This document shows positions 1-55,229 of a DNA stretch of 55,229 nt, one piece after another (within the stretch, counting starts at the first letter, position 1; each line of letters opens with the position of its first letter). The stretch covers positions 1 to 55,229 of the forward strand of contig JAUZRW010000032.1 of assembly GCA_030950085.1 (NCBI GenBank), in the 5' to 3' direction. The stretch comes from Anaerolineae bacterium (GTDB taxonomy: Bacteria; Chloroflexota; Anaerolineae; Aggregatilineales; Phototrophicaceae). The position numbers and the translations under genes were made by a program. The notes beneath the pieces were generated by a model, which had not been told where the DNA came from, ran no database searches, and was given only the letters and a program-made list of their open reading frames with translations.

Positions 1-35
1 AACAGTTCACCTATCCATGAGAAAATGCCTAAAAA

Positions 36-65
36 TTCACCACGAAGGCGCGAAGGACACGAAGA
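36..65 (+). repeat. CACGAAGG-type dispersed repeat, copy 1
   Basis: A 30 bp sequence beginning TTCACCACGAAGGCGCGAAG recurs in inverted orientation at 17771-17801 with only a few changes. Similar CACGAAGGC..GAAGGACAC sequences are, from general knowledge, common dispersed repeats in several phyla. Function is unknown. Confidence 0.6.
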
Positions 66-86
66 TAGGGTCAAAAAAGGCTAATT

Positions 87-110
87 GTAGGGACTGGCTT
101 CTGCCTGTCC
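87..110 (+). repeat. Short asymmetric hairpin repeat (GTAGGG family)
   Basis: Reads GTAGGGAC-TGGC-TTC-TGCC-TGTCC, a short palindrome with the asymmetric GTAGGG lead shared by other family members at 190-250, 2224-2247, 2421-2483, 9491-9515, 48138-48162, 48569-48592, 48614-48637, 51682-51708 and 52509-52532. Confidence 0.55.
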
Positions 111-189
111 GAAGGAATCTCACGGATAGCTGAATAGATACAAATACAGATATAAAATGTGATGTGGAGAAAATAAATCCAGTCGCAAT

Positions 190-250
190 GTAGGGGATGC
201 CCCATGTGTCATCCCATGATAAACGGGCGCACACGTGGGTACGCCCCTAC
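190..250. repeat. Composite GTAGGG-family repeat
   Basis: Starts GTAGGGGATGCCCCATG and ends ACGCCCCTAC, so the outer ends are inverted copies of GTAGGGG. The internal text 'atgtgtcatccc' and 'cacgtgggta' recurs in inverted or permuted form at 2421-2483, which makes these two a longer sub-class of the same family. Confidence 0.5.
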
Positions 251-301
251 AATAACCATATTATTTTCTTAATGCGCTTTATAGTCAAACAAGATATTCC
301 G

Positions 302-1330
302 TTATGAAGCAGCAGTCGCGGCTTGTAACTTTTGGCAGATAAGCTGTGCAAACTCACCCGTCGTCACGGCACCATTCGCCTTCACATCCGCCGTATACGC
401 CCCTTCATCAATTGTATTGCGAACTGCCGCTTCAACTTGTTCTGCAATCTGCGGCTTTTGCCAGTGATAGCGAATCAACATCGCGGCACTGAGAATAGCG
501 CCCGTTGGATTAGCCATCCCTTTGCCTGCGATATCCGGTGCAGAGCCATGAACAGGCTCGGCAATGCCAACATCATCACCAAGATTCAATGCTGGGATAA
601 AACCGAGTCCTCCACCCCATGCCGCCGCCATATCAGAGAGAATATCGCCATATTGATTGCTTGTCAGGATAATATCGAAGCGTGTCGGCTCTTTCACCAT
701 CCAATAAGCGGCTGTATCGACTAACAATTCATCGGTTTGGATATCTTTGTATTGTTCAGCAACTTCAAAGGCTACACGCCGAAAAAGCCCATCAGTTTGT
801 GGGAGAACATTGCCCTTATGCACAATCGTTACCAGCCGACGCTTTGCCAACCGTGCTAACTGAAAAGCCGTATGTGAAATTTTTTCGGTAGCGGCACGGG
901 TGACAATTTTCTGTACCGTTCCTTTTTCGCCATTGATATTAGACGATTTTTCTTGGCTGAGGTAAACATCTTCAGTATTTTCACGTACCACAATTAAATC
1001 CACACCCGCCCGTGCTGTAGAAACAGGCAAATAGCTGATGGGGCGGATATTGGCATGAACCTTGAGCAAGCGTCGCATCCGTACAATCGGTGAATAATAA
1101 CCATCGACAGGATAAGAGGGCGAATTGGCAGCACCAAAGAGAACCGCGCCACAGCGTCGAGCCAGTTCAATCGTCGCCTCAGACACGGGGAAGCCATGTG
1201 CCTGAAAATAATCCCAACCGGCTCCGGCTCTATGAATCTTCAGGTTCGGGAAAAGGGTTTTGAGAACTTCAACTGCGGCTGGAATGACTTCATGACCAAC
1301 ACCATCGCCTTCTATCACACAGAGTTCCAT
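302..1330 (-). CDS. Isocitrate/homoisocitrate/isopropylmalate dehydrogenase-family protein
   Basis: A 342-residue NAD(P)-dependent beta-decarboxylating dehydrogenase, which would oxidise and decarboxylate a 2-hydroxy-dicarboxylate in the cytoplasm. Visible family marks are GDGVG near residue 9, the substrate-binding arginine segment MRRLLKVHANIRP (about 85-97), RENTEDVY (about 116-123), HKGNVLP (about 170-176), the metal-binding GDILSDMAA, and the cofactor loop EPVHGSAPDIAGKG. The RENTE form and HKGNVLP resemble isocitrate and homoisocitrate dehydrogenases more than classical LeuB, so the substrate is left open. Length is normal for the single-domain family. The ATG has no strong Shine-Dalgarno sequence. 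It lies downstream of the Crp-like gene, separated by a 94 bp repeat with a terminator, so it is probably transcribed on its own. Confidence 0.88.
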   Translation of the reverse strand: MELCVIEGDGVGHEVIPAAVEVLKTLFPNLKIHRAGAGWDYFQAHGFPVSEATIELARRCGAVLFGAANSPSYPVDGYYSPIVRMRRLLKVHANIRPISYLPVSTARAGVDLIVVRENTEDVYLSQEKSSNINGEKGTVQKIVTRAATEKISHTAFQLARLAKRRLVTIVHKGNVLPQTDGLFRRVAFEVAEQYKDIQTDELLVDTAAYWMVKEPTRFDIILTSNQYGDILSDMAAAWGGGLGFIPALNLGDDVGIAEPVHGSAPDIAGKGMANPTGAILSAAMLIRYHWQKPQIAEQVEAAVRNTIDEGAYTADVKANGAVTTGEFAQLICQKLQAATAAS

Positions 1331-1388
1331 AGGATTTAACTTTCTCGAAAGAATTGTGTACAGATAATTGGGTATGTATAATGATTAT

Positions 1389-1482
1389 TTGTTTAACAAA
1401 CTCTCTACGATAATTCTCTAACACTTGTCTCACTTTGCAATTTTGTGTGAGGCACGGTGAAACCCCGAAAGGGGCTTTTTTT
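1389..1482 (+). ncRNA. Three-copy structured element with terminator, copy 1
   Basis: A 94 bp sequence found three times in the window (also 2248-2339 and 29264-29353). In plus orientation it has the palindrome TTGTTTAACAA, about 30 variable bases, a hairpin CTCAC...GTGAG, and then AACCCCGAAAGGGGC followed by seven T. That last part is a textbook intrinsic terminator. Its T-run overlaps the stop codon of the Crp-like gene, so on the minus strand the same hairpin would end crp transcription. Whether a plus-strand RNA is made is inference; a terminator-bearing intergenic repeat is the minimal reading. Confidence 0.5.
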
Positions 1483-2155
1483 ATACCTCAGCAATTTCTC
1501 CTAAACCACTTAAATCTAATATTTGAATTCGCTTGCGACTCACTTCTACTAGATTTTGAGACTTAAAGTCGTTCAATGTTTGGGTGACAGTTTCTCGATA
1601 AGTACCCAGCATATCGGCGAGATATTGATGTGTGAAACCTTTAAGTTCGGTGATGTTGCCATTTTCAGCACTCAGGCGCAGTAATAAGCCTGCCAAACGT
1701 GCTGGAATATGTTTGAAGGTAATTTCAGTCAGCCGTTCTTCTGCTTGTGATAAACGTTGTCCGACAGCATTCAAAAACCGCAGCGCGACCTGTGGTTTAT
1801 CACGTATGATATTTTCTACCGATTCACGATTCCAAACACATATTGTACAATCATCTAGCGCCTGCGCATATGTATTGTGCAGCCCTTGTCCGATTAATGC
1901 CATATGACCAAAGATGGCTCCCGGTTGCATAATCGCCACAACCAACTTCCGACCATCCGTCGAAAGGCGATACAATTGCACACGCCCTGCTTTCAAGATA
2001 AACATTACTTCGCCAGGGTCATCTGGCATATAAAAAAGGTGTCCGGCAGAGTAATTAATCATCCGTGTATTGTAACCAACATCATCAATCTCTTTAGGCG
2101 ATAAATCTTGCAGCACATCGGTATGACTCAAATAGCTTGATTTTGTTTTATCCAT
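1481..2155 (-). CDS. Crp/Fnr-family transcriptional regulator
   Basis: A 224-residue regulator with an N-terminal cyclic-nucleotide-binding-type beta barrel (about 10-130), a dimer helix, and a C-terminal winged helix-turn-helix whose recognition segment is GFTHQYLADMLGTYRETVTQTL (about 173-194). The phosphate-binding cassette reads FGHMALIGQGLHNTYAQAL. The usual Glu of GE(L/I)AL and the Arg of the RSA motif are missing, so cAMP binding is doubtful, and no FNR cysteine cluster is seen. The start is placed at the ATG preceded by TAGGACAAG; a GTG ten codons upstream (2185) is the alternative. Its targets cannot be told from the sequence. Copies of the 90-94 bp element lie both upstream and downstream. 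Confidence 0.85.
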   Translation of the reverse strand: MDKTKSSYLSHTDVLQDLSPKEIDDVGYNTRMINYSAGHLFYMPDDPGEVMFILKAGRVQLYRLSTDGRKLVVAIMQPGAIFGHMALIGQGLHNTYAQALDDCTICVWNRESVENIIRDKPQVALRFLNAVGQRLSQAEERLTEITFKHIPARLAGLLLRLSAENGNITELKGFTHQYLADMLGTYRETVTQTLNDFKSQNLVEVSRKRIQILDLSGLGEIAEV

Positions 2156-2223
2156 CAGTTCTTGTCCTAAAATGCTATGGTACACGATCCATTTAATTCT
2201 TGAATATTGGAGTATGAATTTTT

Positions 2224-2247
2224 GGGCGCAATGCCTTGCGCCCCTAC
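2224..2247 (-). repeat. Short hairpin repeat (GTAGGG family)
   Basis: Reads GGGCGCAATGCCTTGCGCCCCTAC on the plus strand: a stem GGGCGCAA/TTGCGCCC with the family tail CCCTAC. It abuts copy 2 of the 90-94 bp element and is almost identical to the copy at 52509-52532. Confidence 0.6.
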
Positions 2248-2339
2248 TTGTTTAACAAACTATCTACGGTGATGCCCTAACGCCTGTCTCACTTTGCAAT
2301 TTTGTGTGAGGCGCGGTGAAACCCCGAAAGGGGCTTTTT
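2248..2339 (+). ncRNA. Three-copy structured element with terminator, copy 2
   Basis: 92 bp, nearly identical to copy 1 from the TTGTTTAACAAAC palindrome through the CTCACTTTGCAATTTTGTGTGAG hairpin to AACCCCGAAAGGGGC and five T. It lies about 93 bp upstream of the Crp-like start on the opposite strand, and no gene precedes it on the plus strand. It could therefore be the end of a short plus-strand RNA or part of the crp 5' region. The variable part differs at several bases while the hairpins are kept. Confidence 0.5.
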
Positions 2340-2696
2340 GGTTGAGTAATCGTTGCAAAGGTTAATCTCTAGAAACGGGTGCAATTCAAATTGGTGCAAA
2401 ATCTAAAACATTCTGCTTTTGTAGGGACATACCCGTGCGTCCGTTGTTTTTTACGGCGAGATGACACATGGGTCATCCCCTACAATTGATGTACTGGGAT
2501 GAAATGTAGCCCCTAGAAACACAGCATTTGTCCTAAGCCACGTTTGCATTGTACCATGCACTTATCAAGGAATCGTTATCATTGTCGCAGAAACAGAGCC
2601 AAATGTCATTAAACCGACAGAGAAACACAATTCTCCTGTAAGAATTTGAGACTATCTATAATAATAGAATGGAATAGAGATGAGGATTGAGTTTAT
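2340..2696. other. Intergenic region upstream of the redox operon
   Basis: No gene is seen. It contains the composite GTAGGG-family repeat (2421-2483) and, at its right end, a likely start region for the redox operon: TATAAT at 2657-2662 with no good -35 hexamer, and GAGGA at about 2681-2685 upstream of the ATG at 2697. Confidence 0.5.
2421..2483. repeat. Composite GTAGGG-family repeat
   Basis: Begins GTAGGGACATACCCGTGCGTC and ends GGTCATCCCCTAC. Internal text (ATGACACATGGGTCATCCCCTAC) is the near inverse of the left part of 190-250, showing the two are related longer members of the family. Confidence 0.5.
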
Positions 2697-4838
2697 ATGC
2701 AAGATGTCACGATTGGATTAGCATTTATCGCGGGGTTGCTCTCGTTTGTATCGCCGTGTGTTCTACCGCTTGTTCCAGCTTATATCGGTTATATGGGCGG
2801 ACGTGCAACGCGCAATGTTGCCATGGAGACGGGTAGTAAACAAAAGTCAAGTCAATCTGGCGGTGTTATCGTGCGAGCAAACATGCTCTTGCACGGTTTA
2901 GTATTTGTGCTGGGCTTCACACTCGTTTTTGTGGCGATTGGCTTGCTGACAACAGCATTTGTGGGTCTAATCGGCATTTCAGTCAACGATTTGACAAATA
3001 TCATCGGGCGTATCGGGGGTATCGTTATCATATTCTTCGGATTGCACTTTATGGGTGCTTTGCGCCAATTTTTCAATTGGCTCAAGAAAAATCCATCACT
3101 ATTAGCCCAATTCCCACTTTCTATCTTGCTTGCTGCCATACTAACATTACTGGCATTCGTAGGCTTAGTTTCTGGCTTATCATTTGGCGCTAATGCTATC
3201 AGCATCAGCTTGGGAATCAATTTGTCGCCGATTCTCATCAATATCTTGATGTTGATTGTTGGCTTAGTCATCTTCGCTTATGTCGCCTTAACGGGCAAAT
3301 TAGGCACAATTTTTGCAAGCATGAGCAAAGTCTCGATGGGACGTGTCCCAACAACACTGTTGATGCTGGCATTGGTCAGCGCATTCATTTTATGGGCATT
3401 TGTTTTGCCTGTCGTTGCCTTACCAATTCTCGTTGGGTATTTATTATGGGTGATACTGGGCGGCGCGTTTACCGATGCCGAAAAGTTCTGGATGAAAGTC
3501 ATCAATACCCTAGAAAATACCTTATACGCCGACACACGCCCTGATATGACGAAACAAGGCAACGGCGGCTTAGGCGGTTCATTCATTATGGGTATTGTTT
3601 TCTCGGCAGGTTGGACACCCTGTATTGGTCCCTTGTTGGGTACAATTTTGACGGTTGCTGCCCAAACTGGCGAGGTAAGTCAAGCTGTGCCAATGTTGAC
3701 TGCTTACTCGCTAGGGCTTGGCATTCCGTTTATCCTCACAGCCGTCTTGATGGAAGGCGCACAGTCAATTTTGCGTCGCCTCCAACGTCATATGAGCAAG
3801 ATTGAATTCAGTAGCGGTGCGCTACTCATTCTTATTGGCTTGCTGGTGGCGAGTGGCAATCTACAAAATTTAAGTTCCAGCCTTTCCACAAACCAAGCAG
3901 ATATTTCTTTCCGCATTGAAGAATGTGGTGTGGGATTTGCACGCGGACACTTGAGTTTCGGTCAAGCACAAGATTGTCTCAGTGGCGATTTGCACTTACT
4001 CGCCATGGGGTCTAGTCTCGCAGGTGAATTAAATGCCGATACAAGCGAAATTACTTATCTGCTGCGTGTTGAAGAAAGCAAAGTCGTGGATGTTGAATTA
4101 GGGCGTGTTGATACCCTCTTCCCAGCACAAGTTGTGATTACCAATGATGACGGCAATGAAGTTGCCCGTAGCACCGAACTAGCGCAAATTGACGACAGAG
4201 TCTATGTCATTATTCAGGCACTCGAATTACCCGTCGGGAGCTATACGATAACAATTACACAAGATAGCACCGAAGACGCGACATTCCGCCTCAAAGTGCG
4301 TGATGCTGAACCGCTTGAAGTGTCGATAGACGAAACACAAGATGAAATCGTTGCTGTACAAGATGTTGGCAGTATTAGCGACCTTGCAGATGCGAGTGGC
4401 GTTCCTGTCGGCTTAGATGTCGGCAATCGTGCGCCAGATTTCACCATTACCATTGTTGAGGGCGAGGAAGTAGCCCTATCTGATTTACAGGGACAAGTCG
4501 TGTTGCTGAACTTCTGGGGGACATGGTGTGGTCCTTGTCGCCGTGAGATGCCAGAATTCCAAGCTGTCTATGAAGAATATCAGGACTCTGGCTTCACAAT
4601 CTTGGCACTCGCTGTTCGTGGCGATACAGAAGCCGATGTTATCGAATTCCGCGATGATTTTGAGCTAACATTCCCACTAGCAGTCGATGAGGGAGACCGC
4701 ATCAACGATATTTATAGTATCGTCAGCCAGCCGAGTACGCTCATTCTCGATAAAGACGGTGTGATTATCTACAAGAATTTCGGTATCACACTCGCCTCAC
4801 AAATTGAGGAAGTCTTAGCAGAAGCATTAGCCAATTAG
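2697..4838 (+). CDS. CcdA/DsbD-type membrane reductase fused to a TlpA thioredoxin domain
   Basis: A 713-residue fusion predicted to carry reducing equivalents across the membrane to an extracytoplasmic thioredoxin. The N-terminal part is a CcdA-like bundle with its first redox cysteine in SFVSPCVLPLVPAYI (Cys21) and the second in GWTPCIGPLLG (Cys309). The two halves are much further apart than in ordinary CcdA of about 220 residues, because several extra hydrophobic segments lie at about 100-270. A beta-rich extracytoplasmic domain of unknown type follows (about 395-560). The C-terminal TlpA domain carries WGTWCGPCRREMP (Cys611/Cys614) and the cis-Pro segment SQPSTLIL. It is first in a plus-strand operon with another TlpA-like gene and a DUF2085 gene. 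GAGGA lies 11 nt before the ATG. Confidence 0.9.
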   Translation: MQDVTIGLAFIAGLLSFVSPCVLPLVPAYIGYMGGRATRNVAMETGSKQKSSQSGGVIVRANMLLHGLVFVLGFTLVFVAIGLLTTAFVGLIGISVNDLTNIIGRIGGIVIIFFGLHFMGALRQFFNWLKKNPSLLAQFPLSILLAAILTLLAFVGLVSGLSFGANAISISLGINLSPILINILMLIVGLVIFAYVALTGKLGTIFASMSKVSMGRVPTTLLMLALVSAFILWAFVLPVVALPILVGYLLWVILGGAFTDAEKFWMKVINTLENTLYADTRPDMTKQGNGGLGGSFIMGIVFSAGWTPCIGPLLGTILTVAAQTGEVSQAVPMLTAYSLGLGIPFILTAVLMEGAQSILRRLQRHMSKIEFSSGALLILIGLLVASGNLQNLSSSLSTNQADISFRIEECGVGFARGHLSFGQAQDCLSGDLHLLAMGSSLAGELNADTSEITYLLRVEESKVVDVELGRVDTLFPAQVVITNDDGNEVARSTELAQIDDRVYVIIQALELPVGSYTITITQDSTEDATFRLKVRDAEPLEVSIDETQDEIVAVQDVGSISDLADASGVPVGLDVGNRAPDFTITIVEGEEVALSDLQGQVVLLNFWGTWCGPCRREMPEFQAVYEEYQDSGFTILALAVRGDTEADVIEFRDDFELTFPLAVDEGDRINDIYSIVSQPSTLILDKDGVIIYKNFGITLASQIEEVLAEALAN

Positions 4839-4908
4839 AGGGATCCGAATCAAACAAGATTTATCGACCACCACACGCATTAGCTTATTTATTGGGGCAG
4901 TTATCGCA

Positions 4909-5415
4909 TTGATAACCGCCTCTGTTGTGCTTGTTACAGGCGGATTGCCAAACCGTGCGGATTATTCGGGGCGCGTCATTGAAGGATTAGGGCGTGTTGC
5001 ACCAGAAATAGGCGAAATTGCGCCGCCCTTTGAACAAGCTACCCTGACTGGTGATACAATCAATTTGCTTGATTTACGCGGCGAATCGGTGATTGTGAAC
5101 TTTTGGGCAACGTGGTGTACGCCTTGTATCGCAGAGATGCCCGCATTACAAGCCTTCCATGACGACAGTGGAATCCGTATTCTGGGTGTGAATATGGCTG
5201 AACAGCAGTTTATTGTTGAGCAGTGGATAGCAGCAAATCTCATCACATTTGATATTTTGCTTGACCCGCAAGGACAAGTCATAGAAGACTATCGGCTGCG
5301 TGGACAACCCTCTACCTATGTGATTGCGCCTGATGGTATAATAACGCATATCTTCTATGGACCCGTGTCAATGGATGATTTACGCAATGCCCTCATCACA
5401 CATAATAATGGATAG
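4909..5415 (+). CDS. TlpA-like membrane-anchored thioredoxin
   Basis: A thiol-disulfide oxidoreductase with the active site NFWATWCTPCIAEMP and the cis-Pro segment RGQPSTYVI, normal for the TlpA/ResA family. It probably exchanges electrons with the CcdA-TlpA fusion just upstream. The coordinate given uses the first conventional start, a TTG with no good Shine-Dalgarno sequence, and this leaves only a shortened hydrophobic N-terminus. In frame upstream the sequence encodes a natural signal anchor (KQDLSTTTRISLFIGAVIAL) beginning at an ATC codon at 4849, six bases after AGAGGG, directly behind the previous stop. The true start is therefore uncertain: an AUC start, a base error, or the TTG. Confidence 0.85.
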   Translation: MITASVVLVTGGLPNRADYSGRVIEGLGRVAPEIGEIAPPFEQATLTGDTINLLDLRGESVIVNFWATWCTPCIAEMPALQAFHDDSGIRILGVNMAEQQFIVEQWIAANLITFDILLDPQGQVIEDYRLRGQPSTYVIAPDGIITHIFYGPVSMDDLRNALITHNNG

Positions 5416-6169
5416 ACTGATGACTGATAAAGAAAAAAAGAAATTATCATTTAATCTGCGTGTTAATCTTTTTATGCTCAAAGTCACGCGGCATTGGCTG
5501 AGAATCGCGCTAATGGTTGTTGGATTGTATGCAACCTTGCCGCTTGTCGCGCCAACATTGATGCAATTCGGCTTCACGGCTCCGGCGAATGTCTTGTATA
5601 CGCTATATAGTCCGATGTGTCATCAGTTCTCCTTCCGTTCGGTTTTTCTCTATGGCGAACAAAATTTTTACCCACGTGAAATTGTCGGCACAGATTTACG
5701 TCCTTACGAAGCCTATGCTGCCGAAATTGAGGAGCTTAATCCCGGTTCATCGCCCACAGAATTTACACTGGAATTCTTCATGCCAGCACGCGCCTTTAGG
5801 GGCAATGAGCAGATGGGGTATAAGATGACCCTTTGCGCCCGTGATGCAGCAATTTACCTGACGATGTTTATGGGTGGACTCATTTATGCGATACCATCGG
5901 TTCGTAAGCGAATTCTTCCGATTCCACTATGGATTTATGTCATTGCTGGATTGGGTCCCATTGGCTTAGATGGTTTCAGCCAATTATTGAGTTATGAGCC
6001 GTTCAATTTTTGGGCAGTGCGTGAGACAGCACCCTTCTTCCGATTAGCGACGGGGGCGATGTTTGGTTTGATGAATGCGTGGTTAGCCTTCCCGTATTTA
6101 GAACGTGCCATGTGGGATAGTCGCCGTGATATTGTGGATAAGTTGGTCGAAGAACAAATTGAGTTTTAG
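5408..6169 (+). CDS. DUF2085 family membrane protein
   Basis: About 253 residues with several transmembrane segments. DUF2085 marks are YSPMCHQFSFRS near residue 70, LCARDAAIYLTMFMGG, and GPIGLDGFSQLLSYE. The conserved CHQ, the LC.R.. segment and GLDG are typical of the family, whose biochemical role is not known to me. The start is placed at the ATG that overlaps the stop of the TlpA-like gene (ATGGATAG), with an ATG four codons later as an alternative. An open frame continues upstream to 5357 but would overlap TlpA by 59 bases. Last gene of the redox operon; a hairpin follows at 6184. Confidence 0.85.
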   Translation: MDRLMTDKEKKKLSFNLRVNLFMLKVTRHWLRIALMVVGLYATLPLVAPTLMQFGFTAPANVLYTLYSPMCHQFSFRSVFLYGEQNFYPREIVGTDLRPYEAYAAEIEELNPGSSPTEFTLEFFMPARAFRGNEQMGYKMTLCARDAAIYLTMFMGGLIYAIPSVRKRILPIPLWIYVIAGLGPIGLDGFSQLLSYEPFNFWAVRETAPFFRLATGAMFGLMNAWLAFPYLERAMWDSRRDIVDKLVEEQIEF

Positions 6170-6183
6170 ATTTAGTATGATAG

Positions 6184-6207
6184 GGGCGCGATATATGACA
6201 TGCGCCC
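6184..6207. terminator. Hairpin between convergent genes
   Basis: Perfect stem GGGCGC/GCGCCC around a 12-base loop, between the convergent DUF2085 and PspA-like genes. The preceding TAGGGGCGCG also resembles the dispersed hairpin family. There is no long T-run on either side, so it is a weak bidirectional terminator candidate. Confidence 0.5.
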
Positions 6208-6222
6208 ACTATTTGCCATGTT

Positions 6223-6957
6223 TTATTTCTTATCGTCTTTATCGGGTTTACTAAGGCGCGATAGTCGGGCAGAATAATCATCATCTACCTTACGCTTACT
6301 CACGGGATGGCGACGCGGCGGTTCGGGTTCTTCATCAACTACGGGCGTGCCGTCTCCCATGATATAATGCTTTTTGTTGGCTGGTGTTTCCCCTGTGACC
6401 TGTGCCGTATAATTTGAAATTAAATCTGTCAGTTTGCGACGGGTGCTATCTAATTGCGTGACAATCTGCTCCCCAATTTTTTCAACATCAGATTTATCTG
6501 AAGTAGGTTCAACCTCACTTTCAGGCTGTTGTGCTGATTCTTGCACTACATCATCTAGTGTATTGACTTGGCTGATGAGTTCTTGTGTCACATATTGATG
6601 TTCGCGCAAATCGGCTTCTAGCATTTCAATTTCGCGCTGCGCCTGTTCTATGCGTCCGATAGCAAAGCGAGCATCTGTTTCGCGTCCATCTTCGACAGCT
6701 TTATCCGCTTTGGCATCCCATTCGTCTTTGTCATCATACAATTTATTGATTTTTGCCTGCATATCATCTTGATAGGCTAAGGCATCATCAATACGGGCGC
6801 GAAGTGTTTTCACATCACTTTCTAAGCCGCCGCGAATATCATGACGTGCAAGCGCCTTCTTGCGCGATTTACTGATTTTATCATCAAGCGGACTCACGAT
6901 GTCGTTGATATGCGATTTGACAAGATGGTTCAATTTATCAAAGAAGTTAGTGGGCAT
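6223..6957 (-). CDS. PspA/IM30-like coiled-coil protein
   Basis: 244 residues. The N-terminus NFFDKLNHLVKSHINDIV matches the amphipathic helix that opens PspA/Vipp1-type proteins, and a long charged coiled coil follows (about 40-150) with RFAIGRIEQAQREIEMLE in the expected region. Family members bind membranes and protect them under envelope stress. A non-family tail of about 70 residues, rich in Pro, Arg, Lys and Asp, ends the protein, and there is an acidic linker around 150. The start at the ATG of MPTNFF is chosen because GGGAGAG lies upstream; an open extension to 7002 has no such site. It sits alone, facing the DUF2085 gene. Confidence 0.75.
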   Translation of the reverse strand: MPTNFFDKLNHLVKSHINDIVSPLDDKISKSRKKALARHDIRGGLESDVKTLRARIDDALAYQDDMQAKINKLYDDKDEWDAKADKAVEDGRETDARFAIGRIEQAQREIEMLEADLREHQYVTQELISQVNTLDDVVQESAQQPESEVEPTSDKSDVEKIGEQIVTQLDSTRRKLTDLISNYTAQVTGETPANKKHYIMGDGTPVVDEEPEPPRRHPVSKRKVDDDYSARLSRLSKPDKDDKK

Positions 6958-7054
6958 GATGGCTCTCCCTAGTACATTCCGTTGTTTTTGGCGTACACAC
7001 AAGTACGCCTAATTGTATCGTTTAATGTTAGCTTCATACTCTATTATACAGCAT

Positions 7055-8605
7055 TTAGCTCTCACAAGTTGCATCCCACGCCAAACGATAGAGAGTCATA
7101 TTCGGTTGACCAATATTTTGTGTGATTTTCGCATCTGTCGAATAGATTTCACATAAACGGGGGTCATTGGGGTCGCGTCCGGGTATTTGGTCAGGAAAAC
7201 CGAAAAAATACGTTGCTTGATTATCTTGTAAATATTGCCACATAGCATTGGGGTCATCAATGAGAGGAATCACTTCTGGGCTGACTAATCCGGCAACATC
7301 CAATATGGGGCGTGATGCAAAATAACCAACTGCCCCGATATCATGGATGGCGAGTAATTCATCGTCGGGCAGATTATCGCGTATCCAATAGGCGGCTGTG
7401 ACCATCTCACTATCAATGATTGCCACATCAACGCGGTAGATTTGTATACCCCACGCGACAAAAATCAGATAAATGACAATCGTTGATAATACCAATACAC
7501 GAACGAGAGTTCGCTGTAAAAATGAGCGTCGCGTCCACGTTATCAGGCTAATAGTGCCAACAACACCCATCACAATTAATGTTGGCAGCGCCGGCATCAC
7601 ATAGCGCCCATGTTGATCCCATGCCGGAAGGCGTTCGGCGTAGAGGGCTATCAATGCCAGTGACCACCACAACGGCAACAGGTAAAAAATCACCTTGCGC
7701 CAATGCTGCTGTGTGACTATTCGTGCAATATAGGCAAGAATCCCCACTAGGAGCAAAAATTGTCCGCCTGCGAAAATGGCTTGTGTCAGTAAATAGAAAC
7801 GTCTGATATATGCAATATTTTCGCGGCGAATCGCAAATTGCACAAATTTAGCATCGGCAGTATTGGGGAGAATGCCACCTGTCAGTTGCAGATTGAGCCA
7901 CAAATAAGGTGAAATCGCTATGCCGAAACCAATCGCTGAACCCACTCCCCAGAAAATCACATTTTTGAGATTGCCCTGCGGTTGGACTATCAGCATCGTC
8001 AAAGCAATAATGCCACCGAGTACAATTCCTTCGGGGCGTGTGAGGGCTGCCAATGCCGTGACAACACCAAAAATCGCGCCTCGTAGCAGCAAGGGTTGAC
8101 TATCATGATGGCGCTCGCTATCTAATTCGCGCCATGCAAGGAAAATCAGCAAAAGTGACATCATGCCAAAAAGCATCGTTTCCATACCAGCCGCCGCCGC
8201 CCATAACAAATGCCATGTCATGATAAAGGCTAATCCCGTGATGAGTCCGGCGTGTTTTTCAGGTGATTGTTTGCCTGTAACAAGCCTATCTGCCAAACGT
8301 GCGCCTAACATGGCAGTGACTGTCAATGCCGCAATGCCGAGTCCGTGTGTCCAGAGTTTATAGGGAATACGCAAAAAGTAGCCGATTGCCAGTAGCACTG
8401 TATACAGTGGCGATGTTGAAGCCGCACTCGGTTCGCTGGGGATGAAAGCCCATTCGCCGTTTAATGCCAGATTGCGTCCGTAAGTTTGATGAATCCAGCT
8501 ATCATCTAATGGGAAGCCGCCCCCTGCGACCAGCACATAGATTGTTACTAGCACTACTGCCAAGAGCAAAAAATAGCCATCACGCCTAGTTACGCTCAAT
8601 TGCAT
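7055..8605 (-). CDS. GT-C-type membrane glycosyltransferase-like protein
   Basis: 516 residues with about ten or more hydrophobic segments. The first loop carries GFPLDDSWIHQTYGRNLA and PSEPSAASTSPLY. This DD-containing loop with a TSPL motif is seen in a family of polyprenyl-phosphate-sugar-dependent glycosyltransferases. The C-terminal domain faces outside and has VGYFASRPILDVAGL. It would transfer sugars to surface polymers; donor and acceptor are unknown. The ATG at 8605 is preceded by GGTGGAG and overlaps the upstream gene by 20 bases; a GTG at 8620 is the alternative. Last gene of a long overlapping minus-strand run. Confidence 0.75.
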   Translation of the reverse strand: MQLSVTRRDGYFLLLAVVLVTIYVLVAGGGFPLDDSWIHQTYGRNLALNGEWAFIPSEPSAASTSPLYTVLLAIGYFLRIPYKLWTHGLGIAALTVTAMLGARLADRLVTGKQSPEKHAGLITGLAFIMTWHLLWAAAAGMETMLFGMMSLLLIFLAWRELDSERHHDSQPLLLRGAIFGVVTALAALTRPEGIVLGGIIALTMLIVQPQGNLKNVIFWGVGSAIGFGIAISPYLWLNLQLTGGILPNTADAKFVQFAIRRENIAYIRRFYLLTQAIFAGGQFLLLVGILAYIARIVTQQHWRKVIFYLLPLWWSLALIALYAERLPAWDQHGRYVMPALPTLIVMGVVGTISLITWTRRSFLQRTLVRVLVLSTIVIYLIFVAWGIQIYRVDVAIIDSEMVTAAYWIRDNLPDDELLAIHDIGAVGYFASRPILDVAGLVSPEVIPLIDDPNAMWQYLQDNQATYFFGFPDQIPGRDPNDPRLCEIYSTDAKITQNIGQPNMTLYRLAWDATCES

Positions 8606-10184
8606 AGAGAGTCGCTCCACCTAATTCAATATCTATTGGGGTCAAGAAATTTGGCACAGTCTCAAAGAGCATCGGGTCAGGGATACCCCCATTTTCGAGA
8701 ACGAGATAATCAATAGCGTAGCGTTCAGCAACTTCAAGCGCGATTGCTGGCGATTCGTTGGGGACAACGACTCCACCAATGCCGGTATAATAATACAACT
8801 GCGCCGGGTCATTAATCATCACTCGTGCGTTTTCTGGAATTGACTCGGCAAGTATTCGATAAAATTGAGGGTTACGAGTCGTGAAGCGTGCCGCAAGTGC
8901 AATTTGTAAGCTGAGGAAAATGATTATCAAGACAACGAAGCTAGAAAATAGCGGTTTGGCTATCTGTGGCTTCCATTTACGGCGAAACTTGACCACCCAA
9001 TCAATACTATCATCAATGCCCAATAGCCCTAGAATCGCCCAAAATGGCATTAAAGCAGCCGCAGCATGAAATAACCCACCCCTTACACCCGGAAACGGAA
9101 AAACTAGGGCAAATGCTAGATGAATGCCGAGCGCGAATATCCAGACAGGGCGCAGAAACGCATCATGTCTGCGTCGCCACAAGGCAATCAATATGAAAGG
9201 CGCGAGAACGATGATGCCTTCAATGGCGATGAAATTGATGATTGCCCCTTGTCCACTGAAAAGCCCCCATACACGAGTCTCAACAAATAGACTGCTACCG
9301 TCTGCGAACAAGGTTTCTGCTGAGGCATCCGGCGGATAGCTAAAAAGGTCATTGTAGCTGGTATACCATGCACCCTGCGTCCCACCAACGGGTAGCACTG
9401 TGCCGATGGTGTTCAAGTTGCGAATCAGCCACGGTGACATTGCAGCGAGATAGGCTACTGTAAATATAACGAAGCAGATAACCCGTTTTCGTAGGGGCGT
9501 AGCGTGCTGCGCCCTCTTTCTGAGCCAAGCCCATATGTCCAATGGGAAAAATAATACCGACCACCCGACTAGCAACATCATTAATCCATCAGAACGAATG
9601 AGGTGCGAGAAAGCCGCGAAGATTCCAGCGAATACCCACCAACGCACGTTATTTTTCTCTGATGATATGCCAAGTCCGATAAATGCGAGTGTCATTCCAC
9701 CGAAAAAAGCATAGGGCGCAAAAGTATCGGCTTGTCCCCAAAAACGCATGAAAAACCCACCAAAAAGGACAACAATTCCCGCTTGCCACGCATGACGCGA
9801 AGAACCCCCTAATCGCCATCCGAGCCAGTAAGCAAGCAAAGATGCTCCCCATAGACAGAGTGCCAGTCCGATTTTTGCGGCAGCATAAGTCGCGCCAAAG
9901 ATAACCATGCCGAGTGCAGCAATGAGTGTTGTTCCCGGCATCCAATACAAATGTGATGGTGCAGGGAGTGAATCCGATGCGCCGATGTATGTCCAAAGAT
10001 AATCATCGACAAAGCCATCGCCCTCAGCGACACGCACTGCCGCGTTATAGTGATAGAAAGAATCCGTATAACCCGGCTGTTGACTGAAATAGAATACAAT
10101 CACAAACGCTGCAATGAGGGAGGCAAGGACATAAATCCGTATGCCGAGACCTCGTAATCGAAATGGAGTCTGCTTCTTTTTCAT
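8586..10184 (-). CDS. GT39-like membrane glycosyltransferase
   Basis: 532 residues with repeated hydrophobic helices. The first extracytoplasmic loop (TDSFYHYNAAVRVAEGDG, then YWMPGTTLIAAL) and the overall plan fit the ArnT/PMT-type GT-C fold, with a small outer C-terminal domain. Substrates are unknown. The start overlaps the stop of the upstream gene as ATGA, indicating translational coupling. A member of the dispersed hairpin family (9491-9515) lies inside this gene and is translated as part of KRAQHATPLRKR (about residue 225), in a loop between membrane helices, without breaking the frame. Confidence 0.75.
   Translation of the reverse strand: MKKKQTPFRLRGLGIRIYVLASLIAAFVIVFYFSQQPGYTDSFYHYNAAVRVAEGDGFVDDYLWTYIGASDSLPAPSHLYWMPGTTLIAALGMVIFGATYAAAKIGLALCLWGASLLAYWLGWRLGGSSRHAWQAGIVVLFGGFFMRFWGQADTFAPYAFFGGMTLAFIGLGISSEKNNVRWWVFAGIFAAFSHLIRSDGLMMLLVGWSVLFFPLDIWAWLRKRAQHATPLRKRVICFVIFTVAYLAAMSPWLIRNLNTIGTVLPVGGTQGAWYTSYNDLFSYPPDASAETLFADGSSLFVETRVWGLFSGQGAIINFIAIEGIIVLAPFILIALWRRRHDAFLRPVWIFALGIHLAFALVFPFPGVRGGLFHAAAALMPFWAILGLLGIDDSIDWVVKFRRKWKPQIAKPLFSSFVVLIIIFLSLQIALAARFTTRNPQFYRILAESIPENARVMINDPAQLYYYTGIGGVVVPNESPAIALEVAERYAIDYLVLENGGIPDPMLFETVPNFLTPIDIELGGATLYAIERN
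9491..9515 (+). repeat. GTAGGG-family hairpin inside a coding sequence
   Basis: Reads GTAGGGGCGTAGCGTGCTGCGCCCT: the family lead GTAGGGGC followed by a short stem, very close to the intergenic copy at 48138-48162. It is in frame within the glycosyltransferase gene on the other strand. Confidence 0.65.
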
Positions 10185-11485
10185 ACAGCGACAGCTTCCG
10201 CTTGCAAGCGGTCATGCGAATCAGTCCACCACATTTTGCGTGTTATCAGCAGCAACATAAAAACCAGTATCGGTGTTGGTAGATAAATCGTCGGATGCTC
10301 AAATTCGCCATCAACTGTTAAGAGAAAATGCGCCCACTGCTGCACGAAGAAAAATGCTAAAATCCCCAAGACGTAGAGACTAGCCCCGCGTCTGCGATAA
10401 GTTGTTGTCAGCCAACGTAGATAAAAAATGAGGGGTATGAAAAATACGACAAAATGCGGTGATGCAGTGCGCGGCGCGACCAAGTGCGTAATCGTTAGAG
10501 TCATCACGATTGTCCACATGAAACGTTCTTGCTTACGCTGAATCAGCGCAACGAACCATGTCCACAGCATATAAATATAGAAAATTGCAGCGATGAAAAA
10601 TTCGATTATTCCGCCATAGCCACCATTGACTTGCCATAAACCTGTATCGGGATTGATGCCGAGCCATAACCCATTAGAAATCACCCAAACGGGTCCGCCA
10701 ATTTGTGTATAGCCTGTATAAAGCCCGACTTGCCCTAGCCAATCATTGAGCCATGAGGGTTGAAACGCAAACGACGCTATCATCAGTACAACGAAACTCA
10801 CAATGGATGAAATCACGAATTGCCAGTGTTTTTGGCGGATGCCCCATAAGCCAAGCAACGGCACAATCAAATAACCCATTTGCGGCTTAAGCGTACTCAA
10901 TGCCAATAGAACTCCGGCGGTTTTGTCATGTTTGCGCCCTAATGCCCAGATAACCCCAACTTCTAGCAAATAGACCAGCAATCCCGGCTGACCGAGAATC
11001 AATCCGCGTGCTGGAAAATACGATAAGAGCGTAAACAGAATCAGCCCACCTAAAACAAGCGGCGCAGGCTTCCACTGAAAATGGTCAAATAACATAATGA
11101 GGGCAATGATTAACGAGGCTTCTAGTAAGACCATCCAGATTGCCGATGCCCATGCGTAACTGATACCGACAATTGGCAATAGCAAGAACACGGTATAAAA
11201 GGGATAGGCAAAAAAGCCGGGGTCTTCTAATTCTGCGCTAGGTCGCCCATAAATTGCCCGTTGGATATTGAGACTCGCTTCTTCGCTATAAGGATTGAGT
11301 CCATCTACCCAATAAGAGCGTGCGCCTTCCCATCGAGATAGAAAATCATTGAGTCCCGGAAAGGGTTTGGTGAAAGTGTTATAGGTTACAATGACGGTTA
11401 CGATAAATATCGTTAGCCCGATAGCAAGAAAAATTAAATTGCGAATGAGGTTGTTGGATGAATCGTTTTTAGCTTTTACTGTCAT
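10181..11485 (-). CDS. GT87-like (DUF2029) membrane mannosyltransferase family protein
   Basis: About 434 residues, highly hydrophobic. The first outer loop holds FPGLNDFLSRWEGARSYW followed by GLNPYS. Later come FFAYPFYTVFLLLP, a GQPGLLVYLL segment and LALSTLKPQMGYLI, the pattern of the DUF2029/GT87 family of polyprenyl-phosphomannose-dependent transferases. The specific sugar is inference. The ATG start overlaps the preceding stop as ATGA, and its own stop overlaps the next start the same way. A TTG two codons upstream (11491) is possible but unnecessary. Confidence 0.8.
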   Translation of the reverse strand: MTVKAKNDSSNNLIRNLIFLAIGLTIFIVTVIVTYNTFTKPFPGLNDFLSRWEGARSYWVDGLNPYSEEASLNIQRAIYGRPSAELEDPGFFAYPFYTVFLLLPIVGISYAWASAIWMVLLEASLIIALIMLFDHFQWKPAPLVLGGLILFTLLSYFPARGLILGQPGLLVYLLEVGVIWALGRKHDKTAGVLLALSTLKPQMGYLIVPLLGLWGIRQKHWQFVISSIVSFVVLMIASFAFQPSWLNDWLGQVGLYTGYTQIGGPVWVISNGLWLGINPDTGLWQVNGGYGGIIEFFIAAIFYIYMLWTWFVALIQRKQERFMWTIVMTLTITHLVAPRTASPHFVVFFIPLIFYLRWLTTTYRRRGASLYVLGILAFFFVQQWAHFLLTVDGEFEHPTIYLPTPILVFMLLLITRKMWWTDSHDRLQAEAVAV

Positions 11486-13083
11486 GAACAATCCGTTGTG
11501 TTGTTTCCTGTACCATTGCTGTAGACATACACATTCAAATCATTGAACTGTAGCGTTTCATCGGCTGTGAAATGAGTCGCTAACCAATCAAAATTATCTT
11601 GTAAATCGGTAATTCCTGCTGCGGCATATTCTTCTTCGGCACGTTGTAGTGTGACAAACCAGATGCGATTTGCCCCGGCTGCTGCTTGCTGGATACAATC
11701 ACTTTCGCGCACACCAAGAACGGCTTGTGTCGATGGGTCGAGTGTATCTTCCGCGCTGCCTTGTGTATCGGCGATAAAACGTTGTGTGATATCGGGCGCA
11801 TAAACTTCTGCTGCCAGCACTGTTAATTTATTCATGTGGATGACGACATCGCCCTCTTCAAGATTATCATGGATTGTGTCCATTGCAGCGTTAACGGGCG
11901 AATATGGGAAAGTATCGACTTGATATTGCGCCCAATCGCCAATGACAAATACGACAGCGACTATCAACATCAGCAACCCTTGAATCAGGCACGGCATTGC
12001 GGCACGGGTGAACAGCCATGCCAAGAGCAAATAGAGCATCATCACAGTAGCGATGAGTGCGCGTTCCAGATAAACCGGCACAATCTGCGAAAAACCCCAC
12101 ATGAAGACTATCGGCGCGATAAAGAGCCACAATACGAGCAAAATATTACTGTTGTCAGAGTCACTTTTGCGGCGTGGGCGGCGTATGTAAAAGCCAATTT
12201 GTAGTAATATCCACACAACAAGAAATAATGCCCCACCGTAGACTATCAACGCCTGTGTAATTGCAAATTCGTGAAAACCACCCATGAAAATACCGAGCGA
12301 AATAAGGGGTTGGGCAAGTGTCGGGCGATTAATCCAGTAATTGCTATTGAGGTTAGATAATTGTGTCGGTAAGTTGAAAAGAAAGGGTGAAAATATGATA
12401 ATTGCGAGTGTTGCGCCAACTGTCACCCCTGCGATAGTGCGCCAATCACGTTTGATGAAGGGGATGAGTCCTAATGCGACAAGGTAAAATGCGGCTAGAT
12501 ATTGGGTGTGCATTGCCAATCCTGCCAATATACCGAATGCAATCCACCACAGCCAAGATTTTGATTTTTCATTTTCAGGCGTATCAGTCCCTCCCCTGTG
12601 TTCGGGGGAGGTTAGGAGGGGGTTGGGTTTTCCACGTATATAACACCATGTCGCCCCCATTAGGAGAAGTGCCAATAGCGAATACATGCGTGTTTCTTGT
12701 GAATATTGCAGATGAAAGGGCGCAACAGTCACAATAAAGGCGGCGACTAATCCCGTTTTTTTGCTGAACAAATCACGCCCGATGAGGTACATCATGCCGA
12801 TAGTAGCGACTCCCGTTGTGACACTCCACAGGCGCACAGCGAAGGCAGTATCGCCAAAAAATATCATCCAACCCTTGAGCGATAAGTAATACAGCAAGGG
12901 GTGTTCTACAGCATTGACTGTACCCGATAGCATGGTACTCACATCGCTCTGTGCGAAGAGAACACTAAACGCCTCGTCGTACCACAAGCTATGGTCAGCT
13001 AGACTCAGCAAGCGCAACATCAGTGCAAGTGTGAGAATAGCAAGTAAGGGAAGGTTAATTTGTTTTTTTATTCTGCTCTGCAT
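11482..13083 (-). CDS. GT39/ArnT-like membrane glycosyltransferase
   Basis: 533 residues. The first loop has HSLWYDEAFSVLFAQ and VEHPLLYYLSLKGW, and the second FHLQYSQETRMYSL, all hallmarks of PMT/ArnT-like GT39 enzymes that use polyprenyl-linked sugars on the outer membrane face. About 12 transmembrane segments are followed by an outer C-terminal domain. A repeat-derived insertion (12587-12627) adds a Pro-, Gly- and Glu-rich loop around residues 153-168 (NPLLTSPEHRGGTDTP), absent from typical relatives as far as I can judge. The start overlaps the end of the Mrr-like gene by 29 bases and lacks a clear ribosome binding site. Confidence 0.85.
   Translation of the reverse strand: MQSRIKKQINLPLLAILTLALMLRLLSLADHSLWYDEAFSVLFAQSDVSTMLSGTVNAVEHPLLYYLSLKGWMIFFGDTAFAVRLWSVTTGVATIGMMYLIGRDLFSKKTGLVAAFIVTVAPFHLQYSQETRMYSLLALLLMGATWCYIRGKPNPLLTSPEHRGGTDTPENEKSKSWLWWIAFGILAGLAMHTQYLAAFYLVALGLIPFIKRDWRTIAGVTVGATLAIIIFSPFLFNLPTQLSNLNSNYWINRPTLAQPLISLGIFMGGFHEFAITQALIVYGGALFLVVWILLQIGFYIRRPRRKSDSDNSNILLVLWLFIAPIVFMWGFSQIVPVYLERALIATVMMLYLLLAWLFTRAAMPCLIQGLLMLIVAVVFVIGDWAQYQVDTFPYSPVNAAMDTIHDNLEEGDVVIHMNKLTVLAAEVYAPDITQRFIADTQGSAEDTLDPSTQAVLGVRESDCIQQAAAGANRIWFVTLQRAEEEYAAAGITDLQDNFDWLATHFTADETLQFNDLNVYVYSNGTGNNTTDCS
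12587..12627. repeat. GC-rich repeat inserted in frame in a glycosyltransferase gene
   Basis: Plus strand reads CCCTCCCCTGTGTTCGGGGG then AGGTTAGGAGGGGGTTGGG. The same C-run/G-run structure (TTCGGGG-A-GG..TAGG.GGG..GGGTTGG) is seen, in inverted orientation, at 14295-14393. It encodes an extra loop in the GT39-like protein. Confidence 0.6.
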
Positions 13084-13687
13084 CTTGGAAATCTTGTATC
13101 CATTGACTCAATATATCTCTATCAACCAATTGTACGTTATTCGATTTTGCTAATTTGTGTGCGCCCGGTTGATAATAATTGGTTGTTACGACCATTGTTC
13201 GATTACATTTGTAATGATTCATTCCTGCCACAACATCACTAACAGCATTACGGGGAACTTTATTGGAATAGCGTTTGCATTGTATCGCTAGTTTTTCCTC
13301 ACCTTTTTCTGCAATTACATCAACACCTAAATCACCCGAACCAGTTGTTACCTTCACCTTGTAACCTCGATGTTTTAGTAGTAATGCAACATACGTTTCA
13401 AAATCACGACCTGACATTTCATCAACATTGGCAAGTTTCAATGACTTCATTCGCCTTGTGTAGGATGCCGAACCGGGTCCACCTCGAATTTCTTGAATAA
13501 CTCCCAAAACAATTAACATCGGAAGAGACACACTGATGCAACTTATGATTCCACCTAATCCAAATAATTGCATCTCATAGTTCTTATCAAGCAAAATAGC
13601 AACATAAAGTACAGCCACTAACCAAATTAATGCTATCGCATTTTGCAATGTATCTTTCTGCTTACGGCGTTTGCGCCGTTTCGTCAT
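13055..13687 (-). CDS. Membrane-anchored Mrr-like restriction endonuclease-domain protein
   Basis: 210 residues. A basic N-terminus (TKRRKRRKQK) precedes two hydrophobic helices (about 15-33 and 42-64), then an Mrr-type PD-(D/E)xK nuclease domain (about 90-200) follows: FETYVALLLKHRGYKVKV, GSGDLGVDVIAEKGE with candidate catalytic Asp123, and AIQCKRY with Gln136 and Lys138. MVVTTNYYQPGAHKLA and LVDRDIL complete the domain. Related proteins cleave modified or foreign DNA, but no methyltransferase or partner nuclease is present. It sits within the glycan operon, one base after the helical unknown gene and overlapping the next GT39-like gene. GGGGGAT precedes the ATG. Confidence 0.85.
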   Translation of the reverse strand: MTKRRKRRKQKDTLQNAIALIWLVAVLYVAILLDKNYEMQLFGLGGIISCISVSLPMLIVLGVIQEIRGGPGSASYTRRMKSLKLANVDEMSGRDFETYVALLLKHRGYKVKVTTGSGDLGVDVIAEKGEEKLAIQCKRYSNKVPRNAVSDVVAGMNHYKCNRTMVVTTNYYQPGAHKLAKSNNVQLVDRDILSQWIQDFQDAEQNKKTN

Positions 13688-13688
13688 T

Positions 13689-14225
13689 TTATCCCCCTAT
13701 CAATTTCTTGATTCGATTGTCCACATTTTTAGCCTTTTCTGCCAGTAAATCATCTTTCCGACCTGCCCAATCATTGAGCAAGGCGGAAATATCATGCACT
13801 TTGAGAGTCGGAATTATAGCATCGCCCCTGTTGCGGATTGCGCCTTCAAGGGCAATGAGAGCTTGATAGGCGGCGGCAGTGTTCAGTTTTGCACCGATTT
13901 CTTGGAGCAATGTCAGCAAGGGTTCAATCAAAATTTTGGGTTGAGTGTTACTCAGTGAAAAGAAAAAACTATCTGCTTGTTTGGGATGATTTTTCACGAG
14001 TTGTAGCAGATAAATCACAGTATCGGTTTGGCGTGTTTCGTTTAATGTGAGGCGCAACAATTCACGAGATAGTGACTCTTCGTAAATATCGCTATCGGGT
14101 ACAACGTGTGGATTGTGGCGTTGCAAAATTAGCCCTATCTGAAACAGGGCATTTTGTTGCTTATCGTAATCAGTAGAAATGGCATCGCGCAGGAGAGCTT
14201 CCCATGCTTGCATAATACGGCTCAT
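13689..14225 (-). CDS. Hypothetical helical protein
   Basis: 178 residues, with no signal peptide or membrane helix, predicted almost wholly alpha-helical (LLRLTLNETRQTDTVIYLLQ, LIEPLLTLLQEIGAKL). I recognise no domain; the helix-pair spacing is compatible with an ARM/HEAT-like fold but that is speculative. The ATG follows AAGGAAA. One base separates it from the Mrr-like nuclease gene, so the two are probably co-translated and may work together. A GC-rich repeat fills the space upstream. Confidence 0.65.
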   Translation of the reverse strand: MSRIMQAWEALLRDAISTDYDKQQNALFQIGLILQRHNPHVVPDSDIYEESLSRELLRLTLNETRQTDTVIYLLQLVKNHPKQADSFFFSLSNTQPKILIEPLLTLLQEIGAKLNTAAAYQALIALEGAIRNRGDAIIPTLKVHDISALLNDWAGRKDDLLAEKAKNVDNRIKKLIGG

Positions 14226-14294
14226 TGATTTTCCTTATGTGGTCGATTCCAATTTGTTTTTGGTCAGCAATGCAGTTCTATAATTCACTACAGA

Positions 14295-14393
14295 GCCAAC
14301 CCCACCCCCTAGCCCCCTCCCCGAATTCGATGAGGGGGAATCATGTCTCCCCTGAATTCGGGGGAGATGTCGCGCCAGCGACAGAGGGGGTTG
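14295..14393. repeat. GC-rich repeat array in intergenic gap
   Basis: The 177-base gap between two minus-strand genes is mostly a run of C-blocks, two GAATTC-centred G/C palindromes (CCCCGAATTCGATGAGGGGG and TCTCCCCTGAATTCGGGGGA) and a GTCGCGCCAGCGAC palindrome. It is related to the in-frame insert at 12587-12627. No open frame of note. Confidence 0.6.
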
Positions 14394-14402
14394 ATAATCA
14401 TA

Positions 14403-15662
14403 TCATTTTATCGCCAATTCAGGGTTCGGTGATTGCCGTAATTTACGATAAAAAGCGACGCAAATCCCCAGCAATAGCGATGTTCGCAAGACGACGACTA
14501 GCACCCATGGTAAATATATCAGGCTACCGAGTTCCAATGGAATATCAGCCGAGCGAATCAAAATGAGTGGGTATTCGACAAAGGCGAGTATACTCAACAT
14601 GACTGCTACTAGAACAGCATTGCGTGTCGGATAAACCAGCAATAATAACGGCAAAATCTGTGTCAACCACTGTGGCGACCAGCCCTGTGATTGCAAATAG
14701 AATATCAGGAGTGTAATGCCAATGAAAGCCACCATACCGATTTCGTCCATGCGCCGTGTCCGCAAAAAGACAAATAGACCAACTGCGGCAGCTAGTCCAA
14801 AGCGCAAAATCGAGGGGACTCGTGAAGGATTACTATCGCCTGTTGTCTCATTCACACCATCTGCCAGAAAATGAGTTTCGATTTCACCAAAATTACCTGT
14901 CGTGTGATTGCCGTCGATAATTGCCCACACGGTTTGATAACTCGGTTTGCCGAATTGTGCTGTCAATGACACTAGCGTTAGGTCACTGTTGATAGCGAAT
15001 AACGGCAAGTAAGCCAACACGAATAATCCGACAGCAACGCTAATATAACGAATCGTTCGTTGTGGCTTGAGGAAACGCAGCGCCGCGCCAAATATCAAAA
15101 ATGGGACAAATTTTGTCAATGCGCCAAGTGCAATCATCGTTGCCGAGCGCATATCTTTCTGAATCAGTAAAAGCCAGATTCCAAGCAAGAAAAAAAACGT
15201 CACCAGTGAATCGAAATTCCACCACATAAAGACCGCCGGAGCAGCCATTAGCGCATAAATCCATGCTAAAGCTGTGCCTGTAACCTCGCTATGAAGTCGT
15301 GTGCCGATTTTTCGTATCATGATGAGGACACCGACTTCCGATAAAATCATGATTGCACCCAGTACCATTGACCAAGAATTGAAGTTCACATTCTCGCCCA
15401 ACAATGTATAAACACCCGTTGTCGTCAGAAACCACACAGGCGGAAATTCACTCCACCAATCACGGAAGGGGTATTGTCCTTCATCCGCTAATGAAGCGAG
15501 TGCATAATGATATTGTCTATCACCACCGACTCCGACACCGCGTTCATTGCCTTCTAGCAAAAATGGTTCATAGCCAATCAGCAAAATCACACGAAAGGCG
15601 ATGAATAAAATCAGCAGCAGTTGAAAATCACCCAGCAATCTACCGAGTTCATTACTCTTCAT
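14403..15662 (-). CDS. GT-C-type membrane glycosyltransferase-like protein
   Basis: 419 residues with about ten hydrophobic segments. The first outer loop has GDRQYHYALASLADEGQYPF, then FPPVWFLTTTGVYTLLGE. A later GALTKFVPFLIFGAAL resembles the DUF2029/GT87 segment 'laal.K..P'. This suggests a lipid-linked-sugar-dependent transferase, though the assignment is looser than for the gene at 10181. The ATG at 15662 follows AAGGATAG and overlaps the upstream gene by 11 bases; a GTG at 15668 is the alternative. Confidence 0.7.
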   Translation of the reverse strand: MKSNELGRLLGDFQLLLILFIAFRVILLIGYEPFLLEGNERGVGVGGDRQYHYALASLADEGQYPFRDWWSEFPPVWFLTTTGVYTLLGENVNFNSWSMVLGAIMILSEVGVLIMIRKIGTRLHSEVTGTALAWIYALMAAPAVFMWWNFDSLVTFFFLLGIWLLLIQKDMRSATMIALGALTKFVPFLIFGAALRFLKPQRTIRYISVAVGLFVLAYLPLFAINSDLTLVSLTAQFGKPSYQTVWAIIDGNHTTGNFGEIETHFLADGVNETTGDSNPSRVPSILRFGLAAAVGLFVFLRTRRMDEIGMVAFIGITLLIFYLQSQGWSPQWLTQILPLLLLVYPTRNAVLVAVMLSILAFVEYPLILIRSADIPLELGSLIYLPWVLVVVLRTSLLLGICVAFYRKLRQSPNPELAIK

Positions 15663-17109
15663 CGGCACTATCCTTCACATGAATCACAGCTAAATCATCT
15701 TCGTATACGAGCGTCCAACCTGTTTCTTCGCGTAATGCCAAATCAAGACCACCGCCGTTTTCGACCACGACGAGGTTGATATCATATTCAGCTAAAATAT
15801 CGCGCCAATTATCGCGTGCCAGTGTTGCATCGAGATAAGTTCGCAAAAAGTCACCGTATAAATCGGTGCGTCCATCAATGAAAACAGGGTAATCTGGTGC
15901 AGCGAACATCAGATAACCGCCCCAGTTATAACTGTTGAACATCTCACGAGGTAAATCATTTTCAGCGAGATAGGCTGCCGCCGCAACAGGCAAACGCTCT
16001 TCTTGTGCAGGGTCAACTGTCGTTGGCAATACAACGCCGACACTATAGACTAGCACCGCCAAAGCAATCACGATAACAAGTGCTAGATTCGCCATTGCCA
16101 GTGACGACGGAATTTTCTGACGAGTACGCAAGACAAAGCCGCGTTCAGTCAGGGCATTATCGAGGTGATGAGTCAGAATCGGTGTGGCAACAACAGCAAA
16201 TACCGCGATATTACGCCCGTAGAGCAGGGCTAAAAATAGTGTCCCGATGAGCAAGAAAAATCCCGACCAATCGAACTTCAGGCGACTCGCCCATAATGCC
16301 CCAAATAGACTCATCACGATGGCGATGAAAGGCCATGTCTCGCGTCCTTGAAAATTGGGCGAATTCCATTCTTGAATGAAGTCACGCAGAGAGCCTATGT
16401 TAACAGTGTTTAACGGCACGAGCATATTTTGAAAGCTATAGGGGGATAAGGCTAAAAACGGAATAGATACGACTGTCACAAGGAGCAATTTTCGCCATCC
16501 TTGCCAGCCGATGACATTTTCATCTATGCCAAAAATGTTGTTGAATAACTCCCCTACTAAAAAGGCAAACATGAAAATATAGGCAATCGACCAGCCGGCA
16601 TGAAGATTACTCCAAAGCCACATGAGCGGCACAAAGAACCACAAACGGTCTTTGCCCTTGCGCTTATAGGTGTAAACAAGATAGAGAACCACACTGCTCA
16701 AAAAGAAAGATATCATCTGTGGTCTCGCTGACCAAAACACTGCTGCCGATGAAGCACCCAAGACCAGTACAAAGGCGCGTAAGTAGGCATTTCCAGCAGA
16801 AATCGGATACAGCACCATGATTCCGGCAACCGCTAAAAGAGCCGTATAGAGGGCTAATCCAGCATTGCTGCCCACTTGCCATGTGGCATACATAATCAAT
16901 TGCGAACCCCAACTATGATTAATCCATGTCTCGCCAGATTGCGTGTGAGAAAAGGGGTCGCCGTTTATTGTGCCATTGTCGAGGATGTACTCGCCGCTAC
17001 GCAGATGCCACCATGTATCGGTATCGACTGGCACACGCATCGCCATCGCAAATAGCAGCATGACTACTACAATGATTGTCGTTCGTTCAATTGTCAAATT
17101 TCGCATCAT
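15652..17109 (-). CDS. Polytopic membrane protein, probable glycosyltransferase
   Basis: 485 residues. The N-terminal loop VDTDTWWHLRSGEYILDNG, then DPFSHTQSGETWINHSWG, is the signature of a recurring family of large membrane proteins in glycan clusters, with acidic residues placed as in GT-C enzymes. The C-terminal outer domain has NSYNWGGYLMFAAPDYPVF and IDGRTDLYGD, also typical of that family. Enzymatic activity has not, to my knowledge, been assigned. It overlaps the 3' end of the upstream unknown gene by 23 bases and starts ATGATG. Confidence 0.7.
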   Translation of the reverse strand: MMRNLTIERTTIIVVVMLLFAMAMRVPVDTDTWWHLRSGEYILDNGTINGDPFSHTQSGETWINHSWGSQLIMYATWQVGSNAGLALYTALLAVAGIMVLYPISAGNAYLRAFVLVLGASSAAVFWSARPQMISFFLSSVVLYLVYTYKRKGKDRLWFFVPLMWLWSNLHAGWSIAYIFMFAFLVGELFNNIFGIDENVIGWQGWRKLLLVTVVSIPFLALSPYSFQNMLVPLNTVNIGSLRDFIQEWNSPNFQGRETWPFIAIVMSLFGALWASRLKFDWSGFFLLIGTLFLALLYGRNIAVFAVVATPILTHHLDNALTERGFVLRTRQKIPSSLAMANLALVIVIALAVLVYSVGVVLPTTVDPAQEERLPVAAAAYLAENDLPREMFNSYNWGGYLMFAAPDYPVFIDGRTDLYGDFLRTYLDATLARDNWRDILAEYDINLVVVENGGGLDLALREETGWTLVYEDDLAVIHVKDSADEE

Positions 17110-17770
17110 CGTTTTCTTCTAGCCTCTCGTTAAGGGCATATTCAACCAGCTTATCGGCATATTCTGTAAGGCGATCAGCAGCAGATTCCAATAAAAGTGC
17201 TGAAGGTCTTTCTAATAGACCTATTGCACTCAATTCATCGTGTAGATATGAGCCTTTGTCTGTTAGTTGTCCCTTTTTTGACCTCATATGTATCTCTAAA
17301 AGAACCTGTAAATCCTGAATGAAAACCCGACTAACGATTGTTGACAATCTTCGGAAATCATCATAGGAGATTTTTTGCTCAATATGTGCTGAAAACAATC
17401 TGCCCAATATTTCCGCTTTACCTATATCATCTAGCCTATCAATCAAAAGAATGAGTGTTTCTCCAACTTTTCGACGCTCTTTCGCATCCTTTAGGCTATC
17501 CACAAATTCCTGTTTTTTGTGTTGGGGAATATCATCAAGTTGAGCGAGAAACGATAAAACTTTTTTTGCGAAAATGCGGTCACGAATAGCAAAAGCCGCA
17601 CCGACTGTTTTTGCTATAATCCCGATTAGAGGAAAATCTTTCAACAATCCACTATCAAGAATAGAATCCAAGCCTACTTCGGCGATATCGCTCACTAAAT
17701 CTCTTACTTTACCTATAGCAATGCTATCAACCATTACATCTTCAATTGATTTTTCGTCTTTTTCTGGCAT
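17087..17770 (-). CDS. Hypothetical soluble protein
   Basis: 227 residues, charged and mostly helical. A central glycine- and isoleucine-rich stretch (LKDFPLIGIIAKTVGAAFAI, about 44-63) is followed by RDRIFAKKVLSFLAQLDDIP and GETLILLIDRLDDIGKAEIL. I recall similar unnamed proteins scattered through bacterial genomes, usually as lone accessory genes, but no function. The start is the ATG of MPEKDEK. The frame stays open 96 codons further upstream but that part lies antiparallel-free inside the preceding gene's 3' end and has no protein character. The 32-base gap to the preceding gene is filled by a dispersed repeat that supplies AAGGA as a possible ribosome binding site. Confidence 0.7.
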   Translation of the reverse strand: MPEKDEKSIEDVMVDSIAIGKVRDLVSDIAEVGLDSILDSGLLKDFPLIGIIAKTVGAAFAIRDRIFAKKVLSFLAQLDDIPQHKKQEFVDSLKDAKERRKVGETLILLIDRLDDIGKAEILGRLFSAHIEQKISYDDFRRLSTIVSRVFIQDLQVLLEIHMRSKKGQLTDKGSYLHDELSAIGLLERPSALLLESAADRLTEYADKLVEYALNERLEENDDAKFDN

Positions 17771-17801
17771 TTCTTTGTGTCCTTTGAGCCTTCGTGGTGA
17801 A
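17771..17801 (-). repeat. CACGAAGG-type dispersed repeat, copy 2
   Basis: Minus strand reads TTCACCACGAAGGCTCAAAG then GACACAAAGAA, closely matching 36-65. It occupies the whole space between the stop of the O-antigen-ligase-like gene and the ATG of the following gene. Confidence 0.6.
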
Positions 17802-17802
17802 A

Positions 17803-19707
17803 TTAACCGCCCCAGCCGACTTGTGGCAAATATTCCGGCAACGGTTCGCGTAAATATTGCAAGCGTGACCAATTTAAGCCATCGACTCGCGGTAGCGGCG
17901 GCGTAATCGTTTCGGCATCGGTGAGAATACCGACATAAATATTGCGCTGTCGTCTGAAATGCTGCCAATCGGGAGCAAAGAGAATCGCCTGTTCTATCGC
18001 TGACCGTGCCTGTGCTTGATTGCCCATTTGCCAATAGAGCGCCGCGAGGTTTGCCCACCCTGAACTGTGCGTCGGTTCAAGTTCAAGATAGCGTTGATAG
18101 CCAATAATCGCTTGTTCAATTACTGTCTCGTCGCCTTCTGTAGCCGCAATACCGTATAAGTAGGCTTGCTGTAGTCTATAAGCAGGCTGATTAGGGTCAG
18201 CATTGATAAGGTGCTGCATCGCTTCGGCATTCTCAACAAATGTTTCAGAAGCAGCCATTATACAATCATCGGATTCGTACATACGGCAATCATTCAATTG
18301 GGCGACATCTTGCAAAATCGAATAGTAGTCGGCATATAAACGGCTATTCCAGAAGCCTGCCAATAGCAAAAAAATCCACATAGCTATCAGGCTAATAGGA
18401 TGACCGATTTTACGCCACTTCGCCTGTAACGGTAGTGGGTCATTCGGCGCAGTGGCGAGTATCAGCATCAGTAAACCCGCTATGGCAATCACAGGCATCA
18501 TGGACGGGGTATCCAGCAAATGATGAACCCCAAAACCAATCGTCGCGGCAATACCGGCTATATAGTACGGGCGCTCGAAACCTGTAATGGTTTTCCAATT
18601 TCGTAGCATAGCGCGTAATGCAAGACCGACTGTTACGGTAATCGCTAGTAAGCCTAACAATCCCATTTCTGCCGCAATCGTGAACAGGACATTATGGGCA
18701 TGTGCCTGTGGCTGTGTCGGTGGGATAGAAGCGTATTTAGCTAGATGTTGACCGTAAGTGAAAAATCCTTTTCCCCAGATTGGACTCTCTTGCAGCATAG
18801 ACAATGCCGCATTCCAGAGATAAGTGCGTAATGACAGTGACCGTCCGGCAACGGATAGTGAATTCACTAAGAAATAGACCATAAATACGCCTATCAGTAA
18901 AACGGCAATTATCACTGCTATCAAGACAATTCGCAGTATAGGCGATTGCTTGCCCCACCATGTTCGGATAGCAGAAACAGATAGCAAGTTATGGTCTGCC
19001 AAAAGCAGCAAAAATAAGATGCCGATTGCTGCCATGCCGCCAATCCATGCGCCGCGTGATTGACTCAGAATCAACAAGAAAAAGGCAGAAAGGGTATATA
19101 AGCCCATAATGATTTGTGGAAAACGTCTTTTGGCATTAATCACTTGTACTATGCCAAATGGAATCAACATCAACATATACGCACCAAAAGCATTGGCATT
19201 GCCGATAAGCCCACTTGGGCGCGGAAGTTCGCTCAAGCCGTTTAGGTCTATCAGTAGCCATGTCGAATACCAGCCGAATAGCATCACGGCAAAACCTGAA
19301 AACACGAAACTCTGCGCGAGGACTTGTCGAGATAATCCGCCATTTGCCAGCATATCCAACAGCATAAACCACAAACTGACATAGAGTATCATGTACCACA
19401 TGCCCTCAATACTCCGTCGCCATGTCGCCAGATTCATTGCAATCGACATAACAAAAGCAATGCCCCACAGCAAAAAAACCACGTCGAGTACCGTGCGATG
19501 CCATATCCACCCCCTACGCCAACGCACGAACAACCATGATGTGGCGAGGACTCCGAATAATCCGAGTGTGAAGGGTTGCAAGTCAATCAAACTTAGAACA
19601 CCATTGAAAGTCGCGCCCAATACAGATAGATAGGCAAAGACAAGTGATAAAAGCGCAAACATCCAAATGTTTCGACGCGCACGGGTGACAGTTCTTGCTT
19701 TCGTCAT
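17803..19707 (-). CDS. O-antigen ligase/polymerase-like membrane protein with TPR domain
   Basis: 634 residues. About twelve transmembrane helices include the Wzy_C region: RPSGLIGNANAFGAYMLMLI (about 163-182), LILSQSRGAWIGGMAAI, and the outer loop WGKGFFTYGQHLAKYA leading to QAHAHNVLFTIAAEMG, which holds the conserved His. A C-terminal outer domain has TPR-like helices (YQRYLELEPTHSSGWANLAA, then ALYWQMGNQAQARSAIEQAI). Such proteins polymerise or ligate lipid-linked glycans, so this is a likely key step of the cluster. It is the first gene of the minus-strand run, divergent from the gene at 19919. Confidence 0.85.
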   Translation of the reverse strand: MTKARTVTRARRNIWMFALLSLVFAYLSVLGATFNGVLSLIDLQPFTLGLFGVLATSWLFVRWRRGWIWHRTVLDVVFLLWGIAFVMSIAMNLATWRRSIEGMWYMILYVSLWFMLLDMLANGGLSRQVLAQSFVFSGFAVMLFGWYSTWLLIDLNGLSELPRPSGLIGNANAFGAYMLMLIPFGIVQVINAKRRFPQIIMGLYTLSAFFLLILSQSRGAWIGGMAAIGILFLLLLADHNLLSVSAIRTWWGKQSPILRIVLIAVIIAVLLIGVFMVYFLVNSLSVAGRSLSLRTYLWNAALSMLQESPIWGKGFFTYGQHLAKYASIPPTQPQAHAHNVLFTIAAEMGLLGLLAITVTVGLALRAMLRNWKTITGFERPYYIAGIAATIGFGVHHLLDTPSMMPVIAIAGLLMLILATAPNDPLPLQAKWRKIGHPISLIAMWIFLLLAGFWNSRLYADYYSILQDVAQLNDCRMYESDDCIMAASETFVENAEAMQHLINADPNQPAYRLQQAYLYGIAATEGDETVIEQAIIGYQRYLELEPTHSSGWANLAALYWQMGNQAQARSAIEQAILFAPDWQHFRRQRNIYVGILTDAETITPPLPRVDGLNWSRLQYLREPLPEYLPQVGWGG

Positions 19708-19918
19708 AGAGCCTCAATGAGTAGAATAATGACCAGTATATATAATTCACGTTACGCAGTTACAGGTCATCAGACAATGTCCCTAGCATAACATTCGTTT
19801 TTTTAGTTTACAGTTCACAGTTTTCAATACGATAGCCTAAGTGCATCTGTAAACTGACGACTCATAACTGTAAACATCCTTGCCAAACGAATACCAGATA
19901 AATCGACAAGTCCGTAAC
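19708..19918. other. Divergent intergenic region with GTTTACAG inverted repeats
   Basis: Separates the ligase-like gene from the plus-strand membrane protein. It holds TTACGCAGTT (also found in the MITE-like element near 48.1 kb) and AGTTTACAGTTCACAG (about 19806) facing TCTGTAAACTG and ACTGTAAAC (about 19846-19875), an inverted pair. No gene is seen; both promoters must lie here but I cannot place them firmly. Confidence 0.45.
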
Positions 19919-21130
19919 ATGAGTATATTAAGAAAGATGATACCGTTGATGTCAAATTTCCGCATAGGTTCAATGCTTCGACCTGCTTTTATTGCCCCCC
20001 TATTGTGCCTGATTTATGTCTTGGCAGTTGTTAATGTTTATGATGATGCTTTAGCCATTGTCACGATAGGCTCAGAATTTGCACCTGAAGAACTAGAAAA
20101 CAATGAGTACACAGAAAAAGGCTATGATGGACAATTTGTATATTATCTAGCTCGATATGGCATTGATAGCGAAGCCTATATTGATGTGCCGTCGTATCGC
20201 GCCCAACGGATTTTGCTCCCTGTTTTGGGTCGAATTGTGTCATTTGGGCAAGATTCATTACTGGTATGGGCTTTATTGCTGGTCAATTTGATTGCGCTTG
20301 GCGGTGGAACGGTTTTACTGGAAAAATTGCTAGTCGAACACAAGGCAAATCGCTGGATAGCCCTTGGTTTTGCTTTATCGCTAGGGATGTTTGGTGCAGC
20401 ACGCCTCATCACCACAGAAACCTTAGCCTATGCCCTTGCACTCGGCGGTATCTACCTCATGCGACACAATCGCTGGCGATGGGCGGCTGTCATCTTCGCA
20501 TTATCGGTACTCAGCAAAGAGATGACACTCTTTTTCCCGGCGGCATATGGGGTGTACCTGCTTTATCAGCGAAAAATTCCACAAGCATTTATTTTTGGCG
20601 CAATTGTGCTGCTGCCGTTTATCATCTGGCAAGGGATTTTATACAACGCTTTCGGTAGTTTTGGCATTGGTAGTGGTGGTGCTGGCACAACAGGCTTTGC
20701 GATTGTGCCATTTATGGGTTTCATTCGTTTGATAATTGAACCGATACGCGCAGGAAATACCAGCGCAGCAATTGTGCTTGGCTTGCTGATGGGTATGTTT
20801 GTTATGCTACCGACAGTGTGGGCGTTGTGGCAAGTCGTTGCGGATACACGCTATACGCTTCAAGTGCGTGCTGGCAACAAGCCCGAAAGTACCATTCGTG
20901 GCTGGTCACTGATGACATGGCACTTGCTGACAAATATTGTGATTATACCCTTTGTGCCATTATCAACCTTTGCCGAACCATTGGGCATGTTGCGTTTTAT
21001 TGTCGGGATGCAAATTATGGTCATTCTATACGCGGCAGCACGTCGGAAAAAACGCGCTTTAAGCTATAGTACATTCTGGTTTGTGACGAGTTTTTTGGTG
21101 ATTGTGAGCGATTTTGCGGCAGTTTCGTGA
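19919..21130 (+). CDS. Polytopic membrane protein of the AZOBR_p60025-like surface-glycan family
   Basis: About 403 residues with a first outer loop YTEKGYDGQFVYYLARYG, then VPSYRAQRILLPVLGRIVSFG, and a later LSVLSKEMTLFFPAAYGVYL. This loop pattern (YDGQF.Y..A, then YR..RIL.P) matches what I know as AZOBR_p60025-type cell-surface glycopolymer proteins. It is probably a GT-C-like transferase. The ATG at 19919 is preferred over a TTG at 19880, but neither has a strong ribosome binding site. It is the only plus-strand gene between 7 and 24 kb, ending five bases before the convergent sugar transferase. Confidence 0.7.
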   Translation: MSILRKMIPLMSNFRIGSMLRPAFIAPLLCLIYVLAVVNVYDDALAIVTIGSEFAPEELENNEYTEKGYDGQFVYYLARYGIDSEAYIDVPSYRAQRILLPVLGRIVSFGQDSLLVWALLLVNLIALGGGTVLLEKLLVEHKANRWIALGFALSLGMFGAARLITTETLAYALALGGIYLMRHNRWRWAAVIFALSVLSKEMTLFFPAAYGVYLLYQRKIPQAFIFGAIVLLPFIIWQGILYNAFGSFGIGSGGAGTTGFAIVPFMGFIRLIIEPIRAGNTSAAIVLGLLMGMFVMLPTVWALWQVVADTRYTLQVRAGNKPESTIRGWSLMTWHLLTNIVIIPFVPLSTFAEPLGMLRFIVGMQIMVILYAAARRKKRALSYSTFWFVTSFLVIVSDFAAVS

Positions 21131-21135
21131 TGGAT

Positions 21136-22593
21136 TTATTGCCCTGCCATGCTCAAAACTTTACCCACTGTACGAATCAGAATACCCATATCCAGCATAA
21201 TCGACTGATGGCGGATGTAGTACAAATCGTATTGCAATTTCACCAGTGCATCTTCATCGGTTGCGCCATATTTGTAACGGACTTGCGCCCACCCTGTTAA
21301 ACCGGGACGAATCGTATGCCGTGTACGATAGAACGGGATTTTTTCCTGCAAGCGATTGACATGGAAGGCACGCTCAGGACGGGGTCCTATCATGCTCATA
21401 TCCCCTTTAAGCACATTGAATAATTGCGGAACTTCATCGAGGCGTGTTTTACGGAGAAAATTGCCTACCCGTGTCACACGAGCATCATTTTTTTCTGCGA
21501 ATTTGGGTCCGGTTTTCGCTTCGGCATCTTTGACCATTGAGCGCAGTTTATACACCGTAAATTCGCGCCCATTGAGTCCGACTCTATTTTGTGAAAAGAT
21601 AATTGCGCCTTTAGAGTCCAACTTAATTACAAGGGCAATCAATGGAAATAGCGGTGCGAAGAAGAGTAAGCCAATCAGCGCCATCACAATATCCATTAAC
21701 CGCTTGAGCAAGGGATATGGATTAAAAACCGATGTGCCGCCTATCGGCAATACGACAGCCCAATTATCGCCGACATGCTCCACCGGAACACGGTCAGTCA
21801 TGCGTTCATATAAAATGGGCATCGGCGTAATAGCGACACCGTGTTCATAAGCATCCATCACTCCCTGAAACACATCACCCGGTAATTCACGGGTTGATGT
21901 CACGATGAGTTCGCTAATCCCTTCGCGTAGAACAATCGGCAAAATATCGCTACCATTGCCCAAGACCGCAATACTTTTGACCGTTTGAGTCTCATCTTTC
22001 TCGCTCATGCGAATCACACCTAGTACTTGGTAGGCATCAAGAGCATCTTCTAGCAAAATATCAATGATGGCTTGTGCTGCCCAATCCGTACCAATCACCA
22101 AAGCACGGCGCGGTTCACTTGCCCAACCAATTAAAGCCGGATTGAGAATACGCCACAATGCCAGCAAGAAAAATGACACAATGCCATAATACAATATGAA
22201 CAAACGTGGGAGTGTGTTCGGTTCAGCAAAGAAGAACACCACGACATAAACGACAATCAGTTGTAACGTAATCAACATAAGCCGCGTGAGTGAGGCTATT
22301 CTATCGGCGGCATGGGATAAATCATAGTAATCATTGGCAGTTGCCAACAAGAACCATAAGCTCGGCAAAATCACAAACCATAGCACCTGTTCCAGCAAAA
22401 AAGGTAAATCATAATTTCTCTCGCCAACGACAGCCCAAATGAATAAGGCGATTAAGATAGCCGCGATAATTGCCAAAGCATCACCCACCATCATCAGCAA
22501 ACGGCGTTCCGAGAGGCGCAATTGTATCCGTCGCTTGGCAGACGGACGGGGTGCAAAAAGCATCCGAGATTCAGAAGTATCATGAATGGACAT
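21136..22593 (-). CDS. Polyprenyl glycosylphosphotransferase (WbaP/exopolysaccharide type)
   Basis: 485 residues. It would transfer a sugar-1-phosphate from a nucleotide sugar to a polyprenyl phosphate, starting glycan assembly at the inner membrane. Four to five N-terminal helices are followed by a nucleotide-binding-like domain (RRALVIGTDWAAQAIIDILL), then a reentrant helix and the catalytic bacterial sugar transferase domain: KRLMDIVMALIGLLFFAPLF, FTVYKLRSM, TRLDEVPQLFNVLKGDMSMI, GPRPE and RPGLTGWAQV. All expected motifs are present. The ATG at 22593 lies just behind the stop of the upstream gene; the frame stays open to 22644. Confidence 0.93.
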   Translation of the reverse strand: MSIHDTSESRMLFAPRPSAKRRIQLRLSERRLLMMVGDALAIIAAILIALFIWAVVGERNYDLPFLLEQVLWFVILPSLWFLLATANDYYDLSHAADRIASLTRLMLITLQLIVVYVVVFFFAEPNTLPRLFILYYGIVSFFLLALWRILNPALIGWASEPRRALVIGTDWAAQAIIDILLEDALDAYQVLGVIRMSEKDETQTVKSIAVLGNGSDILPIVLREGISELIVTSTRELPGDVFQGVMDAYEHGVAITPMPILYERMTDRVPVEHVGDNWAVVLPIGGTSVFNPYPLLKRLMDIVMALIGLLFFAPLFPLIALVIKLDSKGAIIFSQNRVGLNGREFTVYKLRSMVKDAEAKTGPKFAEKNDARVTRVGNFLRKTRLDEVPQLFNVLKGDMSMIGPRPERAFHVNRLQEKIPFYRTRHTIRPGLTGWAQVRYKYGATDEDALVKLQYDLYYIRHQSIMLDMGILIRTVGKVLSMAGQ

Positions 22594-22609
22594 GGTACAA
22601 TATTTTCCC

Positions 22610-24247
22610 TTAACGTGGAATGTTACGCGAGACAGCATAAACATTCACATTGTCTGATGAAGCAGCGAGAATGAGATTACGAACACATTGTCCACTGCCG
22701 ATACGGTTTTCGCGTGGACCCAAAATCACATAAGCGACATGATATCTTTCCAGTAAGGGCAGGCAATCATCTCCACTTAAAGTATACCATTCCCTGACCG
22801 CTTGTCGGCTGCTTTGTGCATCAACTGTCTCAGCATAATGTCCATAAACAGGACGACCATCTGTCCAAACAGGAATCCACGTCGAAACATCAGGAGAGGC
22901 TAAGATAATAGTGCCAGCGCGAATCTCACTGTCCAGATAATCAAAGGCATCGACATAATCTTGTTCCAATACATTGGCATCGACATTGCTCCAGCCTTGT
23001 ACGATTGGTACAATCGGTAAATAGAGCCACAAGATATGAGACAGCAAGAATAGCGGAACAATTGTGACGTAAACCCAACCCCGATAACGGCGCTTCACAT
23101 ATCCAAACCAGAAATCGACCACTGCTCGCGTTGCAAAATAAGCCACAGGGAGCATCAGCCCGGCTAAGAAATATTGATTGAGCTTAAGCGGCAAGTACAT
23201 GGTGATTATCATCGACAGCAACCACAGCAGCATGAAACGGTCTCCATCAGCCTCAAAACGCCGTCCTGCGCGATAAAGTGCCGGCAGCGCGATAAGCAAG
23301 GGCAAACCAAGACTCAGCAATAACATAGGTAAAGATGGTACTCTATCGCCGCGCTGTGCTATCCATTCAGCTACCGCCGCATTATTGACAAATGTGAGCA
23401 AATAATAGGCGATGAGTGGCAATGCTGGAACGAGAATCCACAAACCCCACCGAATTTCGCGTGTCGATAGTTTCCGTTGCACTCCCAAATGAACGCCGAT
23501 ACTCAACACATAGGCAATACCAATAGGCAATAAAGCATCCGGATAGACAAAGGCTAAGAGTAAACTCACTAAAAATACCATGAGTCCCTCATTGGCAACT
23601 GAGGGTTCTAGGGTTTCGCCCGGACGAAAGATAGGCACAATGACAGAGGCTAACCAAGCTAAACAAGCAATCGTCAAAGGGTAATGGACATTCACCCCTG
23701 CACTAAAGAAAGGGGATATCTGTGGAATCATCAAATCTGGAACAACCACTGAGTTTGAGATACCTGTTAGCAAAGCGTACAACCAACCAAAGCCCGACCC
23801 GATAGTAGCAATCACGAAAAAGATACGGCGAGTATTGACCTTCACCCAAATACTTGCCCCTAAGTGATAGATGGCAACGTACATAAAAATAGAGACAACC
23901 ATCCGTCCGAGATGAAACCACATAATAGGTGATTGAATGCTAAAGCGCGAAGCTTGTCCAAGCAAAGCATAAATCGGATGTACAAGAGCGCCTGTCTGCG
24001 ATTCGGGTGTATGGGCGAATTGTGTCAAGAATTGTCCTGCTGCCCCTTGCCGAATCCGTGCCATACTCGCGGCACTATCTTGATAATCATGAAGCGCACC
24101 CATAAATTGCCAATCTGCCCCCGGCGGATTCAAGACAGCAACAATGATAAAGGGTGTAAATGTGAATAACAGCAAGGTAACACTCACGAGAAAAACCCAG
24201 CGCCACTCTGCGCGTGCCACAAAACCACTATAGGTTGTTTCTTGCAT
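22610..24247 (-). CDS. Polytopic membrane protein, glycan cluster
   Basis: 545 residues with about ten hydrophobic segments, a first outer loop GADWQFMGALHDYQDSAASM, and a C-terminal outer part (YVDAFDYLDSEIRAGTIILA, then YHVAYVILGPRENRIGSG) typical of large GT-C-like proteins. The DW.F/DY acidic residues in loop 1 could serve as the general base, but no family name is secure. GGGGAAG sits four bases before the ATG. It is first in a two-gene unit with the sugar-phosphate transferase. Confidence 0.65.
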   Translation of the reverse strand: MQETTYSGFVARAEWRWVFLVSVTLLLFTFTPFIIVAVLNPPGADWQFMGALHDYQDSAASMARIRQGAAGQFLTQFAHTPESQTGALVHPIYALLGQASRFSIQSPIMWFHLGRMVVSIFMYVAIYHLGASIWVKVNTRRIFFVIATIGSGFGWLYALLTGISNSVVVPDLMIPQISPFFSAGVNVHYPLTIACLAWLASVIVPIFRPGETLEPSVANEGLMVFLVSLLLAFVYPDALLPIGIAYVLSIGVHLGVQRKLSTREIRWGLWILVPALPLIAYYLLTFVNNAAVAEWIAQRGDRVPSLPMLLLSLGLPLLIALPALYRAGRRFEADGDRFMLLWLLSMIITMYLPLKLNQYFLAGLMLPVAYFATRAVVDFWFGYVKRRYRGWVYVTIVPLFLLSHILWLYLPIVPIVQGWSNVDANVLEQDYVDAFDYLDSEIRAGTIILASPDVSTWIPVWTDGRPVYGHYAETVDAQSSRQAVREWYTLSGDDCLPLLERYHVAYVILGPRENRIGSGQCVRNLILAASSDNVNVYAVSRNIPR

Positions 24248-24383
24248 ATGACTTCCCCTTTACGTTGGGCAATTAGAACAGTATCGGCTAGAATTGATAA
24301 TCATGCCAAATTTGGCGATAATAAGCATATTCATTTTATGCTGAAAACACTTCCTAAGCCAACTAAACTTAAGGTATAAGTTG

Positions 24384-25088
24384 ATGAATCAGGGGAAAGC
24401 CCTTTACAAATTACAAGAAATTGATTTAGGTCTCATACGGTGTGATAAGCGATTGCAAGCCATTGAAGCCCAATTAGCCGATAATGACGCTGTAAAAGCT
24501 GCCCAAGTTACAGTCGATATAGCAGAGGAAGAGTTAAAGCCTTTACAAAAAAATTTGCGTGACCTTGAACTACAGGTGCAATCAACTCGTAGCAAACGCA
24601 ACAATACAGAAACACGGCTCTATAGCGGCTCGGTGACGAATCCCAAAGAGCTACAAGATATGCAAAACGAAATCGAATCCTTGAAAAAGTGGCACGCTGA
24701 GTTAGAAGACCGTATGTTGGAAGTTATGCTGGGTGTAGAAGAGGCAGAATCAGTCTTAAACGATGCCCAAGATACCTTAGCACAGGTCATGGAAGCCGCC
24801 GCAACTGAAAATCAAGATTTGCTATCTGAGAAACAAGCCTTAATATCAGAAGTGAGTCATTTGCAGGAAAAACGCATTGCGGCAATTGCGGCTGTAGATG
24901 AGACGAATCTCAAGTTGTATGACACCATGCGCCCACAAAAGGCGAATCAACCGATTGCCAAACTTAACTCAGACGATACCTGCTCTGCCTGTGGTATTCG
25001 CCAGATGGGGGTGGTCACACAAGAGATTCGGCGCAGTGAAGAACTCATCTACTGTAGAAATTGTAAGCGTCTACTTGTCGCGTTATAA
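24384..25088 (+). CDS. Coiled-coil C4 zinc-ribbon protein (HP0958/CT398-like)
   Basis: 234 residues. A long coiled coil (about 5-190, with LRDLELQVQSTRSKRNNTET and the hinge YSGSVTNPKELQDMQNEIES) precedes a C-terminal four-cysteine zinc ribbon, CSACGIRQMG and YCRNCKRLL. This is the C4-type zinc-ribbon family (PF02591-like). A relative in Helicobacter acts in flagellar gene regulation as an RNA and RpoN chaperone; a role here is not known. The segment YSGSVTNPKELQ is highly typical of the family. The ATG at 24384 follows AAGG. It lies 12 bases ahead of the ATPase gene, probably one operon. Confidence 0.85.
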   Translation: MNQGKALYKLQEIDLGLIRCDKRLQAIEAQLADNDAVKAAQVTVDIAEEELKPLQKNLRDLELQVQSTRSKRNNTETRLYSGSVTNPKELQDMQNEIESLKKWHAELEDRMLEVMLGVEEAESVLNDAQDTLAQVMEAAATENQDLLSEKQALISEVSHLQEKRIAAIAAVDETNLKLYDTMRPQKANQPIAKLNSDDTCSACGIRQMGVVTQEIRRSEELIYCRNCKRLLVAL

Positions 25089-25100
25089 AGGAATGGTGAA

Positions 25101-28016
25101 ATGGTTGAAAATATCAACTGGTCAAGTTTTGGTGCCGGATTAGCCACCGGAATCGCAGGGACGATTGCTGCCAATCGAGCATGGAAATACATCAGTGAGT
25201 TGGAGTCCAATGCAGAAAAACCACAAGTCAAAACCGATGCACATGGCGCAATTGACAAAGGATATTTGCGTCATTTAGTCGAGATAGCACAAACATCGCA
25301 CTTATTTAGTCATAAAGTTCCTCTGAGTACCATTCTGATGGAACCACACTTCATCCCCCCCCCTGATTTCGTCACAATCCCAGATGAAGGTGCTGAATTA
25401 GAACGGGGAGGTTTTGAGGTAGTCCCTCGCATCCATGATTACCCTTATTTACACACACCCTATAATATCCCTATCATTGATATTGAGAGTTTAGGGCGTA
25501 GTGATGACACACTAATACTCATTGGGCTGCCCGGCAGTGGGCGCACAACAGCTTTAATGACAATCGCATTGTGGAGTACCGGATTTATTGAATTCCAGCA
25601 ACCTGATGATGTTGTTTCACAGCAACTGCGTCAATTAGAAAATGACCTAACACCGCAACAGCAAGCAGAACGTATCAAGAAGCGTGTCGCCCTTATGGAA
25701 CGAGTGATCCAACGTCGCGCAGAATCTCAAGCAGAGGCAGAAGGGGTTTCTAGCGAAGCTGATACACAATCCACTGCACCAGAAGATGTGCCACTCGGTC
25801 AAGCCACTGTTGTTGTATCTCGTTTCCGTCAACTCGCGCCAGTGTATGTTCATTTAGCAAGTGTGCTACCTACAACGGGCGAATACGGTCAGCACATTGA
25901 CCCTGCTGAACCCTTAATTCGAGCATTACAAGCTGAGGTTGATTGGATGACATCCAAACGAATTGGGGGCAACACCTATGAATTGCTAGAAAGAGGTCTA
26001 GCATTGGTACTCATTGATGGCTACGATGATATCCCTCATCATGACCGTCCGGCAATCATGGCGTGGCTCAAAGAATTCATCACACTATATAAACATAATC
26101 TCATCATTGTAACAATGCCGCCCCATGGATACGCCCCACTTATGGATGTTGGCGCAATGCCTGTTTTCTTACGCCCATGGGACGACCAATTACAAGTCGA
26201 TGCAGCACGCAAATATGCTGAACAATGGGAGAAATTTTCGGAAAAACCGATAGAAATAGACCCTGAAACATTCCATGAGTCAGATATGTTTTATACGGCG
26301 GTTGGTCAAGCCGCACGCGGGATGAATGCCTTCGATACGACACTGCATACGATGTCTTATTATTTAGACGACATCGGCAATGAAAGTGAACAGATGGCTG
26401 TTTATCTGCGGACTGTGCTACCCAATGCTGACGATATGATGGAACAACTCAGTAGTATGGCGGCAATGCAGCTTGACGACGGTTATATCACCCACAAAAA
26501 ATTGCTTGCACTGGCTATGGAACGTGAATTAGCCAATCTGGAAACCCCACAACCTTCAGCCAACGATGTGCCTATAGCAGAATCTATGACCGAATCGGAG
26601 CCTGAAATTGCTTCTAATGACGAAGATTATGACCGTTTTTTTAGTCATCTTGACAGTGAAGAAAGTACAGTCACCCCTACTGAGCCTGAAACCAATGTGC
26701 CAGATAAAGTAGAAGGTGCAAGTGGTCTCGCGGATACTGCGGAAGAAGCATTGAACGATGATGAAAAAGCGATTGCCGTACAACAGCGCCAAATAAGCCA
26801 CGAGCAATCTACCCTGCTCAAGACATTGGTGGAAGCAGGTTTGCTGGTTCAATATCGTGGGGGACGCTATCAATTCCGCCATGCTTTCACGACAGCGTAT
26901 CTTGCGGCATGTTTTGTCGAAGATGCCGATGAATTTACCCTGCTTAACAAACAAGCCAATCCTGATTGGGAACATGCCATTTGCTATCTGGCGCAGATGC
27001 GTGATATTGATGGTCTCGTTGCACAACAACTGTCTCACAATGATATGGATGTGTTACATGAGAATATCTTAACCCTCACAAGATGGCTTCGCTTTGCAGG
27101 GACAGACGTTAAATGGCGAAATAACCTATTTCGTTATCTGGGCAATTTAATGGTTGCGGCAAACCAATTTACATTGGTGCGCGAACGGATTGCGGCGGCA
27201 TTGTTAGGGATGCGTGACGATGGTGCATTAGTGATTTTTAGAAAGTCCATGGGGCATCCCAACCCTGAGATTCGTAAGTTGGGTTGTTTAGGTGTGGGCG
27301 TTTTACAAGATGAGGCGGCTATCGACCCCCTAGTCACCCATGCTTTGCAAGATGATAATCTGGATGTACAAACGGCGGCAGCCCTCGCCCTGAGTGCAAT
27401 TGGCACACAAGAGGCGCTAATTGCCCTTACTGAGGTCTTTGAAGAGAGCGAAGTCCGTCAGGTGCAACGTGCGATTGCGGAAAGTCTCGCGGCTAATCGT
27501 GAAGAGGGTTACTTGACCTTATTTGAAGCAGTTAAATCAAAAGAAATGATGGTACGCCGTTCAACAGTCTTCGGTCTTGGGCGAGTACGGGCAGATTGGG
27601 CGCTTATCACGCTCAATGACATCTTTTTGGAAGATAATGAGTTTTATGTTCGTTTGGCAGCAGAAAATGTATTCTCCGATATTTATGCAGCTAGTCTCAA
27701 AGGTATCCATATTTATCCTGATATTGAAGAAGCACCATGGCTGCATCAGTGGATACAAGAGCAAATCGAGGCTGGGATTCTATCCTATGATACACCACCG
27801 AATACCTTCCTTGATGTGGCATTTACGCATGAGGAAGACCCTTTTATCCGCGCACTAGCAATCGCCACCATTGGGCAATTAGGCTTAACGAATAAGATAG
27901 GCGGCCTCTATGTTGGCTTGAGTGACCGTTCGGAAATCATCCGAGATGAGTCATATCGAGCATTGGGCGAGTTCCAACAACGTTTTGGCAAACCTTTTCC
28001 TGCCCCTATTGCTTAA
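25101..28016 (+). CDS. Membrane-tethered STAND/NACHT-like ATPase with HEAT repeats
   Basis: 971 residues. A short N-terminal hydrophobic helix (SSFGAGLATGIAGTIAA, about 8-24) suggests membrane anchoring. The NTPase core has Walker A GLPGSGRTT (142-150) with Arg148 where Lys is normal, and Walker B LVLIDGYDDI (D306, D309-D310), a NACHT-like acidic cluster. An acidic disordered linker follows (about 490-560), then a helical region with FRHAFTTAYLAACF. A C-terminal HEAT/PBS-lyase-like array (about 695-870) has IRKLGCLGVGVLQDEAAIDP, VQTAAALALSAIGTQEALIA and VRRSTVFGLGRVRADWALIT. Such proteins act as ligand-triggered switches or, in some bacteria, in phage defence, but no effector domain is visible. 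AAAGGA precedes the ATG. Confidence 0.8.
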   Translation: MVENINWSSFGAGLATGIAGTIAANRAWKYISELESNAEKPQVKTDAHGAIDKGYLRHLVEIAQTSHLFSHKVPLSTILMEPHFIPPPDFVTIPDEGAELERGGFEVVPRIHDYPYLHTPYNIPIIDIESLGRSDDTLILIGLPGSGRTTALMTIALWSTGFIEFQQPDDVVSQQLRQLENDLTPQQQAERIKKRVALMERVIQRRAESQAEAEGVSSEADTQSTAPEDVPLGQATVVVSRFRQLAPVYVHLASVLPTTGEYGQHIDPAEPLIRALQAEVDWMTSKRIGGNTYELLERGLALVLIDGYDDIPHHDRPAIMAWLKEFITLYKHNLIIVTMPPHGYAPLMDVGAMPVFLRPWDDQLQVDAARKYAEQWEKFSEKPIEIDPETFHESDMFYTAVGQAARGMNAFDTTLHTMSYYLDDIGNESEQMAVYLRTVLPNADDMMEQLSSMAAMQLDDGYITHKKLLALAMERELANLETPQPSANDVPIAESMTESEPEIASNDEDYDRFFSHLDSEESTVTPTEPETNVPDKVEGASGLADTAEEALNDDEKAIAVQQRQISHEQSTLLKTLVEAGLLVQYRGGRYQFRHAFTTAYLAACFVEDADEFTLLNKQANPDWEHAICYLAQMRDIDGLVAQQLSHNDMDVLHENILTLTRWLRFAGTDVKWRNNLFRYLGNLMVAANQFTLVRERIAAALLGMRDDGALVIFRKSMGHPNPEIRKLGCLGVGVLQDEAAIDPLVTHALQDDNLDVQTAAALALSAIGTQEALIALTEVFEESEVRQVQRAIAESLAANREEGYLTLFEAVKSKEMMVRRSTVFGLGRVRADWALITLNDIFLEDNEFYVRLAAENVFSDIYAASLKGIHIYPDIEEAPWLHQWIQEQIEAGILSYDTPPNTFLDVAFTHEEDPFIRALAIATIGQLGLTNKIGGLYVGLSDRSEIIRDESYRALGEFQQRFGKPFPAPIA

Positions 28017-28082
28017 TGAAGATGGGTGTATCAAAACTCAAGCATTTCAGCATTTCTGCTCGATAGCTTTTGTGGTTTTATC

Positions 28083-28101
28083 CAAGCACTAGCTGAGGTG
28101 C
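28083..28101. terminator. Short hairpin between convergent genes
   Basis: AGCAC-TAGCTGAG-GTGCT lies in the 97-base gap between the ATPase gene and the LysM lipoprotein gene. It has no T-run, so only weak support as a bidirectional terminator. Confidence 0.3.
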
Positions 28102-28113
28102 TGACCGATTGAA

Positions 28114-29175
28114 TTACGGGTTGACAGTGATTCTAATTTCACGACTTGTTTCACTGTCATCACGATAAACAACTCGCAGTGTATACGTTGTCGTTGCTTC
28201 AGGACAAATTCGCTGTGTATTAGTCGTCGTTTGTTCATCATCCAGATAAACTGACTGTGCATCAAAGGCATCCCAACGCAATACAGTACACTCTCCGACT
28301 GTTAGCGTTGTTTCATCGGCACGAAAGGCAGTCGGGCTAGATGTTAAGGTGGCACGTTCACGCGGTACGCGCAAAACTTGACCAATCACTAAGACACTAG
28401 GATTTATAATACAATTTGCCTGTGCCATTTCTCGCACTGTTGTACCAAAGTCACGGGCAATGAATTCCATTACATCTCCAGCCACCACTGTATATCGAGT
28501 ATTCCATGCGCGGCGTGGTTCACAATCTTCATCAATATTGCTTCCCAGATTGCGGATATTTGATGCTGTAGCACGCACAATTGCCTCGCCGTCATCGTTC
28601 TCATCGTCCACATTCTCAGTATCATCAGTATCAGATAAAGCCCCCTCACTATCATCATCGCTGACAACAGATTCTGTGGCGACCTCCTCTGTCATCTCAG
28701 CACTTGCCTCCTCATTGGGCGCATCGGTTTCTTCGGGACGTGGGATACGGTCACTGGCAATTTGAGTGAGATTATCGGCGCTAATTTGTTCTGCTATCCC
28801 ATCAGGTGCTTGCACTTCATCATCAATAATTTGCAATGTTAGCGTTTGACCACTACGCAAAACATGGGTTCGTTCTTGGATAGTCACAACGGTATTGCCT
28901 TCAAGGGCATTAATCACGAAGCGGTCAGAAAATCGGCGCAATTGTACCAACCCACGTATCGAAATTGTAAAATCATCATCGCTAATCGTCACCGAGTCGC
29001 TGCTAGTAGATTGCAAAAAGACATTGCCTTCATCGACAACCGTACAGGTGAGATTATCATCCAGCACAAAACCGAGACACAGTGCAGCCGTGGGTGAGGG
29101 TATCACGGTGGGTTGAGATGCCGCACTGCATCCAAACAGGAGTCCAATTAGGGAGAGATAAATAAGCTGTTTCAT
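28114..29175 (-). CDS. LysM-domain lipoprotein
   Basis: 353 residues. The signal peptide MKQLIYLSLIGLLFGC gives a lipid-anchored Cys16. A FecR-like beta region follows (about 60-125: VQLRRFSDRFVINALEG, RTHVLRSGQTLTLQI). Next is a very acidic Glu/Asp/Thr linker (about 150-210), a LysM domain (YTVVAGDVMEFIARDFGT, then NPSVLVIGQVLRVP; about 236-282), and an Ig-like C-terminal segment (ECTVLRWDAFDAQSVYLDD, TTTYTLRVVYRD). LysM would bind peptidoglycan, placing the protein at the outer wall. A copy of the three-copy element and a 10-bp hairpin lie in its 5' region. Confidence 0.82.
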   Translation of the reverse strand: MKQLIYLSLIGLLFGCSAASQPTVIPSPTAALCLGFVLDDNLTCTVVDEGNVFLQSTSSDSVTISDDDFTISIRGLVQLRRFSDRFVINALEGNTVVTIQERTHVLRSGQTLTLQIIDDEVQAPDGIAEQISADNLTQIASDRIPRPEETDAPNEEASAEMTEEVATESVVSDDDSEGALSDTDDTENVDDENDDGEAIVRATASNIRNLGSNIDEDCEPRRAWNTRYTVVAGDVMEFIARDFGTTVREMAQANCIINPSVLVIGQVLRVPRERATLTSSPTAFRADETTLTVGECTVLRWDAFDAQSVYLDDEQTTTNTQRICPEATTTYTLRVVYRDDSETSREIRITVNP

Positions 29176-29202
29176 AAGATTTTTCTGCCATCAATAATGG
29201 AT

Positions 29203-29237
29203 AAGCGCCCATCAATTATATAGATAAATGGGCGCTT
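29203..29237. promoter_or_regulatory. Perfect 10-bp hairpin upstream of the LysM lipoprotein gene
   Basis: AAGCGCCCAT (29203-29212) pairs exactly with ATGGGCGCTT (29228-29237), about 28 bases upstream of the minus-strand ATG at 29175. There is no T-run after it on either strand, which favours an mRNA leader or DNA operator structure over a terminator. Confidence 0.4.
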
Positions 29238-29263
29238 CTGCCGTATATTCACAGAAAATCTAC

Positions 29264-29353
29264 TTGTTTAACAAAGTATCTCTGTTGACCTTATAAACGC
29301 TATCTCACACCTGTTATTTTGTGTGAGGCGCGATGAAACCCCGAAAGGGGCTT
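29264..29353 (+). ncRNA. Three-copy structured element, copy 3
   Basis: Shares the TTGTTTAACAAA palindrome, the GTGTGAGGC hairpin arm, the TGAAACCCCGAAAGGGGCTT hairpin and overall length with copies 1 and 2, while the variable part has diverged. Its hairpin CTCACAC...GTGTGAG is longer than in copies 1 and 2. The T-run is lost because the element runs into the lon stop codon, so here it can serve lon on the minus strand. It lies 89 bases upstream of the LysM lipoprotein start. Confidence 0.5.
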
Positions 29354-31796
29354 AATTTTCATCTTCTGGATTGCTATCATCTTCAAGCGCATCACGCTCA
29401 CGAAATTCTGGTGCATCGTGGAGCATAATCGCCATGACTTCTGGCATCGTTCGCACAAACTTGAGATTCATCTCGCGCAAAGCCGGTTTGGGGATATCAG
29501 CCAAATCTTTTTCATTGTCGGCAGGCAAAATAACATTCATGATTCCGCGCCGCCGTGCCGCCAAAATTTTCTCTTTTACACCGCCAACTGGTAAAACATG
29601 CCCTCGTAGCGTTACTTCACCTGTCATCGCCCAATCACTGCGAATTTTGCGCTCTGTGAAAGCAGAAATAATCGCTATTGCCAATGTAACCCCTGCTGAG
29701 GGGCCATCTTTAGGTACTGCTCCTTCTGGCATGTGGAGATGGATATCATAATTCTCGAAATCGTCATCCGACACGCTCAAATCAAGCGCCTGAGAGCGCA
29801 TATAGGCATAAGCAATTTGGGCTGATTCTTGCAAAACATCGCCAATTGAACCCGTGAGTGTCAATGAGCCTTTACCGGGCAGCAGTGCCGCTTCAATAAT
29901 CTGAATATCGCCACCGCCCGATGTCCATACCAGACCGGTGACAAGACCGATACTGTCTTCTCGGTTGAGTTGTGAGTCAATCAGATACGGGGGCCCCAGA
30001 TATTTTTCTACTAACTTGGGTGTCAGCCGTTTAGGATATTTTTTCCGCATAGCGACAAGGCGCGTAACTTTACGACAAACATTGGCAATTTCTCGTTCTA
30101 AGTTGCGGACTCCGGCTTCAAGGGTATAGTGGCGGATAATATGCAGCAATGCCCCATCCAGAAATGTGATGCCGCGCCGTGCCAGACCATGCGCTTTGAG
30201 TTGTTTCGGTATCAAGAAGCGTTTGGCAATTTGCAATTTTTCCTCTTCGGTATACGCCCGAAATTCGATGATTTCCATACGGTCTTCAAGCGCCTCCGGC
30301 AGAGGATAGAGTTCGTTTGCGGTGGCAATAAACAAGACTTTCGAGAGGTCATAGGGGACTTCTAAATAGTGGTCGGCAAATTCGTTATTTTGCTCAGGGT
30401 CTAGCACTTCGAGTAAGGCGGCGGCTGGGTCGCCACGATAGTCTTCACTCATTTTGTCGATTTCATCCAGCATAAAAACAGGATTCACTGTGCCAGACCG
30501 TTTTATCGTCTGAATGATACGACCCGGCATTGCACCAATATAGGTACGGCGGTGTCCACGAATTTCTGCTTCATCACGCACCCCACCGAGACTCACCCGC
30601 ACGAATTTACGCCCTAATGCCTCTGCGATACTCTTACCAAGTGATGTTTTGCCCACACCGGGGGGACCGACAAAACACAGAATCGGCGTTTTCATATCGC
30701 TGCCTGCCATTTTTCGCACTGCAATGTGTTCTAGTACGCGGTCTTTCACCTTTTCCAGACTGTAATGCTCCCGATTCAGCACTTTTTCAGCATGGCGCAA
30801 GTTCAAGTTATCTTTGCTGGCAGTGTGCCAAGGGATATCAAGCATCCAATTAATGTAGGTACGAATCACACTGGCTTCCGGCGCAAGCGGTGACATGATG
30901 CCTAGCCGTTGTAATTCATCTAATGCCTGTTTATGAGCCTCTTCGGGCAATTTCGCCTCAAGGATACGCTCCCGTAATTGACCTAAATCGCTGTTAAAGA
31001 CATCGCCTTCACCCAATTCCATCTGAATAACGCGCATTTGCTCTCGCAGGTAGGCTTCGCGCTGAAGACGGTTGATTTCATCTTGCACTTGATTATTGAC
31101 ATCATCTTGGACATTGATTGCGCCTATTTCGCGCTCTAAATAATCAACTACTTTCGCAAAGCGCACATCAATCAGGCGTTCATTGAGCAAGCCCTGACGC
31201 TCTTCTGTTGTTAAGGCGATAACCGATGCCAGCCAATCGACTAATTCAGATACACTAGCAATACTGTGGATATAATCTTCAATATCTGGATTTATATTCT
31301 CGCCACGTTCGGCAATGTCGATAAACAAATCAAGGGCAATCGCTTTCTGTTTTTCCAAGTGATTGATATTTTCGATACTTTCTTCGACAATCCGCGCTGT
31401 TACTATCGGAAAAGGTGTCTCTTGCACTAATCCTACAATTTCGACGCGCCGCCGCCCTTGTATCCCAAATAAGGCGCTTTCATCTTTCGTGATATCAATG
31501 ATAGCAATTTCGGTACCAATGGTCTCAAACTGCTCTTTAAGTGGCTTATCTTGTCTATCTTGATGATGATTCACGTAAATCGCCGTCTGGTGTTTTTCTA
31601 TTGCAAAGTGCGCCGCTTCAAAATTGAGAATCTTGTCAGAATCGAGGGGTAGCGGCACAATGGTATGCGGCAAAATCACATCGTTATTGGCGCGTATCAG
31701 TGGCAATTTAATCAAGTCGTCATCATTCGGTTTGGCGTTTTCAATCGCATCAAAGACGATATCGCCTGTGTTCTCTGTCGTTTCGTTTTCGCTCAT
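29352..31796 (-). CDS. lon: ATP-dependent protease Lon (LonA type)
   Basis: 814 residues, the expected LonA size. An N-terminal substrate-binding domain (about 30-220) and a coiled coil lead to the AAA+ module with Walker A GPPGVGKTS and Walker B VFMLDEIDKM, and then the Ser-Lys protease domain with the catalytic serine in KDGPSAGVTLA (Ser700) and lysine in GGVKEKILAARRRG. It degrades damaged and regulatory proteins in the cytoplasm. The start at the ATG of MSENETTENT is chosen, since the frame stays open 15 codons upstream without a ribosome binding site. A 13-bp perfect palindrome lies 24 bases upstream. Confidence 0.97.
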   Translation of the reverse strand: MSENETTENTGDIVFDAIENAKPNDDDLIKLPLIRANNDVILPHTIVPLPLDSDKILNFEAAHFAIEKHQTAIYVNHHQDRQDKPLKEQFETIGTEIAIIDITKDESALFGIQGRRRVEIVGLVQETPFPIVTARIVEESIENINHLEKQKAIALDLFIDIAERGENINPDIEDYIHSIASVSELVDWLASVIALTTEERQGLLNERLIDVRFAKVVDYLEREIGAINVQDDVNNQVQDEINRLQREAYLREQMRVIQMELGEGDVFNSDLGQLRERILEAKLPEEAHKQALDELQRLGIMSPLAPEASVIRTYINWMLDIPWHTASKDNLNLRHAEKVLNREHYSLEKVKDRVLEHIAVRKMAGSDMKTPILCFVGPPGVGKTSLGKSIAEALGRKFVRVSLGGVRDEAEIRGHRRTYIGAMPGRIIQTIKRSGTVNPVFMLDEIDKMSEDYRGDPAAALLEVLDPEQNNEFADHYLEVPYDLSKVLFIATANELYPLPEALEDRMEIIEFRAYTEEEKLQIAKRFLIPKQLKAHGLARRGITFLDGALLHIIRHYTLEAGVRNLEREIANVCRKVTRLVAMRKKYPKRLTPKLVEKYLGPPYLIDSQLNREDSIGLVTGLVWTSGGGDIQIIEAALLPGKGSLTLTGSIGDVLQESAQIAYAYMRSQALDLSVSDDDFENYDIHLHMPEGAVPKDGPSAGVTLAIAIISAFTERKIRSDWAMTGEVTLRGHVLPVGGVKEKILAARRRGIMNVILPADNEKDLADIPKPALREMNLKFVRTMPEVMAIMLHDAPEFRERDALEDDSNPEDEN

Positions 31797-31819
31797 GGGA
31801 TTTTTTCTGAATTCTGTTG

Positions 31820-31832
31820 ACAAACTGTTTGT
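31820..31832. promoter_or_regulatory. Palindrome upstream of lon
   Basis: ACAAACTGTTTGT is a perfect 6-1-6 inverted repeat 24 bases upstream of the lon ATG, in the 210-base region shared with the divergent gene at 32007. The position suits an operator over or near the lon promoter. It does not match the CIRCE or HAIR consensus as I know them. Confidence 0.4.
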
Positions 31833-32006
31833 AATCTGCAAGCGAGTCTATGTATTCGCCTGTTCATTTTTCCGACTAATGCAGGAATGGAAGAACAGTC
31901 TACTCGTATGCGATGCTGATAGCAAGCGTGGTTGCCACTTGCCGTTACTGACTGTGCTTTGTAGACTTGGAACGATTTTGTACAGCAATCGGGATTAATA
32001 CAAGCG

Positions 32007-33410
32007 ATGCGATTTCCAATTTGGCTAACAATTGTTGCGGCATTGGTCGGTCTAGCACTGGTTTATGTGCTGGGTACGATAGTCATCAAGCCCAATGCGC
32101 CGCTTATTATGCGTGCAAGTTTTGATGATGAGCGCATCACCCCTAATGCTGATGGCGATAGCGATATTACAACATTCCGCTACGAACTATCGCGCAGTGC
32201 CATCATTTCACTCATATTTACCCGTGAAGATGGGCGCGAATTTATCTTTCGTCAGAATCAGAGCCGCAGTCCACGCGATTATAGCGTTTTGTTCAGTGGC
32301 GTGGTCGATGGTTATATCAACGCAGATGAAACTTTCTCAGATGATGTCGTCATAGAACGCCGTTTGATGCCCGATGGTGTCTATACATGGCGTTTGACAG
32401 CCGCGAATGATGGTGAACAAGAAGAGGCAAACGGCACACTGATTATCGAAGATGCCGATTCTCCCCTGCCCCTGATTTCGACATTTACAGTGGGTTCACG
32501 CGAATTTACGCCCAACCAAGACGGAATCAGTGACCGTGTGGTGATTAATGTCTATCTGGAAAAAGAAGCCAATTTGAATGCTTTTTTGGTCACAGAAGAT
32601 GGAGACCGCTTTCCGATTGCCCAACGCGAAGAGTGGTCACGCGATGGCGAGGCAGGGCGTTATACATTTGACTATGAAGGCGGTGTCGATTTAGGGCAAG
32701 ACCCACCGCCCGATGGCGATTATGCGATTGTTGTCATCGCACAAGATGATGAGGGGCAGCGTGTACGGCGTGAAAGTCGATTAGCGATTCGCATGGGTGG
32801 CAAGCCGCGTGCAGAAATCGCACCACAGGCGATTGATGCTGATGTATTGTTCATGCCAATAGCCTACGATGACCGCTATTATGGTGATTTGGACAGTACA
32901 GGCGCTTTACTAGCATTGCCACAATATCCCGAAGCAGTGCGAGCAAGTGTGGTCACTGTGCCATTGGGTGATATGCTGGTTTTTCGCCTAACCATCAATA
33001 ATTATAGTGATGTCCCTCTGCGAACCACCTCTCCCATGCCGGGTACAGTCTATGAGCAAAACCAGAATGCTGCCTCACTGGGCGCATTAGAAGAACCCGG
33101 CGCATGGCGTGTCGGTATTCAGTGTGCCACATCAATCGCTTCGTTTCCGTATCGTTGGGCGATTGGCTCAGACGATGACTTGGTAACGATCGTTGATGAA
33201 GATACCGGGCGTGAATTTCAATATTTACCACCGCAAACACAAGCCGTTGTCTGGGGTGCAATCCGCATGACAGACCTTAACGAAGCGGCTAATCCGCAAA
33301 CCTGTTGGGCGGGCTTAATTCATGAACAAGTGGGTATCGGTGTCGAGAATGCTTTTGTCGGCGCACGCGATATTCAATTGGCAACCCCTTACGGCGCAGA
33401 TGAAGATTGA
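32007..33410 (+). CDS. Secreted protein with FlgD-like Ig domains
   Basis: 467 residues. An N-terminal uncleaved-type anchor (FPIWLTIVAALVGLALVYVL) is followed by two repeats with the motif ITPNADGDSDITTFRYELSR (about 47-66) and FTPNQDGISDRVVINVYLEK (about 168-187). This pattern, with an Asp-rich turn after TPN, is typical of FlgD-type/gliding-motility-associated Ig-like domains. The C-terminal part (about 300-450; LVFRLTINNYSDVPLRT, PPQTQAVVWGAIRM) resembles a BsuPI-type beta sandwich. It is presumably extracytoplasmic; binding partner unknown. First of four closely spaced plus-strand genes. Confidence 0.72.
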   Translation: MRFPIWLTIVAALVGLALVYVLGTIVIKPNAPLIMRASFDDERITPNADGDSDITTFRYELSRSAIISLIFTREDGREFIFRQNQSRSPRDYSVLFSGVVDGYINADETFSDDVVIERRLMPDGVYTWRLTAANDGEQEEANGTLIIEDADSPLPLISTFTVGSREFTPNQDGISDRVVINVYLEKEANLNAFLVTEDGDRFPIAQREEWSRDGEAGRYTFDYEGGVDLGQDPPPDGDYAIVVIAQDDEGQRVRRESRLAIRMGGKPRAEIAPQAIDADVLFMPIAYDDRYYGDLDSTGALLALPQYPEAVRASVVTVPLGDMLVFRLTINNYSDVPLRTTSPMPGTVYEQNQNAASLGALEEPGAWRVGIQCATSIASFPYRWAIGSDDDLVTIVDEDTGREFQYLPPQTQAVVWGAIRMTDLNEAANPQTCWAGLIHEQVGIGVENAFVGARDIQLATPYGADED

Positions 33411-33456
33411 GTGGTATGATTATCTCTATAATATTGGCAAATTCATTGGGGGCGAT

Positions 33457-34599
33457 ATGACCAACCCGATACGTTTTTTTTCTGGGATTGTTTTTGTACT
33501 CACATTAGCCGCTTGTGGTAGCAATGTTGTCCCGACACCAACAGTCCCACCGCGCCCAACAGCAACACCCTTCTCAATACCTTTGCCGGATGTCCCCACT
33601 GTTATTCCGGTAGGGTTTAGTGAAGAGAATCCACTGCGACTCGTGATTGCAGCAAGTGATACAGATACGGCTGAAGATTTAGTCGGTGAACTCGAATCGC
33701 AATTAGCAGGACGAACAGCACTCAGTTTGGAAGTCAGCATTGCTGATTCACAATCCGGAGCCCTCGCTGCGGTCTGCAATCCGACAAGTGGACAAGTTTC
33801 GGCGGCATGGATTGATGGTTTAACATTAATTGGCGCATTCGGTCAAGAATGTGGTATCCCTGTCTTACAGATTCAACGCGGAACAGGTCGCAATGCTAAA
33901 ACAGGTGAATCGGGTGTACTGCTTTCCAACTTGGAAGCCTTAGAAACTTCTAGCCAAGATACAGGTCTGGCAATTGTGGCGGATAATACCTTCTGTCGCA
34001 CGACATATACCGATTTGTACTCGTGGGTTATCCCAACCATGATGTTACGCGGGGCTGGTTATGATATTGCTGATTTGAATGATGTTGATGAATATGCCGA
34101 CTATGACGAATTACTTGCCGAGGTTAGTACAGGAGCGTGTACAGCGATTGGTTTGCCGCAAACGGTGTGGGAAGATTATGCTGCTGCTGATGATGACGAA
34201 GAAGATGATGATTCTCTCGCAGAAACAGTGCGCCTTGTAGAAACATCAGCAGAAATCCCATATGGTGTACTGATTATGCCATTTGCAGTTTCGCTGGATG
34301 CCATCAACCAAGTCACAGAGGCACTGCTGGCAGTCGATGCCTTGTTTGGCGAAGCTGAAGTTATCGAAACACCCGAAGCTGACACAACTGTTGAAGTTGA
34401 GGCAACACCCCAAGCCACGATTGATGCTGAGGCAACCGCAGAAGCCACGATTGAAGTTTCCGATGAATCTGACCTTAATGGGCAACTAGCCGCATTTTTT
34501 GGTGAGGGCATCTTGATTCGTGTCGATGTCAGTGATTTTTCTGATTTGACTGAATTTATGGCAGCAAGCGGTATCAATTTTGGGCGAATAGGCGATTGA
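33457..34599 (+). CDS. Lipoprotein with periplasmic-binding-protein-like domain
   Basis: 380 residues. The signal peptide ends FVLTLAACGS, so a lipid-anchored Cys is expected near residue 16; a Pro/Thr-rich linker follows. RLVIAASDTDTAEDLVGELE opens a domain with the logic of type 2 substrate-binding proteins (PhnD-like: ALAAVCNPTSGQVSAAWIDG, NTFCRTTYTDLYSWVIPTM, IPYGVLIMPFAVS). An insert rich in Glu/Ala/Thr (about 300-345) precedes a short C-terminal part. No permease or ATPase is adjacent, so a transport role is doubtful; ligand sensing is an alternative. GGGGG precedes the ATG; an open extension to 33322 overlaps the preceding gene and is rejected. Confidence 0.7.
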   Translation: MTNPIRFFSGIVFVLTLAACGSNVVPTPTVPPRPTATPFSIPLPDVPTVIPVGFSEENPLRLVIAASDTDTAEDLVGELESQLAGRTALSLEVSIADSQSGALAAVCNPTSGQVSAAWIDGLTLIGAFGQECGIPVLQIQRGTGRNAKTGESGVLLSNLEALETSSQDTGLAIVADNTFCRTTYTDLYSWVIPTMMLRGAGYDIADLNDVDEYADYDELLAEVSTGACTAIGLPQTVWEDYAAADDDEEDDDSLAETVRLVETSAEIPYGVLIMPFAVSLDAINQVTEALLAVDALFGEAEVIETPEADTTVEVEATPQATIDAEATAEATIEVSDESDLNGQLAAFFGEGILIRVDVSDFSDLTEFMAASGINFGRIGD

Positions 34600-35540
34600 T
34601 GATAGACTTAGCCATCATTATCGTTACATGGCATGTGCGCGATATGGTCTTAGATGCCTTGCAAACACTATATGCCGACTTAGAACAGACTCATCTTAGT
34701 ACACAAGTGATTGTGGTGGATAACGCTTCAAATGATGGCACTGTCGAGGCTATCCGTGTGCAATTTCCACAGGTTGATGTTATTCCTAGTGCAGAAAATC
34801 TGGGTTTTGGTCGGGCGAATAATGTTGGCATGGAGCATTTGGGCTTTGGTAGCGATACCTCTATGGATGACTTACCCAAAGCAGTCTATCTCCTGAATCC
34901 GGATACACTGACTGAATTGGGGGCAACACAAGCACTATATGATAGTCTGATGGCAGATGCCCGTAATGGCTTAGTCGGGGCGCGAATGACGTATGGCGAT
35001 GGGCGTTTTCAACATAGTGCCTTTGCTTTTCCGAGTTTGCGTCAATTGTGGGTTGAATTTTTCCCGACACCCGGACGCTTCATTGAAGGACGATTCAATG
35101 GGCGTTATCCGCAAGCCTTGTACAATGGCAAGCAAGCATTTGAGGTTGATTTTATGCTCGGTGCAACAATGATGCTACGACGTGAAGTCATCCAACAAAC
35201 GGGGATGTTTGATGAACAATTTTTTGTCTATAGTGAAGAGGTCGATTGGCAATGGCGGATTCGTAAAGCAGGATGGCGTATTTTGTGTGTTCCTAACGCT
35301 CATATTGTCCACCTTGTTGGGCAAAGCACGAGTCAAGCGAAGGCGAAATCTGTATTATACTTATGGGAAAGTCGCCTCAAATTGTTCAAAAAGCATTATC
35401 CGACATGGAAATTGATATTAGCAAAACGTCTCATCGTGCTTGGGATGAATCGCAAAATTCAGCAGGCACGTCATGATAATTTTAGCAATGACATCATAGG
35501 AACCTACCAAACGGTGCAAGAAATGGCACAGTCATCATGA
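34599..35540 (+). CDS. GT2-family glycosyltransferase (rhamnosyltransferase-like)
   Basis: 313 residues, cytoplasmic GT-A fold. IIIVTWHVRDMVLDALQTL, VIVVDNASNDGTVEAI and SAENLGFGRANNVGM give the nucleotide-sugar-binding half; LLNPDT supplies the DXD-like position; VDFMLGATMMLRREVIQQTG and FDEQFFVYSEEVDWQWR, with HIVHLVGQST, form the acceptor half. This arrangement is common in wbbL-like rhamnosyltransferases. The ATG overlaps the preceding TGA by one base and the next gene overlaps as ATGA, so the set is translated together. Confidence 0.88.
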   Translation: MIDLAIIIVTWHVRDMVLDALQTLYADLEQTHLSTQVIVVDNASNDGTVEAIRVQFPQVDVIPSAENLGFGRANNVGMEHLGFGSDTSMDDLPKAVYLLNPDTLTELGATQALYDSLMADARNGLVGARMTYGDGRFQHSAFAFPSLRQLWVEFFPTPGRFIEGRFNGRYPQALYNGKQAFEVDFMLGATMMLRREVIQQTGMFDEQFFVYSEEVDWQWRIRKAGWRILCVPNAHIVHLVGQSTSQAKAKSVLYLWESRLKLFKKHYPTWKLILAKRLIVLGMNRKIQQARHDNFSNDIIGTYQTVQEMAQSS

Positions 35541-36295
35541 CCCGATTAACAGCAATCATTCTCACATACAATGAAGCCGAAAATATTAAAGACTGCCTCG
35601 ATAGCTTGACTTTCGCAGATACTCGCATCGTCTTTGACTCCGGCAGCAGCGATGATACTGTCGATATTGCGCGGCAAGCTGGGGCGCAGGTGATACGTCA
35701 TGATTTCGAGAATTTTGCAGCACAACGTAATGCAGCATTAAAAGCTGTCGAGACAGATAGCGATTGGGTTTTATTTGTCGATGCCGATGAACGGGTTACG
35801 CCGGAATTAGCGGAAGAAGTGCGACAAGTTATCATCAATCCGCGTGCAGTGGGTTATCGTATCCCACGCTATAATTATATTTTTGGTAAACTGACAAAAG
35901 GTGCCGGATGGTATCCCGATTATCAAACTCGGTTGCTGCGTGTCGGGCGTTGTCATTATGACCCTGAACGTCCGGTACATGAAATCGTGCTATTGGATGG
36001 TGAAGAAGATACATTGCAAAATCACTTCATACACTACAATTACAAAGACATGCGGCAATTTATCGCCAAACAGCGCAAGTATGTGCAATTTGACGCACAA
36101 ATCATGTTTGAACAAGATATTAAGCCGAAACCGCAGAATTATATTTTGCAACCTCTACGGCATTTTAGCTGGCGATTCTTTGAGCTTAAGGGGTATCAAG
36201 AGGGTTGGCATGGCTTCCGATTATCGGCGGTAATGGCATGGTATGAATTCCGCAAATATCAGTTGCTAGGCGGGCTGTGGCGAAAAAAGGGATAG
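35537..36295 (+). CDS. GT2-family glycosyltransferase (WaaE/KdtX-like)
   Basis: 252 residues. TAIILTYNEAENIKDCLDSL, RIVFDSGSSDDTVDIARQAG, FAAQRNAAL and WVLFVDADERVTPELAEEV (DXD-like DAD) are the hallmarks of the lipopolysaccharide-core GT2 branch. The later PDYQTRLLRVGRCHYDPERP then VHE is typical too. The acceptor is unknown; in a monoderm cell it would be a surface glycan or glycolipid. Coupled to the preceding gene by ATGA. A hairpin follows 12 bases after the stop. Confidence 0.88.
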   Translation: MTRLTAIILTYNEAENIKDCLDSLTFADTRIVFDSGSSDDTVDIARQAGAQVIRHDFENFAAQRNAALKAVETDSDWVLFVDADERVTPELAEEVRQVIINPRAVGYRIPRYNYIFGKLTKGAGWYPDYQTRLLRVGRCHYDPERPVHEIVLLDGEEDTLQNHFIHYNYKDMRQFIAKQRKYVQFDAQIMFEQDIKPKPQNYILQPLRHFSWRFFELKGYQEGWHGFRLSAVMAWYEFRKYQLLGGLWRKKG

Positions 36296-36306
36296 CGGAT
36301 ACAAAA

Positions 36307-36328
36307 TGGGCGACTTATCAGCCGCCCA
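36307..36328. terminator. Hairpin between convergent genes
   Basis: TGGGCG (36307-36312) pairs with CGCCCA (36323-36328) between the convergent glycosyltransferase and hpf genes, flanked by CAAAA on both sides, as expected of a bidirectional terminator, though the T-runs are short. Confidence 0.5.
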
Positions 36329-36352
36329 CAAAATTGATTATCAGCTTATGTT

Positions 36353-36994
36353 CTACTCGACCTGCGGTTCAAGCACGCCATAACCACCATTGCCACGTTT
36401 GTATACCACATTCACACTATTGGTATCCGCGTTAAAGAACAAGAAGAAATTATGTCCCAGTAATTCCATTTGCTCAATCGCTTCTTCTTCGTGCATCGCG
36501 TTAATGCCCACTGTTTTGCGGCGGATAACTTGTGGCTCTAATAAATCAGCTTCCGGCACATCGTAATCATCATACAGCGAGACACCCTCTTCGGATTCTG
36601 AGGGGAGTGGTTCGGCTTGTGTCAGTTCTTCTTCTGTCATGATATAGCGGTCACGGACACGTTTACCGCGCCGCTTGCCCTTAAAACGACTGATACGACG
36701 ATACATCTTGTCACTCGCTGCAACAATCGCCGCCTTCAACGTACCATGTTCAACTTTATCCATTTTTTCTTCGGTACGTAAGATAGCACCACGGCTATGA
36801 CGCAGGGTAATCTGTGCCGATACAATATCTGGTCCACGATGGCTTTTCTGAACGCCAAGTTCCACATGAATGCTGGCGATATTGGGCATATAACGCCCTA
36901 GTTTACTTAACTTCTTTTGCACAAACCCCTCTAATTCCGGTGTGATAGTGACGTTTTCACCTCTAATCGTCAAATCCATCGTACCCTCCATCAT
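36353..36994 (-). CDS. hpf: Ribosome hibernation-promoting factor, long form
   Basis: 213 residues. An N-terminal RaiA/HPF domain (about 6-105: DLTIRGENVTITPELEGFVQ, KKLSKLGRYMPNIASIHVEL) would bind the 30S decoding region. An acidic linker and the C-terminal dimerisation domain of long HPF follow (about 150-205: VIRRKTVGINAMHEEEAIEQ, MELLGHNFFLFFNADTNSVN, VVYKR). The long form drives 100S ribosome dimers in stationary phase. AAGGAGG stands six bases before the first ATG, the best ribosome binding site of the window, fixing the start. Downstream of comF on the same strand. Confidence 0.95.
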   Translation of the reverse strand: MMEGTMDLTIRGENVTITPELEGFVQKKLSKLGRYMPNIASIHVELGVQKSHRGPDIVSAQITLRHSRGAILRTEEKMDKVEHGTLKAAIVAASDKMYRRISRFKGKRRGKRVRDRYIMTEEELTQAEPLPSESEEGVSLYDDYDVPEADLLEPQVIRRKTVGINAMHEEEAIEQMELLGHNFFLFFNADTNSVNVVYKRGNGGYGVLEPQVE

Positions 36995-37036
36995 TGTGAC
37001 CTCCTTAAAATAAAGATAAAGGTAGTCGAATAAAAA

Positions 37037-37729
37037 CTAAGTCGCAGCCGTGACAGTTATCCCATACACGGCGGTTGCACCTGCTTGTATAGCCGCTTCT
37101 GCACACATAGATAATGTCGTTCCGGTAGTCTGGACATCATCCACCAATAATAGCATTTTGCCATTGATGAGTTCAGTCTGTGCGCTAAAAGCATCATTGA
37201 GGTTTCTGAGGCGCTCCTCTCGGTTCAAACCAACCTGCGAATCGGTGCTGCGTGTTCGTATTATCGCATCTGGTAAACAAGGGCAGTTCATCAATTTTGC
37301 GACTTCAACTGCCATCTCTTGTGATTGATTATACCCACGTTCCTGATAGCGTGAGGTGTGCAATGGCACAGGTATAATGATGTCAAATGTCCAATCTAAT
37401 TGTTGGATTGTTTGGGCTAATCGCTGCCCTAACGGAATGCCTAATGTGGGTTGTCCATGATATTTTAAGGCTTGGACAGCCGATTGTAGAATTCCTTGAT
37501 GGACACCTGTTGCTGCCACAGGAATCTCTGTTTCGGTTGTGGTAATGTAGAGTGAAGTAGGGAAATTGGCAAGGTCAGCGTGGCAAATATCACAAAAGCC
37601 CGTATCGACGCGACCACAATGCACACAACTAGCAGGGAAAAGTAAATCTAGGAGTGTATGTCCAACGTTTTTTATGGCTGTGTACGAAAAAAACCCGATA
37701 CTTGTCCGGGTTTCTGCTTGTTGCGTCAT
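37037..37729 (-). CDS. comF: ComF-family phosphoribosyltransferase-like protein
   Basis: 230 residues. An N-terminal zinc-binding double CxxC (Cys35, Cys38, Cys46, Cys49) and a C-terminal type I PRTase domain with the PRPP loop LLLVDDVQTTGTTLSMC, plus the middle signature IIPVPLHTSRYQERGYNQSQ, define the ComF/GntX family. ComF is needed for DNA uptake in competent bacteria, where it acts at the inner face of the membrane. Its place right behind the tad pilus genes is suggestive of a DNA-uptake role but this is inference. GGGAAAG lies upstream of the ATG. Confidence 0.9.
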   Translation of the reverse strand: MTQQAETRTSIGFFSYTAIKNVGHTLLDLLFPASCVHCGRVDTGFCDICHADLANFPTSLYITTTETEIPVAATGVHQGILQSAVQALKYHGQPTLGIPLGQRLAQTIQQLDWTFDIIIPVPLHTSRYQERGYNQSQEMAVEVAKLMNCPCLPDAIIRTRSTDSQVGLNREERLRNLNDAFSAQTELINGKMLLLVDDVQTTGTTLSMCAEAAIQAGATAVYGITVTAAT

Positions 37730-37767
37730 AAAGAGCTTTCCCGGTGAGTAGTTTCTATATGGATAGG

Positions 37768-37798
37768 AGATAGCGTCATCTAAGCAAGAAGGCTATCT
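37768..37798. promoter_or_regulatory. Intercistronic hairpin between tadC and comF
   Basis: AGATAGC (37768-37774) pairs with GCTATCT (37792-37798) in the 93-base gap between tadC and comF. No T-run follows, so this may be an RNA-processing or partial-attenuation structure. Confidence 0.3.
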
Positions 37799-37822
37799 AT
37801 AACACTGTAACCGAGTTGAAAT

Positions 37823-38770
37823 TTAGAATGCGCCACCGCTATCGGTACTCATCACTTGAATAATTGCAGGTCCCATTAGCACAACCCACAAAGACGGGAA
37901 GATGAGCAAAACCATCGGAATCATCATCTTCACAGGAGCCTGCTGTGCTTTTTCTTGCGCCCGTTGGCGACGTTTTACACGCATTTGGTCAGATTGCACA
38001 CGCAGAATTTTCGACATACTCACACCAAGTTGTTCGGCTTGGATAATAGCTGCTATAAATGCGCTAACATCTGGCACATCCATACGGTCAGCCATCGCCT
38101 TCAGCGCATCACGCCGTATTTTGCCGAGTTGGATTTCACGCAAGACGCGACCAAAGGCAAGAGCTAATTCGTTATCCCATTTTTCATAAATCTTACCCAT
38201 CGCCGCATCAAAGCCAAGACCCGCTTCCACACAAATAACGAGTAAGTCGAGGGCATCGGGTAGTGCTTTTTGAATTTCTGATTGGCGGCGGCTAATTTTG
38301 CTCTTTAGAAGCAAAACAGGCAGCATATAGCCCAGTAGGATTCCGCCGCCTGTCCACATAAGCAATTTGACGGGCGAAGCCTCAATGGCAAAAAGCGCCA
38401 TCATCAGCCCCATAACGCCCAATCCAATTGTTGCGCCAATACGCATCAAAAAAAATTGTGTTGGGTCGGTACTCTGTCCTGCCATTTCAATCAGTCGGCG
38501 TGAATCTTCTAATTGTTTTTGGGGCGTAAAGCGCCCGACCCCATCCGACATCATCTCAATGATTGGTACTATGACACGCTCTGCAAATGATAGTTTCATC
38601 TCAACATCGGAAAGCGATTCGATAATCTCATCCTCTCCGACTAACCGACCTAAACGGTCTTCTAAGGGGTCAACACCGGTATCAACACGTCGCCCAACAA
38701 GCACCATGCCGATAACAACTGCCACAAAGCCAATCCCAAGTGTGATTTGGACAATTTGTATCAATTCCAT
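37823..38770 (-). CDS. tadC: Tad pilus inner-membrane platform protein TadC
   Basis: 315 residues of the type II secretion F family. The N-terminal helix (ITLGIGFVAVVIGMVLVG), two helices near 105-155 (IGLGVMGLMMALFAIEAS, LMWTGGGILLGYMLPVLLL) and a C-terminal helix (MMIPMVLLIFPSLWVVLMGP) flank the conserved cytoplasmic domain ALPDALDLLVICVEAGLGFD and LGVSMSKILRVQSDQMRVKR. It forms the assembly platform with TadB for the pilus extension motor. Directly after tadB with a 12-base gap. Confidence 0.92.
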   Translation of the reverse strand: MELIQIVQITLGIGFVAVVIGMVLVGRRVDTGVDPLEDRLGRLVGEDEIIESLSDVEMKLSFAERVIVPIIEMMSDGVGRFTPQKQLEDSRRLIEMAGQSTDPTQFFLMRIGATIGLGVMGLMMALFAIEASPVKLLMWTGGGILLGYMLPVLLLKSKISRRQSEIQKALPDALDLLVICVEAGLGFDAAMGKIYEKWDNELALAFGRVLREIQLGKIRRDALKAMADRMDVPDVSAFIAAIIQAEQLGVSMSKILRVQSDQMRVKRRQRAQEKAQQAPVKMMIPMVLLIFPSLWVVLMGPAIIQVMSTDSGGAF

Positions 38771-38782
38771 TTGTAGTCCCTC

Positions 38783-39721
38783 TTAGATTTCAATATCAAC
38801 GATTTTCTGGATGATAGCTGTACCCATGCCAATTAAGGCTAGACCAACACCTAACATTGGCCAACCACATTTTCGATTCTCAATCATCTGTCCCATGTAA
38901 CCGGGGGTCAGGATGTTCAAGAGGAATGCCAAGCCAATCGGCATAAAGCTAATCAGATAACCTGTATAGCGCCCTTGTGATGTCAAGACACGAATCTCAC
39001 CCTTGAGTTTGATACGTTCACGAATAGTATGGCTCACAACTTCCAAAATCTCAGCCAAGTTACCACCGACCTCACGCTGAATATTGACAGCCGTAACAAC
39101 AAAGTCAAGGTCTTCACTCTGGATACGATTCAACAAATGGTCAAGGGCATCTTCCATATCAATGCCAAGTTGCACTTCCTTCACAATGCGGCGGAACTCC
39201 GTCATAGTTGGTTCAGGAGCATCTTTGGAAATAGCTTCCATCGCCTGCATCACACTAAATCCAGACCGTAGCGCATTAACCCACAAACCGAGTGTATCCG
39301 CGAGCTGACCTTCAAAAGCATGTAAGCGTTGATTGACTTGGCGATTCACATAGAAACGTGGGACGAAAAAGCCCACTAAGCCACCAATTGTTGCTGCAAT
39401 AATGCTGCCACGCCAGATGAACAACAAAGCAAATAATGTTCCTGCCGCGACAAAATGCGACGCGAAGTATTCTGCAACGGTCAACTTGACGTTGGCGCGT
39501 TCTAATTTGCCGCGCATAGATTGTCCCCATTTGCGATTGGCAAGGACATTATTGAGCGGTTCGAGCAGAGTCCGGGCCTCATCCATTGTTGAGGAAGCCG
39601 CTACTTCTGCATCCACTTCTTCTTGTGCTTCTATCCACGAATCGAAATTATCAATCTCGTTGAGTTCTTCAAGGCGGTCATCAACACTATCACCACCAAA
39701 CATATTTCGTATAAAAGCCAT
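38783..39721 (-). CDS. tadB: Tad pilus inner-membrane platform protein TadB
   Basis: 312 residues, T2SF family. An acidic N-terminal stretch (SVDDRLEELNEIDNFDSWIE) precedes two helices (FASHFVAAGTLFALLFIW, IIAATIGGLVGFFVPRFYV), the conserved cytoplasmic segment QLADTLGLWVNALRSGFSVM and VGGNLAEILEVVSHTIRERI, and two C-terminal helices. It pairs with TadC as the pilus platform. A 97-base gap with a 10-bp hairpin separates it from tadA. Confidence 0.92.
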   Translation of the reverse strand: MAFIRNMFGGDSVDDRLEELNEIDNFDSWIEAQEEVDAEVAASSTMDEARTLLEPLNNVLANRKWGQSMRGKLERANVKLTVAEYFASHFVAAGTLFALLFIWRGSIIAATIGGLVGFFVPRFYVNRQVNQRLHAFEGQLADTLGLWVNALRSGFSVMQAMEAISKDAPEPTMTEFRRIVKEVQLGIDMEDALDHLLNRIQSEDLDFVVTAVNIQREVGGNLAEILEVVSHTIRERIKLKGEIRVLTSQGRYTGYLISFMPIGLAFLLNILTPGYMGQMIENRKCGWPMLGVGLALIGMGTAIIQKIVDIEI

Positions 39722-39773
39722 CGGTTAACTACTCCAGTAAAACCCATTTACTTGTATTGTAGTAGGAGAGGGA

Positions 39774-39799
39774 TAAGCGCGTCAATGAAGACGCACTTA
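39774..39799 (-). promoter_or_regulatory. Intercistronic hairpin between tadA and tadB
   Basis: Minus strand TAAGTGCGTC-TTCATT-GACGCGCTTA forms a 10-bp stem (one G-U) in the 97-base gap between tadA and tadB. It is followed by TCCCTCTCC, not by T, so it is not a standard terminator. A processing or stabilising site is possible. Confidence 0.4.
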
Positions 39800-39818
39800 T
39801 TGAAACCACTTCCTGACA

Positions 39819-41219
39819 TTAGCGTCGTCCAACACCAAAGATACTTGGCGGAAGATTAATACCCGCATCTTCAATGCGATCATAAAACTTCGGACGAATG
39901 CCCGTTGGTTTAACACGTCCAACAATCTTATTATTTTCGAATCCTGTTTGCTCGAACTCAAAGATATCCGACATCGTAACCATCTCACCTTCCATACCTT
40001 GTACTTCGGTGATAAATATGATTTTACGAGAGCCATCGCGCATCCGTGTCTGTTGTACAATCATATCAACAGCACTAGCTGTTTGTTCACGAATAGCCCG
40101 TACAGGCAAATCCATGCCAGCCATCAACACCATCACCTCAAGCCGAGCCAGTGCATCACGCGGCGTATTAGCATGTAATGTTGTCAATGAGCCGTCATGC
40201 CCCGTGTTCATTGCCTGAAGCATGTCGAGGGCTTCCGGCCCACGGCACTCACCAACAACAATGCGTTCGGGACGCATACGCAAGCAGTTAATAACCAAAT
40301 CACGGATAGTCACTTCACCCTTACCTTCAATATTAGGTGGGCGGCTTTCCAGTGACACCACATGTTCCTGTTGTAGTTGCAATTCAGCCGCATTTTCTAC
40401 CGTGATGATACGTTCTTCATTCGGGATAAAGCTCGAAAGCACATTGAGTAGTGTTGTTTTACCCGACCCAGTACCGCCGGATACAACACTGTTAAGCGAA
40501 CCCATAATACAGGCTCGCAAAAATTGTGCAATTTCCGGTGTCATTGTCCCAAAACGGATTAAATCTTGCACGCCAAAAGGAGTCTTTGAGAACTTGCGGA
40601 TGGTAATTGTCGGACCACATAAGGCAATCGGGCGAATAACCACATTCACACGAGACCCATCTTGCAAACGGGCATCGACTAGCGGTTGGCTTTCATCAAC
40701 ACGACGACCCAGTGGGGCAACGATACGGTCAATCACTCGCAGCACATGGTCATCACTTTCAAAAGTCACGCCAGAAAGTGTAATCTTACCGCTCTGTTCG
40801 ATAAAGATATTTTTGGGTCCGTTGACCATAATTTCAGTCACAGACTCATCTTCCAAAAGTGGTTCTAGCGGACCCAGACCGAGAATATCTGCTACAATGG
40901 ATTCAAAGAGGCGTTCACGTTCCGATTTTGACAATAACATACTTTCTTCTGCCAAAATATTGTTGAACAGTTCTTGGATTTGGTGGCGGACTTCACTTTT
41001 GCGGCTAATATCCATTTGTGGGTCTAATTCCGCCAAGAGCCGATTCTGAATCCGCGATTTCAGGTCAGAGTAATTATCGCCCCCGCCCTGTTTCTTACCG
41101 CCGCGTGCCTGAGCAGCTTTGCGGCGTGCCAGCGCAGCTTGTTTGGCGGCATCGCGACGGTCACTATTACCGTCTTTTGAGCCACCACCACCTTTATCCA
41201 TACGACGAAGTAAAGACAT
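39819..41219 (-). CDS. tadA: Tad pilus assembly ATPase TadA/CpaF
   Basis: 466 residues. A Gly/Lys/Gln-rich basic N-terminus (about 10-48) precedes the N-terminal domain (LGPLEPLLEDESVTEIMVNG) and the RecA-like motor: Walker A SGGTGSGKTTLLN (Lys254), Asp box, Walker B region RIVVGECRGPEALDMLQAM, and the His box GHDGSLTTLHANTP. It powers pilin polymerisation as a hexamer on the cytoplasmic side of TadB/TadC. All catalytic motifs are present. GGAG stands eight bases before the ATG. No separate retraction ATPase is in the window, as usual for Tad systems. Confidence 0.96.
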   Translation of the reverse strand: MSLLRRMDKGGGGSKDGNSDRRDAAKQAALARRKAAQARGGKKQGGGDNYSDLKSRIQNRLLAELDPQMDISRKSEVRHQIQELFNNILAEESMLLSKSERERLFESIVADILGLGPLEPLLEDESVTEIMVNGPKNIFIEQSGKITLSGVTFESDDHVLRVIDRIVAPLGRRVDESQPLVDARLQDGSRVNVVIRPIALCGPTITIRKFSKTPFGVQDLIRFGTMTPEIAQFLRACIMGSLNSVVSGGTGSGKTTLLNVLSSFIPNEERIITVENAAELQLQQEHVVSLESRPPNIEGKGEVTIRDLVINCLRMRPERIVVGECRGPEALDMLQAMNTGHDGSLTTLHANTPRDALARLEVMVLMAGMDLPVRAIREQTASAVDMIVQQTRMRDGSRKIIFITEVQGMEGEMVTMSDIFEFEQTGFENNKIVGRVKPTGIRPKFYDRIEDAGINLPPSIFGVGRR

Positions 41220-41242
41220 TGTGTGTACTCCAATACACTAAG

Positions 41243-42568
41243 TTAACGACCAAAGGGTAACCATGATGACCGTTTCTCTTGCGGTTGATCGTCATCAATA
41301 TCTAACTCTTCAATGCCCATTAAGGTCGCATATAAATGGTCAGATAATTGAGTCAGTTGCTTCATTGGGGACTTCGACATATCGCGGCTGGATGCAATCA
41401 CAGGTACCCCGTCATAAAATGCCTTGAGAATGAGCATTTCATCGACAATCGGAATAATACCCTCGACTGGGCGCTTCAAAAAATTCTGAATACGGTTGGG
41501 GGCGATAATGAGACCCTTCTGGTTTTTACTAGGGCTTTCCACTGCCCTATTGATAACCAATACTGTTTTTTCGGCATCGAACCCTGTCTGGTCAAACAAG
41601 TCCAGCACAAGTTTCGTATTCTTAATCGATTGCAGGGTGGGCAAGGTAATCAAGACAATCTTTGACGCTATCTCCAACAAGGAAGCGGTTACAGCATCAA
41701 TTGATTTGCTAAGATCCAGAATGATGAAATCATAATAACCAGCAACCTGCTGAATCACATTCGCTATTGATTCAGGTCGGATATCGCGTAATTCTGCGCC
41801 AAAATTGGGGCGTGGTGGTGCAGCAAGCACTTTAATACCGCTATCATGGGTTGCCAAGACACTATCAAAGTACTCATAATCCAAATCATTCTCATTTTCG
41901 GTGAGTTCAAAAACAGTCGTCTGTGGTTTGATTGCCAGTGTCGTTGCTACATCCCCATATTGCAGGTCACAGTCGATGAGCAGTGTTTTAGCTCCATCTT
42001 TCATCAAACCGGAAGCAAGGCTAGTTGCAATCATTGTCGAGCCAGAACCACCTTGAGGACTGTAAACAGCGATAACATGTCCAGCACGGTCTCCGCTAGT
42101 TGCTTTTTCTTCTTGGACAATTGCCTCGAAGGTTCCTACTTGGTCTTCTAATTGCTTCATCCTATCGCGGATGGGTTTGTATTGATCGTAAACTGTGCGA
42201 ATCGTGTTGTAAAGTTGATCCATATTAACCGGTTTGGGCAAGAAGAAACGTGCCCCAGCTAACATAGCTCGTTGCATATAATCCGCATCATCTTGTACCG
42301 ACATCATGATAACACCCGTAGTCGGCACAGATTTTGTGATATGACTAGCAGCCTCTAGCCCGTCCATATCCGGCATATTGATATCCATCATGACAATATC
42401 CGGCTTTTCTTTGATAGCGAGTTCGACCCCCTCGCGTCCATTACCAGCACTGCCAATGACCTTGAAATCAGCTTCAAAAGCCAGCATCTTTTTGATTGTT
42501 TCACGGGTTTCTACGATGTCATCCACTAAGATAATGCGGATTAAATCGCTTTCATTCGGTTTAGTCAT
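41243..42568 (-). CDS. cpaE: CpaE/TadZ-like protein with N-terminal response-regulator receiver domain
   Basis: 441 residues. Residues 10-130 are a complete receiver domain: IILVDDIVET (Asp16/Asp17), phospho-acceptor IVMMDINMPDMDG (Asp62), Ser90 and Lys112 in FFLPKP. A coiled linker leads to a MinD/ParA-like ATPase (about 163-400): VIAVYSPQGGSGSTMIATSL, LLIDCDLQYGDVATTL and FIILDLSKSIDAV. The P-loop lacks both the signature Lys (here Gln172) and the Walker Lys (here Ser177), as in some CpaE/TadZ proteins, so ATP hydrolysis is doubtful. It would position the Tad machine, with the receiver giving phospho-control. Between cpaB and tadA. Confidence 0.9.
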   Translation of the reverse strand: MTKPNESDLIRIILVDDIVETRETIKKMLAFEADFKVIGSAGNGREGVELAIKEKPDIVMMDINMPDMDGLEAASHITKSVPTTGVIMMSVQDDADYMQRAMLAGARFFLPKPVNMDQLYNTIRTVYDQYKPIRDRMKQLEDQVGTFEAIVQEEKATSGDRAGHVIAVYSPQGGSGSTMIATSLASGLMKDGAKTLLIDCDLQYGDVATTLAIKPQTTVFELTENENDLDYEYFDSVLATHDSGIKVLAAPPRPNFGAELRDIRPESIANVIQQVAGYYDFIILDLSKSIDAVTASLLEIASKIVLITLPTLQSIKNTKLVLDLFDQTGFDAEKTVLVINRAVESPSKNQKGLIIAPNRIQNFLKRPVEGIIPIVDEMLILKAFYDGVPVIASSRDMSKSPMKQLTQLSDHLYATLMGIEELDIDDDQPQEKRSSWLPFGR

Positions 42569-42588
42569 AATATCATCACCTAATTCAC

Positions 42589-43812
42589 TTATGGTTGTGC
42601 GTCCGCTTGAAGCGCAATTTCGTTGCCGAGTGATAATTGTCGAATACTACGGATAGCCGGCTCCACCGCAAAGCTAAAGCGATCAGGCACCTGAATACCG
42701 AAGTTGGTCATGATGTAATCCAATGTGACTGACTGTGTTTCTGGCAAACCAACAGCCCGTGCCGAGCGTAGGGCGAAAGTCATCGGCAAGCGTGCTTCTG
42801 CCATATAGGTCAAGATAACAGCATCTTGTGGTGTGACACCAAGCGTAATAATTTCTGGACGCGGTGGGCGTGGTGTGTCAGTAGGCGGTACATCCGCCCC
42901 ACCGGACGAGGAGTTTGAGTCAGATGGAGTTACCCTAGGAGTTGGTGTGGCTGCGGCTTGGAAAATACGACCATCAAGCGGAAATTCGCCAACCCAGATA
43001 ACGCGAGCGTCTTTGACGGTACGTTGTGTCACGAGACGGGGGCGTTGCTCTTCTTGTGGTATCTCAATGATTGGCAAGCCTAATGTTACACGACCTGTAT
43101 TAATTGGGATGACTTCAAATTGGTTACCTGTAACGACTGACCCTTGAGAAATCTGGTAATAAGGGACACAGAAATCGCCAGATAATTGAGCATCAGCACA
43201 GCCAGCAGGTGGTTCAACAACACTGAAATTTAACCACTGATTATCATTCGGGAGAATAGTTTGATAATCTTGGTCAACATCCACAAAGAGCATCGAAACT
43301 AGCACATCCACGGAGTCACCCGGTTGGAGGGCATAAGCCACACTGGTAATCACATCAATTGGTAGTGAAATAGCGACGCGCCCCGCTTCTAGGATTGCAG
43401 CAGCATCTGACCCAGATTCACTTAAGTCAAAGAGTCCTGTGACAACTTGTCGTGCTTGGATGAGTTGCTCACGCGAAATATCAGTCCGAGCGATGCGTCC
43501 AACAACTGTATTTAAGTCACTAAATGTCCCCTGCGGTAAGAAATCCAGTGGGAAGGCGACAACCTCAATCATATTCGGTTGAATTTCAACACCACGCGGA
43601 ATATCTTGTACAGCAACCACAACTTCTACGATTGGGATAGGAGTAGGTGTTGGTTCACGTGTTGCACTATCAACAACTCGGGTTGGTCGGGGTTGGCTGG
43701 TACTCTCGCCCCCAGAACCACTATCTGTACTGCCTTGTTGTGTGACGAAAAAAACCGCCGCCAAAATAATGACAATGATTAACACTACAATCAATATTAC
43801 CCGTGTTCTCAT
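42589..43812 (-). CDS. cpaB: Flp pilus assembly protein CpaB/RcpC
   Basis: 407 residues. A single N-terminal membrane helix (RVILIVVLIIVIILAAVFFV) and a Ser/Thr/Pro-rich linker lead to a SAF domain (VVVAVQDIPRGVEIQPNMIE, about 65-125) and the RcpC region (AISLPIDVITSVAYALQPGD then SVDVLVSM). A further linker (about 290-310) splits the C-terminal part (LTYMAEARLPMTFALRSAR). RcpC works at the outer side of the Tad complex; in diderms it meets the secretin, which is absent here. The ATG at 43812 is fixed by GGAGGG four bases upstream. First pilus gene, behind a likely promoter. Confidence 0.92.
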   Translation of the reverse strand: MRTRVILIVVLIIVIILAAVFFVTQQGSTDSGSGGESTSQPRPTRVVDSATREPTPTPIPIVEVVVAVQDIPRGVEIQPNMIEVVAFPLDFLPQGTFSDLNTVVGRIARTDISREQLIQARQVVTGLFDLSESGSDAAAILEAGRVAISLPIDVITSVAYALQPGDSVDVLVSMLFVDVDQDYQTILPNDNQWLNFSVVEPPAGCADAQLSGDFCVPYYQISQGSVVTGNQFEVIPINTGRVTLGLPIIEIPQEEQRPRLVTQRTVKDARVIWVGEFPLDGRIFQAAATPTPRVTPSDSNSSSGGADVPPTDTPRPPRPEIITLGVTPQDAVILTYMAEARLPMTFALRSARAVGLPETQSVTLDYIMTNFGIQVPDRFSFAVEPAIRSIRQLSLGNEIALQADAQP

Positions 43813-43836
43813 AAATCCCTCCAAATTACTGGAATC

Positions 43837-43851
43837 TGCGATTGTATCGCA
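43837..43851 (-). promoter_or_regulatory. Promoter with overlapping palindrome upstream of cpaB
   Basis: TGCGATTGTATCGCA is a perfect 6-3-6 inverted repeat 25 bases upstream of the cpaB ATG. On the minus strand it contains TACAAT (43846-43841), a good -10 hexamer, with TTGGTT about 18 bases further upstream as a weak -35. An operator over a promoter is a natural reading; the regulator could be the neighbouring LuxR-type protein, which is inference. Confidence 0.45.
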
Positions 43852-43989
43852 AGGTAATGAACAAAACCAATCAAAAGATAGTATAACGCAAGTTTGAAAA
43901 GTTGCCCCTAAGTCACTGAAGTATTCTTAGCATTCAGTGTATGACATCGCTACAAGATTTCAAACGGGCTTATCGTACTACTGCACCGA

Positions 43990-45072
43990 CTATTCGCCAG
44001 TTGGCAATTCCATTCGTATTATTGTGCCTTCGTTTTCATCCGAACGAACATCAAGTGTACCACTCACCAGTTCAAATTTACTCTTTAACATTCGCAAGGC
44101 TTGGACACGGGCATCGGTGTAATTATCTTCTTCGCCATCCTCAAACATCCCTTCGGCATCGAAACCACGCCCATTATCTTCTATAGAAATACGGATTTCA
44201 CTGGCAGCCATATCTAATTGCACATCAATTTCAGTGGGAGCAGCATAATCTCGTGCAAGCCCCATCACCTCTTGGATACCACGAAAAATCATTACTTCAC
44301 GATATTCTTCCAAGCGCCGTTCATCTCCAAAAATTTCGAGTTGAACGTCAATATCGCTTTTTTCTTTGTATGACTCTACATAGCGGCGAATAGTAGGGGC
44401 TGCGCCGAGGTCATTGAGCATCATCGGGCGCAAGTCAAAGATGAAATCACGGACTTTGCGGAAGGTTTTGCTGGCATTGCCTTTTAAGCTATCTAACTCT
44501 TCTCCAGCGCGATCCGGATACTTTGTAAAGAGTTTTTGCACAATTTCAGCTTGGAGAATGAAGTTCGTCAACGATTGTGCTGGTCCATCGTGCATAGCAC
44601 GCGCCAGTTTCTCACGCTCATCTTCTTGTGTCCGAATGATGCCCACAATATCAAGGCTGCCATTGCTACTACTCCCACTTGCATCAGCTATATCAGCCAT
44701 ATCAATGCCTTGCAAATGACCCACAATTTGTTGTAACAAGTCAATTTCTTCTTCCATCAAGTCGCGGCTTGATTCAAACTTTTCTTGCTGACCACGCATC
44801 GTTGCTAGGCGGAAGCGCACATCGAGAGCCTCTTCATATTTATCTCGGATATCCTCACGCGGTACTGTATCAAGATTCTCTTTAATACTCCGTAACTCTG
44901 TCGCAATATTGGAATAACGACTTTGTTCACGGTCTACTGATGATTTAACTGTTTCTACCTGATCAACTATTTCTCCCAAGCGTCGTTTGATATGCGTCAC
45001 CTTTTGGGTAATCAGGTCAATCATCTCATCTTTTGGGCTGGCACCAAAAATCTCGTCATTATTCAAAACCAT
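43990..45072 (-). CDS. DegS-like sensor histidine kinase, possibly degenerate
   Basis: 360 residues, soluble. A long N-terminal coiled coil (about 20-130) replaces a membrane sensor, as in DegS. The HisKA_3 helix is EDEREKLARAMHDGPAQSLT (His161). The ATP-binding domain keeps the G1 box SIEDNGRGFD, but the N-box reads QEVMGLARDYA (267-277) where relatives have Asn at about position 272. The G2 glycine loop (GLGL..M) is replaced by DARVQALRMLKSKFELVSG. Kinase activity is therefore uncertain. Next to the LuxR-type regulator and upstream of the tad genes, all on the minus strand. Confidence 0.82.
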   Translation of the reverse strand: MVLNNDEIFGASPKDEMIDLITQKVTHIKRRLGEIVDQVETVKSSVDREQSRYSNIATELRSIKENLDTVPREDIRDKYEEALDVRFRLATMRGQQEKFESSRDLMEEEIDLLQQIVGHLQGIDMADIADASGSSSNGSLDIVGIIRTQEDEREKLARAMHDGPAQSLTNFILQAEIVQKLFTKYPDRAGEELDSLKGNASKTFRKVRDFIFDLRPMMLNDLGAAPTIRRYVESYKEKSDIDVQLEIFGDERRLEEYREVMIFRGIQEVMGLARDYAAPTEIDVQLDMAASEIRISIEDNGRGFDAEGMFEDGEEDNYTDARVQALRMLKSKFELVSGTLDVRSDENEGTIIRMELPTGE

Positions 45073-45214
45073 GTCCTACATCTCCTATGGAAATTATGCT
45101 CTATCACAGATAAAAGTGCTGGGTTGTTGCACCCTTATCGAAGTAAAATAATCCCTTATGGATATAAAATCTCATTCAGTGACTGCTATAGGTTATAACA
45201 TTAAGCCCTCAAGA

Positions 45215-45931
45215 TTAGGGGCGCTCCTGATGCGAATTATCATCCATCCGCACCCATCCCCGACGGAGTGCTGTAACCGCCGCTTGTGTGCGGTCTTTGA
45301 CATTCAGTTTCTTCAAAATCGAAGTCATGTGATTCTTAACTGTCTGCTGGCTAATGCCAAGTTTGTTCGCAATTTCCTTATTTATCATGCCATAAACCAC
45401 ATGCTCAAGAATTTGCATTTCGCGTGGGCTGAGAGGAATATAATGTCCCTCAGCATCAATGATATAGGGTCCGGTTGAGGCTTCAATTTTTTGCCCTAAC
45501 CATTCCGTCATTTCGCTATGATTCATGCGTTTGTCATCCACAACATAGAAACCATCTGCCACATCTTGGATAATTTGTATTAATTTTTCAGCTTTGATAT
45601 CTTTACCACAATAAGCGGATGCACCGGCTCTCATGGCATGGAGAACTTGTTCTGTGTCGTGGTGAGCGGTCAAAATAATAAAGGCAACATCACTATAATC
45701 GGATTTCAATTGGCGAGCCACTTGTAACCCGTTCATACCGGGTAGATTGACATCCAATAGCACGACATCTGGTCTCAATTCTTTGACTTTTTCTAAGCCT
45801 GTTTCACCATCATCACTTGTACCCGTAATTTCAAGATTACCCATCAATTCCAATGCTTTTTCTAAGCCAGTACGAAAGAGCGGATGGTCGTCAATAATTA
45901 AAACTGTAATTCTATCAGAACCCGTTCTCAT
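45215..45931 (-). CDS. NarL/DegU-type response regulator
   Basis: 238 residues. Receiver: VLIIDDHPLFRTGLEKALEL (Asp14/Asp15), phospho-acceptor VVLLDVNLPGMNG (Asp60), Thr in FIILTAHHD, and Lys in AYCGKD. LuxR-type HTH at about 168-225: LSPREMQILEHVVYGMINKE, IANKLGISQQTVKNHMTSIL, KKLNVKDRTQ. Expected to be phosphorylated by the adjacent DegS-like kinase and to bind DNA as a dimer. The ATG at 45931 is chosen because GGAGG lies upstream at good spacing; the frame stays open eleven codons further. It heads the minus-strand block ending in hpf. Confidence 0.93.
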   Translation of the reverse strand: MRTGSDRITVLIIDDHPLFRTGLEKALELMGNLEITGTSDDGETGLEKVKELRPDVVLLDVNLPGMNGLQVARQLKSDYSDVAFIILTAHHDTEQVLHAMRAGASAYCGKDIKAEKLIQIIQDVADGFYVVDDKRMNHSEMTEWLGQKIEASTGPYIIDAEGHYIPLSPREMQILEHVVYGMINKEIANKLGISQQTVKNHMTSILKKLNVKDRTQAAVTALRRGWVRMDDNSHQERP

Positions 45932-46091
45932 CAAAAAACCTCCGTTTGGAAACCCCAGATTCATCTATGGGGATGAAAACGGAGCAGTAAGTTTGGGCTT
46001 TTGCCCATTGCTGACACAAATGAATAAGCATAAGATATGTCATTTCATACTAAATAGGTCACATCCCCGAATGGAACAGACTTTAGATTAC

Positions 46092-46193
46092 TCATGACTC
46101 TATCATACTTGCCAATCTCCAGCGTTCGCCTTCGAAAGTAAAGTCATTCTCGCCAAAGTTATCAGTGCGTACATTCCCAATACAGGCACTATC
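46092..46193 (-). pseudogene. Possible C-terminal gene fragment
   Basis: A minus-strand frame of 33 codons plus stop contains RTDNFGENDFTFEGERWRLA, which reads like the end of a real protein, but it is closed upstream by an in-frame TAG and has no start codon. It may be a decayed remnant; chance is not excluded at this length. Confidence 0.25.
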
Positions 46194-46519
46194 CTAGACC
46201 CTCAGACTACTTAATGTATAAGTTTACATATCAATACAACAAAATAGATGCTTTTTGGGTACTTGTGCAAAATTAGTATCAATCGAGCATGGTTTTTTAT
46301 TTCTTTTGACCATACGATGACACTACTTTTGAGTATATCACGAAATAACAAACACTGACAATGAGTTGAATGCTAGGTGATAGAAAAACTAACAGAATAC
46401 GATGGTTTTCCCATCACAAAATTCTAAGAATCTACCAATTCCTTACTGAGAAATGGAAAAAATAAAAATCTTATACTGATTTAAGAGATTTCAAACGATT
46501 TTGGGCTACAGTGGAATCG

Positions 46520-46546
46520 TTGAGGGGCAATACATAACAATATAAT
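46520..46546 (+). promoter_or_regulatory. Candidate promoter of the pgeF-yggS operon
   Basis: TTGAGG (46520-46525) and a perfect TATAAT (46541-46546) are separated by 15 bases, slightly short, 38 bases before the pgeF start at 46584. It is the best sigma-70-like site in this gap. Confidence 0.45.
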
Positions 46547-46583
46547 ACAGATTATGTTTGAAGTGCGTTAAGAAGGCAAATCT

Positions 46584-47360
46584 GTGAAACGGATTCAGCA
46601 AGATTCATTAGAATTTTATCAATCGGAGATGTGGACACAATTAAAACATGGGATTTTCACACGGAATGGGGGTGTCAGTCTATCCCCTTGGGCATCACTC
46701 AATACAGGGGGTACGGTTGGCGATGATGTTGCGGCAGTGAAGCGTAATCATGAACTGATGTATGAAGCATTAGATGTTGAGCAAAAAAATGCTTGTACCA
46801 CTTGGCAGGTGCATGGTGCTGATGTTGTGATTGCAAATGGGCCCGTCCAAAATCGAAAGTGGGTGGCACGCGCCGATGGTGTCATCACTAATCGCGTTGA
46901 TGTGCCGTTGGTCATGCGCTATGCCGATTGTGTTCCTCTGTTATTCCATGACCCGATACAAAAAGCGATTGGGCTTTCTCATGCTGGATGGCGTGGCACT
47001 GTACAAGGAATGGCATCTAATACTGTCTTGGCGTTGCAACAAGCCTATGGCAGCCGCCCACAAGATGTACAAGTCATCATTGGACCCAGCATTTCGCTTG
47101 AATGTTTCCAAGTGGGTGACGAAGTGCTTGCGGCTGTCGAAGATTACTTTGGCACATTGGACGGTCTCATGCAGCGTGACCCAAATGATGGAACAGCTTA
47201 TGTGGATTTGTGGGCAGCAAACAAATTGGATTTAGAGCGTGCTGGCGTTGAACAAATCGAAATTGCCAATATCTGTACTTACCAGAATACACACGATTTC
47301 TTCTCGCATCGGGCAGAAAAAGGTAAAACTGGGCGCTTTGGGGTGGTGATGAGTTTATGA
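46584..47360 (+). CDS. pgeF: Peptidoglycan editing factor/purine nucleoside phosphorylase-like (YfiH, laccase domain)
   Basis: 258 residues of the multicopper-oxidase-like YfiH (DUF152) family. TWQVHGADV, RYADCVPLLFHDP and IGLSHAGWRGTVQGMA hold the His/Cys zinc ligands, and FFSHRAEKGKTGRFGVVM ends the protein, all as expected. Family members cleave or edit purine nucleosides and misincorporated peptidoglycan stem residues. The start is the first ATG-like codon (GTG at 46584) after AAGGCAAAT. It overlaps yggS by four bases (ATGA), an arrangement often seen in Gram-positive division clusters. Confidence 0.93.
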   Translation: MKRIQQDSLEFYQSEMWTQLKHGIFTRNGGVSLSPWASLNTGGTVGDDVAAVKRNHELMYEALDVEQKNACTTWQVHGADVVIANGPVQNRKWVARADGVITNRVDVPLVMRYADCVPLLFHDPIQKAIGLSHAGWRGTVQGMASNTVLALQQAYGSRPQDVQVIIGPSISLECFQVGDEVLAAVEDYFGTLDGLMQRDPNDGTAYVDLWAANKLDLERAGVEQIEIANICTYQNTHDFFSHRAEKGKTGRFGVVMSL

Positions 47361-48088
47361 CTGTTATTGACATAAAAGCTAATCTTGACGCTGTTCAAGA
47401 AAGGATTGCAACCGCCTGTGCGCGTGCTAATCGCAATCCTGACGAGGTTACACTGGTTGCTGTCAGCAAAAAGAAACCGATTGAAGCAATTGTGGCAGCC
47501 AATCTGTGTGGGATGCGACATTTTGGCGAGAATCGCGTAGAAGAGGCTATGGAAAAGATTCCGGTGGTCAATGAACAAGTTGATGAAAAACCTGTCTGGC
47601 ATATGATAGGACACATTCAGAGTCGCAAGGCAAAGTTAGTCGAACCACTTTTTGATGTGGTACACTCTATTGACACCCTAAAAATTGCGGAGAAGTTATC
47701 ACAACTAGCAAGTGAATCACAGCGAACATTGCCCGTTTTACTAGAAGTCAATATCTCTGGTGAAGCGGCAAAATATGGTTTTGAAGCATCAGACTGGAAA
47801 AACAAGCCGGCAATCAAAGCCAATTTCTGGGATACTGTGGCAAAGTTACAGCAATTGCCGTATCTTGACATTCGTGGGCTGATGACAATGGCTCCCTTTT
47901 ATGATGATATGGAGCGCACTCGTCCGATTTTCGCGGATTTAGCCGAACTACGGGAACATTTACAGTCTGGTTTTCATGTTGCTTTACCTGATTTAAGTAT
48001 GGGCATGACTAACGATTTTCCCATAGCGATTGAAGAAGGTGCTACAATACTTCGTATCGGGCGTGCTATTTTTGGTGAACGCGCCTAA
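47357..48088 (+). CDS. yggS: PLP homeostasis protein YggS/PROSC
   Basis: 243 residues, single-domain TIM barrel like alanine racemase's N-terminus. VTLVAVSKKKPIEAI holds the PLP-binding Lys. FGENRVEEAMEK, WHMIGHIQSRKAK, LEVNISGEAAKYGF, IRGLMTMAP and LSMGMTNDFPIAIEEGATIL then RIGRAIFG are all typical. It binds and balances pyridoxal phosphate in the cytoplasm. The ATGA overlap couples it to pgeF. yggT and yggU follow, as in many bacteria. Confidence 0.96.
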   Translation: MTVIDIKANLDAVQERIATACARANRNPDEVTLVAVSKKKPIEAIVAANLCGMRHFGENRVEEAMEKIPVVNEQVDEKPVWHMIGHIQSRKAKLVEPLFDVVHSIDTLKIAEKLSQLASESQRTLPVLLEVNISGEAAKYGFEASDWKNKPAIKANFWDTVAKLQQLPYLDIRGLMTMAPFYDDMERTRPIFADLAELREHLQSGFHVALPDLSMGMTNDFPIAIEEGATILRIGRAIFGERA

Positions 48089-48102
48089 TCTAAGTTGGAT
48101 TT

Positions 48103-48197
48103 TAGCTTTAGGACTTACGCAGTTGACTGTTATTTTCGGGCGCAGCACGCTGTCGCCCCTACGATTTCTAGCTTGAAGTGCGTAACGCCTAAGCTTA
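48103..48197. mobile_element. MITE-like element with nested hairpin repeat
   Basis: Ends are imperfect inverted repeats: AGGACTTACGCA (48110-48121) against TGCGTAACGCCT (48179-48190), 10 of 12 matching, extended outward by AGCTTTA/TAAGCTTA. A GTAGGG-family hairpin (48138-48162) sits inside. No open frame. It lies between yggS and yggT. TTACGCAGTT also occurs alone near 19.75 kb. Confidence 0.45.
48138..48162 (-). repeat. Hairpin repeat (GTAGGG family)
   Basis: GGGCGCAGCACGCTGTCGCCCCTAC on the plus strand; nearly the same as the copy within the glycosyltransferase gene at 9491-9515 when inverted. Confidence 0.6.
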
Positions 48198-48254
48198 TTA
48201 ATTTCGATAACACATTAAATTCGTAACGTTAGACAACATTTAGGAGGTTGTCAT

Positions 48255-48509
48255 ATGATTATCGTACAAATGCTACTGTTCGCATTGCAAATCTATAGCT
48301 TCATCGTCTTGGCGCGTGTCTTGCTGACATGGTTGCCCAATCTCGATTATGAAAATCCGATTGTGCGCTTTCTCTATCAGGCTACTGAACCTGTTTTGAA
48401 GCCTATCCGCGATGCTTTGCCGCCGATGCAGGGCATGGATTTGAGTCCGCTAGTCGTTTTTGTAGGGATTTTTATCCTACAGCGCGTTCTCGGTTCGCTC
48501 TTCTTTTAA
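48255..48509 (+). CDS. yggT: YggT-family membrane protein
   Basis: 84 residues: two hydrophobic helices flank the conserved segment LTWLPNLDYENPIVRFLYQA and TEPVLKPIRDALPPMQGMD, with LSPLVVFVGIFILQRVL at the end. These match the YggT/YlmG family found with yggS. In other bacteria and chloroplasts the family is linked to membrane protein assembly and division. AGGAGG stands seven bases before the ATG, fixing the start. Confidence 0.95.
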   Translation: MIIVQMLLFALQIYSFIVLARVLLTWLPNLDYENPIVRFLYQATEPVLKPIRDALPPMQGMDLSPLVVFVGIFILQRVLGSLFF

Positions 48510-48568
48510 GTTGCCGCAAGTTAGCCGACATGCTACTATTAGTGGGCATTTCAACGTTTTGGCAAAAT

Positions 48569-48637
48569 GGGTTTAGCACGCTAAGCCCCTACGGTAATTA
48601 AGGTATTATGAGCGTAGGGGCAAGATGTATCTTGCCC
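48569..48637. repeat. Two hairpin repeats in opposite orientation
   Basis: GGGTTTAGCACGCTAAGCCCCTAC (48569-48592) and GTAGGGGCAAGATGTATCTTGCCC (48614-48637) are two GTAGGG-family hairpins arranged tail to tail with 21 bases between, in the gap between yggT and yggU. Confidence 0.6.
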
Positions 48638-48795
48638 AATTGAGAATGTGCCACTTTTCTGAAATGCACTCAAATAGAGAATTATGGGGATGGTCTTCGC
48701 GCCATTCCTCTTTTCGATATATACTAAAGATAGATTCGTCCGCACTGACGCACAATGCGTTAGTTATACTTAAACGACGGCAAAGGAATTCGATA

Positions 48796-49107
48796 ATGAA
48801 CGAGCGTAAATTTGAAATTACCGATGCGCGAGGTGGTGCAGCGGTGGGTATTCGTGTTGTGACTAAAGCAGCAGCGACAGAACTTGTCGGCAAAAATGAT
48901 GATGGCACGCTAAAAGTACGCCTACAAGCATCTCCGGCAAGCGACCCAGCAGCTAATGCCGAACTGATTGAGTTTATCGCGGCACAATTAGGTGTCGAAA
49001 AAGAGAAAATCGAAGTTGTAGCGGGGGCAAATAGCCGCGACAAGATTTTGAGCATTGAAGGACTTTCAACTCAAGAAGTTGAGGAAAGACTCCTGCCGCT
49101 AGTTTAA
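48796..49107 (+). CDS. yggU: DUF167 family protein YggU
   Basis: 103 residues. IRVVTKAAATELVGKNDDGT, LKVRLQASPASDPAANAELI and VEVVAGANSRDKIL-type text (EVVAGANSRDKILSIEG) match the DUF167 family (YggU), a small alpha/beta protein of unknown function that travels with yggS and yggT. The start is the ATG of MNERKF, nine bases after AAAGGA; an open extension to 48625 crosses repeat sequence and is rejected. Confidence 0.9.
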   Translation: MNERKFEITDARGGAAVGIRVVTKAAATELVGKNDDGTLKVRLQASPASDPAANAELIEFIAAQLGVEKEKIEVVAGANSRDKILSIEGLSTQEVEERLLPLV

Positions 49108-49111
49108 GGGG

Positions 49112-49948
49112 ATGCTTGTCTTTTCAGCGACCATAAAAGGTTGGATATTATGCGCTCTGATATTGTTGATTGGGGCGCTTTCTGCGTGTTCCGCAACAGC
49201 AACACCTGTTGTTATCCCGACACTTACCCTTGTGCCGAGTACAGCAACAGCGACATCAACCCCCATTACCCCTTCACCACGACCCGATTCGTCAGCAACG
49301 CCGATACCCCCAACAGAAACAGCAACATCAATACCGATTATCACGATTTTAGAAACCACTATTACGCCGGACGCTGATTTAACGCGGCGCATCTTACGGC
49401 ACTTAGCGAATAACCTCAATACAGATTTATCGCGTATTCAGATTGTCAGCATTGAAGCCGCCACATGGTTTGATGATAATCTCGGTTGTGACCAACAAAC
49501 TACATTGGATGCACAGGAGGCATATGCTACATTTCAGCCGAGTGTGCGTGTTGAAGGATTTCGTTATGTCTTGCTAGTGGGCAATACAGCACATGAATAT
49601 CATAGCGAGGGTGTGCAACGCTTTGAACCCTGTATTAACACCGAGCGCATCACGGGCGAATTATTACTCGCAGTAGACCCGATCGCTGTCGATATCTTGT
49701 CGCTTGTACAACGCCAAATAGCCAACGAACTTGATTTATCGACGCGGCGCGTGCAACTGGTGGAAATTGTGCCGTATATCTGGCGTGATACGAGTTTAGG
49801 GTGTCCACAAGCGAATCAAAGTTATACCTTAGCCACTCTTCCCGGCTATCGGATTGTCGTTTCTGCTGGTGATAATGACTATGCCTTTCATAGTGATTCC
49901 ACAACAGCGATTCGTTGCCCTATTGGACAAGAAGTGTTGCCTAATTAA
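49112..49948 (+). CDS. Lipoprotein with duplicated extracellular domain
   Basis: 278 residues. The signal peptide ends in LIGALSACSA, giving a lipid-anchored Cys at about 26, followed by a Thr/Pro/Ser linker to about 85. Two related domains follow: one around WFDDNLGCDQQT with RYVLLVGNTAHEYHSEG (about 95-172), and one around WRDTSLGCPQANQSY with GYRIVVSAGDNDYAFHSD (about 195-272). Each has the W.D.SLGC motif and an ending Cys. I know this repeat only as a recurrent domain in Chloroflexota surface proteins, with no assigned role. Only four bases separate it from yggU, and the Shine-Dalgarno (AAGGGG) abuts the ATG. Confidence 0.75.
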   Translation: MLVFSATIKGWILCALILLIGALSACSATATPVVIPTLTLVPSTATATSTPITPSPRPDSSATPIPPTETATSIPIITILETTITPDADLTRRILRHLANNLNTDLSRIQIVSIEAATWFDDNLGCDQQTTLDAQEAYATFQPSVRVEGFRYVLLVGNTAHEYHSEGVQRFEPCINTERITGELLLAVDPIAVDILSLVQRQIANELDLSTRRVQLVEIVPYIWRDTSLGCPQANQSYTLATLPGYRIVVSAGDNDYAFHSDSTTAIRCPIGQEVLPN

Positions 49949-50050
49949 CGCCACGATTGCCCTACTGCTAAGTTTGTGGATAGGTTCGCTTCATGGCGCT
50001 ATGGTATGATTGTTCCGTTTGGAATCTGGCTTAATAGATACAGGAAAACC

Positions 50051-51616
50051 ATGCAGAAAATCACGATTTTAGTGCTGGCAGTGCTGACATTAACAGGGTG
50101 CAATTTACTGGCTGCACCAACGCCTACCCCTGCGCCGACGATAGTTCCAACGGTCATAGCGACACTCACTGCTGAACCGACAGCGACTGCCACGGTGACA
50201 GCATCGCCCACTGAAACAGCAACAGAAACACAGACTGCCACAATAACAGCATCGCCGACTGAAACGCTGATGCCAACTATTACAGCAACTGCTTCGGTGA
50301 CTCCGGCGGCTATTCCTGTTTTTCGCTCAGACCAATTGAATCTGATTACACTGCCGGAAAACATCCGCGACGGCATTGATAATGCAATGATTGTTTTCAC
50401 CAATAGTAATGACCAAGCAACTATCGCCAATATTGCTACCGCACAACCTGAAAACACGACGGAAATTCTATATTTTACGCACCGCGATAGTCGTGACCGC
50501 GTTGAAGTCGCTATATTGGATTCATCAACAGGCGGTCAAATTTATCCTGAGCCATCAGGCAAAGCATTAGCTTATTTTCAACCCAGTGGCGCGACACCCG
50601 GTCTCTATATTCTCAATATTCAGACTTTAGCTGCTTTTAGTAATCGGGTCTGGAATACAACGAATCTCGTTCAACGGGGAATTTTTAGCCCTCCCACATG
50701 GACTGCCGACGGTGAATCTCTGGCAGTCGTGTTACAAACAGAATATGCCGTCGATATTTTCTTGTATTCACGCGATGGCAGTGACCGAATCAACCTGACA
50801 CAATCTGGTAGCTATGATTTTTATCCTGCATTTTCACCGGATGGGCGTTATATGGCATTTGTCTCTGACCGCGCCACTTGCCCGACATGGATTCCGAGTG
50901 AAGCCAATTTCTGTGATGCACTGAGCGAAGAAACACCTTATGGGGCGACACTTTATTTGATGGATTTGCAAACCCGTGAAGTCCGTCAAGTGAGTGATAT
51001 TTTTGTGACAGAAGCCCCACGCTGGATTAATAGTCGTTTACTTGTTTTTGCAGGGGGAGACCAAACCGACCTCTTAAATCCACAACGCACGCTCTGGGTA
51101 GCGAATGTCGCTGTCAATACCGTTAATCAGGTGCTTTTAGAGGGCGATGATAGCAGTATTCTCTATCTATCCGATACATGGTCAACTGATGGTAGCCGTG
51201 TCCTATTTCAGCGTGTAACTCCGAGCGAAACACAAATTATCTTGATGAATGCCGATGGCAGACTGATTCGCGGACGTGGGAATGACCTCAGTTTCCCTCG
51301 TTTTGGGATGAGTGCCGCATGGTCGCCGCTTGATGACCGCATCGCTATCGGCGGTAGTAGCGGACGATGCCCCTATGGGATTCGAGTTGCGGAGGTAGAC
51401 ACATTCGATTGGGTAGCGACGGGCAATCAACCTGTGACTTGTAATCCTATATTCTCGCCGGATGGTTTGAATCTCGCTTTTACGGGTATCACGTCAGCAG
51501 TCGATGGTCGCTTAGATATGTACAGTGCCACATCAAACGGCTTTGGCGCACAAAATCTCACGGGCGATTTGCGCGGCACAATCAATCTCATTGGCTGGAT
51601 AGGCGGTCAACCGTAG
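50051..51616 (+). CDS. Lipoprotein with TolB/WD40-like beta-propeller
   Basis: 521 residues. Signal peptide MQKITILVLAVLTLTGC with lipid-anchored Cys17, then a Thr/Pro/Ala linker to about 90. The rest shows propeller blades with PTWTADGESLAVVLQ, DFYPAFSPDGRYMAFVSDR, SDTWSTDGSRVLFQR, AAWSPLDDRIAIGGSSG and NPIFSPDGLNLAFTG, the PD40/WD40-like pattern of TolB-type proteins. It is likely an extracytoplasmic binding scaffold. The ATG at 50051 follows AGGAAAA; an extension to 49976 overlaps nothing but lacks a signal peptide start. Confidence 0.85.
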   Translation: MQKITILVLAVLTLTGCNLLAAPTPTPAPTIVPTVIATLTAEPTATATVTASPTETATETQTATITASPTETLMPTITATASVTPAAIPVFRSDQLNLITLPENIRDGIDNAMIVFTNSNDQATIANIATAQPENTTEILYFTHRDSRDRVEVAILDSSTGGQIYPEPSGKALAYFQPSGATPGLYILNIQTLAAFSNRVWNTTNLVQRGIFSPPTWTADGESLAVVLQTEYAVDIFLYSRDGSDRINLTQSGSYDFYPAFSPDGRYMAFVSDRATCPTWIPSEANFCDALSEETPYGATLYLMDLQTREVRQVSDIFVTEAPRWINSRLLVFAGGDQTDLLNPQRTLWVANVAVNTVNQVLLEGDDSSILYLSDTWSTDGSRVLFQRVTPSETQIILMNADGRLIRGRGNDLSFPRFGMSAAWSPLDDRIAIGGSSGRCPYGIRVAEVDTFDWVATGNQPVTCNPIFSPDGLNLAFTGITSAVDGRLDMYSATSNGFGAQNLTGDLRGTINLIGWIGGQP

Positions 51617-51681
51617 CCTATCTCCCTCTCGGACGTTATAGTAGGTGATGATTTTTGTAAACAACAAATTCGTATTTTTGC

Positions 51682-51708
51682 GACAGGCAGCATAGATGCT
51701 GTCCCTAC
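51682..51708 (-). repeat. Hairpin repeat (GTAGGG family)
   Basis: GACAGGCAGCATAGATGCTGTCCCTAC: a palindromic core GACAG-CAT-ATG-CTGTC with the family tail CCCTAC, 22 bases before fabG. Confidence 0.55.
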
Positions 51709-51729
51709 TACTACAATGGGAGAAAGTTT

Positions 51730-52476
51730 ATGTCCGATTTCAAGGAAAAAATCGTACTGGTGACAGGGGCTAGTCGCGGCATTGGTCGTGCCATCGCCCT
51801 TGAACTTGGCAAGCGTGGCGCAACTGTTATAGTCAATTTTCGCAGTAGCGAATCAGAGGCAAACGAAGTCCTTGAAGAAATAAAAGCATCCGGTGGTGAT
51901 GGCATGGTCTATCAAACTGATGTTGCCGATGCTGACGCTGTAGATGCCATGATAAAAACGATTACTAAAACATATGGCAAGTTAGATGTGCTGGTCAATA
52001 ATGCTGGCGTGACTCGTGATAATGTCATTATGATGCTCAAGCCAGAAGATTTTGATGTAGTCGTCAATACTAATCTACGCAGTGCATGGTTGTGTTGCAA
52101 AGCCGCTAGTCGCCAAATGATGCGGAAACGTAGCGGACGCATTATCAATATTACGAGTGTGGTCGGTATCGCTGGTAATGGTGGGCAAACTAATTATGCG
52201 GCTAGTAAAGCTGGTATGATTGGACTAACTAAATCGCTGGCAAAAGAAATTGCGACACGCGGGATTACTGTCAATGCGGTGGCACCGGGTTTCATTGGGA
52301 CAGACATGACGGCTGACTTAGATGACACCATGAAAGAAGCCGCCATTAGCCATATTCCATTAGGGCGTATGGGTGCGCCAGAAGATGTTGCCAAAGCGGT
52401 TGCCTTCCTCGCCTCCGATGATGCCGCTTATATCACCGGACAGGTACTTGTCGTTGATGGCGGCATGGTGATGTAG
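51730..52476 (+). CDS. fabG: 3-oxoacyl-ACP reductase FabG-like short-chain dehydrogenase
   Basis: 248 residues, the usual FabG length. The NADPH-binding TGASRGIGRAIALELGKRG, structural NNAGVTRDNVIMMLKPEDFD, the catalytic Ser in NITSVVGIAGNGGQ, and Tyr/Lys in NYAASKAG are all present, as is the C-terminal YITGQVLVVDGGMVM. It reduces 3-oxoacyl-ACP in fatty acid elongation, although SDR relatives act on other carbonyls. VTRDN is the characteristic FabG segment. GGGAGAAAG precedes the ATG. No acyl carrier protein gene is nearby. Confidence 0.9.
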   Translation: MSDFKEKIVLVTGASRGIGRAIALELGKRGATVIVNFRSSESEANEVLEEIKASGGDGMVYQTDVADADAVDAMIKTITKTYGKLDVLVNNAGVTRDNVIMMLKPEDFDVVVNTNLRSAWLCCKAASRQMMRKRSGRIINITSVVGIAGNGGQTNYAASKAGMIGLTKSLAKEIATRGITVNAVAPGFIGTDMTADLDDTMKEAAISHIPLGRMGAPEDVAKAVAFLASDDAAYITGQVLVVDGGMVM

Positions 52477-52508
52477 TAATTTTTGGGTGGATGATATTTT
52501 GTATCTGT

Positions 52509-52532
52509 GGGCGTAATGCCTTACGCCCCTAC
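52509..52532 (-). repeat. Hairpin repeat (GTAGGG family)
   Basis: GGGCGTAATGCCTTACGCCCCTAC: the same design as 2224-2247 with paired substitutions in the stem (GCGCAA/TTGCGC against GCGTAA/TTACGC), in the fabG to enoyl-CoA hydratase gap. Confidence 0.6.
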
Positions 52533-52629
52533 AAATTCCACTATATATAGCAACTTCTGTTTAGATATCGGCAAAATGGCTAGAACAGGCTACAATCACT
52601 CTCAAAATTAATCAAATGAGGATTCGATT

Positions 52630-53430
52630 ATGGCTTATGAAACCATTTTGTACGATGTCGCTGCCGGAGTCGCTACGATTACCCTCAATCGCCCTGATAG
52701 CTATAATGCACTTACTACACAAATGTATCGTGATTTGTTGGATGCCCTGAAACAAGTCAAGCGTGATAAGGGTGTACGGGCTGTAGTCATTACAGGAGCA
52801 GGAAAAGGGTTTTGTAGTGGCGCAGATTTGACCGAAGTGCAGGGTCAATTAGGACAAGACCTCGCTATTGGCGATGTGCTGCGAAGTGGCTTAAATCGGA
52901 TTGCTATGAGTATTCATCAACTCGAAAAACCTGTCATTTGTGCGGTCAATGGAGTCGCTGCCGGTGCTGGAACAGGTTTAGCCCTAGCCTGTGATATGCG
53001 TATCGTCTCAGAAAATAGCAGTTTCGTTTTTGCGGCTTTTGTCAATATTGGTCTGATGCCGGATGCTGGGGCTACTTATTTCTTGCCACGTTTGGTTGGA
53101 GCAGCAAAGGCATTTGAATTGTGTGTGCTGGCAGATGGTCAAAATCGTGTGACTGCCCAACAAGCAGTAGAACTCGGCATTGCCAATCAACAAGTATCGC
53201 ATGATGACCTAATGAACGAAACACAGGCAATCGCTCAAAAAATGGCAACAATGGCAAGCAAAGCGATTGGACTCACCAAACGGGCAATGGCTAAATCGTT
53301 GAATCAGACTTTAGCAGAACAACTTGAAACCGAAGCGCAATTGCAAACGATTGCCTCACACACCTCAGATTTTCAAGAAGGCGTGCTGGCATTTATCGAA
53401 AAACGAGAAGCAAACTTCAAAGGCGAATAA
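52630..53430 (+). CDS. Enoyl-CoA hydratase/isomerase family protein
   Basis: 266 residues, crotonase fold. [28 protein letters not shown] (oxyanion hole) and [20 protein letters not shown] are typical. The catalytic region reads [19 protein letters not shown]: the second catalytic Glu position is Asp, as in PaaG-like isomerases, so an isomerase or ring-type enoyl-CoA role is possible rather than classical hydration. It would act in the cytoplasm on CoA thioesters. AGGA stands eight bases before the ATG. Followed by the HIT gene after 16 bases. Confidence 0.88.
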
Positions 53431-53446
53431 GCTAGGGAGAATATTA

Positions 53447-53797
53447 ATGGCTACCATTTTTAGTAAAATCATCGCCAAAGAAATTCCGGCGGATATTGTC
53501 TATGAAGATGACCTTGTATTAGCGTTCAAAGACATCCAACCCATAGCCCCTGTTCATATTTTGATTATCCCCAAAAAAGAAATCGCAACTGTTAACGACG
53601 TAATCGAAGCCGATGAAGTTATGTTGGGGCGTTTATTCATCGTGGCAGCGAAAATCGCCAAAGAACAAGGGGTTGATGAAAGTGGCTATCGTTTGATGGT
53701 CAATGTCAATCACGATGGTGGACAAGAAGTTTTCCACATCCATATGCACCTCTTAGGGGGGCGTAGGCTGGGACCAATGCTGGTAAAAAAGAAGTGA
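53447..53797 (+). CDS. HIT-family nucleotide-binding protein (HINT type)
   Basis: 116 residues. [39 protein letters not shown] and the histidine triad [13 protein letters not shown] near the end define a HINT-like purine nucleoside phosphoramidase. AGGGAGA lies upstream of the chosen ATG; the frame stays open to 53324 but that overlaps the previous gene. It ends 17 bases before a strong bidirectional terminator. Confidence 0.95.
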
Positions 53798-53813
53798 AAC
53801 TGAGCGAAGAAAT

Positions 53814-53840
53814 AACCCTCCCCATTTTTTGAGGAGGGTT
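53814..53840. terminator. Bidirectional intrinsic terminator
   Basis: AACCCTCC (53814-53821) pairs perfectly with GGAGGGTT (53833-53840), with T-rich loop sequence, between the convergent HIT and DsbA-like genes. Confidence 0.7.
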
Positions 53841-53851
53841 CGCTTAGTGAC

Positions 53852-54763
53852 TTATTCTGATGCTTCGGTGGCTTCGGCTGTTGCCTCTTCTGATACAACT
53901 TCGGTCATTTCGACTGTTGCCTCTTCTGACACAGTTTCAGTCACTTCAGCATCAACAGATTCAGTGGCTTCGGCTGTCGCCTCTTCTGATACAACTTCGG
54001 TGACTTCGGCTGTTGCCTCAGTATCAACCGCATCCGGTTCAGTATCGGATATATTGGTCTCTAATAAGCTATCAATTGCCTCAAGAATAGCCTGAATTCT
54101 CGGTTCAACATCCGCACCATTGACTTTGAAAGATGGTGTTCCACTAATCTCATCTATCCGCGCACGAGTCAGCAAGTCAGAGACACGGCTGCTATTGAAG
54201 CAACTATTAAACGTATCGACATTTAGCCCAATTTCCTCAGCACCTGTCGAAATACGATTCCCCTGAAAGGCACTATTGCCTAAAACATCATGCCAGTGGA
54301 AAAGAACATCGTGCATTTCCCAAAATTTACCCTGTTCCCCTGCACATACCGCGCCGCGATTCGCGCCTTCCGCATTCGGAACAGTACCTATTTCACGTGG
54401 GATATAAACGAATCGAACTTGCCCGGCTTCCACACGCGCTAGTAAGTCATCAAATGAATTTTGATGAAATTCTTTGCAGGCGACACAGGCAAAACTAGCA
54501 TATTCGACTACCTCAATTGGGGCTGATGGGTCGCCTAGCATCGGGAAGCCATCATTAGTGACACTTTGCGGAATCTCTGCATAGCGGTCAAGGGTATCCG
54601 GCAATGGCGCTTCTGACGGTAAATTCGCTAAGGCATATAAGCCAACCAATGCAACAGCAGCGATAACAATAGCCCCAATAATCAAATATTGTCGATTACG
54701 CTGGCGTTGCTTTTGACGCTCTTGTTTACGTTCTTTTGTCCGCGCACGACTACTTTTCGCCAT
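53852..54763 (-). CDS. DsbA-like membrane-anchored thiol oxidoreductase with repetitive C-terminal tail
   Basis: 303 residues. A very basic N-terminus (SSRARTKERKQERQKQRQRN) and one membrane helix (about 27-47) orient the domain outward. The thioredoxin-like domain has GDPSAPIEVVEYASFACVAC (active-site CVAC, Cys93/Cys96) and DEISGTPSFKVNG with the cis-Pro, typical of the DsbA_4/Thioredoxin_4 family. The last 60 or so residues are acidic, degenerate repeats of EATAE.TEVVSEE. It may form disulfides in exported proteins, opposite in sense to the TlpA pathway at 2.7-5.4 kb. AAGGAG stands six bases before the second of two adjacent ATGs; the first (54766) is an alternative. Confidence 0.88.
   Translation of the reverse strand: MAKSSRARTKERKQERQKQRQRNRQYLIIGAIVIAAVALVGLYALANLPSEAPLPDTLDRYAEIPQSVTNDGFPMLGDPSAPIEVVEYASFACVACKEFHQNSFDDLLARVEAGQVRFVYIPREIGTVPNAEGANRGAVCAGEQGKFWEMHDVLFHWHDVLGNSAFQGNRISTGAEEIGLNVDTFNSCFNSSRVSDLLTRARIDEISGTPSFKVNGADVEPRIQAILEAIDSLLETNISDTEPDAVDTEATAEVTEVVSEEATAEATESVDAEVTETVSEEATVEMTEVVSEEATAEATEASE
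53868..54035. repeat. Degenerate tandem repeat within the DsbA-like gene
   Basis: The 3' part of the gene repeats units such as TGTTGCCTCTTCTGATACAA with CTTCGGT..., at least four times with substitutions, encoding the Glu/Ala/Thr/Val tail. The DNA-level likeness suggests recent slippage expansion. Confidence 0.6.
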
Positions 54764-54828
54764 CATATGCTCCTTAATGAAAAAGTTATCTTATCGTGCG
54801 TAAAGTGTACCGTATATCGGTCTTGGCG

Positions 54829-55005
54829 CTAAGTGCCAGATTGCCCTTCCCATGCCTGTAAATAATCCAGAAGACTGCTTAAGCCATGCGGAATATCATC
54901 GAAAAGCGTCGGATACTTGACCAACTTGCCAGAAACATCTTTTGTCAGGGTCACATCCGTATCGGCGATGATTAAGCCTTGAGGACTAGGTTTGATTGTA
55001 TCACC
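54829..55005 (-). pseudogene. C-terminal gene fragment
   Basis: 58 codons plus stop are open on the minus strand, with strongly protein-like text: GLIIADTDVTLTKDVSGKLV, KYPTLFDDIPHGLSSLLDYL, QAWEGQ. An in-frame TGA stands at 55008-55006 and no start codon exists, so only the C-terminal end survives. I do not recognise the family. The break lies about 110 bases before a probable transposase gene, so an insertion may have cut the gene off; the rest would then lie beyond the window on the far side of the insertion. Confidence 0.55.
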
Positions 55006-55116
55006 TCAATAAATAGGGGCAGAGTGGAAACAAGCGAAAAAGCGACGATATTCTGACGGAAAAACAAAGAGAAAAGCGCTACAATATAAAGAAATAAGCG
55101 CAAACAGGAAAAGTCG
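55006..55116. other. Possible left end of an insertion sequence
   Basis: 111 bases between the broken gene fragment and the partial frame at 55117. The terminal inverted repeat cannot be verified because the other end is outside the window. TACAAT at 55080-55085 could be a -10 box, but no -35 is at normal spacing; AGGAAA lies before the ATG. Confidence 0.3.
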
Positions 55117-55229
55117 ATGCCCCCAAAAGAATTTAACCTGAGTCAAATTGAAGACGAAAAGATGCGTCATCTGGTGGGTGGGCTATTGAATATCATTGAA
55201 GATTTGCGGACAGAAGTTCGTGCAGTGAA
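55117..55229 (+). CDS. Partial gene: probable transposase N-terminus
   Basis: The first 37 codons of a gene running off the window: MPPKEFNLSQIEDEKMRHLV then GGLLNIIEDLRTEVRAV. It is a charged, leucine-zipper-like start, resembling the N-terminal coiled coil of IS66-like and related transposases (NLSQIED...LLN.IE.L). The family call rests on recall of this N-terminal pattern only. AGGAAA is well placed before the ATG. Confidence 0.45.
   Translation, partial: MPPKEFNLSQIEDEKMRHLVGGLLNIIEDLRTEVRAV

What the first reader, a model, noticed from the sequence alone, without database searches (positions are those of the whole stretch)
9491..9515. Hairpin repeat translated in frame inside a glycosyltransferase gene
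A copy closely matching the intergenic 48138-48162 element lies in the coding sequence and yields KRAQHATPLRKR in a loop between membrane helices. This indicates an insertion that was tolerated because it kept the frame and fell in a loop, and shows that the element family moves.
Basis: partly seen in the sequence, partly recalled or inferred. Interest (0 to 1): 0.55.

Follow-up and report, generated by a model that had tools for sequence, protein, structure and literature searches.

The report
Mobile hairpin translated inside glycosyltransferase loop
A tiny mobile DNA hairpin has landed inside a membrane sugar-transferase gene without breaking it, adding a few amino acids to a loop; such in-gene hairpins are a known kind, but in this bacterium they sit repeatedly in this one class of gene, sometimes at the same loop in different genera.

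Summary
9491-9514 is GTAGGGGCGTAGCGTGCTGCGCCC, with an exact twin elsewhere in the genome, read in frame on the minus strand. It belongs to the GTAG-tagged REP class: 338 pattern matches in this genome against 2 for the reversed pattern. Copies occur singly, as inverted pairs, as cores of MITE-like scaffolds (48138 is the core of an 85-bp one) and flanking an intact RAYT gene. The host gene is a GT-C glycosyltransferase; the REP residues form a loop between helices. Anchor-to-anchor spacing is 54 residues here, 39-51 in 35 others. Two orthologues in other genera carry different REPs in the same loop, which shows insertion better than the gap does. Eight of 46 PMT_2 genes carry an interior REP (two N-terminal hits dropped); in an 844-kb sample, 3 of 7 PMT_2 genes against 2 of 636 others (p about 8e-6). 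In-frame intragenic GTAG REPs are published (PMC3733652): a new member of a known kind, with an apparently new concentration in GT-C loops.

The parts
9491..9514 (+). GTAG-tagged REP singlet GTAGGGGCGTAGCGTGCTGCGCCC, translated antisense as R-AQHATPL-R
8586..10184 (-). GT-C-type membrane glycosyltransferase gene, 532 aa, intact across the REP
   Evidence: no Pfam hit; 59 of 98 family genomes have a match at E<=1e-80 (own genome included)
48108..48192 (+). 85-bp MITE-like element (TTAGGACTTACGCA...TGCGTAACGCCTAA) with a REP core at its centre
   Evidence: RNA fold z = -3.05
48138..48162 (-).
   Evidence: 39 exact copies in the genome
190..250 (.). inverted REP pair (REPIN-like): GTAGGGG... at 190 (+) and GTAGGGGCGTACCCACGTGTGCGCCC at 225-250 (-)
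2224..2247 (-). intergenic REP GTAGGGGCGCAAGGCATTGCGCCC
48614..48637 (+). REP GTAGGGGCAAGATGTATCTTGCCC
52509..52532 (-). intergenic REP GTAGGGGCGTAAGGCATTACGCCC

Best explanation
9491-9514 is a GTAG-tagged REP (repetitive extragenic palindrome) that inserted into a GT-C glycosyltransferase gene. Single-stranded REP hairpins are presumably cut and pasted by a RAYT, a Y1/HUH transposase; this genome has one intact RAYT flanked by inverted REPs and a second with a REP inside it. Most insertions into genes are removed by selection. This one survived because the net change kept the frame, the antisense strand of the element has no stop in any frame, and it fell in a short inter-helix loop on the inferred cytoplasmic side, away from the periplasmic active site. 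The same filter explains why surviving in-gene REPs concentrate in GT-C glycosyltransferases and sit in the same loop in different genera. Shown: REP identity, in-frame coding, intact gene, loop position in the model, absence from most orthologues, different REPs in the same loop of two other genera, enrichment in PMT_2 genes, RAYT presence, RAYT-REP correlation across the family. Inferred: RAYT as the mover, cytoplasmic side, neutrality.
For: GTAG head plus GC-rich palindrome is the published REP signature (PMC2817692, passages; PMC3733652, passages and section 15). 338 vs 2 control matches genome-wide. RAYTs: C13 (NF047646 E=2.5e-15, below its curated cut-off) and C29, an open frame with inverted REPs on both sides. 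Across 98 family genomes the 60 with a RAYT hit have a median of 203 pattern matches against 24.5 in the 38 without (p=4e-10; holds inside and outside genus g17). Orthologue gap and spacing. Different REPs in the same loop: window AQHATPLR, L025 GAQRRAPLQ, L169 GAWHAVPLR. GT-C fold. Loop: residues 224-232 lie between helices 217-221 and 231-260. A second gene (C74) has a REP-bearing insertion of about 35 residues; 18 of 19 orthologues are shorter there, the 19th has a different insert.
Against: No close relative gives a nucleotide-level empty site, and target duplication cannot be tested. Spacing varies from 39 to 51 in relatives, and REP-bearing L025 has 42, so insertion is not a clean +8. 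With the general Y1 model (PF01797) instead of the RAYT model there is no overall link to REP number (p=0.71). The RNA hairpin in its coding context is not more stable than shuffles (z=0.20). Expression and function of the protein are untested.
Confidence: 0.87

Rival explanations
1. Recurrent or selected landing: the REP is not merely tolerated but preferentially enters, or is kept in, GT-C cytoplasmic loops, because of target choice by the RAYT or because the added loop residues or the hairpin in the mRNA help.
For: 8 of 46 PMT_2 genes have an interior REP; in the sample 3 of 7 PMT_2 genes against 2 of 636 others. The window-gene loop holds different REPs in three genera, and the C46 loop is hit in three genomes.
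Against: A tolerance filter predicts the same pattern: variable loops, long fast-evolving genes. The RNA fold is not special. The inserted peptides differ in charge and sequence. No target motif was searched for.
Confidence: 0.15
2. The element is a remnant of a MITE like the one at 48138, trimmed down to its core, rather than a REP that moved by itself.
For: The commonest near-identical cores (ACAGCGTGCTGC type) sit in MITE scaffolds.
Against: No MITE flank remains at 9491. Its exact core sequence (TAGCGTGCTGC) was not seen in MITE scaffolds A or B. Solo and paired REPs outside MITEs are common.
Confidence: 0.07
3. Chance resemblance or an assembly artefact.
For: Fragmented assembly of 266 contigs; repeats can cause chimaeras.
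Against: Both halves of the ORF align to the same orthologue end to end. Chance is excluded by shuffles and the reversed-pattern control. The same loop has REPs in two other assemblies.
Confidence: 0.02

Closest known systems
Intragenic GTAG and CGTC REPs (BMC Genomics 2013, PMC3733652; passages and section 15 read)
   Same: GTAG-tagged palindromes of 20-40 bp, singles and dimers, a minority in frame inside ORFs; the author suggests neutrality in flexible linkers or loops; two recB genes carry different REPs at about the same site; GTAG repeats reported in Chloroflexi; REPs nested in longer palindromes noted.
   Different: The highlighted host genes are DNA replication and repair genes; the words glycosyltransferase, mannosyltransferase and membrane do not occur in the main text (its supplementary ORF list could not be read). 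Here the hosts are mostly GT-C glycosyltransferases.
Rickettsia palindromic elements (RPE) in protein-coding genes
   Same: Palindromic mobile repeat inserted in frame into ORFs that likely encode functional proteins (as described in PMC3733652).
   Different: Different repeats, a different phylum, and longer inserts for RPE-1 (recalled).
REPINs and RAYTs (PMC2817692, passages; PMC3116915, search listing only; PMC8266576, abstract and outline)
   Same: GTAG head, palindrome, inverted pairs, RAYT gene between inverted REPs.
   Different: Those are described as mainly extragenic; transposition is not observed here.

Membership tests
GTAG-tagged REP | GTAG tetranucleotide at one foot of a GC-rich palindrome of 20-40 bp | tested here: met
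   sequence at 9491-9514; signature
GTAG-tagged REP | high copy number, scattered, mainly intergenic | tested here: met
   338 matches; 77 in 844 kb, 4 inside called ORFs, of which two (window, C74) survived inspection
GTAG-tagged REP | RAYT gene flanked by inverted REPs in the genome | tested here: met
   C29 ORF between REPs at 10737 (+) and 11523 (-); the flanking REPs are of another subtype than 9491, so cognate pairing is not shown
GTAG-tagged REP | mobility shown by transposition or by a precise empty site | tested here: inconclusive
   absence in orthologues and different REPs in the same loop; no near-identical empty site available
RPE-like in-frame palindromic insertion | repeat-encoded peptide inside an otherwise conserved, intact ORF | tested here: met
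MITE (scaffold at 48108-48192) | terminal inverted repeats, no coding capacity, several dispersed copies | tested here: met
   (10 rows for scaffold B in the sample, several being one copy seen on both strands)
MITE (9491 copy) | MITE terminal inverted repeats around the core | tested here: not met
   flanks
GT-C glycosyltransferase (host gene) | fold match to solved GT-C enzymes | tested here: met
   Foldseek best hits OST/AglB/ArnT/AftA, E 1e-7 to 4e-4, TMq 0.40-0.55; no Pfam or NCBIfam family hit

The most novel reading that the evidence does not exclude
Cytoplasmic loops of GT-C glycosyltransferases are a recurrent landing site for REP elements across genera of this Anaerolineae family, at a rate beyond passive tolerance, so that a RAYT-driven repeat acts as a continuing source of new loop sequence in enzymes of the cell-surface sugar coat.
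Probability: 0.15. Interest if true: 0.7.

Novelty: new member of a known kind. Interest (0 to 1): 0.4.

Why it matters
Repetitive extragenic palindromes are named for staying out of genes. Here a genome and its relatives hold a replicated set of in-frame insertions in one protein class, some at the same loop with different repeat sequences. That is natural material for testing how mobile repeats pass the protein-function filter, and whether they feed new sequence into membrane enzymes.

Tried and rejected
No intact transposase: a first search with PF01797 found one weak match, inside a long fused protein at C18, and suggested that the mover was missing; the PF01797-based comparison across 98 genomes gave no overall link. 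This was an artefact of the model: the RAYT-specific NF047646 finds RAYTs in 60 of 98 genomes and at two places here, and the comparison then becomes strong. I withdraw the first conclusion.

In-gene hits not counted as insertions: L151:16163 is not a palindrome. L165:118 and L145:4841 lie in probably false 5' ORF extensions. L137:2837 lacks GTAGGG and lies in a conserved-looking gene. L159:16580 and L160:6806 lack GTAGGG and were not examined. C202 (residue 7), C56 (residue 44) and C34 (residue 23) are N-terminal and may be upstream of the true start. The RAYT at C13 was below the score used for the 643-gene set but is counted as one of the two non-PMT_2 hits in the Fisher test; the window gene is the other. 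C79, C91, C237, C37, C243 and C137 were not checked against orthologues.

TM-count control: with a hydropathy cut of 8 or more helices, 3 of 31 multi-helix genes carry a REP against 1 of 612 others (p=4e-4); C137 falls just below that cut.

Independence of the C46-loop hits: C46 and L327 share a REP core, so a shared old insertion is not excluded there; the window-gene loop (three different REP sequences) is the cleaner case. A hairpin effect in the mRNA was tested by folding and not supported.

Papers: PMC3733652 read in passages and section 15; PMC2817692 passages; PMC8266576 abstract and outline; the others seen only in search listings. I found no paper reporting REPs concentrated in GT-C genes, by the searches only.

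Full report
Observation. The 24 bases at 9491-9514 read GTAGGGGCGTAGCGTGCTGCGCCC on the + strand. They lie inside ORF 8586-10184 (-), 532 aa, and give the residues R-AQHATPL-R at 224-232. The pattern has no match in 100 shuffles of the window. The genome (5.09 Mb, 266 contigs) has one other exact copy on C108 and 19 matches with one or two mismatches, most of them a related core. All 30 of the exact copies whose flanks I read sit in one of two longer MITE-like scaffolds. The window copy of that element spans 48108-48192.

What the element is. GTAG followed by a GC-rich palindrome is the published mark of REPs associated with RAYTs (PMC2817692 passages; PMC3733652). A general pattern, GTAGGGGC N4-18 GCCC, has 338 matches in this genome against 2 for the reversed pattern. 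Copies occur singly, as inverted pairs (window 190-250), and inside several MITE-like scaffolds, two of which, A and B, carry different REP cores at the same place. PMC3733652 already reports REPs nested in longer palindromes in other genomes.

The mover. PF01797 gave only a weak match inside a long fused protein. Scanning REP-containing ORFs showed a REP-associated tyrosine transposase on C13 (NF047646 E=2.5e-15, under the curated cut-off), itself carrying a full palindromic REP in frame. The NF047646 search then found a second RAYT on C29, an open frame between two inverted REPs. Across 98 genomes of the family, the 60 with a RAYT hit have a median of 203 pattern matches and the 38 without 24.5 (p=4e-10), also inside genus g17 (312 vs 125) and outside it (124 vs 20). 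With PF01797 instead there was no overall difference. RAYT-driven movement is therefore inferred, not shown.

The host gene. It has no Pfam or NCBIfam family. An AlphaFold2 model from 15 sequences (mean pLDDT 76, pTM 0.82) matches oligosaccharyltransferases, AglB, ArnT and AftA, so it is a GT-C enzyme. Neighbouring genes hit GT87 and PMT_2. The REP residues fall in a lower-confidence stretch between a helix ending at 221 and one starting at 231. Counting helices from a cytoplasmic N-terminus puts this loop, and the preceding loop at about 175-179, on the cytoplasmic side; this is inference.

Is it an insertion? Of 29 orthologues, none has these residues. Between two conserved anchors the window protein has 54 residues; the 35 other proteins with both anchors have 39-51, median 45; 4 of 40 lacked an anchor. 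The loop is variable, so this alone is moderate evidence. Among 41 orthologue genes scanned, 3 contain a GTAGGG hairpin: L025 (two places), L169, and an imperfect one in L173 (2 of 41 with the stricter rule). L025 and L169 come from genera g22 and g13, in genomes with 747 and 927 pattern matches. One REP in each lies in the very loop of the window REP, with a different sequence: AQHATPLR, GAQRRAPLQ, GAWHAVPLR. The second L025 REP and the L173 one lie in the preceding loop, on the same inferred side. L025 has a spacing of only 42, so the REP there has replaced rather than lengthened the loop. This is told against a simple +8 picture.

Wider pattern. In the first sample (843,816 bases, 643 called genes) 77 pattern matches were found, 4 inside called genes before inspection. 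A hairpin scan gave 9 in-gene hits, of which four survived inspection: the window gene and three others, all with PMT_2 hits (for C74 the score, 25.6 bits, is just below Pfam's cut-off of 26.1). The genome has 48 PMT_2 matches, which I reduced to 46 genes (two rows are one gene; one row has a broken frame). Ten of the 46 contain a GTAGGG hairpin, 8 after dropping two N-terminal ones: C137 (pair), C37, C237, C243 (pair), C79, C46, C74, C91. In the first sample 3 of 7 PMT_2 genes are hit against 2 of 636 others, counting the window gene and the C13 RAYT as 'others' (p=8e-6). With a cruder class, 8 or more predicted helices, it is 3 of 31 against 1 of 612 (p=4e-4). A YfhO-type membrane gene on C105 has two weaker hairpins.

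Two of these genes were compared with relatives. For C74, the REP lies in an insertion of about 35 residues; 18 of 19 orthologues are shorter there, and the 19th (L292) has a different palindrome-derived insert. For C46, L327 has a closely similar REP in the same loop and L329 has an inverted REP pair there; since the C46 and L327 cores are alike, a shared older insertion is possible. A scan of 19 C46-type genes found hairpins in 4 (one a poor match), not counting L327, whose REP has a mismatch near the GTAG foot; a scan of 19 C74-type genes found none.

Mechanism and verdict. GT-C enzymes have many short cytoplasmic loops far from a periplasmic active site (recalled knowledge of the family), so a tolerance filter can explain the concentration. 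Targeting or benefit is possible but unsupported: the mRNA hairpin is not unusually stable (z=0.20). In-frame intragenic GTAG REPs are known from PMC3733652, which stresses DNA repair genes and does not mention glycosyltransferases in its main text. What seems new here is the host class and the repeated use of one loop.

Noticed in passing
window 48108-48192; L052-L081, L127-L166: MITE-like scaffolds A (TAGTAC..GACCAA / TTGGTC..GTACTA) and B (TTAGG..TTACGCA / TGCGTAAGTCCTAA) each occur with different REP cores at the same central place, as if cores were exchanged or re-inserted.
   Followed up: partly
L127:9153-9791 and L260 (C29:10792-11367): Both RAYT genes carry REP-like sequence in frame in the same variable stretch between the HUH motif and the C-terminal part; the C13 copy is a perfect 28-bp palindrome, the C29 copy degenerate.
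   Followed up: partly
L100 (C18:8399-8722) and many family genomes: A Y1-transposase-like domain lies in a long protein (open frames of roughly 550-1,470 aa in many family genomes); the copy in this genome shows no clear HUH motif and looks domesticated.
   Followed up: no
window 1386-1480 and 2245-2339: 95-nt direct repeat, 91% identical, ending in a terminator-like stem and T-run, with a third partial copy at 29260-29358.
   Followed up: no
L292 (C74 orthologue) and L169: Other palindromic repeats of a different type seem to be translated in GT-C loops too (peptides such as PSPNSGRG and PRPPLPHREG).
   Followed up: no
G000:C139:939-1256: PMT_2 match broken by three stop codons, probably a decayed glycosyltransferase gene.
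   Followed up: no
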